Shown here: positions 1 through 24,595 of the stretch, one piece after another
How the letters are laid out: every line of letters starts with the position of its first letter
How positions within the stretch are numbered: position 1 is the stretch's first letter
The notes under the pieces: generated by a model
What the model was told of the DNA's origin: nothing
What the model saw: only the letters and a program-made list of their open reading frames with translations
The model's database searches: none
Position numbers and translations under genes: made by a program
Source of the DNA: a virus
DNA length: 24,595 nucleotides
Virus record (IMG/VR): IMGVR_UViG_3300008110_000389
Coordinates: 1 to 24,595 of that record
Direction: 5' to 3' (one strand)

Positions 1-337
1 AATATTTAGGGGATTTTTAGACACTAATAATCAAATAATTACTACGCCTACGCAACAATTTTTTAAACGCTATCAGGGCATCATAAGCAACGTAAGTATT
101 AATGAATCTTTTGATATTAAATTAAGAACACGCATAGCAACTTGTTCTATATCATCATCAAGCATGAGGAGAGTTTTAGATAATAGATTGGCTGGAGTGA
201 TTACAAATCAAAATTCATGGCAAACTTTTTATCCTAACGACACTAGCATGAATAGAGTGGAAGTTATACAAAGTACGTTCTTTGATTTTGGTGCGCCCGT
301 TAAACAACAAACACAAACAAACGCTAGTGCAGAATGA
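1..337 (+). CDS. Phage tail protein, C-terminal part (truncated by window edge)
   Basis: An open frame enters from the left edge (first full codon at base 2) and ends at TGA 335-337, giving about 111 residues. The readable part contains VLDNRLAGVITNQ followed by a Phe/Tyr/Asp-rich stretch and ends in a Gln/Thr-rich tail. It lies just before the GNAT gene and the tail-tip gene, so it is probably a tail-tip or tail-tube-associated virion protein. Its stop overlaps the ATG of the next gene by 4 bases (ATGA), showing translational coupling. I do not recognise a specific family; the structural assignment rests mainly on position. Confidence 0.6.
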   Translation, partial: IFRGFLDTNNQIITTPTQQFFKRYQGIISNVSINESFDIKLRTRIATCSISSSSMRRVLDNRLAGVITNQNSWQTFYPNDTSMNRVEVIQSTFFDFGAPVKQQTQTNASAE

Positions 338-798
338 TAAGAAAAGCAACAAAATATGATTTGCCTTGTCTTGTAGAAATGATGCGTCATTATGCAAATG
401 AATCGCCAACACAAGCACAAAACAATTCAAAACAAAACAACGCTACTTATGTGCAAGATTTATTTTTTTCCTTAATTGTAGGAAAGGGCTTTATTCTTGT
501 AGATGAAAACCTAAATGGTTTTATAGCCGCAATAAAAATAAAAAACATATGGCGACCTACTGTGTACGAGTTACATGAATTAGCGTGGTGGGTAAAGCCA
601 GAAAAAAGGAATACAACATTAGGCGGCAGATTGTGGACTACATTTAATGAAACTGCTCATGCAATGCTAGAACAAAAAGAAATAGATATGATTTGTTGCA
701 CAAAGATGGCAACAAGCCCAACTATTAATTACGAAAAACGCGGCTATAAATATCTGGAAACCAGATACTTTAAGGATGAACTATGCCAGCAACTCTAA
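334..798 (+). CDS. GNAT-family N-acetyltransferase in the tail module
   Basis: A 154-residue protein of usual GNAT size. It opens with the typical MIRKATKYDLPCLVEMM beginning (strand 1/helix 1). The acetyl-CoA-binding region is around residues 85-110 (ELAWWVKPEKR followed by a Gly-containing GGRLW turn and a helix). The C-terminal YEKRGYKYLETRYFKD is the usual GNAT motif-B ending. Such enzymes move an acetyl group from acetyl-CoA to an amine; the substrate is unknown. It starts inside the stop of the upstream tail gene and overlaps the tail-tip gene by 16 bases, so it is embedded in the late tail operon. It could modify a virion protein or a host factor; family confidence is high, role unknown. 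Confidence 0.8.
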   Translation: MIRKATKYDLPCLVEMMRHYANESPTQAQNNSKQNNATYVQDLFFSLIVGKGFILVDENLNGFIAAIKIKNIWRPTVYELHELAWWVKPEKRNTTLGGRLWTTFNETAHAMLEQKEIDMICCTKMATSPTINYEKRGYKYLETRYFKDELCQQL

Positions 799-3700
799 TA
801 GCGTATGCCGCAACAATTACTATTGAACAAATCATAGTTTCATTTGTTGTTAACTACGCTTTGTCGTATGTTATGAATGCAATATTTGCAGAAGGTGGTG
901 GCGCAGTACCGCCAGAACCAACCGATCAAGGCACTAGGCAACAGATACCTCCATCAACTGCAAACACAATCCCAATCGTTTATGGCAAAGCATATTTAGG
1001 CGGCACATTCGTAGATGCGGCATTAACTACCGATCAAAAGGTTATGTATTATGTTTTGGCTGTAAGTAGCATTTCGCCAACTGGAACATTTACATACGAC
1101 ACATCTGATATGTATTTTGGCGATAGAAAAATTGCTTTTGCTGGTGCGGGTAATCCAGCAGTCGCAAGTCTTGCAGATCAAGCAATACCGCCAAATGTAG
1201 ACACAACAATTGCTGGCAATTTAGAAATCTATTTGTATACATCTACTACTGCTGGCGTAGTTAGTGGGGCAAATACTGCTTTGATGCCGTGGGATGTTAT
1301 GGGCGCGTCATCAGGATTAGAAGCAAGTCTAAGATGGTCAAGCACTAACAGAAATATGAATGGGTTGGCTTTTGCTATTATTAAACTTACATATAACAGA
1401 GAAGCAAATACAACACAACTTACGCCCGTGACATTTAACGTCACACAAAACCTCAATGGACTTAATAGAGCAAGACCAGCCGATTGCTGGTATGACTATT
1501 TAACTAATTCAGTTTACGGAGGTGCAGTAGATGCAACTTATGTTGATACAACAACTAGAGATGCATTAAACACATACTCTGATGAACTTATTACATACAT
1601 TCCAAGCGGTGGCGGTAGTGCAACGCAACGCAGATACACTATTAATGGAGTAGTAAATGCTGGTCAGAATGTTTTATCAAATCTTAGCAAAATACTTGTA
1701 TCGTGTGATTCATGGATGGCGTATAACCCGCCTAATGGAAAATGGTCAATCGTAATCAATAAGGCGGAAACAACCTCTTATTATTTTGACGATACAAATA
1801 TTATTGGTGAAATACAAGTTAGTTGTATTGACATAGCAAGTTCAATAAATAAAGTAGAAGCCAAGTTTCCAAACAAAGATAACAAAGATCAATACGCCTA
1901 TGTAAATGTGGAAACACCAGTTGGGCTTTTGTATCCTAATGAACCAGTTAATAAATATTCTTTAACATTAGATTATGTAAACAACAACATACAAGCAACG
2001 TATTTAGCAAATCGTATGCTTGAGCAAGCAAGAGAAGATTTAATTGTTAATTTTTCTACAACGTATTACGGCATACAAGTTGACGCGGGCAATGTAATTG
2101 CTGTAACTAATAGCGGCTATGGTTGGAATAATAAATTATTCCGCGTAATGAAAGTAAATGAAATAGCCTTAGAAGATGGAACGCTTGGTGCAAAACTAGA
2201 ATTGAATGAATACAATGCACAAGTTTTTGATGATATAAGCATTACGGCATTTAGCCCCGCGCCTAATAGCGGGTTGCCATCACCAATTTATTTTTCTGCG
2301 TTAACCGCGCCAACTGTAACTTCGTCTGCACCAAGTGCAACTGTTCCAACATTTAATGTGCAAGTAACAATACCTACAACGGGTCGAGTTACTTTTATTA
2401 ATCTTTTCTACACAACATCTGCAACGCCTACGGCATCAGATTGGGCAAGCCTAGCCACATTTGAAAATCCAAGTTCTTTGCCGTTTACAAATGCAACAAC
2501 TGTTAATTTCTTAAACAATTCATTGCCATCAGGAAATTATTACTTTGGATACCTAGTCGGCAACGATATAAGCCAATCAGCAATTAGTAGTTTAAGTAGC
2601 GTCTTTGCATGGTCACCCGTAGGCGCGGGATTGCAAGTTGCTACTGTATCTTTGTATCAATGGCTTGCAACAACACCAGCATCTCCAACGGGCAATTCAA
2701 CTTATACATGGGCTACTGTTACAAATAGCGCATACACAGCCGCAGATGGATGGGAAGTTGCAATACCAACAAACCCTTTAACTGCGGGTTACAAATTATG
2801 GTCAGCAACTAAAAACATAAGTGCGGCAGTAGGAACAGCAACTACAACTATAAATTGGACAACTGGTTCTACTTTGGCGGCATTGTCTATAAACGGGTCG
2901 CAAGGTACGTCTTCGCGTATTTGTTTTGCAAGAGTACCAAGTAATCCAACGCCAGTAAGCGGAACGATTACAACAAGTGGCGGGGCATCTTTCCCTAGTG
3001 GCGCAGAATCATTGGCAACATGGGGATTTACCGCCACATGGGTGGCAAGCGACCCAGACCCCTCAAGTACCAATTCCCTATTTCAATCAGAGGGCTTATA
3101 CAACCCAGCAACAAACACTACGGCATGGTCTACGCCATACATCAGTAGTTTAAAAGTTGGCACATTGTCAGCAATTACAGCAGACATGGGAACGCTTACT
3201 GCGGGTGAAATTATTGTTGGTACATCTCCAGCAGTAAGTGGCAACACAATGACGGGTACGGGTACGCATTTGTATAGCAATGGAAGATTTGTTATGGGTA
3301 ACGCCACAACAAACATAACATTTAATGGAACAAATGCATATCTAAATGGCTTTACATCATTAGCACAAATATATGGCTCATCAACAACAACAGAATATTG
3401 GACTGCAAACACTCAAATTTATGATCAATACACAAGCCCAGTAACTATTACAAACTCTGGGTCAAGTGGCTTTGATAGCACTAAGCCCATATTTTTATTG
3501 TTAACTACGCAACTTGGTTTAGGTTGCACTACTGCTGGTAATAGCGCACCTCCAGCACTTGTCGTACAACAAGCATACATAGAATATTCTTACTCAACTA
3601 ATAATGGTTCAACTTATACGGCATATACAACATTTGGTTATCCAGCCAGAATTAAGTCTATTTCTGCAAACTACACAACCATATACGGGTTTAATAGAAA

Positions 3701-3923
3701 CTTTATAAATAGTGGTGCATTTAATTTGCAGTTTGATATTGCCGCACAAGCCCCGTCAGCAACTAATATTAGATACAGAATATGGCGAAGGTATATTGCC
3801 TATGGTGATAATTCAGCAACAACAACTGGTTATTTTGGTGGTGTTGTTATTGCACCTTCTTTTACAGAAGTTGAAACATACTTTAATGCGGCAACATTAA
3901 TGATCTTACAAGTAAAGGCATAA
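783..3923 (+). CDS. Tail-tip / host-specificity protein (lambda J-like)
   Basis: A 1046-residue structural protein and the largest gene in the window. An N-terminal hydrophobic helix-rich stretch (about residues 1-37) is followed by a Gly/Pro linker and then a module with IPIVYGKAYLGG, which resembles the start of the hub domain of J/TipJ-type tail proteins. A typical J-family segment RPADCWYDYLTNSVYGG follows near residue 230. The C-terminal half is Ser/Thr/Asn-rich beta sandwich-like repeats (fibronectin-like) ending in a fibre-like domain. It acts at the tail tip, closing the tail tube and contacting the host. It starts at ATG 783, overlapping the acetyltransferase by 16 bases, and stops 1 base before the next ATG. 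Confidence 0.8.
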   Translation: MPATLIAYAATITIEQIIVSFVVNYALSYVMNAIFAEGGGAVPPEPTDQGTRQQIPPSTANTIPIVYGKAYLGGTFVDAALTTDQKVMYYVLAVSSISPTGTFTYDTSDMYFGDRKIAFAGAGNPAVASLADQAIPPNVDTTIAGNLEIYLYTSTTAGVVSGANTALMPWDVMGASSGLEASLRWSSTNRNMNGLAFAIIKLTYNREANTTQLTPVTFNVTQNLNGLNRARPADCWYDYLTNSVYGGAVDATYVDTTTRDALNTYSDELITYIPSGGGSATQRRYTINGVVNAGQNVLSNLSKILVSCDSWMAYNPPNGKWSIVINKAETTSYYFDDTNIIGEIQVSCIDIASSINKVEAKFPNKDNKDQYAYVNVETPVGLLYPNEPVNKYSLTLDYVNNNIQATYLANRMLEQAREDLIVNFSTTYYGIQVDAGNVIAVTNSGYGWNNKLFRVMKVNEIALEDGTLGAKLELNEYNAQVFDDISITAFSPAPNSGLPSPIYFSALTAPTVTSSAPSATVPTFNVQVTIPTTGRVTFINLFYTTSATPTASDWASLATFENPSSLPFTNATTVNFLNNSLPSGNYYFGYLVGNDISQSAISSLSSVFAWSPVGAGLQVATVSLYQWLATTPASPTGNSTYTWATVTNSAYTAADGWEVAIPTNPLTAGYKLWSATKNISAAVGTATTTINWTTGSTLAALSINGSQGTSSRICFARVPSNPTPVSGTITTSGGASFPSGAESLATWGFTATWVASDPDPSSTNSLFQSEGLYNPATNTTAWSTPYISSLKVGTLSAITADMGTLTAGEIIVGTSPAVSGNTMTGTGTHLYSNGRFVMGNATTNITFNGTNAYLNGFTSLAQIYGSSTTTEYWTANTQIYDQYTSPVTITNSGSSGFDSTKPIFLLLTTQLGLGCTTAGNSAPPALVVQQAYIEYSYSTNNGSTYTAYTTFGYPARIKSISANYTTIYGFNRNFINSGAFNLQFDIAAQAPSATNIRYRIWRRYIAYGDNSATTTGYFGGVVIAPSFTEVETYFNAATLMILQVKA

Positions 3924-3924
3924 G

Positions 3925-4341
3925 ATGAATTACTCAGCACTTGTCTATCCAAAACAAACAACAATAAACTTTACGCAACCAGAAATCCCGCAAGGCTATT
4001 TGTATGCTTCTTTTCAATCAGTTTCATGGAATTTGTTGAGCGAATTGGAGATTGACAGGACAGAATTTTGGACAAACGAAACAGGCGAATACACATTAGA
4101 GCAAGCAACAGAACTTGCAAACTCAAATGCATCCGCAAGTTTTAATTCGCAAAAAGCAAAAGCGTTGCTGGCTGAAACCGATTGGTCAGAAATTCCTAGC
4201 GTGTCTGCTTTGACAAGTACGCCACGACTTGTTAACACGCAAGAATATATTACATACAGAGTGGCATTGCGAGAGATTGCAATAAACCCCACGGCTGGCT
4301 ACATTGCGTTTCCAGTTAAGCCATCCTCTGTTTGGGCTTGA
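3925..4341 (+). CDS. Tail fibre assembly-like protein
   Basis: A 138-residue protein. Residues about 72-138 have the pattern seen in phage tail-fibre assembly chaperones: a Lys/Ala helix, ETDWSEIPSVSAL, then a Tyr-Arg-x-Ala-Leu-Arg-x-Ile motif (ITYRVALREIAINP) and a final short FPVKPSSVWA. The N-terminal half is unassigned and may contact the fibre. The gene starts 1 base after the tail-tip stop and is the last gene before the fibre-operon promoter, whose -35 box overlaps its stop codon. Family members help fold or trimerise fibre proteins. The C-terminal resemblance is good; the chaperone role is inferred. Confidence 0.6.
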   Translation: MNYSALVYPKQTTINFTQPEIPQGYLYASFQSVSWNLLSELEIDRTEFWTNETGEYTLEQATELANSNASASFNSQKAKALLAETDWSEIPSVSALTSTPRLVNTQEYITYRVALREIAINPTAGYIAFPVKPSSVWA

Positions 4342-4366
4342 CCGCTAGGTTAAACTACGGCACAAT
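4338..4366 (+). promoter_or_regulatory. Sigma70-like promoter for the fibre operon
   Basis: TTGACC (4338-4343, 5 of 6 to consensus) and CACAAT (4361-4366, 4 of 6) are separated by exactly 17 bases. The -35 box overlaps the stop of the preceding gene, and a 96-base gap, rare in this tightly packed genome, follows before the next ATG at 4438. The predicted start near 4373 would give a leader of about 65 bases. Confidence 0.5.
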
Positions 4367-4399
4367 ACAAACAAGACAAGACATCCGAACCTTGCGAGT

Positions 4400-4436
4400 A
4401 CGCGGGGCGCGTCACAACCTGAGAACAGGGAACTGT
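4400..4436 (+). promoter_or_regulatory. Two small hairpins in the fibre-operon leader
   Basis: Two perfect inverted repeats lie just before the ATG at 4438. One is ACGCG-GGG-CGCGT (4400-4412). The other is ACAG-GGAA-CTGT (4425-4436), which ends 1 base before the ATG and holds the only Shine-Dalgarno-like bases (AGGGA) in its stem and loop. This arrangement could tune translation of the first fibre gene. The stems are short (5 and 4 pairs), so confidence is limited. Confidence 0.35.
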
Positions 4437-4437
4437 C

Positions 4438-4920
4438 ATGGCACTATTTTCTAAGAATACCCTTACGCAAGTGTCGGGGTTTGACAACCAGATCATTTCT
4501 GGCGAACTTGTTTACAACCAAAAAACCTTTTGGAATTTAGCCCTTGCAACTGATGGCATACCTATTGATTTAACTGGCGTTACTATTGACGCACAGATTA
4601 TTCGTAGGCAGATTTCCAACTTAATTGATACGCGGTATGGACTAAGTTTTGATATTGCGGATTACACAGTATCAACGCCAACGGCAGTAAACCTAACCAT
4701 TTCTAATCGTGTAAACGCATCAGGATTGTTTACTTTAGTCATTGATGAATCTACTTGGTCAGTTATTTCTACAGACCCACAATTAGACATTAACGCAACA
4801 GACCCTGTAGCGTTTAGTGGTCGCATCAAATTAAGTTTTCCTGTGGCTGGAACAAACCCCGCGCAAGACCAAATAATTTTCTTGTTGTTCTTGGTTCGTT
4901 CTGATGGTGTGGTGAATTGA
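4438..4920 (+). CDS. Small virion/fibre adaptor-like protein
   Basis: A 160-residue beta-rich protein with no signal peptide or membrane segment. Residues about 40-55 (IPIDLTGVTIDAQIIRR) resemble the N-terminal baseplate or fibre-shoulder domains in which a 'DLTG' strand precedes a beta sandwich. The second half alternates hydrophobic strands, with Asp/Asn turns before a hydrophobic C-terminal strand. It is the first gene after the fibre promoter and lies one base before the collagen-like fibre gene, so it may attach that fibre to the tail tip. No family can be named with certainty; the adaptor role is inference from position. Confidence 0.55.
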   Translation: MALFSKNTLTQVSGFDNQIISGELVYNQKTFWNLALATDGIPIDLTGVTIDAQIIRRQISNLIDTRYGLSFDIADYTVSTPTAVNLTISNRVNASGLFTLVIDESTWSVISTDPQLDINATDPVAFSGRIKLSFPVAGTNPAQDQIIFLLFLVRSDGVVN

Positions 4921-4921
4921 T

Positions 4922-7576
4922 ATGTCTATACAAGTCACAGTTGTTAATGAAAACAACATTGCCGTTGAGGTAACCCCTACTGCCACGCAAACAATTAACA
5001 TTGATCGTGGTTTATATGGTCCTAGCGGTTTCTCTGGCTATTCTGGTGCATCTGGCTATTCTGGGTACTCAGGCATTAGCGGATTTTCAGGTAGCGGCAT
5101 TAGTGGTATCTCTGGTTATTCTGGAATAAGCGGTTTCTCAGGTTATAGCGGTATTGGTATAAGTGGCTATTCTGGTTCTGGAGTTTCTGGTTACTCTGGT
5201 TTTAGCGGAATTGGAACAAGTGGCTTTAGCGGGATTTCTGGCTACTCTGGTTTTAGCGGTTCTGGAATTTCTGGTTACTCTGGGATTGGCGTTTCTGGGT
5301 TTAGCGGTTTCTCTGGCTATTCGGGAATTGGCTCATCAGGCTTTAGCGGAATATCTGGCTATTCGGGAAGTGGCATAAGTGGATATTCAGGATTTTCTGG
5401 TAGCGGCATTTCTGGTTTTTCTGGATTCTCTGGTGCTAGTGGTCAGCAAGGTGTTTCTATTACTATCAAAGGTGAAGTTGCCACAGTTGCAAATTTGCCA
5501 ATGGTCGGCAACCAAGTCAATGACGCATACATTGTTGCGGATGATGGTAACTGGTGGATTTGGAACGGCACGGCTTGGTATGACGGGGGACAGATTGTTG
5601 GTCCACAGGGCGCAAGCGGTTACTCTGGTTACTCAGGCATTGGCACAAGTGGTTATAGCGGATACAGCGGTTTAGCAACTTCTGGTTACAGCGGGATTTC
5701 TGGTTACTCAGGAAGTGGCGTTAGCGGCTATTCAGGCTTTAGCGGTAGCGGTGTTTCTGGTTATTCTGGAAGCGGTATAAGCGGTTATTCGGGAAGCGGA
5801 ATCTCTGGGTATTCAGGCACAAGCGGTTATTCTGGAATTGGCACAAGTGGATTTTCTGGATATTCTGGAAGCGGTGTAAGCGGGTATTCTGGCTTTTCTG
5901 GTGTGTCTGGTTATTCTGGTTCTGGCGTATCTGGTTGGTCTGGATTTTCTGGCATATCTGGGTTTAGTGGTATCTCTGGCTACTCAGGCATATCTGGATA
6001 TTCTGGACAATCAGGCGCGGCTGGTTTGGGTGGAACAGTTGGGGCTTATGGTTCTTTCTATGACACAACAAACCAAACAACAACTGCCAATACGCCAACG
6101 GCTGTCACGCTAAACACAACGGCTGGCAACAATGGTGTAACCCTCATATCGGCAAGCCAATGGCAATTTACTAATGCTGGAACTTATAGCATTACCTATT
6201 CCATACAGTTCACAAACCACAGCACGGCTTTGGGGACTACGCAAGTTTGGTTAAAGAAAAATGGAATTAATGTTGTTGATAGTAATACACATTTTGATGT
6301 GCCAGACAAACAAGGTAGCGCATATTCATCTGAAGTTTTAACAGTTAACTATGTTTTAAATGTTTTAGCAAATGATGTGTTTCAACTTTTCTGGGACACA
6401 ACAAATGCAAATGTCTACCTTGAAACTCTTGCTGGCAATGCAACATATCCATTAACGCCTTCTGTAATCTTGACTGCTACGCAAGTAATGTATACCCAAA
6501 GCGGGTATAGCGGCACAAGCGGATTTAGTGGCATATCAGGTTTTAGCGGTCTGTCGGGATATTCAGGCGCATCAGGCTATTCTGGTTCAGGCATTAGTGG
6601 TTATAGCGGCTCTGGTATCTCAGGCTATTCTGGAAGCGGTTTGTCTGGTTACTCAGGCACATCTGGCTATTCAGGTTCAGGAATAAGCGGCTATTCAGGA
6701 AGTGGCATAAGCGGGTTCTCAGGCATTTCTGGATACTCAGGTTCAGGCATAAGTGGATTTTCAGGTAGCGGCATTAGTGGTTATTCTGGTATATCAGGAT
6801 ATTCTGGTTCTGGTATTAGCGGTTACTCAGGCACAGACGGCACATCAGGTTTTAGCGGAATTTCTGGCTACTCTGGTTCTGGTGTAAGTGGCTTTTCAGG
6901 CTTTAGTGGATTTAGTGGGATAAGCGGATTCTCAGGAATTTCTGGGTATAGCGGTTCTGGTGTATCTGGTTATTCAGGGTCGGGCATATCTGGATTCTCA
7001 GGCTTTAGTGGATTCTCAGGAATTTCTGGGTTCTCTTGCATGTCGGGTTATTCTGGTTCTGGCATTTCTGGCTTTTCTGGTTTTAGCGGTATCTCTGGAT
7101 ACTCAGGCAGAAGCGGTTATTCTGGTAGTGGCATAAGTGGATTTTCTGGAATTAGCGGATATAGTGGTTCTGGCATATCGGGTTACTCTGGTAGAAGCGG
7201 ATACTCTGGAAGCGGCACAAGCGGCTTTAGCGGATTCAGCGGAGTATCAGGTTATAGCGGTTCAAGCGCGGCAAGTATTTCTATAACCAATGACACAACA
7301 ACCGCAACAAATGTTTATCCAACTTTTGTAAATGCAACAAGTGGAACGGCAAGCACACTTTATACTGGCAATGCAAAACTTTTGTATAAGCCAAGCACGG
7401 GTGAATTGACTGCGCCAGTTCAAATATCAAGCAACGGCATTAACATTAACAATGCAACTATAAGCACAAGTTATACGATTGCTACGGGTAACAATGGATT
7501 GTCTGTTGGTCCTGTCACAGTTGCTTCTGGTCAATCTGTAACAGTATCTAGCGGTCAACGCTGGTTAGTTTTGTAA
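4922..7576 (+). CDS. Collagen-like fibre protein with embedded C1q-like domain
   Basis: An 884-residue fibre. Residues 1-32 form a short beta-like head. Three collagen-like blocks follow at about 33-175, 229-366 and 526-783, made of Gly-X-Ser triplets where X is mostly Tyr, Phe, Ile or Val, often with an extra Gly-Ser or Gly-Ile pair. Between blocks 1 and 2 is a small domain with WIWNGTAWYDGG. Between blocks 2 and 3 is a roughly 160-residue jelly-roll-like domain of C1q/BclA style (residues about 367-525). Residues 784-884 are a fibre tip common in phage tail fibres, ending in GQRWLVL. Proline is essentially confined to single GP triplets at the start of blocks 1 and 2. There is one Cys (706). 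Likely a trimeric receptor-binding or adhesive fibre. Confidence 0.75.
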   Translation: MSIQVTVVNENNIAVEVTPTATQTINIDRGLYGPSGFSGYSGASGYSGYSGISGFSGSGISGISGYSGISGFSGYSGIGISGYSGSGVSGYSGFSGIGTSGFSGISGYSGFSGSGISGYSGIGVSGFSGFSGYSGIGSSGFSGISGYSGSGISGYSGFSGSGISGFSGFSGASGQQGVSITIKGEVATVANLPMVGNQVNDAYIVADDGNWWIWNGTAWYDGGQIVGPQGASGYSGYSGIGTSGYSGYSGLATSGYSGISGYSGSGVSGYSGFSGSGVSGYSGSGISGYSGSGISGYSGTSGYSGIGTSGFSGYSGSGVSGYSGFSGVSGYSGSGVSGWSGFSGISGFSGISGYSGISGYSGQSGAAGLGGTVGAYGSFYDTTNQTTTANTPTAVTLNTTAGNNGVTLISASQWQFTNAGTYSITYSIQFTNHSTALGTTQVWLKKNGINVVDSNTHFDVPDKQGSAYSSEVLTVNYVLNVLANDVFQLFWDTTNANVYLETLAGNATYPLTPSVILTATQVMYTQSGYSGTSGFSGISGFSGLSGYSGASGYSGSGISGYSGSGISGYSGSGLSGYSGTSGYSGSGISGYSGSGISGFSGISGYSGSGISGFSGSGISGYSGISGYSGSGISGYSGTDGTSGFSGISGYSGSGVSGFSGFSGFSGISGFSGISGYSGSGVSGYSGSGISGFSGFSGFSGISGFSCMSGYSGSGISGFSGFSGISGYSGRSGYSGSGISGFSGISGYSGSGISGYSGRSGYSGSGTSGFSGFSGVSGYSGSSAASISITNDTTTATNVYPTFVNATSGTASTLYTGNAKLLYKPSTGELTAPVQISSNGININNATISTSYTIATGNNGLSVGPVTVASGQSVTVSSGQRWLVL
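5018..7267 (+). repeat. Coding GGN-NNN-TCN/AGY triplet repeats (three blocks)
   Basis: Degenerate 9-base units encode Gly-(Tyr/Phe/Ile/Val)-Ser, in three blocks at about 5018-5445, 5606-6020 and 6497-7267. Copies vary freely among synonymous Gly codons (GGT, GGC, GGA, GGG) and among TCN and AGY serine codons, so the protein pattern is far more regular than the DNA. The repeat is a protein-coding fibre shaft, not an array of separate elements. Confidence 0.9.
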
Positions 7577-7585
7577 AGGATAACT

Positions 7586-8665
7586 ATGCCCTACGGCACG
7601 ATTAACGCAGACAAGATGACAACCTCAGACGGAGTGAGTTCGTCTGGTTTGTATGGGTTTAAAAATAGGCTGATAAATTCCGCAATGGTGATTGACCAGC
7701 GTAATGCGGGGGCTAGTGTTACGGCTACGGGGTCTAATTATTCTTTAGACAGATGGCAGATGTTGGCTTCTGTAAGTTCTAAATTTACTGTTCAGCAATC
7801 CTCAACTGCGCCATCAGGATTTACAAAATCTTTATTAGTCACATCTTCTGCGGCAACCTCATTGGGTGCAACAGACTATTACCTCATTACACAAAAAATT
7901 GAAGGTTTTAATACGGCAGATTTAGGGTGGGGTGCGGCTGGCGCATCTCCTATTACTGTTTCTTTTTGGGTTCGTAGTTCTTTAACTGGAACATTTGGAT
8001 TTGTTGTTAGAAATGGTGCTGGTAATAGGTTATACCCCGCAAGTTACACAATAAGTTCTGCGAATACTTGGGAGCAAAAATCTGTGACTATTGCTGGTGA
8101 TACTACTGGAACATGGTCTACTGATAATAGTATTGGTGTTGAACTAGATTTTGGTTTAGGTGTTGGCTCTACTTACAGCAACACAGCGGGAACATGGACA
8201 ACTGGCGGTCTTGGTACAACAGGCGCAACAAGCGTAGTCGGCACAAATGGCGCAACCTTCTACATCACAGGCGTACAACTAGAAAAAGGCAGTACCGCAA
8301 CGAGTTTTGATTACAGACCTTATGGTACTGAGTTGGCTTTGTGTCAGAGGTACTGCTGTGTAATACCCGTAAACGCTTCTGGTGTTGGAACTGGAATTAT
8401 TGGCCCTTGGGGTGCTAATTACAACGCAACAAATGGTCGAGTTTGGTACAGCATGCCAGTAACAATGAGGGCAACACCATCTGTTTCTTTAAGTGGAAAC
8501 CAATATTCTATTATTGGCGTAAATGATGTGTCAACGGGAACAAATAATAACTTTCATTATTCCAATCAAATTATTAGTTTTGATGGGACAAGTCTTTCCA
8601 CTAGTTCGGCAACAGGACAACCACTTTCTTATCGTGGTGGTGGTTTAATAACAGCGGAGTTATAG
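7586..8665 (+). CDS. Tail fibre protein with jelly-roll carbohydrate-binding-like domain
   Basis: A 359-residue protein of a widespread phage fibre type. It has an N-terminal segment FKNRLINSAMVIDQRNAG, a LDRWQML strand, a roughly 180-residue beta-sandwich with SFWVRSSLTG, and the hallmark ITGVQLEKGSTATSFDYRPY, followed by ELALCQRY. The family has a lectin or CBM-like fold and is normally found at the distal end of tail fibres, where it is thought to bind surface glycans. It lies 9 bases after the collagen-like gene with AGGA before its ATG. The C-terminal 100 residues are a separate beta-rich tip. The family pattern is clear; the ligand is unknown. Confidence 0.75.
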   Translation: MPYGTINADKMTTSDGVSSSGLYGFKNRLINSAMVIDQRNAGASVTATGSNYSLDRWQMLASVSSKFTVQQSSTAPSGFTKSLLVTSSAATSLGATDYYLITQKIEGFNTADLGWGAAGASPITVSFWVRSSLTGTFGFVVRNGAGNRLYPASYTISSANTWEQKSVTIAGDTTGTWSTDNSIGVELDFGLGVGSTYSNTAGTWTTGGLGTTGATSVVGTNGATFYITGVQLEKGSTATSFDYRPYGTELALCQRYCCVIPVNASGVGTGIIGPWGANYNATNGRVWYSMPVTMRATPSVSLSGNQYSIIGVNDVSTGTNNNFHYSNQIISFDGTSLSTSSATGQPLSYRGGGLITAEL

Positions 8666-8666
8666 G

Positions 8667-8834
8667 ATGTATAAACTTTTAAAAAACACGCTTAACGGGG
8701 AAATTTATTCTGTTTTAAAAACAGACACTAACACGGCTATCCCATTTGACCCCGCTAACACAGACTACCAAGCCTATTTAAAGTGGGTGGCTGAAGGCAA
8801 CACGCCTACTCCCGCAGACGAAGGAACACAATAA
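8667..8834 (+). CDS. Small fibre-operon protein (55 residues)
   Basis: A 55-residue protein starting at ATG 8667, 1 base after the fibre gene stop, with the AGGA of 'ATAGGATG' nearby. Its TAA shares bases with the ATG of the next gene (TAATG). The C-terminal YLKWVAEGNTPTPADEG matches a segment common to small phage tail or XkdW-like proteins, where it often precedes or ends fibre modules. It is soluble, with no membrane segment or signal. A fibre chaperone or accessory role is plausible from position only. Confidence 0.6.
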   Translation: MYKLLKNTLNGEIYSVLKTDTNTAIPFDPANTDYQAYLKWVAEGNTPTPADEGTQ

Positions 8835-9385
8835 TGGCGGCACTAATCCCATCAGCAAGCGCAACAGGGTCAGGAACAATGACCTTGGCTGGCCCTTCTA
8901 CAAACTCTAATCAGACTATCACGATTCCAGACGCTACTGGAACAATGATGGTTAGTGGCAATATGCCAGCGTTTAGTGCTTATGCAAGCGGTAATCAATC
9001 GATTAGCAATGCTACATTTACAAAACTTCAATTCAACACAGAAGAATTTGATACTGCAAATTGCTTTGATAACGCTACAAATTATCGTTTTACACCAACT
9101 GTCGCTGGATATTATCAAGTAAATGGTGCTGTGTTATTTGGTGCTATTACATCTGCAAATAGTTTTGTTGGTATTTATAAAAATGGAAGTAGATTTAAAG
9201 ATGGTAGCGGGTCATCAACGGTTTCCTCTTATAGTTATATGTCGGTAAGTGCTTTGGTTTATTTAAATGGCTCAACGGATTATGTTGAACTTTATTGTTA
9301 TCAAAGTTCTGGTTCTGCACAAAATACTCAAGTAAGTACGCCAGCAAATCCATATTTCCAAGCCGCAATGATTAGGGGCGCATGA
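8834..9385 (+). CDS. C1q-like (TNF-fold) fibre tip protein
   Basis: A 183-residue protein. Residues 1-45 are a Ser/Thr/Gly-rich leader with TITIPDATGTMMVSGNMP, a common phage fibre link sequence. Residues about 48-183 look like a C1q domain: FSAYASGNQSISNATFTKL, YRFTPTVAGYYQVNG, then alternating strands with FVGIYKNG and YVELYCYQS, ending in a short strand. C1q domains form trimers and bind ligands at their tips. It overlaps the neighbouring small genes by 1 base on each side, so it is made together with them. A second, divergent C1q-like domain is inside the collagen-like protein upstream. Confidence 0.75.
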   Translation: MAALIPSASATGSGTMTLAGPSTNSNQTITIPDATGTMMVSGNMPAFSAYASGNQSISNATFTKLQFNTEEFDTANCFDNATNYRFTPTVAGYYQVNGAVLFGAITSANSFVGIYKNGSRFKDGSGSSTVSSYSYMSVSALVYLNGSTDYVELYCYQSSGSAQNTQVSTPANPYFQAAMIRGA

Positions 9386-9543
9386 TGCTATACGACAAAA
9401 TAAAAACCCTATACCCAGAACTTACAGACAAAGACTTCATGACTGTAATCACATTACAAAACGACTCTGACGGCAAAGGCGATTACATAGCCAAGTGGGA
9501 ACACCCAACCCTTGCTAGACCTACTGAGGAGCAATTAGCATGA
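9385..9543 (+). CDS. XkdW-like small tail protein
   Basis: A 52-residue protein beginning MLYDKIKTLYPELTDKDF and containing ITLQNDSDGKGDYIAKW, the pattern of the XkdW family of small phage tail proteins (first seen in the PBSX element). The ATG overlaps the last base of the C1q gene stop, and its TGA overlaps the ATG of the next mini-gene (ATGA). The function of XkdW proteins is not established; their position next to fibre genes is typical. Confidence 0.7.
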   Translation: MLYDKIKTLYPELTDKDFMTVITLQNDSDGKGDYIAKWEHPTLARPTEEQLA

Positions 9544-9623
9544 GCGCCAAAGGTGACCAAGCACAGATTGACAAATACATTGCCGATTGTCAGGCAGTTA
9601 AGGCAAAATATCCTAAACCCTAA
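9540..9623 (+). CDS. Mini-gene of 27 residues after XkdW-like gene
   Basis: An ATGA overlap with the XkdW-like gene and a ribosome site (GAGGAG at 9526-9531) support translation of this 27-residue peptide. It starts MSAKGDQAQIDKYIADC and ends KYPKP. It is predicted to be one soluble helix. No function can be assigned; it could be a short conserved accessory of the fibre operon or a chance ORF. Confidence 0.4.
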   Translation: MSAKGDQAQIDKYIADCQAVKAKYPKP

Positions 9624-9634
9624 GAAAAGACAAG

Positions 9635-10906
9635 ATGAAATACAGCATAGTAATACCCACATACAACCATTGCGAAAAATATCTTAAACCCTGTATAGAT
9701 TCCATAATCAAATACACAGACATGAACCAAGTCGAATTGGTTGTGTCTGCCAATGGTTGCACAGATAACACGCAAGCCTACTTAAACTATTTACATTCCG
9801 CGATACCGCATCTGCGCGTTACATGGAGTGATAAACCATTGGGTTATGCCAAGGCAACCAATGAGGGTATCAAGATTAGCACGGGTGAATACATCATCTT
9901 GCTAAACAACGATACAGTTTTTTTAGAACAGGAACAGAACTATTGGCTACGCCTGTTTGACAAGCCATTTGAAAAATATCCCAAATGCGGAATATCTTGC
10001 ATCATCAAAGGCGCATCAGAACCAGCCGCGCATGACTTTGCCGTGTTCTTTTGCGTGATGATTCATAGAAAAGTTTTTGACCATCTTGGTTTTCTAAATG
10101 AAGAATATGGCGTAGGCGGTGGGGAAGACACAGAGTTTTGCATTGAAGCGGAACGCGCTGGCTTTGAAGTTATTGAAGTGCTAAACAAAGAATGGGAAGG
10201 CATCCAATACACGGGCGGTTTTCCTATCTACCACAAGGGCGAAGGCACAATGCACGACCCTGATTTGGTACAGGGTTGGGACAACATCTTTTTACGCAAT
10301 TCACTAAAACTTGCCAAGAAATATAACTTTGATTGGTATAGGTGGAGACTGTCTAACTATTGGGAACGGGCGGTTTTCCTAAAGGGTGACGGGGTTTATC
10401 CAAGGGAAGTAACCCGATACAACTACGCAAAAAAAAACCTACTTGGCAAAAAGATTTTGGAGATTGGTTGTTCTAGTGGGTATGGCATACAGTTTTTCCC
10501 ACAAGATATTGACTACACGGGCGTGGACTATGACCCCATCATTGTGGAAGTTGCGGCAGAACAGGGCTGGAACGCCAACGCAAAGTTTGTCAATGCAGAC
10601 ATAAACAAATTCCCAATGGAACATTACGACACCATTGTGGCGTTTGAAGTTATTGAACATTTGGACAACGGGTTAGAAGTTGTGGAAATACTGAAGAAGC
10701 ATTGCAAGCGATTATTGATAACTGTGCCTATGAATGAACCATTTGGTTTCTGGGGTCCACATCACAAACTGCACGGCTTGAACGAATCTAATTTCCCAGA
10801 CTTTAAGTTTCATTACATCAATGAACAGGGGGAAATCAGCAACCAGCCACAACAGATAACTCAAACCAATCCATGTAACTTGATGATTTGTAGGTGGGAT
10901 GCATGA
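9635..10906 (+). CDS. GT2 glycosyltransferase fused to SAM methyltransferase
   Basis: A 423-residue two-domain enzyme. Residues 2-220 are a GT-A/family 2 glycosyltransferase: KYSIVIPTYN (nucleotide-sugar strand), a helix, LVVSANGCTDNT, then ILLNNDTVFL (DxD-like metal site), GGGEDTEFCIEAERAG and a C-terminal cap. Residues about 268-423 are a class I methyltransferase: KILEIGCSSGYG is the SAM-binding glycine loop, YTGVDYDP the acidic strand-2 motif, and FEVIEHL the motif-IV region. It would transfer a sugar from a nucleotide donor and methylate a substrate, perhaps a glycan O-methylation. It begins the glycosyltransferase cassette after the fibre genes. Confidence 0.8.
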   Translation: MKYSIVIPTYNHCEKYLKPCIDSIIKYTDMNQVELVVSANGCTDNTQAYLNYLHSAIPHLRVTWSDKPLGYAKATNEGIKISTGEYIILLNNDTVFLEQEQNYWLRLFDKPFEKYPKCGISCIIKGASEPAAHDFAVFFCVMIHRKVFDHLGFLNEEYGVGGGEDTEFCIEAERAGFEVIEVLNKEWEGIQYTGGFPIYHKGEGTMHDPDLVQGWDNIFLRNSLKLAKKYNFDWYRWRLSNYWERAVFLKGDGVYPREVTRYNYAKKNLLGKKILEIGCSSGYGIQFFPQDIDYTGVDYDPIIVEVAAEQGWNANAKFVNADINKFPMEHYDTIVAFEVIEHLDNGLEVVEILKKHCKRLLITVPMNEPFGFWGPHHKLHGLNESNFPDFKFHYINEQGEISNQPQQITQTNPCNLMICRWDA

Positions 10907-11868
10907 TTCTTTGTTCTGTGGCTACGCGGGGTCGGTACTTTACGACTTTGCCTTTAACACTTCAAGCAATCATTAATCAGACACATAAGGTAGATAAGTT
11001 AATCATCTTTGATGACAATGACGAACCGCAAGATATGCGGAATGAACTTATATACGCGCATTTCTTTCAGATGCTAGACATTAAAGGAATTGCTTGGGAA
11101 TGGATTTATGCTGGCAAACAAGGTCAGCACCACATTCACCAGATGGCAAATAGCATGGGCTATGAATGGGTTTGGCGCGTAGATGATGATGCAATACCAG
11201 AACCTAATGTGCTTGAACGCCTATATTCTTTTACAAAATTCTTTGACAAAGTTGGCGCAGTAGGTGGTTCAATACTAACCCCGCCTGTCATGGATACATC
11301 TAGGGTATCTGGCATTATTGACTTAATAGACTTAGAACCAAATATCCAATGGGGAATGATTGAAGGCTACAAAAAGGTTGAACATCTGCATTGTTCATTT
11401 TTGTATCGGTCTGGTGTCTATGACTACAACCTAAATCTTTCGCGTGTGGCGCACAGGGAAGAAACTCTATTCACCTATGGATTGCATAAGAAGGGTTACG
11501 GGATTTACGCGGTATCCAATGCGGTATCGTGGCATTTAAAGAACCCTAGCGGTGGCATTCGTAGCGAGACAAAACGGGAAATGTATGAGCATGACGAAAA
11601 GATATTTCGCACACATATTCAGTTTAAAGATTACACAGTTGTGGTGCTTAACTGTGGTCTGGGTGACCATATTGTGTTCAGCAAAGTCTTGCCAAAGATT
11701 AAGAAGCCTTTAGTTTTTACTTGCTATCCAGATGTTGTAGAGGGAAAATCCATAGCAGAAGCGTATTCTATATTTGGCAACATTGATCAATGGAATATCT
11801 ATGGGCAAATGGACAAATGGAAATGGTCACAAAGCCTAGAAAAAGCATTTGAAAGGATGTATCTTTGA
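10903..11868 (+). CDS. GT2 glycosyltransferase with C-terminal half-GT9 module
   Basis: I place the start at ATG 10903, in an ATGA overlap with the previous stop and with AGGTGG 8-9 bases upstream; an in-frame GTG at 10894 is less likely. The protein has 321 residues. Residues 1-235 are a GT-A domain: ILCSVATRGRYFTTLPLTL, LIIFDDND, then WVWRVDDDAIPE with the metal-binding DDD at 94-96, and a cap with HREETLF. Residues about 243-321 (VVVLNCGLGDHIVFSKVLP) look like the N-terminal Rossmann half of family 9 (heptosyltransferase-like) enzymes, GLGDH being the usual early motif. The GT9 C-half is encoded by the next gene. Confidence 0.75.
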   Translation: MILCSVATRGRYFTTLPLTLQAIINQTHKVDKLIIFDDNDEPQDMRNELIYAHFFQMLDIKGIAWEWIYAGKQGQHHIHQMANSMGYEWVWRVDDDAIPEPNVLERLYSFTKFFDKVGAVGGSILTPPVMDTSRVSGIIDLIDLEPNIQWGMIEGYKKVEHLHCSFLYRSGVYDYNLNLSRVAHREETLFTYGLHKKGYGIYAVSNAVSWHLKNPSGGIRSETKREMYEHDEKIFRTHIQFKDYTVVVLNCGLGDHIVFSKVLPKIKKPLVFTCYPDVVEGKSIAEAYSIFGNIDQWNIYGQMDKWKWSQSLEKAFERMYL

Positions 11869-12293
11869 TAGTCATTTCACCTTATTCAAGACCACTTAAC
11901 AACGGCAAAACAAACCCCAAGAACTATCCATTCTGGGAAGAACTTATATCCATGATTGAAGAACCGATTGTGCAAATTGGTGTGGAAGGCGAAGCGCAGT
12001 TGGTGGATGACTTTAGAAAGGGCTTGCCCATAAGCCAACTAAAAGAATTGTTGCGTGAATGTCGCACTTGGATTTCTTGCGATAGTTTCTTTCAGCACCT
12101 CGGTTGGATAGAGGGAAAGAAAGGCATTGTCCTGTGGTCGGTCAGCGACCCTTTAATCTACGGGCATCCAGAGAACACTAACCTTTTAAAAGACCGAAAG
12201 TATTTGGCTGGCAATCAGTTTCTTTGGTGGGAAGCCTACGACCACAATGAAGAAACATTTGTCTCAGCGCGTGAAGTATTTAAGTGTCTTTGA
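11865..12293 (+). CDS. GT9 (heptosyltransferase-like) C-terminal half
   Basis: A 142-residue protein starting at TTG 11865, overlapping the upstream TGA by 4 bases, with AAAGGA a few bases upstream. It opens IVISPYSRPLNNGKTNPKNY, the nucleotide-sugar side of family 9 enzymes, continues with IVQIGVEGEAQL, and contains WISCDSFFQHLGW, the equivalent of the family DSG-x-x-H motif, then WSVSDPLIYGHPEN. It lacks the N-terminal Rossmann domain, which is present at the end of the gene before. The two polypeptides probably assemble into one active site. TTG and the 4-base overlap suggest low, coupled translation. Confidence 0.7.
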   Translation: MIVISPYSRPLNNGKTNPKNYPFWEELISMIEEPIVQIGVEGEAQLVDDFRKGLPISQLKELLRECRTWISCDSFFQHLGWIEGKKGIVLWSVSDPLIYGHPENTNLLKDRKYLAGNQFLWWEAYDHNEETFVSAREVFKCL

Positions 12294-12299
12294 TATACT
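12291..12299 (+). promoter_or_regulatory. Extended -10 promoter for lysis cassette
   Basis: TGATATACT (12291-12299) matches an extended -10 (TGnTATAAT with one change). It overlaps the stop of the GT9 half-gene and lies about 30 bases before the holin ATG. No good -35 is visible 16-18 bases upstream, which is tolerated for extended -10 promoters. Confidence 0.35.
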
Positions 12300-12326
12300 T
12301 TCCCCTAATTAAATTGCGGGGTAAAG

Positions 12327-12509
12327 ATGACTGACAGCAAAGAAACATTAGCGGCAATAGCGGTCAAAGCAACCCCGCCAGTTGGCGTATCCATAGCGTC
12401 TATTTTTGGGTATCCCGTATCGGATGTGCTTATTTGGGCAACCCTTATCTACACGTTATTGTTGATAATCCAGAAGTGTTACCAAATCTACAAAGAGGTT
12501 AAAGATTGA
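12327..12509 (+). CDS. Small phage holin
   Basis: A 60-residue protein with a soluble N-terminus (MTDSKETLAAIAVKATPPVG) and a hydrophobic region around residues 20-50 (VSIASIFGYPVSDVLIWATL then IYTLLLIIQ), ending in a charged tail YKEVKD. This is the layout of small lambdoid holins, which make holes in the inner membrane to start lysis. It is the first gene of the lysis cassette, preceded by GGGGTAAAG as ribosome site. A second holin-type gene lies downstream, so this one may be holin or antiholin. The last bases overlap the likely ATT start of the next gene. Confidence 0.65.
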   Translation: MTDSKETLAAIAVKATPPVGVSIASIFGYPVSDVLIWATLIYTLLLIIQKCYQIYKEVKD

Positions 12510-13206
12510 CCCGTTCACAATTGGCGCGGCATTCAAGGCATTGCAACTTGCCTATGACGGCATTACCTATTGTTGTAACGCCTTAAATGAAGGCAAGGTA
12601 GCCGTAAAAAAAATAAAACAGGCAACGGATGACATTAAGACAATTACCAATGACGCAAAGTCAATCTGGGGGTTCTTTACAGGGTTCTTTAGCAAACCAA
12701 AGCCAACCACAGAAGCCAAGCCTGTGGAGAAAAAGAAGGAAACTTATAAAACCCACATTCCCAACGAACGGGAAATTGTCCAGCAATTTATTGGACACTT
12801 AGGTGAATTCTTTAGAAACCATAAGACACTTACAGAATATGTAGAAGTTAAGTACGAAGAAATATTTTCTAGTGCAGACCCAAAGCCAGAAGATATTTTG
12901 GAACTGAGCGTTTATAAGAATGAGTTAGATCAGTTCTATGTAAAGTTAAGCGGGATGATGCGTGGGGCTGGTGTCCCATCCCAACTTGGTCCACTATGGG
13001 ATAACTACAATGAAATTTATACTAAAGTCCAATCCGAACAACAAAAGAGAAAAGAGCAAATAAGAATCAGAAGGCAACGCGAAGCCTACAAGAAAGAAAG
13101 GTTTAGGCAAGAAAAGATTGAACTTGGCATGGGATTGTTTATGGTTCTACTTATCGTTTCTTGGCTCTATGCGGTATGGATAAATTCATTTATCGTGGAA
13201 TTTTGA
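12505..13206 (+). CDS. Lysis-cassette membrane-anchored protein, likely ATT start
   Basis: The usual start candidate is TTG 12541 (221 residues), but the frame is open upstream and reads IDPFTIGAAFKAL from ATT 12505. This gives 233 residues beginning with the MDPFTIG-like start common in phage proteins. AGAGG (12493-12497) lies 7 bases before ATT, whereas TTG 12541 has no Shine-Dalgarno site. Residues about 1-75 are helical; about 85-175 form a soluble helical domain; residues about 180-200 are a very basic coiled-coil-like helix; one membrane segment (MGLFMVLLIVSWLYAVW) lies near the C-terminus. Function is unknown; in this cassette it could regulate holin action or link the membranes. Confidence 0.7.
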   Translation: MDPFTIGAAFKALQLAYDGITYCCNALNEGKVAVKKIKQATDDIKTITNDAKSIWGFFTGFFSKPKPTTEAKPVEKKKETYKTHIPNEREIVQQFIGHLGEFFRNHKTLTEYVEVKYEEIFSSADPKPEDILELSVYKNELDQFYVKLSGMMRGAGVPSQLGPLWDNYNEIYTKVQSEQQKRKEQIRIRRQREAYKKERFRQEKIELGMGLFMVLLIVSWLYAVWINSFIVEF

Positions 13207-13208
13207 TA

Positions 13209-13352
13209 ATGCTTTGCGTGATTCTTTCTATCATCTTGATCATTACGCCTGTGATTATTATGATGTGGATAAAGATTCAAAAAGCAGAAATAAGAATAGA
13301 GAAAAAAGAAAAACAGATTAACAGATTGATACACCAGTTAAAGGAAAAATGA
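13209..13352 (+). CDS. Small membrane-coiled-coil protein, spanin-like
   Basis: I choose ATG 13209, three bases after the upstream stop, giving 47 residues. In-frame ATG 13176 (58 residues) and TTG 13161 also exist but overlap the upstream gene. The N-terminal 22 residues are one membrane helix (VILSIILIITPVIIMMW), followed by a charged coiled-coil-like helix (KIQKAEIRIEKKEKQ). This is the shape of an inner-membrane spanin (i-spanin) but shorter than the usual 100 or more residues. It lies between two holin-type genes. Spanin-like function is only suggested. Confidence 0.5.
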   Translation: MLCVILSIILIITPVIIMMWIKIQKAEIRIEKKEKQINRLIHQLKEK

Positions 13353-13750
13353 TGCTACCCCTAACTGCACTTATAGACATTGGTGGAAAAATACTTGATA
13401 AAGTATTTCCAGACCCCGCACAAGCAGAGCAAGCAAAATTGAAACTGCTGGAGATGCAACAAAATGGCGAGTTAGCCAAACTTAATGCTGATGTTGCAGA
13501 AGCGCATGAATTGACTGAACGGCTTAAAGCAGACATGGGTTCTGATTCGTGGCTGTCAAAGAACATTCGCCCTATGACGCTGGTTTTTATTTTGTTGACC
13601 TATACAACCTTTGCCATGATGTCTGCTTGGGACATTGAGGTTAACAACAACTATGTTGAATTGCTTGGTCAATGGGGAATGTTGATCATGTCGTTTTATT
13701 TTGGCGGCAGAACGCTAGAAAAGATTATGGACATGAAGGCTAAGAAATGA
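13349..13750 (+). CDS. 3TM-type holin (GTA holin family)
   Basis: A 133-residue protein. Residues 1-70 are amphipathic and charged: ALIDIGGKILDKVFPDPAQA, then an Ala/Glu/Lys helix. DSWLSKNIRPMTLVFILLT is the hallmark of the 'holin of 3TMs' family (also found in gene-transfer-agent lysis genes). Two membrane helices are clear (about 75-92 and 105-120), with a YFGGRTLEK C-terminus. It overlaps its neighbours by 4 bases on each side. Likely the main or companion holin that lets the endolysin reach the cell wall. Confidence 0.75.
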   Translation: MMLPLTALIDIGGKILDKVFPDPAQAEQAKLKLLEMQQNGELAKLNADVAEAHELTERLKADMGSDSWLSKNIRPMTLVFILLTYTTFAMMSAWDIEVNNNYVELLGQWGMLIMSFYFGGRTLEKIMDMKAKK

Positions 13751-14208
13751 ACTTAACAGAACACTTTACGCTGGAAGAAGCCACATTTTCTGAGACTGCA
13801 TCCCGTCTAGGTATCAACAACCAGCCATCAGAATTGCAGTTGGAAAACATGAAGAAGGCATCAGAAGGCATGGAAAAGGTACGCGCCTTGTTGGGCAAGT
13901 CTATCCATGTCAATTCTTGGTTGCGTCTGCCAGAAGTCAATGTGGCGGTGGGTGGCTCTAAAGTTTCCAGCCACATGGATGGATGGGCAATTGATTTTGT
14001 TTGTAAAGACTTTGGAAACCCATTGGCAGTTTGTAAAGCCATTGAAGCATCTGGCATCCAGTTTGACCAAATGATTCACGAATACGCTAGTTGGACACAT
14101 ATAAGTTTTGCACCAGAAATGCGTGGGCAAAAACTTACCATCTTTAGACCGCAAAGCAAATATGCGATTGGGCTATTGTCTAAAGAAGAATACAATAAGA
14201 ACGTATAA
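13747..14208 (+). CDS. Endolysin, M15-family peptidase
   Basis: A 153-residue protein beginning NLTEHFTLEEATFSETASR, the standard start of phage peptidase M15A. The zinc site is visible: SSHMDGWAIDF gives His76 and Asp83 (SxHxxGxAxD), and WTHISF gives His118, with Glu112 nearby as likely catalytic acid. It cuts D-Ala/L-Ala peptide bonds in peptidoglycan. No signal peptide is present, so release needs the upstream holins. It is the last plus-strand gene before a head-on junction: its stop (14206-14208) directly abuts the stop of the minus-strand lipoprotein gene. Confidence 0.9.
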   Translation: MNLTEHFTLEEATFSETASRLGINNQPSELQLENMKKASEGMEKVRALLGKSIHVNSWLRLPEVNVAVGGSKVSSHMDGWAIDFVCKDFGNPLAVCKAIEASGIQFDQMIHEYASWTHISFAPEMRGQKLTIFRPQSKYAIGLLSKEEYNKNV

Positions 14209-14577
14209 CTATTCAAGTATTTTGTAACCTCTAGCGATTAGGCATTGCCTGACAATTGCATCTCTACGCTTGTATGTTGCGTGTGCGCCAGACCCAGCAC
14301 CAACAACCCCGCCAGAAATTGCGCCAACTTGCGCGGCAGACCTAACTTGTATTGTTCCACTTTTACGCGCCAACCATGCCGTAAACAAAGCCGATACTGC
14401 GCCTTGTATAACGGCTGATTTTCCCATTTCTTCGCCATAACTAACTTGTTCTGAAATGTTTTCACATTCCACTTTGTCTGCAAAATAGTTTGCTGGATTG
14501 GTGCTGGATTTAGGGTCAACAATTATTTTTGACGCACAACCAGTTAGCAGAACTAACGCAAGGATTTGTATTTTCAT
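14209..14577 (-). CDS. Lipoprotein with glycine zipper
   Basis: A 122-residue protein with an N-terminal lipoprotein signal MKIQILALVLLTGCAS; the lipobox LLTGC puts the acylated Cys at residue 14. Residues about 78-100 (AAQVGAISGGVVGAGSGAHA) are a Gly/Ala-rich zipper that can insert in membranes. A conserved-looking CLIARGYK ends the protein. It is exported and lipid-anchored, the last gene of the leftward early operon. In lambdoid phages, early-expressed lipoproteins often act in superinfection exclusion; an outer-membrane spanin is another option, though the strand is opposite to the lysis genes. Role undetermined. Confidence 0.7.
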   Translation of the reverse strand: MKIQILALVLLTGCASKIIVDPKSSTNPANYFADKVECENISEQVSYGEEMGKSAVIQGAVSALFTAWLARKSGTIQVRSAAQVGAISGGVVGAGSGAHATYKRRDAIVRQCLIARGYKILE

Positions 14578-14589
14578 ATCTTGTCTTTC

Positions 14590-14694
14590 TTAATCTTTGT
14601 CTACGCTAAACCATAGGACTGCGATTATTACGCCTACGCCCACACACGCGCCAGTTATTAACAGGGCAATAATGGTTAATATACTTTCAAGCAT
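14590..14694 (-). CDS. 34-residue single-pass membrane peptide
   Basis: ATG 14692-14694 overlaps the end of the upstream coiled-coil gene, and TAA is at 14590-14592, 12 bases before the lipoprotein ATG. The peptide begins MLESILTIIALLITGACV, runs on as a Gly/Val-rich hydrophobic helix and ends FSVDKD. It is nearly all one membrane helix. No strong Shine-Dalgarno site is seen, so it may rely on translational coupling. Unknown function. Confidence 0.5.
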   Translation of the reverse strand: MLESILTIIALLITGACVGVGVIIAVLWFSVDKD

Positions 14695-14899
14695 ATTGGC
14701 TCAATTCTTTAAGTCTTTCTTCAAGTCTGCGAATTCTTTGGCGGTTGTATTCAACAACGCTGGTGGCGTACTCAAGTGATTGCTCTGCTTGCATTTTGGA
14801 AATGTAGGCTTCACGCAATTCTTTGTTAATGATTTCCTCTAGTGTTCTTGGTCGCAGAACATCACGCATAAAGTTGACAAGTATTTCTCTATTGGTCAT
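14687..14899 (-). CDS. Small coiled-coil protein of the leftward operon
   Basis: A 70-residue protein, MTNREILVNFMRDVLRPRT followed by about 45 residues of a continuous charged helix (EEIINKELREAYISKMQAEQ, then RQRIRRLEERLKELS), probably a coiled coil. The ATG overlaps the stop of its upstream neighbour (ATGA) and its stop overlaps the next mini-gene. No family recognised; membership of the operon is well supported by the overlaps. Confidence 0.65.
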   Translation of the reverse strand: MTNREILVNFMRDVLRPRTLEEIINKELREAYISKMQAEQSLEYATSVVEYNRQRIRRLEERLKELSQYA

Positions 14900-15105
14900 T
14901 TCTTTTCCAATGCAGTAATTCGGTCAGACATAGCCCGTACACATTCTGTCAGCAATGCAACTTCAATCCGCAACTTGGCTTCTTGGCTTGGGTTATTGAT
15001 GATTTCTTGTTTGACTTTGCTTCTGCGTTCTATTTCGTTGAAGGCTTCTAATTCTTCAGAAGTTGCATAGCGATAAGGTACAGAAATGTTTATTGGTCTA
15101 TTCAT
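14896..15105 (-). CDS. Small helical protein of the leftward operon
   Basis: A 69-residue protein. A short N-terminal segment MNRPINISVPYRYATSEEL precedes an Arg/Glu/Lys helix and ends in a leucine-containing helix (LLTECVRAMSDRITALEKK) likely to form a coiled coil. It shares 4-base overlaps with both neighbours. No motif or family recognised. Confidence 0.65.
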   Translation of the reverse strand: MNRPINISVPYRYATSEELEAFNEIERRSKVKQEIINNPSQEAKLRIEVALLTECVRAMSDRITALEKK

Positions 15106-15605
15106 TTATAACTTTCAAAAGGTATTAACTCAGATTGTTTAACAGAATAATATTCCCCGTTGCCAATGTCAATGCGGTTTTCATCAACCAAGAATTCTTT
15201 GCGTGGAATCCAGCCAATGACCCTAACGCAAGTGGAATGCAGTTCTGTCAGCACAAACACATCCACAGGCTTAGTCCCAGACCATCCAACTGCATTTAGA
15301 TTTCCCCCGATTTTGCTGGCGCACTTAACATCAATTAACTTTCCTTTATGGCTTATAAGGTCAGTCCCAAATTTTCGATAATCACAGTTCAAATCAAAAT
15401 GCAATTTGAGCAACTTAGACACGGCATATTCGGTTAATACGCCATTAATGGATATTTGCACACCATCTTGTTTTTTGTCTTGCTGGCGGTCTTTTGCATT
15501 TTGACTTGTTATATGATTCCGCATTTTCCCAATGTAATTACAGATTGAAATTTCAGTTGGGGAAAGCGGAACATCTACATATTGTTGATTAAAACCCAAC
15601 ATCAT
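15102..15605 (-). CDS. PD-(D/E)XK-like nuclease
   Basis: A 167-residue protein. An N-terminal helical part (about 1-50) precedes a nuclease-like core: GVLTEYAVSKLL with Glu59, FGTDLI with Asp82, then KLIDVKCA with Asp92-x-Lys94, the E-D-DxK spacing of PD-(D/E)XK enzymes. A long beta half follows with DVFVLTELHSTCVRVIGW. Such proteins cut DNA, often after recognising a modified or structured site. It is in the operon with ERF and a second exonuclease, so it may be a recombination or DNA-processing nuclease. It begins at ATG 15605 (a second ATG follows) and overlaps the upstream gene by 17 bases. Confidence 0.6.
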   Translation of the reverse strand: MMLGFNQQYVDVPLSPTEISICNYIGKMRNHITSQNAKDRQQDKKQDGVQISINGVLTEYAVSKLLKLHFDLNCDYRKFGTDLISHKGKLIDVKCASKIGGNLNAVGWSGTKPVDVFVLTELHSTCVRVIGWIPRKEFLVDENRIDIGNGEYYSVKQSELIPFESYK

Positions 15606-15810
15606 CAGGTCTATTGCCCTGTTCCTCTGGGTCGTTTAAAAAAGCCGTGCCATCCCAATTATTAAAAGGCATTAAATCAAGGGCAAGCATCTGACCGCCA
15701 TTGCCAAGATCAATGACCTTACCAATCACACGATAGCGTTGTTTTGTTTTGCCGTCTTTGTCGGTATAACTGCCGACAGATGCTTTTACAAGTTTAAGAG
15801 TTTTAGACAT
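15589..15810 (-). CDS. Small protein with SSB-like acidic tail
   Basis: A 73-residue protein starting MSKTLKLVKASVGSYTDKDG, then beta-strand-like RYRVIGKVIDL and MLALDLMPFNNWDGTAFL, consistent with a small beta domain. It ends PEEQGNRPDDVGF: an acidic stretch with a terminal Phe, like the DDDIPF tail by which single-stranded DNA-binding proteins recruit partners. It lies between the exonuclease and the PD-(D/E)XK-like gene, where phage SSB genes often sit. It is shorter than a normal SSB (about 110 or more residues), so the SSB role is a hypothesis. Confidence 0.5.
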   Translation of the reverse strand: MSKTLKLVKASVGSYTDKDGKTKQRYRVIGKVIDLGNGGQMLALDLMPFNNWDGTAFLNDPEEQGNRPDDVGF

Positions 15811-15820
15811 TTTGTTTCTT

Positions 15821-16453
15821 TCAAAAAGTGTGTTCTGCGGAGATTTGTTTTACGATTTCTTGGTAGAAGTCTCGCGCACCTTCTACTTTGACTTTGATTT
15901 TTTCTTCTAATGCCAGATCGCGTTCATAGAAAACACGGGTCACGCGCAGTTCTGGATTGATGTGGTCGACTTGGTGCAAGGCTTTATCTTCATAGCCAAT
16001 TAAGTTTTCTGGTGTGTTAACCAAGCAATAGCACAGTTCAAACTTATCCAAATTGGTCAACATCATGTAAGCGCGACCTTGCCATTCATAGCCCTTATCT
16101 TTGCCCAGATCGGATAGACAAGGAAAGGTAGTAAGCGACCAAGAAGATTTAATATCGCGCACCACACCATCATCACAAATAAGGTCTGGCGTACCTCTCA
16201 GCCAATCGTTTTCCAGCATTAATTCATTCTTTTTGTAATTGCTAAACAAAACAGAATTAAGCAGTCCAATGGATTGGTCTTCAACATCAATACCTTTGGT
16301 CATGTATTTGCTAGTAATCTTTTCATCAAAGCCATAGACAAATTCCTTTGCCATTTTGATGATGGTGGTTTTAGCCCCGACCGACAGGATTTCATCTTTG
16401 CCTTTGGGGTCGGTCATTATTTCCCCAATCATGTGCGGTCTGAATTTAAGCAT
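15821..16453 (-). CDS. YqaJ/PD-(D/E)XK exonuclease (recombination)
   Basis: A 210-residue protein. Glu58 (GIDVEDQSI), GTPDLI with Asp90, and VRDIKSSW with Asp100-x-Lys102 match the E-D-DxK site of the YqaJ/RecB-like exonucleases; YEWQGRAYMML (around residue 122) supplies the conserved Gln. In phages this enzyme chews one strand to make single-stranded DNA for annealing by ERF or Bet. It directly follows the ERF gene (8-base overlap), forming a two-gene recombination pair like lambda exo-bet. The size matches the family. Confidence 0.75.
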   Translation of the reverse strand: MLKFRPHMIGEIMTDPKGKDEILSVGAKTTIIKMAKEFVYGFDEKITSKYMTKGIDVEDQSIGLLNSVLFSNYKKNELMLENDWLRGTPDLICDDGVVRDIKSSWSLTTFPCLSDLGKDKGYEWQGRAYMMLTNLDKFELCYCLVNTPENLIGYEDKALHQVDHINPELRVTRVFYERDLALEEKIKVKVEGARDFYQEIVKQISAEHTF

Positions 16454-16988
16454 TGGCTAAAGCCTTTACAAGTAATTCATTTTGTTGTTTGGTAAGTGCA
16501 AACTGTTCATGCAATTGAACTGTGGTGTATTTGCCTTCTTTGATTCGCAAAATAGCATCAGAAAAGCGTTTGTCAGTTAGCGTTTGTTTTTCTGATTCTT
16601 TAGGCATTGCGGATTCCCCATCATCATCTTCTGGGGCGATACAGCAAGCCGCCATAAGCGAACCCCTACGGGCATAGGTCAAAGCCGACATAAAGCCCTG
16701 TGGGTCATTCTTGGTGGTTGGAAAGCGAAGGATTCCACATTCAAGCATTTCGCCAGATTCATGGATAAACATAGTTTCCACTTCAATGGCATCAACGCAT
16801 TCATAAGACTTCTGAATAAGCGCAATTCCATTGTTGTTAAGCGCATCCATGACCGCATCAATGCAAGATGCTAGATCGGCATACCGACCGCCAGTTACGC
16901 TATTTTTAAAAGCGGGATTGACTGAGTTTTTAAGTGCTGGTGCAAACTCTTTCTGAGCGCGTACCAGCGCAGTTGCTAAATTCTTCAT
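16446..16988 (-). CDS. ERF-family single-strand annealing recombinase
   Basis: A 180-residue protein with the classic ERF pattern: KNLATALVRAQKEFAPALKN, GGRYADLASCIDAVMDALNN, NGIALIQ, then DPQGFMSALTYARRGSLMA followed by an acidic EDDDGE. ERF proteins coat and anneal complementary single strands, partnered with an exonuclease. GGGAAA lies 5 bases before its ATG. The C-terminal 50 residues are a charged helical tail. Confidence 0.85.
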   Translation of the reverse strand: MKNLATALVRAQKEFAPALKNSVNPAFKNSVTGGRYADLASCIDAVMDALNNNGIALIQKSYECVDAIEVETMFIHESGEMLECGILRFPTTKNDPQGFMSALTYARRGSLMAACCIAPEDDDGESAMPKESEKQTLTDKRFSDAILRIKEGKYTTVQLHEQFALTKQQNELLVKALANA

Positions 16989-17129
16989 TTAATTTCCCGT
17001 TGCAAGTAAAGCGATCACAAAGCCCGTTGCGACCCCAAAAAGCCACAGTAGGGTAAGGTCAGCCAAGGTTGGTTTTGTTGGCTTGTATGGACCATCTAAG
17101 CCGTTCTGGGTGTAGTTCTGATGTTTCAT
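16989..17129 (-). CDS. 46-residue single-pass membrane protein
   Basis: ATG 17127-17129 overlaps the previous gene's TGA (ATGA), and TAA 16989-16991 directly abuts the ERF ATG. A soluble N-terminus (MKHQNYTQNGLDGPYKP) precedes one membrane helix (LTLLWLFGVATGFVIALLA). No family recognised. Its place before ERF and the exact packing support a real gene. Confidence 0.55.
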   Translation of the reverse strand: MKHQNYTQNGLDGPYKPTKPTLADLTLLWLFGVATGFVIALLATGN

Positions 17130-17413
17130 TTGTGTATCGCCTTATCAAGTTGTTGAGTTTGCCATTTATCAATTGCGGAATCGGTCGCATCATCAATGCG
17201 TTGTTGTTCTGCCCACTTGCGAACAGTTGCCATATATTCGGTTTCAAGAATCTTGATAACTGAATCACGCAATAGATCGTTTATTTCTATGCCATTGCAA
17301 TAAGCAAAGTGAAGATTGCCTGTGTAGCGGTCAAAGAAACAATCAAGCGGGATTACATCCGCATACATAAGCAACATTTGGGATAGTTCTGGGTGTTCGT
17401 CTGCGTAGTTCAT
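17126..17413 (-). CDS. Hypothetical operon protein (95 residues)
   Basis: A longer frame runs upstream to 17512, but ATG 17411-17413 has AAGGAA 5 bases before it and starts right after the intergenic hairpin, so I use it. The protein begins MNYADEHPELSQMLLMYADV, has FFDRYTGNLHFAY and then a charged helix with YMATVRKWAEQQRIDDA. No motif recognised. Its stop overlaps the next ATG by 4 bases. Confidence 0.65.
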   Translation of the reverse strand: MNYADEHPELSQMLLMYADVIPLDCFFDRYTGNLHFAYCNGIEINDLLRDSVIKILETEYMATVRKWAEQQRIDDATDSAIDKWQTQQLDKAIHK

Positions 17414-17426
17414 AAAATTCCTTAAT

Positions 17427-17440
17427 GGGGCTTGCGCCCC
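17427..17440 (-). promoter_or_regulatory. Intergenic GC hairpin with GCAA tetraloop
   Basis: On the minus strand GGGGC-GCAA-GCCCC forms a 5-pair stem closed by a GNRA loop, in the 34-base gap between two operon genes and just before the AAGGAA ribosome site. There is no T-run after it, so it is not a strong terminator; it may shield mRNA ends or set relative expression. Confidence 0.4.
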
Positions 17441-17447
17441 GTTTGGT

Positions 17448-17696
17448 TTAATAATCTTGACCAGCCTGTGCTGGTTCTGCGCCCAAAAACTGTAAGTTAA
17501 ATGGTGCATCATGTTTCCATGCTGTCACATCTTGATTCAAGATGGACAATGCTTCTTTGCTGGTAGATGCTTCGTAGTCACGGCAGATAGCCACTTCAAT
17601 GCCATTTTCGTATCTGGCAACCCATGCGCCTGATACTGTGCAATTAAGGCGTGGATTAAACTTTTCTTCTTGTAAATAAACTTCTATGATTTTCAT
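17448..17696 (-). CDS. Hypothetical operon protein (82 residues)
   Basis: ATG 17694-17696 overlaps the upstream TGA by 4 bases and has AAGGGG about 6 bases before it, so I prefer it to the longer frame reaching 17765. The protein begins MKIIEVYLQEEKFNPRLNC and contains AWVARYENGIEVAICRDYE, a beta-meander-like pattern, with a Pro/Ala/Gln end. No family recognised. Confidence 0.65.
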   Translation of the reverse strand: MKIIEVYLQEEKFNPRLNCTVSGAWVARYENGIEVAICRDYEASTSKEALSILNQDVTAWKHDAPFNLQFLGAEPAQAGQDY

Positions 17697-17923
17697 GCTG
17701 TTACCCCTTTTGACTGAAGGAATAATGAAATATCTATATTGCTTTTGCGTGTATCTCTTTCGCAATCTTTTACAGAATCAAAACCGCGAACACCACAATC
17801 AAATTCATCTGCAAATTTATAGCCGTTGTAAAGCGTAACAATAATGCTGTTACCTTCTGCGCGTTCATCATCAATGAAGGCTATCCAAGGGCGGGTGGCT
17901 AATAATTTATCTAATGTTTTCAT
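17693..17923 (-). CDS. Hypothetical protein, first gene of the leftward operon
   Basis: A 76-residue protein, MKTLDKLLATRPWIAFIDDE, then IIVTLYNGYKFADEF and a charged end KSNIDISLFLQSKG. It is the first gene after promoter-leader copy 1; AAAGG lies about 8 bases before its ATG, inside the conserved leader. A small alpha/beta protein of unknown role. As the promoter-proximal gene it may be an early host-takeover factor, which is inference. Confidence 0.65.
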   Translation of the reverse strand: MKTLDKLLATRPWIAFIDDERAEGNSIIVTLYNGYKFADEFDCGVRGFDSVKDCERDTRKSNIDISLFLQSKGVTA

Positions 17924-17924
17924 G

Positions 17925-17979
17925 TTAATTACCTTTTAAAAGACCCTTTGCGGAATTGCTTTGGGGATAAATAATTATA
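17925..17979 (-). promoter_or_regulatory. Promoter-leader, copy 1 (minus strand)
   Basis: On the minus strand TATAAT (17979-17974) is followed by the 14-base box ATCCCCAAAGCAAT (17968-17955), then GGGTCTTTTAAAAGG and AATTA, ending at the ATG 17923. The same series with the same 50-base distance from TATAAT to ATG occurs before the gene at 18058-18678. No good -35 is seen, so an activator may be needed. Confidence 0.55.
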
Positions 17980-18033
17980 AGAAAGATTAAGCCCTAAAAC
18001 CATTTATGCAAAAATAATTTATAGGACAAACCC

Positions 18034-18060
18034 TAAGAAGGGGCTTTCGCCCCATTCTTA
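18034..18060 (-). terminator. Strong hairpin terminator overlapping a stop codon
   Basis: On the minus strand TAAGAA-T-GGGGC-GAAA-GCCCC-TTCTTA folds as an 11-pair stem with one bulged T and a GNRA loop. The first TAA is the stop codon of the gene at 18058-18678. The 3' arm is U-rich (UUCUU), so it can act as an intrinsic terminator for that gene and, being symmetric, may also slow opposite transcription. Confidence 0.65.
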
Positions 18061-18678
18061 TGCAGTTGCTAAATTTCTCCACTTTGTTGTTGATACATAC
18101 ATAGACCATGAAGTATTTATACCTTCTGGCTTGTAAAAAACTGAACCGCCTTCAACGCGAACGCTAACAATGCGATTGCCGTTTAATATTTTTACTTCAT
18201 TGATGCCAACTGGTGTTGGTGCTACTTTTTTAGCAACTTCAGATAATGGCTTGCCGTGGTATTCATTAGCAATTCTTTCCATAGTTTCAATAAATGTTTT
18301 GCCAGCACTTGCGCGATTGCGTAATTCCCAAACCATTTGATCACGGGCATGGCGTTGGTCATAAGTAGTTGCTTCTGCGTAAGGGATGGTTACTTTTTGG
18401 TTGTATCGACCAGTAACAACAACTGCTGGCAATAATTTGCCCATCACTACTTGTTCTGCTTGGGCAAGCAATTGTGGAATTTCTGCGCTAATGTCAGCAA
18501 TGATTTTGTCGGTCTGTGTGCGACTAACTTGGATAGGTGCAAAAAACTCACCAGAGCAAACACCATTGAACCAGCCGTGTTCTTTTGTGTAACCATGTTT
18601 AGCCATCTTGCCATTCTTAACGGCTTGGTCACGACCACAGCATTGGCAGTTACCGCGAAGTTGTTTAGTTGCTTGCAT
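18058..18678 (-). CDS. Zinc-finger-like early protein
   Basis: ATG 18676-18678 has AAAAGGAAA upstream, in the shared leader; an in-frame GTG at 18708 would lie inside the leader and is rejected. The protein has 206 residues. Residues about 10-30 (GNCQCCGRDQAVKNGKMAKHG) have CxxC then a Lys/His segment, typical of zinc fingers in phage proteins, followed by HGWFNGVCSGEFFAP with another Cys. A long helical middle (about 50-110) and a beta end follow. It forms a one-gene unit placed where lambda has cI/rex, but no helix-turn-helix is seen. A DNA-binding or host-shutoff role is possible; function unknown. Confidence 0.65.
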   Translation of the reverse strand: MQATKQLRGNCQCCGRDQAVKNGKMAKHGYTKEHGWFNGVCSGEFFAPIQVSRTQTDKIIADISAEIPQLLAQAEQVVMGKLLPAVVVTGRYNQKVTIPYAEATTYDQRHARDQMVWELRNRASAGKTFIETMERIANEYHGKPLSEVAKKVAPTPVGINEVKILNGNRIVSVRVEGGSVFYKPEGINTSWSMYVSTTKWRNLATA

Positions 18679-18681
18679 ATG

Positions 18682-18734
18682 TAATTTCCTTTTAAAGACC
18701 CTCCGCACTATTGCTTTGGGGATGATGAATTATA
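18682..18734 (-). promoter_or_regulatory. Promoter-leader, copy 2 (minus strand)
   Basis: The minus strand carries TATAAT (18734-18729), the same ATCCCCAAAGCAAT box (18723-18710), GGGTCTTTAAAAGG and AATTA before ATG 18678. Relative to copy 1 there is one base less in the A-run and changes in the variable parts, but the TATAAT-to-ATG distance is the same. An inverted repeat TAAGT-TT-ACTTA lies immediately upstream of the TATAAT. Confidence 0.55.
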
Positions 18735-18843
18735 TAAGTAAACTTATTACCCAAGTAAAGCATAAGGTCTATAACATAGATTGTTTTCAGAAATAAATTA
18801 TAAGAAATATTACAAGAAACAAAAGTTTTACAAATTAAAATGC

Positions 18844-18871
18844 TTTAAAAGTTAGATGCCTTATGTATAAT
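18844..18871 (+). promoter_or_regulatory. Promoter of cro (rightward early promoter)
   Basis: TTTAAA (18844-18849, 4 of 6) and a perfect TATAAT (18866-18871) are 16 bases apart. Transcription would begin around 18878-18879, exactly at the cro ATG, and no ribosome site precedes that ATG, so the transcript is probably leaderless. Confidence 0.6.
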
Positions 18872-18878
18872 TTAGCGT

Positions 18879-19034
18879 ATGACTAAACAAGACTTAATCA
18901 AACTGGCTGGTTCACAGAACAAACTTGCACAACTCATTGGCGTTAGCCAAGCGGCAGTTTCGCAATGGAAAGAAGTGCCACAGTCAAGAATCTGGCAATT
19001 GAAATTACTGAAGCCTGAGTGGTTCGCAGTATAA
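18879..19034 (+). CDS. cro: Cro-like transcription regulator
   Basis: A 51-residue protein, MTKQDLIKLAGSQNKLAQLI followed by GVSQAAVSQWKEVPQSRIWQ and ending KPEWFAV. The helix-turn-helix is LAQLIGVSQAAVSQW (residues about 16-30), and the size and the ending after RIWQLKLLKPEWF are typical of Cro/YdaS-type repressors. It binds operator DNA as a dimer and would turn down the divergent early promoters. It is the first gene of the rightward early operon. Confidence 0.8.
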   Translation: MTKQDLIKLAGSQNKLAQLIGVSQAAVSQWKEVPQSRIWQLKLLKPEWFAV

Positions 19035-19051
19035 TTTTTGAGACACGGCTA

Positions 19052-19127
19052 GGTACGAAGTCATGAGCGTACCGAAAAAGGAACTCCCCCTCTGCCGTTG
19101 TTTCTTTTCTGGGAGTTACGCGGAGTT
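19052..19127 (+). promoter_or_regulatory. Structured leader with alternative hairpins before the O-like gene
   Basis: Hairpin 1 is GGTACG (19052-19057) with CGTACC (19068-19073). For hairpin 2, AACTCCC (19082-19088) pairs with GGGAGTT (19111-19117). The same AACTCC can instead pair with GGAGTT at 19122-19127, which holds the GGAG ribosome site 8 bases before the ATG 19134. The two pairings exclude each other, so the leader could switch the O-like gene on or off. About 100 bases between cro and the next gene are otherwise non-coding. Confidence 0.45.
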
Positions 19128-19133
19128 TGCTAA

Positions 19134-19856
19134 ATGCGAATCAAAAATTGGAATAAGTTTCAGCACTTCAAGGATAGAAAACCGCCTTGGGTAAAGTTAT
19201 ATCGTGATCTTTTAGATGATATTGAATGGCACGAATTAGACCCACAGGCATCAAAAGTTTTGGTAATGCTATGGCTAATTGCCAGCGAAGATGAAGGCAA
19301 CATTCCAGCCCTTAAACAACTGGCATTTAGATTAAGATTATCTGAAAAAGAAACAGAAGTTTGCATTATCAAACTGTCCCATTGGCTGGAACAAGATGAT
19401 ATCAATGCGATATCAACAAGATATCAAGATGATGCACCAGAGACAGAGACAGAGACAGAGACAGAGTTAGAGAAAGAGAAAGAGACAGAGTTATTCGTTG
19501 AAACCGATAAATCGGTTGTCAACCCCAAACGCATAAGTTGTCCAACAGAAGAATTATTAAATCTCTATCACCAAGAATGCAAAAGCCTACCAAGGGTTTT
19601 AATGCTGAACGACACAAGGAAAAAACATTTGGTAAGTCGCTGGCGGGATGTAGATGCTGAAGACAACTTACAGACCAAAGAAGAAGGCTTAACAATATTT
19701 AGGCAAATATTCCAGCAAGTGCATAAGTCTGATTTCCTGTCAGGCAGAACACAAAACCGCAATGGTCGGGTCTGGAAAGCCAGTTTTGATTGGTTAATGA
19801 TGCCTACCAATTTTCTGAAAGTGGTTGAAGGTCAATACGATAACGGGAGAAAATAA
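19134..19856 (+). CDS. O-like replication initiator
   Basis: A 240-residue protein. The N-terminal part (residues 1-87) starts MRIKNWNKFQHFKDRKPPWV and has a helical domain with KVLVMLWLIASEDEGNIPAL and LAFRLRLSEKETEV, as in phage O/DnaD-type winged-helix initiators. A hinge of repeated Glu-Thr/Glu-Lys pairs (about residues 103-118) follows, then a C-terminal domain with VWKASFDWLMMPTNFLKVVEG, a typical ending of this family. It probably binds the phased iterons within its own gene and loads the host or phage helicase. Ribosome site GGAG is 8 bases before the ATG. Its stop overlaps the next ATG by 1 base. Confidence 0.65.
   Translation: MRIKNWNKFQHFKDRKPPWVKLYRDLLDDIEWHELDPQASKVLVMLWLIASEDEGNIPALKQLAFRLRLSEKETEVCIIKLSHWLEQDDINAISTRYQDDAPETETETETELEKEKETELFVETDKSVVNPKRISCPTEELLNLYHQECKSLPRVLMLNDTRKKHLVSRWRDVDAEDNLQTKEEGLTIFRQIFQQVHKSDFLSGRTQNRNGRVWKASFDWLMMPTNFLKVVEGQYDNGRK
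19398..19427 (+). repeat. Candidate replication origin: three GATATCAA iterons
   Basis: GATATCAA occurs at 19398-19405, 19409-19416 and 19420-19427, exactly 11 bases apart, so all lie on the same helix face. As 11 is not a multiple of 3, each copy is read in a different codon frame, which shows selection on DNA rather than protein. They lie just before the hinge of the initiator gene, as the lambda origin does, and next to a simple repeat. Confidence 0.55.
19441..19488 (+). repeat. Hexanucleotide AGNNAG repeat (8 units)
   Basis: AGACAG x4, AGTTAG, AGAAAG x2, AGACAG are in tandem and in frame, coding for alternating Glu-Thr, Glu-Leu and Glu-Lys. The top strand is almost all purine. It forms the acidic hinge of the initiator and may be the easily melted or length-variable part of the origin. 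Confidence 0.8.
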
Positions 19857-20095
19857 TGTCATTCAAAGATAAATATTCCAGCAAAAAAGATGATTCTGAA
19901 TTTGACGAAGTGCAACGCCTTATGTGTTCTGTATCTGGATGCAGTAAGCGTTGGACAGTTCACATAAGCGGAGACAAGCCCAAGTGTTCAGAACACCAAT
20001 GGACTACTGAAAAGCCAGCGTTTAAGCGCGTGATAACAGAAGTGTTGCCCAAAGAAGTTGAAGTACCGCAATGGTGGAATAAGGATGCTTTTTAA
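19856..20095 (+). CDS. Small zinc-ribbon-like protein
   Basis: A 79-residue protein. Cys24 and Cys29 (MCSVSGCSKRW) and CSEHQW (Cys44, His47) give a C-x4-C...C-x2-H pattern that could bind one zinc. The N-terminus is charged and the C-terminus ends VPQWWNKDAF. It starts at the last base of the initiator gene stop (TAATG) and stops at the A of the next ATG, so it is coupled to both. Function unknown; the position next to the initiator suggests a replication accessory or helicase-loader role. Confidence 0.55.
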   Translation: MSFKDKYSSKKDDSEFDEVQRLMCSVSGCSKRWTVHISGDKPKCSEHQWTTEKPAFKRVITEVLPKEVEVPQWWNKDAF

Positions 20096-21279
20096 TGGAA
20101 ACACAAAACATTGAAAACTTTTATCAGGTAGAAATCTTTGATGATTTAGAAAATCCAATAGCAGATGATTGGATAAATATGCCTGAGTATAAAAATGTTA
20201 GCCAACCAGAACCAGAAATTACGGCAACATTTAAATTTAGAAACAAGACTGATTTTGAAACATTTAATGAATTATTAAAAAAATATGTTTATCACACAAA
20301 CAAAGTTTTTGATGGTGAACAAGAAATTACAAAAAAACAGGCATGGTATCCATTAAAAGAAAAAAGCAGTAAATACCATTATGTTTCTTCTAAACCAACA
20401 AACCCAAGATTTCCTGTTTACATTGTTAGCAAAGGTAGATTTATTAAAAATCCTACTAGCGCATCATTAAACAGAATGAAAGTGCCGTTTTATATGATTG
20501 TTGAACAACAAGAATATGAACAATATTGCGAATTGGTTGGCAAAGAAAAAGTTTTGATATTGCCAGAAAAATACAAAATAGAATATGATGTTTTTTGGAA
20601 AGATGAAGATACAAGAACTGGTGCTGGACCAGCAAGAAACTTTGCATGGCAACATTCAATGGAAAATGGATTTGAATGGCATTGGGTAATGGATGACAAC
20701 ATAGAAAGTTTTGAACGATTTAACAACAATATGAAAATTAGTTGTGCAGATGGCACATATTTTTATGCCTGTGAAGATTTTGTTTTGCGTTATTCAAACA
20801 TTGCCATTGCTGGTTTAAATTATTCAAACTTTTATCCAGCCAATGAATCTAGACCGCCTTTTATACTTAATACAAGGATTTATAGTTGTTTATTGATTAG
20901 AAATAACATTCCATATCGTTGGCGTGGTAGATACAACGAAGATACAGATTTATCCTTAAGAGCATTAAAAGATGGTTTATGCACAGTTCAATTTAATGCA
21001 TTTCTTCAAGGGAAAATGTCTACGCAAAAAATCAAAGGTGGAAACACTAAAGAATTTTATGAAAACGAAGGCACTTTAAACAAATCAAAAATGTTAGAAG
21101 ATATGCACCCAGATGTTGCAAAAGTTGTATGGAAATTTAATCGTTGGCATCATCATGTAAATTACAAACCATTCAAAAAAAATAGATTGAAAAAAATAAC
21201 AAATTACGAAAACGAAAAGAAAATAAACAATTACGGAATGGAAATATATGAACAAGATACAAGCCCGTGCAATCCTTGA
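20095..21279 (+). CDS. TET-associated-type (TAGT) glycosyltransferase
   Basis: A 394-residue protein. Residues 40-95 are a small module with ATFKFRNKTDFETFNELL and QAWYPLKEK, seen in phage DNA-modification proteins. Residues about 108-330 look like the TAGT/GREB1-type glycosyltransferase: FPVYIVSKGRF (nucleotide-sugar strand), a helix, PFYMIVEQQE, then GAGPARNFAWQHS and WHWVMDDNIESF with the Asp-Asp metal site at 200-201, and a C-terminal RGRYNEDTDLSLRAL. Known members add sugars to modified cytosine in phage DNA. No TET dioxygenase or base-modifying partner is visible here. AT-rich with a Lys-rich tail. The gene overlaps the next frame by 32 bases. Confidence 0.65.
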   Translation: METQNIENFYQVEIFDDLENPIADDWINMPEYKNVSQPEPEITATFKFRNKTDFETFNELLKKYVYHTNKVFDGEQEITKKQAWYPLKEKSSKYHYVSSKPTNPRFPVYIVSKGRFIKNPTSASLNRMKVPFYMIVEQQEYEQYCELVGKEKVLILPEKYKIEYDVFWKDEDTRTGAGPARNFAWQHSMENGFEWHWVMDDNIESFERFNNNMKISCADGTYFYACEDFVLRYSNIAIAGLNYSNFYPANESRPPFILNTRIYSCLLIRNNIPYRWRGRYNEDTDLSLRALKDGLCTVQFNAFLQGKMSTQKIKGGNTKEFYENEGTLNKSKMLEDMHPDVAKVVWKFNRWHHHVNYKPFKKNRLKKITNYENEKKINNYGMEIYEQDTSPCNP

Positions 21280-21484
21280 TCAAATCAGATCGGGAGAAAG
21301 TAGTTTGTCTTTATCTCTCACAAATGAAGCCTTGGAATGGACAGGGGATTTATCTAGACCACTTGGTGAACCATTACGCGCTGATGGCTATGAACAAGGG
21401 AACGATAGACCATGCGCGTTACATGACGCGACAACTGGAGAAAGAGTGGGATGGTCTAGGTATCTTGATTGCAAAACGAATTAA
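21248..21484 (+). CDS. Overlapping frame A: small helical protein, maybe frameshifted
   Basis: A 78-residue frame from ATG 21248, with GGAATGGAAA as a ribosome site. Its beginning NKIQARAILDQIRSGE followed by EALEWTGDL resembles the start of small phage early proteins, but the second half (from about residue 40) looks unstructured. It overlaps frame B by about 160 bases. Either A is the real gene, or its N-part is joined to B by a frameshift. Confidence 0.35.
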   Translation: MNKIQARAILDQIRSGESSLSLSLTNEALEWTGDLSRPLGEPLRADGYEQGNDRPCALHDATTGERVGWSRYLDCKTN

Positions 21485-21506
21485 GGAATTACAAAATGGA
21501 GATTAA
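21324..21506 (+). CDS. Overlapping frame B: small helical protein (60 residues)
   Basis: ATG 21324 gives a 60-residue protein, MKPWNGQGIYLDHLVNHYAL, then HARYMTRQLEKEWDGLGILI and a basic end. The helical pattern looks more like a real protein than the C-terminal half of frame A. No ribosome site lies before ATG 21324, or before a GTG at 21267, so it may be made by frameshift from A or by re-initiation. Function unknown. Confidence 0.45.
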   Translation: MKPWNGQGIYLDHLVNHYALMAMNKGTIDHARYMTRQLEKEWDGLGILIAKRIKELQNGD

Positions 21507-21654
21507 AACCAGTTGGGCAATTCCCATCTTTTGGTCAAAGCCAAGAATCAAATGCGAAGTTTTAGGGGTTTGCCAATCCAGACCAAAGGTTCATTGCAAA
21601 TCATGTCCCATACACAAACGCAAAAAAAAGGTAAAAAATGAAGTCAAGAGTTAA
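21496..21654 (+). CDS. Small Cys-rich basic protein (52 residues)
   Basis: ATG 21496 with AAGGA 9 bases upstream is preferred to TTG 21469. The protein has Cys18 and Cys25 and then VHCKSCPIHKRKKK (C-x2-C with a nearby His), a possible zinc knuckle, plus a Lys-rich tail that would bind nucleic acid. It overlaps the previous frame and the next gene slightly. Function unknown. Confidence 0.5.
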   Translation: MEIKTSWAIPIFWSKPRIKCEVLGVCQSRPKVHCKSCPIHKRKKKVKNEVKS

Positions 21655-21781
21655 AAAGCCAACTAAAGAATATTGCCTATTGATGGCGCATTACTACTGT
21701 GTCAATGACTGCCCAAACCTTATGTGGGATTGGCTGGTGGTCTGGGCATTCCATGAAATGTATATGGAAGCCTACAAATAG
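21638..21781 (+). CDS. Small Trp/Tyr/Cys-rich protein (47 residues)
   Basis: The ORF from ATG 21638 to TAG 21781 is preceded by an AAGG ribosome site. It reads MKSRVKKPTKEYCLLMAHYY then CVNDCPNLMWDWLVVW and ends MEAYK. It overlaps the upstream gene by 17 bases. Not recognised. The hydrophobic aromatic middle is too short and polar for a clear membrane helix. Confidence 0.45.
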   Translation: MKSRVKKPTKEYCLLMAHYYCVNDCPNLMWDWLVVWAFHEMYMEAYK

Positions 21782-21813
21782 ATGCTATGATTGCGTAAAT
21801 TTGTAAGGTCAAT

Positions 21814-22356
21814 ATGAAAACAATTGAAGATTTTGATTTATCTAATCGGGTTGAAAGATACAAGGCTAGAAAACTTGGCTTTGATGTACCAAAACTTAAG
21901 ACTGGTGTTAAACAACCTGATTTTTGGTCTATGGTTGAAAAAAAATCTGAAAGTGAATGTTGGCTTTGGACACGCAAATTAAATAAATGGGGTTACGGAA
22001 GATTTCGTAAAAATGGTTTTAATGCAATGGCTCACAGAATTGCATACGAATTAACTTTTAATAAAAATATTGATGGCTTAATTGCAATGCACATTTGCGA
22101 TAACCCTAAATGTTGCAATCCAAATCACTTAGTTTTAGGTTCTCATGCAGACAACCAAGCAGATAAATTTAAAAAAAATAGACAAGCCAAAGGTGAAAGC
22201 AATGGTCAATCTTTATTGACAAAAGAAAAAGTATTAGAAGCCAGAGAAAAATATAAAAATGGTGGTTTTACATATCAGCAATTAGCAAATGAATTTGGCG
22301 TTTCTAAAGATACTATGCAAAAAGCAATTCGTGGAATTTATTGGAAACATATATGA
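21814..22356 (+). CDS. HNH homing endonuclease
   Basis: A 180-residue protein. The HNH core is CWLWTRKLNKWGYGRF, AHRIAYEL, then MHICDNPKCCNPNHLVLGS with the metal and zinc Cys/His (residues about 90-105), followed by the DNxxD that is typical of phage free-standing HNH enzymes. The C-terminus (about 130-175) has a helix-turn-helix, YQQLANEFGVSKDTMQKAIR, that sets DNA recognition. Such genes are selfish and move by cutting a target site. A 32-base gap separates it from the upstream gene, and its TGA overlaps the next ATG (ATGA). Confidence 0.85.
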   Translation: MKTIEDFDLSNRVERYKARKLGFDVPKLKTGVKQPDFWSMVEKKSESECWLWTRKLNKWGYGRFRKNGFNAMAHRIAYELTFNKNIDGLIAMHICDNPKCCNPNHLVLGSHADNQADKFKKNRQAKGESNGQSLLTKEKVLEAREKYKNGGFTYQQLANEFGVSKDTMQKAIRGIYWKHI

Positions 22357-22616
22357 GAGCAAAGCGTGTGGACATGAATCAGGAACAAGTAGTTTCTGCG
22401 TTACGGGCGGCTGGTGCTTATGTTTGGATAATTGGATTGCCAGTTGATCTTCTGGTCGGATATAACAATAGGACTGTGCTGGTAGAAATCAAAAGCAGTT
22501 CTAAAAGCAAACTAACCAAACTGCAAAAAGACTTTTTTGAAAACTGGTGTGGTGACGGGCTGGCGCGGGTCGATACCCCAGAAGCCGCCTTGCGGATGTT
22601 GAAATGCGTGAAGTAA
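22353..22616 (+). CDS. VRR-NUC-like PD-(D/E)XK nuclease
   Basis: ATG 22353, in an ATGA overlap with the HNH stop, gives 87 residues; the longer frame from 22341 lies inside the HNH gene. LPVDLLVG (Asp32) and TVLVEIKSSS (Glu45-x-Lys47) form the D-ExK site, with QKDFFENW as the conserved Gln helix of VRR-NUC single-domain phage nucleases, which cut branched DNA (Holliday junction type). It precedes NinB, so the set is likely for recombination-dependent replication. Confidence 0.7.
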   Translation: MRAKRVDMNQEQVVSALRAAGAYVWIIGLPVDLLVGYNNRTVLVEIKSSSKSKLTKLQKDFFENWCGDGLARVDTPEAALRMLKCVK

Positions 22617-22921
22617 CACCTACATTAAAAAGCCGTGAACAAGAAAAGATGTATCACGCGCTGATTGGAGATATTGCAAGACAAGCAACGCATCTTGGTG
22701 CTAAGTGGGACAAAGAAGATTGGAAAAGATTTCTTATATGGCAATACTCAAAAGATGCTGGTTTGCCTACTGGCAGATTTGTCCAAAGTCTTGATGGCAC
22801 GGGTATTGTTCAACTTGGGTTGCAAAGCCGTAAGTTTTCTAAAGAAGAAGCAACGGGATTTGTTGAATGGCTTTTGGCATGGGGCGCACAAAACGGAATT
22901 ACTTATGAAAAAACGCACTAA
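22604..22921 (+). CDS. ninB: NinB recombination mediator
   Basis: A 105-residue protein with TLKSREQEKMYHALI, LGAKWDKEDWKRFLIWQYS, then GIVQLGLQSRKFSKEEATGF and VEWLLAWGAQNGI, the clear signature of NinB (lambda Orf). NinB helps load annealing or strand-exchange proteins on SSB-coated DNA, fitting the ERF/exonuclease pair on the other strand. It starts 13 bases before the VRR-NUC stop and overlaps the next gene by 17 bases. Confidence 0.85.
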   Translation: MREVTPTLKSREQEKMYHALIGDIARQATHLGAKWDKEDWKRFLIWQYSKDAGLPTGRFVQSLDGTGIVQLGLQSRKFSKEEATGFVEWLLAWGAQNGITYEKTH

Positions 22922-23363
22922 ACGCAAAATCTGGGCAAAAATAAACCCAGTAGCACACGCTATTGCTGGCGCAAGAATCACAGATCAAACCGCATTAGAT
23001 AAGTTAAGGCTTGGCGAATTGTCTGCGTTGGAATCCATGCGTATGGGTAAAGGCACGATAGAAGATTGGCGATTGCTAACCGACATGATGAATATCTGCG
23101 AAACATTTGGAAAGAATGGAATTGGCGCAGAAGCATTGGAAGATTGCAGACAAGCACAAGAAAGCCTTTATAAGTCGGCTAAACGCTATGAGACAACCAA
23201 GCGCATGGGTTTGGATGGATTGGGCATCAAAGCCTTGCAGAATGTATTTGAATGGCACGACCTTCAGCGTGTCAGCGTGGCTAGATCGGTCTATGAAGAT
23301 ATGATCGAAAAAACCCGCAACTACTTACGCAGTCATGGCAAAGATGTGGTCGAAGTCACTTAA
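22905..23363 (+). CDS. Conserved phage protein, unknown function
   Basis: I choose ATG 22905 (152 residues) because a frame open from 22665 lies inside ninB. The start MKKRTKRKIWAKINPVAHAI is basic, the rest is helical (LRLGELSALESMRMGKGTIE, DWRLLTDMMNICETFGK, EWHDLQRVSVARSVYEDM). This type of 150-residue protein with an N-terminal basic NPxAHAIAG motif is common in the nin region of lambdoid phages, with no assigned role. CGGAA 8 bases before the ATG is its ribosome site. Confidence 0.6.
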   Translation: MKKRTKRKIWAKINPVAHAIAGARITDQTALDKLRLGELSALESMRMGKGTIEDWRLLTDMMNICETFGKNGIGAEALEDCRQAQESLYKSAKRYETTKRMGLDGLGIKALQNVFEWHDLQRVSVARSVYEDMIEKTRNYLRSHGKDVVEVT

Positions 23364-23707
23364 TGCGCCCCAAGCACAAATACATTCGTAGTCTCAAGTT
23401 ATTGAGGGCAGTTGCAGAATTAGATTGCCAAAGTTGTGGGTCTGGTTATGGCGTACAGGCGGCACATACCAATTGGGGCGGTGGCAAGGGCAGAGGGATA
23501 AAGGCAGATGACAACTTGATAGCCGCCCTATGTCAGACTTGCCATTACGAAATAGACCAAGGCAAGAACCTAACCAAAGAACAGCGACAGCAATTGTGGT
23601 TGAACGCACATCACAGAACAGTTAGAATTCTTTTAGACACTAACAAATGGGCATCTGATGTGCCTATACCAAAGGGCGATACATGGTTAAATTCAGAGCA
23701 AGCGTAG
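23363..23707 (+). CDS. YbcO-like (DUF1364) zinc/HNH-like protein
   Basis: A 114-residue protein: CQSCGSGYGVQAAHTNWGGG, then GRGIKADDNLIAALCQTCHY and EIDQGKNLTKEQRQQLW, ending with an Ala-His-His. The CxxC...CxxCH zinc site and AHTNW match the YbcO/DUF1364 family, a His-Me finger nuclease-like group of lambdoid phages. It starts at the last base of the upstream TAA (TAATG) and overlaps the next gene by 25 bases. Confidence 0.8.
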   Translation: MRPKHKYIRSLKLLRAVAELDCQSCGSGYGVQAAHTNWGGGKGRGIKADDNLIAALCQTCHYEIDQGKNLTKEQRQQLWLNAHHRTVRILLDTNKWASDVPIPKGDTWLNSEQA

Positions 23708-24090
23708 AAGCGCAACAACCAACTGATGACCCGTTGATGCAGTTTGTTATGTGCCTACTTCATGCGCGTACAACTGCACATCTGAAACATTGGATGACCC
23801 ACAGTAGAAGCGACCATCAAGCCTTACAGTTTTTTTATGATGGCATTGTTGATCTGGTCGATACCTTTGTTGAAGGATTCCAAGGCGAATATGGATTACT
23901 GCATGACATAACAGACGGGTATGTATTCCCTATTGGCGAACCCTATCCCTACTTCTTGGCGTTGGGTGTGGAGATAGATACCTTACGCAAACAGGAAAGA
24001 TTTCCACAAGAATCATGGTTACAGAATGCAGTTGATGAAATCAGAATGCTTGTAAGCCAGACTAAGTATCAATTAAAAGAATTGAAGTAA
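23683..24090 (+). CDS. Four-helix ferritin-like phage protein (DUF5856-type)
   Basis: A 135-residue all-helical protein. Residues about 20-60 (LLHARTTAHLKHWMTHSRSD, HQALQFFYDGIVDLVDTFVE) and 65-80 (GFQGEYGLL) resemble the DUF5856 phage family, which has a Dps/ferritin-like fold, but metal-binding residues are not complete enough to claim an enzyme. ATG 23683 lies within the end of the YbcO-like gene and its stop overlaps the next ATG. Function unknown. Confidence 0.6.
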   Translation: MVKFRASVEAQQPTDDPLMQFVMCLLHARTTAHLKHWMTHSRSDHQALQFFYDGIVDLVDTFVEGFQGEYGLLHDITDGYVFPIGEPYPYFLALGVEIDTLRKQERFPQESWLQNAVDEIRMLVSQTKYQLKELK

Positions 24091-24299
24091 TGCCGTTAAG
24101 ACACACCAAGGCTGGCTGGATGTGGGGAAGCAAAGGACCATTCACCAGTAAAGCCAAAGCATTGGCGGTCGCACGGGCGGCATATGCACACGGGTACAAA
24201 GAAGATGCCAACCGCACCATTCAATCAGAAGTGCAATCATCTAGGTTGCAAGAATCCCAGAAGCAAACTGAACGGCTACTGCTTAGATCATGGCGGTAA
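24090..24299 (+). CDS. Small conserved phage protein with read-on tail
   Basis: A 69-residue protein. The first 38 residues, MPLRHTKAGWMWGSKGPFTS and KAKALAVARAAYAHGYKE, are a familiar short phage protein; related proteins usually end about here. The remaining 31 residues run 95 bases into the next gene in another frame and look non-conserved, so the stop may have been lost. It starts at the last base of the previous stop (TAATG). Function unknown. Confidence 0.6.
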   Translation: MPLRHTKAGWMWGSKGPFTSKAKALAVARAAYAHGYKEDANRTIQSEVQSSRLQESQKQTERLLLRSWR

Positions 24300-24595
24300 G
24301 GAATATATCAAAGAGATAGACACGATCTATCAGACCCCGTTGTGGAAAGCAATTAGGCGCACACAAATAAGCAGACAACCCCTATGCCAAGCCTGTTTAG
24401 TTGATGGCAGAGTAGAGACAGCAAAACATATTGATCATGTCTTTCCTTGGAAGCAGTATGGCGAACAGGCATTCACCAGAAATCTATTCCAATCCCTGTG
24501 TCACGCACACCATAGCCATAAGACAGCCCTAGAACGCAAAGGCTTATATGAGCATTACACGCAAGAAGGCGTTAAAACCTACCTAGAAGGCGATT
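24205..24595 (+). CDS. HNH endonuclease, terminase-adjacent type (3' end cut)
   Basis: The frame is open from ATG 24205 to the window edge (130 codons). It begins MPTAPFNQKCNHLGCKNP with C10, C15, then GYCLDHG (Cys26, His29), a zinc finger. The HNH core is IYQTPLWKAIRR, PLCQACLVDG, then AKHIDHVFPW and FQSLCHAHHSHKTALE. HNH enzymes of this type are found directly before terminase genes and aid DNA packaging cleavage. AAAGAAG before the ATG is the ribosome site. It overlaps the preceding gene by 95 bases. Confidence 0.75.
   Translation, partial: MPTAPFNQKCNHLGCKNPRSKLNGYCLDHGGKEYIKEIDTIYQTPLWKAIRRTQISRQPLCQACLVDGRVETAKHIDHVFPWKQYGEQAFTRNLFQSLCHAHHSHKTALERKGLYEHYTQEGVKTYLEGD

Follow-up and report, generated by a model that had tools for sequence, protein, structure and literature searches.

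A recurrent early promoter-leader with a predicted 5′-terminal RNA hairpin in uncultured phages

The stretch of viral DNA analysed here (IMG/VR record IMGVR_UViG_3300008110_000389, positions 1 to 24,595; hereafter the window, 24,595 nucleotides) contains two minus-strand transcription units that begin with closely similar leaders, A and B. Leader A precedes a gene for a 206-aa protein (18058..18678, −), which matches PHROG 17208, a family without assigned function. Directly behind this gene is a 3′ hairpin, GGGGCGAAAGCCCC (18040..18053, −), with a GNRA-type loop and a poor U tract on the minus strand, and this hairpin is retained behind the 206-aa gene in relatives at 60% and 75% identity. Leader B is followed by a 76-aa gene (17693..17923, −) without a family match and then by an ORF with a C-terminal tag (17448-17696), the Erf annealing protein gene (16446-16988), and an exonuclease gene (15821-16453). 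A Pfam search with the 206-aa and 76-aa proteins gave zero matches, and the two are unrelated, as originally predicted.

The tagged ORF (17448-17696, −) ends in the peptide [YF]NxxFLGAxPAxAGxDY, which closes about ten unrelated small early proteins (carriers are L125, L127, L197, L200, L204, L222, L252, L314, L422, L424, and L428). Because the codon differences are synonymous, the peptide appears to be under selection at the protein level. A homologue of the window protein in L293 lacks the tag, and this modular peptide is perhaps a shared targeting or degradation tag. Among the tail genes of the window there is also an 884-aa protein (4922-7576, +) that consists largely of GYSG/GFSG-type repeats with a collagen-like GXX pattern.

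Both leaders present the same series of elements, as the original prediction described. In leader A, the −10 hexamer TATAAT is at 18729..18734 (−) and is overlapped by an alternative −10, TATATA (18736-18731, −), with TTTACT 17 nt upstream. It is followed on the minus strand by a 14-base box, ATCCCCAAAGCAAT (18723-18710), by GGGTCTTT (18701-18694), by a Shine-Dalgarno sequence AAGGA that is unpaired in the predicted fold (18687..18691), and by the ATG start codon at 18678. The corresponding elements of leader B, also on the minus strand, are TATAAT at 17974..17979, the second copy of ATCCCCAAAGCAAT at 17968-17955, GGGTCTTT at 17946-17939, a Shine-Dalgarno sequence AAGGT at 17931..17935, and ATG at 17923. 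TATAAT and ATG are spaced by exactly 50 bases in the two leaders alike, and the box starts at the sixth base past the −10 hexamer, at about the predicted transcription start (+1). The −35 regions are poor at both sites, as had been noted, and a consensus promoter scan consequently lists neither of them. A dyad, TTAGGGTTTGTCCTA (18022..18036, −), is present 68 nt ahead of the hairpin of leader B described below.

Aligned in register, leaders A and B are identical at 43 of 60 positions, far beyond chance, as the best of 20,000 random window pairs reached 33 of 60. The box by itself is little proof, since repeated 14-mers are not rare in the window (50 such words, with both strands counted and the repetitive tail gene left out). 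Exact copies of the 14-mer occur in at least 119 IMG/VR stretches, and, this virus aside, essentially all are chance matches inside genes; the only exact match placed in a leader, L103, is the same virus. With its IMG/VR matches in unrelated contexts, the box was rejected as a unit, and for the same reason relatives were fetched via the 206-aa protein instead. Apart from one chance match, a search with a window-type pattern led back solely to this virus and two near relatives, and a search of bacterial genomes with the 206-aa protein, aimed at the host, yielded a single fragmentary and uninformative match.

Among the relatives, contigs G004-G006 (60% protein identity) have a promoter-leader before the 206-aa gene and another behind it, each with the −10 sequence TATACT. 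Here the box is replaced by ACAACAGCAATAGTGCAGTTGT and CTGACACAGCAATACCGCATAGTCAG, which have the centre GCAATNNYGC in common and flanks that differ yet are complementary. In leader B of the 95% relative (G003), CCCCCAAGC..GCAAGGGG stands where the window has CCCCAAAGC..GCAAAGGG, a paired change to CCCC..GGGG. The original prediction looked to relatives for conservation of the box, and the box is not conserved beyond near-identical relatives, which on that criterion rules out the box and leaves the leader standing; the conserved unit is a predicted RNA hairpin at the predicted transcription start, not the 14-base box.

This hairpin had been overlooked in the original prediction; its 3′ arm lies inside GGGTCTTT, where GGG pairs with the CCC of the box. 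Hairpin A (18696..18723, −) is supported by model score, fold, and covariation in relatives, and pairs CCC (18720-18718) with GGG (18701-18699), followed by an internal loop AAA/GGA and an inner stem of GC (18714-18713) with GC (18706-18705) around the loop AAUAGU, for which GCA/UGC is an alternative closure. Hairpin B (17941..17968, −), supported in the same three ways, has CCC/GGG, an internal loop AAA/AAA, the inner stem GC/GC, and the loop AAUUCC. With a covariance model (R1) they score 34.1 and 39.0 bits, respectively; nowhere else in the window does the score exceed 12.8. The general form is a variable outer stem, an A-rich internal loop, and an inner GC/GC stem with the loop AAUNNY, such that the tip reads GC-AAUNNY-GC. 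The internal loop varies in sequence (ACA/AYA, AAA/AAA, CA/AYA, A/A, or none) and in size (3x3, 2x3, 1x1, or none). The window hairpins are predicted to be weak, at −5.1 and −6.8 kcal/mol, and when the leaders are folded as single sequences the result is no better than for shuffled sequence, so the case for the hairpin rests on comparison.

Two groups of related leaders were recovered by pattern searches of viral sequences. The class I pattern, CCCCAGCAATNNYGCANAGGGTC, matched 101 viral stretches, nearly all of them promoter-leaders followed by a Shine-Dalgarno sequence and ATG, and the class II pattern, ACAGCAATANYGCANAGT, matched 62, most of them leaders of the same kind; unrelated class II matches (e.g. 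L345, L357) have neither stem nor promoter. Leaders of this type are present in well over 100 uncultured viral contigs, where they precede about 38 unrelated protein clusters, mostly shorter than 150 aa. None of ten leader-led proteins tested against Pfam matched, and PHROG matches of such proteins are mainly to families without known function. Each of 26 contigs of 30-55 kb has one to three copies at the model threshold, and sub-threshold variants add some. When 50,697 phage records were searched at the nucleotide level, neither the early region nor the class I and class II consensus leaders gave a convincing match, and in Rfam 15 the leaders had no plausible match and no score at or near the gathering threshold. 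The leaders form a phage RNA element family that is new to the searched libraries and of a known general kind.

In the stretches compared, the window virus has Cro-like, Erf, HNH, and other proteins in common with the class I viruses; with the class II viruses, whose contigs were compared in part, it has in common the leader and mainly the 206-aa protein. A structure resembling int-alpA RNA (RF02996) is present in the window at 19042-19115 (+), in the gap between the P22-Cro-like gene and a replication gene, with 27.7 bits against a cut-off of 35.8. G003, the near relative, has a similar match (24.8 bits), and so do class I viruses, where two exceed the cut-off (G019, 39.6; G010, 38.8) and the matches are near the leader on the opposite strand.

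Across relatives the tip is constant while complementary stems differ, including CCC/GGG, AUCGAC/GUCGAU, CUGAC/GUCAG, ACAAC/GUUGU, and CCG/CGG, and contig G004 alone contains three stems (AUCGAC/GUCGAU, ACAAC/GUUGU, and CUGAC/GUCAG) under one tip. In alignment A6, with 31 distinct rows found by the covariance model, there are 42 double-change cells versus 11.7 in shuffled alignments, and the covariation score is 0.430 versus 0.119 when shuffled and at most 0.122 when partners are slid. Alignment A5, made of 12 hand-picked rows, agrees with A6 and has 14 double-change cells versus 3.8 shuffled. Some alignment rows were retrieved with patterns in which the tip and portions of the arms are preset. 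Both arms are fixed in the class I search pattern, which so lends the pairing no support; in class II the pairing is independent evidence, because that pattern placed no constraint on either the 5′ arm or the outer 3′ arm. A descriptor scan over 1.09 Mb that specified a −10, a hairpin, a Shine-Dalgarno sequence, and a start codon with free arm sequences found 18 sites with the tip GCAANNNNGC, at least 15 of them plausible as leaders by eye, and 0-4 sites for each of 16 control tips. We conclude with high confidence that this is a real and widespread RNA leader family.

These paired changes bear on two simpler accounts. The near-identical leader pair 755 bp apart in one virus could have arisen simply because a promoter was recently duplicated together with its gene cassette, the repeated leader being functionless, but this is most improbable given the compensating CCCC/GGGG change in copy B of G003, the arm covariation across distant relatives, and the same leader architecture in viruses whose genes are only 47-60% identical. 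Between the duplicated and the convergent origins originally envisaged, duplication is the better fit for the two window copies, and the leader is a mobile or repeatedly copied cassette, as its placement ahead of about 38 gene families in other viruses indicates.

Alternatively, the arms could be half-sites of a DNA operator for a repressor, e.g. the Cro-like protein encoded next to leader A (18879-19034; Pfam P22_Cro, E 8.9e-13), and an inverted repeat at a promoter beside a P22-Cro-like gene would suit such a role. We regard this as very improbable, as the arms differ among copies within one virus (three in contig G004) and half-sites are not conserved, the asymmetric tip is constant and always oriented with transcription, and the outermost pair in class I is G-U, a mismatch for an inverted DNA repeat. 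The spacer also offers better operator candidates, namely GTTTAAG..CTTAAAC and the palindrome ATAAGTAAACTTAT. The latter (18734..18747, assigned to neither strand) adjoins and overlaps the −10 of leader A, has a P22-type AAGnnnnCTT core, and is a candidate operator for the adjacent P22-Cro-like protein, at the DNA level and separate from the hairpin. Comparable palindromes (GTTAAG..CTTAAC, GTTTAAG..CTTAAAC) are present between −35 and −10 in class I and class II promoters. Of the two roles raised in the original prediction, the 5′ mRNA element is thus borne out by the compensating arms and constant tip, and the operator is disfavoured by the same evidence. The Cro-like gene itself has a TATAAT just 7 nt ahead of its ATG (18866-18879, +), and with so short a gap its mRNA is probably leaderless, in contrast to the hairpin-led early genes.

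The place of the hairpin relative to the promoter is fixed. In about 97% of 35 nonredundant class II leaders the −10 sequence TATACT sits 6 nt ahead of the stem, which therefore begins at the predicted +1; the class I stem begins about 8 nt past the −10, at about +3 of the predicted start. Upstream, class II leaders have in common a dyad, TTAGGGAAAnnnCCTA, placed about 70 nt ahead of the hairpin and followed by an A/T-rich stretch; their spacer contains GTTTAA. The dyad is also found in some class I leaders and in window copy B (18036-18022) and is absent from copy A. Hairpins of other sequence occupy the same place in the same contigs (e.g. UGCACUGAACUUCUCGGUGC, CGGUCAAGUGACCG, ACCACGAUGUUGUGGU): 57% of 47 strong sigma-70 leaders without a GCAA tip have a hairpin with an MFE of −5 or lower pairing within +1..+6, as do 8% of 13 leaders in control viral contigs. 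The comparison is small, with only 13-14 control leaders, and the motif itself was used to retrieve part of the family set. A 160-aa sigma-factor-like protein (L158:5027-5506, +; phrog_351, E 1.3e-18) is encoded just ahead of the second leader of contig G004 and is a possible special sigma factor or regulator of the leader promoters.

Several known leader elements invite comparison. Cluster K mycobacteriophages have Start-Associated Sequences (SAS) and extended SAS; the SAS is a fixed 13-mer, GGGATAGGAGCCC, located 3-7 bp ahead of the start codon, and about half of the copies have an inverted repeat upstream, with the sequence of the repeats kept (PMC3203893). The likeness is that a short element is repeated before many unrelated early genes in one phage group, here about 38 protein clusters. 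The leaders shown here differ in that they lack the 13-mer 3-7 bp before the start codon, their arms covary, and the element begins at the predicted +1, about 45 nt ahead of the start codon. A leader peptide was also considered and rejected; class I leaders can be read as AUGCCCCAGCAA.., yet this frame does not persist as far as a stop, and the AUG is missing from the window leaders.

An element at the very start of early transcripts might also act in nascent-RNA antitermination, in the manner of lambdoid nut sites or of the HK022 put RNA, an RNA structure that is likewise just downstream of an early sigma-70 promoter. The nut comparison draws on the small hairpin and on a boxA-like GGUCUUUUA in class I and window leaders, where the boxA-resembling GGGUCUUU(U/A)A follows the inner stem. 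We consider antitermination improbable: the order of the elements is reversed relative to nut, class II leaders have no boxA-like stretch, and no N-like protein was identified. The put RNA is about 70 nt with two long stem-loops (PMC9378689), whereas the leaders here are about 45 nt long and have a single hairpin of 22-28 nt. Moreover, leader A serves only one gene, which has a closing hairpin of its own and is followed by a new promoter.

The closest parallels are the 5′-terminal stabilising stem-loops of E. coli ompA, papA, and 5′-hairpin bla, in which a hairpin of unconstrained sequence lies at the 5′ end or a few nucleotides from it, upstream of an open ribosome site. The T7 gene 10 leader is another 5′-terminal mRNA-stabilising stem-loop. 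The bla mRNA becomes more stable when a 5′ hairpin is appended, and RppH is impeded by hairpins of this kind (reviewed in PMC3997798). The leaders described here leave few 5′ nucleotides unpaired, with the stem at the predicted +1 to +3, and keep stem structure over sequence, both by covariation and by alternative hairpins at the same place; the varying stem fits a 5′-terminal stabiliser. They differ from these stabilisers in the weak stems of the window and in that a single conserved tip, carried on widely differing stems, is found ahead of some 38 gene families.

Sequence comparison establishes that the hairpin exists, that its arms change in pairs, that it stands at a fixed position with respect to the −10, and that it is used ahead of many unrelated genes. 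In our interpretation the sites are sigma-70 early-promoter cassettes whose mRNA opens with a 5′-terminal hairpin, and we lean, with some reserve, to a specific protective mechanism. The transcript would open with a small hairpin 0-3 nt from the predicted start, behind which an accessible Shine-Dalgarno site and then the start codon would lie. By analogy, the hairpin would act as a 5′-end stabiliser that prolongs mRNA half-life; it may make the 5′ end of short early mRNAs harder to attack and may keep the ribosome site single-stranded, with the tip GC-AAUNNY-GC as a putative extra recognition feature. Copying of the cassette before new genes would give rise to many small, separately promoted early units. 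Counting against this interpretation are the weak window hairpins, the lack of a 5′ hairpin in some relatives of the 206-aa gene (e.g. L176/L177, L197/L200), and the use of predicted starts.

The tip is conserved more strongly than a pure end-protector needs, and its constancy together with the weak window stems suggests that something also reads it. A fuller departure is that the hairpin, as a translational operator or RNA tag, is a site recognised by the ribosome or by a specific RNA-binding protein, which switches or boosts early translation, with the stem merely presenting the tip. GCAAUNNYGC is indeed constant despite changing stem sequence and internal loop size, the window stems are too weak to serve through stability alone, and the hairpin is roughly 20-30 nt ahead of the start codon, near the ribosome landing zone. 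We nevertheless think this rather unlikely, as some leaders have wholly different tips on 5′ hairpins at the same place, and in the stretches compared no single phage protein turned up in every carrier. Under the protective mechanism that we favour, a reader of the tip would likelier be a host factor than a phage protein, because over the stretches compared the window and class II viruses hardly overlap in proteins except for the 206-aa one. We suggest tentatively, as a possibility that we would not rank as probable, a widespread and previously undescribed family in which a host factor, whether decay enzyme, RNA chaperone, or ribosome, reads the tip. The hairpin would then be a portable tag by which short early viral messages are singled out for survival or for preferential translation, found across phage lineages that have few genes in common.

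The leader family provides a handle on the expression of small early genes, most of them without an assigned function, in a large uncultured phage group, and with its motif such genes and the sites where they start can be located directly in raw sequence. The family also offers a ready system in which to ask whether phage messages are stabilised by natural 5′ hairpins. Should the tip be a recognition site, it would bring to light a step of host RNA binding on which several phage lineages draw.

Follow-up and report, generated by a model that had tools for sequence, protein, structure and literature searches.

A short DNA word, GATATCAA, is repeated at 11-bp steps inside a gene for an O-like replication initiator in the viral DNA analysed here (24,595 nucleotides, the window), and this locus raises the question of what holds such a repeat in place within a protein-coding sequence. 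An earlier note on this DNA had read the repeat as the iterons of a probable replication origin. This reading is supported by the phased conservation of the array, by its coupling to the N-terminal domain of the initiator and by its relocation outside the initiator ORF in some loci, and a probability of about 85% is given here to the array being the initiator-binding iterons of an intragenic replication origin, bound by the protein's own N-terminal winged-helix-like domain.

Initiator gene and its surroundings

The initiator gene (19134..19856, + strand) encodes 240 amino acids and was assigned with PHROG profiles and an AlphaFold2 model. The protein matches PHROGs of replication initiation, O-like and DnaD-like helicase-loading proteins, with a best E-value of 7e-27 and a match to the DnaD-like profile at 2e-26. 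The label O-like, used in the earlier note, holds at the level of the PHROG family and mainly for the C-terminal part, which is chiefly where PHROG 345 "replication initiation O-like" (E 1e-22) and PHROG 9773 (E 6e-4) match, while the N-terminal part matches only other "replication protein" and DnaD-like profiles. In the AlphaFold2 model a folded, helical N-terminal winged-helix-like domain (residues 1-88) is joined by a disordered linker (residues 88-131, pLDDT below 50) to a folded C-terminal domain (residues 132-240), which is read as helicase-loader/DnaD-like from the PHROG profiles. The array and the tract that follows it encode the disordered stretch. Pfam and NCBIfam have no family for the initiator; Pfam gave only a sub-threshold unrelated match and no RepA_N. 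The PDB fold search with the initiator returned nothing at E below 0.001 and only weak, non-significant MarR/ArsR-like winged-helix resemblances to the N-terminal domain, the PDB sequence search with the initiator alignment gave no credible match, and the Rfam search of the window gave none.

A Cro-like repressor gene (18879..19034, + strand; Pfam P22_Cro, E 9e-13) lies upstream of the initiator gene in the same rightward operon, which also carries NinB and an HNH nuclease, and the leftward operon upstream encodes ERF and an exonuclease; the gene layout is lambdoid. Two genes past the initiator, positions 20095-21279 encode a TET-associated glycosyltransferase (TAGT, PF20691, E 2.7e-43), and from this match the phage may glycosylate modified DNA bases. 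Positions 4922-7576, among structural genes, encode an 884-residue protein with long collagen-like GYSGxSG repeats, which is probably a tail fibre.

Probable iteron array in the window

The three exact copies of GATATCAA reported inside the O-like gene are found at 19398-19405, 19409-19416 and 19420-19427, with no further copy in the 24.6-kb window. The array begins at codon 89 (codons 89-100), about 265 bp into the gene, and its position, given before as just before the hinge, is better described as within the linker, ahead of a purine-rich tract. The core of each copy is the palindrome GATATC, which fills slot 1 (19398..19403), slot 2 (19409..19414) and slot 3 (19420..19425), all on the + strand, and is confined to these three sites in the window. 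With a step of 11 bp, each copy falls in a codon frame of its own, as had been claimed, and the three are read as GAT ATC (Asp-Ile), xxG ATA TCA (Ile-Ser) and xGA TAT CAA (Tyr-Gln).

One more 11-bp step 3' of slot 3 there is a fourth slot, absent from the earlier note, which is a half-site GAT (19431..19433, + strand) with a conserved T before it; GAT is 97-100% conserved and the next three bases 40-57%. Slots 3 and 4 form the dyad ATCA-nnn-TGAT. Since slot 4 is only a half-site and completes this last dyad, the protein may recognise the dyad that spans the spacer (ATCA-nnn-TGAT) and not the palindrome itself. Slot 4 is a full iteron, GCTATC, in the sister class of genes described below.

At least three copies of GATATCAA occur anywhere in the window in 4 of 100 shuffles, so the copy number alone is unremarkable and the phasing is the remarkable part. 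With the protein sequence and the codon usage of the phage taken as given, the particular codons that make up the array have a probability of about 3e-4.

Conservation of the array in relatives

Relatives of the window initiator were collected from IMG/VR (153 confirmed, 80 of them retrieved), and GATATC slots were counted in 70 distinct genes that have the window-type N-terminal domain. All three 11-bp slots are within one mismatch of GATATC in 65 of the 70, and the mean number of mismatches to the three slots is 0.81 at a step of 11, against 7.2-8.5 at steps of 9, 10, 12 and 13. The check proposed in the earlier note, retention of the 11-bp phasing in relatives despite coding change, therefore came out in favour of the array. 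Chance, with a short AT-rich word recurring three times in a phage that is itself AT-rich, would be compatible with the 4% of shuffled windows that contain at least three; the exact phase in these 65 relatives and the constraint on codons described next refute this explanation, which is left with a negligible probability.

Per-base conservation was taken from 40 relatives with identities below 92%. In this set most bases of the hexamers are at 97-100%: slot 1 ranges from 85% (one base) to 100%, slot 2 is at 97-100%, and the lowest value of all, 72%, is found at the first base of slot 3, which is G or A in relatives. Bases of the 5-bp spacers are mostly 38-78% conserved, except for an invariant A directly after slot 2 and after slot 3 and for the ends of the last spacer, and the amino acids that the spacers encode also vary among relatives. 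Third codon bases are conserved at 0.963 in the array and tract versus 0.61 elsewhere, a value reached in none of 100000 permutations. Codon column 97 encodes Val, Ala, Thr or Leu, yet its third base is G in 40/40, and columns 101 and 107 have variable residues with a third base A in 40/40. Third bases are thus fixed while residues vary, so the amino-acid sequence does not explain the repeats, and the earlier statement to this effect is borne out at the level of single codons.

These data bear on the explanation that the site is conserved by its linker peptide, or as a recombination hinge for exchange of the C-terminal domain, the repeats having no binding role. The linker peptide is indeed similar across many relatives, and the C-terminal domains diverge right past the tract. 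However, third bases are invariant at codons where the amino acid varies, and homology for recombination would not focus conservation on the hexamers and leave the spacers variable.

A second hexamer type and its coupling to the N-terminal domain

Three relatives, L017, L019 and L020, have a C-terminal half nearly as in the window and lack a GATATC array. Their array site reads GATAGC or GCTAGC, then n5 GCTAGC n5 GCAAGC n5 GCTATC, and then CCAGAG, the tract start common to both iteron types. They represent a sister class of N-terminal domains, about 50% identical, whose hexamer is GCTAGC in equal register and with the same 11-bp step. A search with this N-terminal domain found 341 relatives, and a GCTAGC-type array of matching step and register is common to the 80 that were retrieved. 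The linker peptide of the sister class differs while the 11-bp layout is unchanged, which speaks again against conservation through the peptide.

In 163 of 166 genes the iteron class is the one that goes with the N-terminal class, and the three exceptions have GCTAGC arrays in degenerate form, so that hexamer type and N-terminal domain are coupled in the sequences compared. Each of the two large C-terminal clusters pairs with both N-terminal/iteron classes, a sharing that would also be expected of a hinge for C-terminal exchange. The L017 protein, whose gene has the GCTAGC array, shares 98% identity with the window protein in its last 108 residues, the C-terminal part, and 50% in the N-terminal part. 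L017 is read from this as a natural domain swap, in which the array goes with the N-terminal domain and is independent of the C-terminal domain.

Direct homologues with array and tract alike are present in named phages and are annotated merely as replication or hypothetical proteins: Xanthomonas phage PBR31 and Limnohabitans phage DC33 belong to the GATATC class, Iodobacter phage PhiPLPE and Cylindrospermopsis phage Cr-LKS3 to the GCTAGC class, and all have the tract. No origin or iteron feature is annotated in the examined stretches of these four records. DC33 (L429, PQ492659.1) is filed under Inoviridae, probably by a taxonomy error in the record, which is a 39-kb genome with a lambdoid-type initiator.

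Two other loci are of separate interest. In L188, a MAG of the PVC group, GCTAGC repeats about 290-350 bases into a gene starting near 264 have a step of 12 bp and not 11 (GCTAGCAAGGATGCTAGCAACCCTGCTAGC), still followed by the GAGACA tract, which makes this locus a test case for the strictness of phasing. L353 (335-1153) has a glutamine amidotransferase (GATase) in frame with the initiator array and C-terminal part, a fusion that may come from a chimeric contig.

Upstream array of the GCTAGC class

Many genes of the GCTAGC class (L313, L314, L332, L338 and others) have a further array, GCTTGC n5 GCTAGC n5 GCTAGC, at codons ~36-46. It falls in the part of the gene that encodes the DNA-binding domain, in most cases 170-185 bp 5' of the linker array (~173 bp). 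The codons used in it for Arg, Leu, Ala and Ser hardly vary; Arg, for instance, is CGC in 21/21 and Ser is AGC in 24/24. Genes of the GATATC class show no such codon constraint at codons ~36-46. The presence of two arrays suggests an origin in two parts, perhaps looped, for the GCTAGC class.

Arrays outside the initiator ORF

In five loci of bacterial genomes (L180-L184; Noviherbaspirillum, Janthinobacterium and Massilia), prophages of a Massilia type, the N-terminal domain has an ORF to itself, about 100 residues long. Just 3' of this ORF there are GCTAGC-type arrays with the 11-bp step, around and in the start of a different ORF that we take to be helicase-like from its motif LRPYQ..AV, and purine-rich GAAGAG runs follow the arrays in other frames. 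Here the array is retained under a different protein text, and so it persists outside the initiator ORF. Coding constraint and a recombination hinge were rejected on this evidence together with the third-base invariance, the focus of conservation on the hexamers and the identical layout in the sister class; we regard either as very improbable.

The reverse test was made by scanning IMG/VR with the DNA patterns alone, without any protein. Among the matches listed for the GATATC array, 95 of 119 viral loci have the window-type N-terminal domain adjoining or spanning the array, and among those listed for the GCTAGC array an initiator N-terminal domain is so placed in 74 of 80 loci. The exceptions among the listed GATATC matches include 11-bp arrays that precede a ribbon-helix-helix gene (L197 and relatives) or an HTH_36 gene (L251), and one that lies inside a DUF6291 gene (L242). 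GATATC arrays can therefore stand beside unrelated genes, so the motif is not exclusive to the initiator family and alone is no proof of an origin. The DUF6291 case (L242, 1200-1270) has five GATATC at 11-bp steps and then a purine-rich stretch within the gene, which does not match the profile of the initiator N-terminal domain; it may be an origin of this design that is served by an unrelated initiator.

In L197 (6828), L222 (6145), L256, L286 (1173) and L299 the pattern GATATC n5 GATATC n5 AATATC immediately precedes a ribbon-helix-helix-like gene (RHH_1, E 0.003) and looks like an operator rather than an origin. Similar 11-bp arrays upstream of such unrelated, regulator-like genes raise the possibility that the window array is an internal operator, through which the initiator or another phage regulator would control transcription of its own operon and not the start of replication, and the evidence for recognition of the array by the N-terminal domain suits an operator equally well. 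Nevertheless, the array is some 265 bp into the gene, where the domain linker is encoded, the purine tract comes after it in both classes, and no GATATC is found upstream of the operon in the window. The protein is moreover a replication initiator by family, and the origins of lambda O and pSK41 Rep are found at this place (PMC7466680, PMC5703833). An operator is for these reasons considered unlikely, and intragenic iterons bound by the initiator remain the preferred reading.

Purine tract, duplex stability and skew

Directly after the array there is a purine-rich (GAGACA)n tract (19438..19490, + strand; TRF period 6, 8.8 copies), which encodes an ETETET linker and was missing from the earlier note. 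It is found in both iteron classes, and its first 40 nt are 86-91% purine. Over 150 relatives, Glu codons in the tract are GAG 841 times and GAA 17 times, versus 637 and 1433 elsewhere, and Thr in the tract is ACA in 496/496. The tract is the best candidate for an unwinding or loading element. Replication slippage may contribute to it, partly instead of selection, but the tract occurs in both classes and purine runs are retained in other frames in L180-L184. The duplex-stability profile has no lambda-like AT-rich element adjoining the array and no clear minimum downstream; by calculation the duplex is just slightly less stable at the array and on its upstream side.

GC skew, which the earlier note had proposed as a check, gave no support. 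In two complete circular relatives the cumulative-skew extremes are 3-11 kb off the array (DC33, array at 10.6 kb and extremes at 7.4 and 19.1 kb; ctEw122, array at 9.5 kb and extremes at 17.1 and 38.3 kb). The third complete relative, PhiPLPE, has a near match that coincides with a switch of gene strand, where gene order is a confounder; skew was therefore left out of the argument, and the local skew minimum of the window near 18.5-19 kb is likewise confounded, as it coincides with divergent operons.

Proposed mechanism and comparison with known systems

In the proposed mechanism the N-terminal winged-helix-like domain would bind the three GATATC palindromes and the GAT half-site, which are 11 bp apart and thus all turned to the same side of the double helix. 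Once bound, the protein would build an array ending at the (GAGACA)n tract, where the strands would probably be opened, and the C-terminal domain would then recruit or load the replicative helicase, so that replication would start at the array.

Replication specificity determinants were reportedly studied in O by Furth and Yates in 1978 with lambda/phi80/82 hybrids. The gene order of the window resembles that of lambda (PR-cro-...-O) in having the initiator gene downstream of a cro-like gene. In lambda, the middle of the O gene holds an AT-rich region and four iterons, each an imperfect inverted repeat of 19 bp (PMC7466680). The window shares with lambda O/ori-lambda and its Stx-phage variants an N-terminal DNA-binding domain, a flexible linker and a C-terminal partner-binding domain, and also an origin, here a probable one, in the middle of the initiator gene, with four repeated sites between the domains and then a special tract (PMC7466680, PMC6022878). 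Unlike the lambda repeats, its sites are 6-bp palindromes with an 11-bp period, so the difference from 18-19 base lambda iterons pointed out previously is real. The flanking tract is purine-rich GAGACA instead of AT-rich, the N-terminal domain has no Pfam match, and no P gene was recognised beside the initiator in the window.

The pSK41 Rep protein has a winged-helix N-terminal domain that binds four Rep boxes central in rep, its origin-encoded linker is dispensable and both of its domains are structurally DnaD-like; in pPR9 the N-terminal domain and the origin were replaced jointly, with a C-terminal domain over 97% identical (PMC5703833). The same kind of modular swap, of N-terminal domain and array, is seen here in L017. 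In contrast to the staphylococcal RepA_N plasmid initiator pSK41 Rep, the present family is found in phages and prophages mainly of Proteobacteria, has no RepA_N Pfam match, and has hexamer palindromes at an 11-bp step and a purine tract. The window system would work like lambda O and pSK41 Rep, yet it has neither the iteron length and AT-rich element of the former nor the RepA_N domain of the latter. GATATC/GCTAGC iterons or an 11-bp phased phage origin were not described in the literature searched, a negative that is no proof of novelty, since subscription journals were mostly outside its coverage.

Significance

We consider it rather probable that these genes represent a large origin class in phages and prophages of Alpha-, Beta-, Gamma- and Deltaproteobacteria, in which helix-phased short palindromic iterons lie in the initiator gene and at least two specificities (GATATC and GCTAGC) are exchanged with the N-terminal domain, the GCTAGC origin being perhaps a two-array looped complex written under the protein code. 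To our knowledge, origins are unknown for most environmental phages. The hexamers, the 11-bp phase and the purine tract would mark the origin from sequence in phages and prophages that number in the hundreds and are uncultured, and the DNA-binding domain can be predicted from the hexamer class. Domain swaps that arose in nature are a ready specificity pair (GATATC and GCTAGC) for studying DNA recognition by initiators, and the system is useful for the study of a second, overlapping code within a coding sequence.
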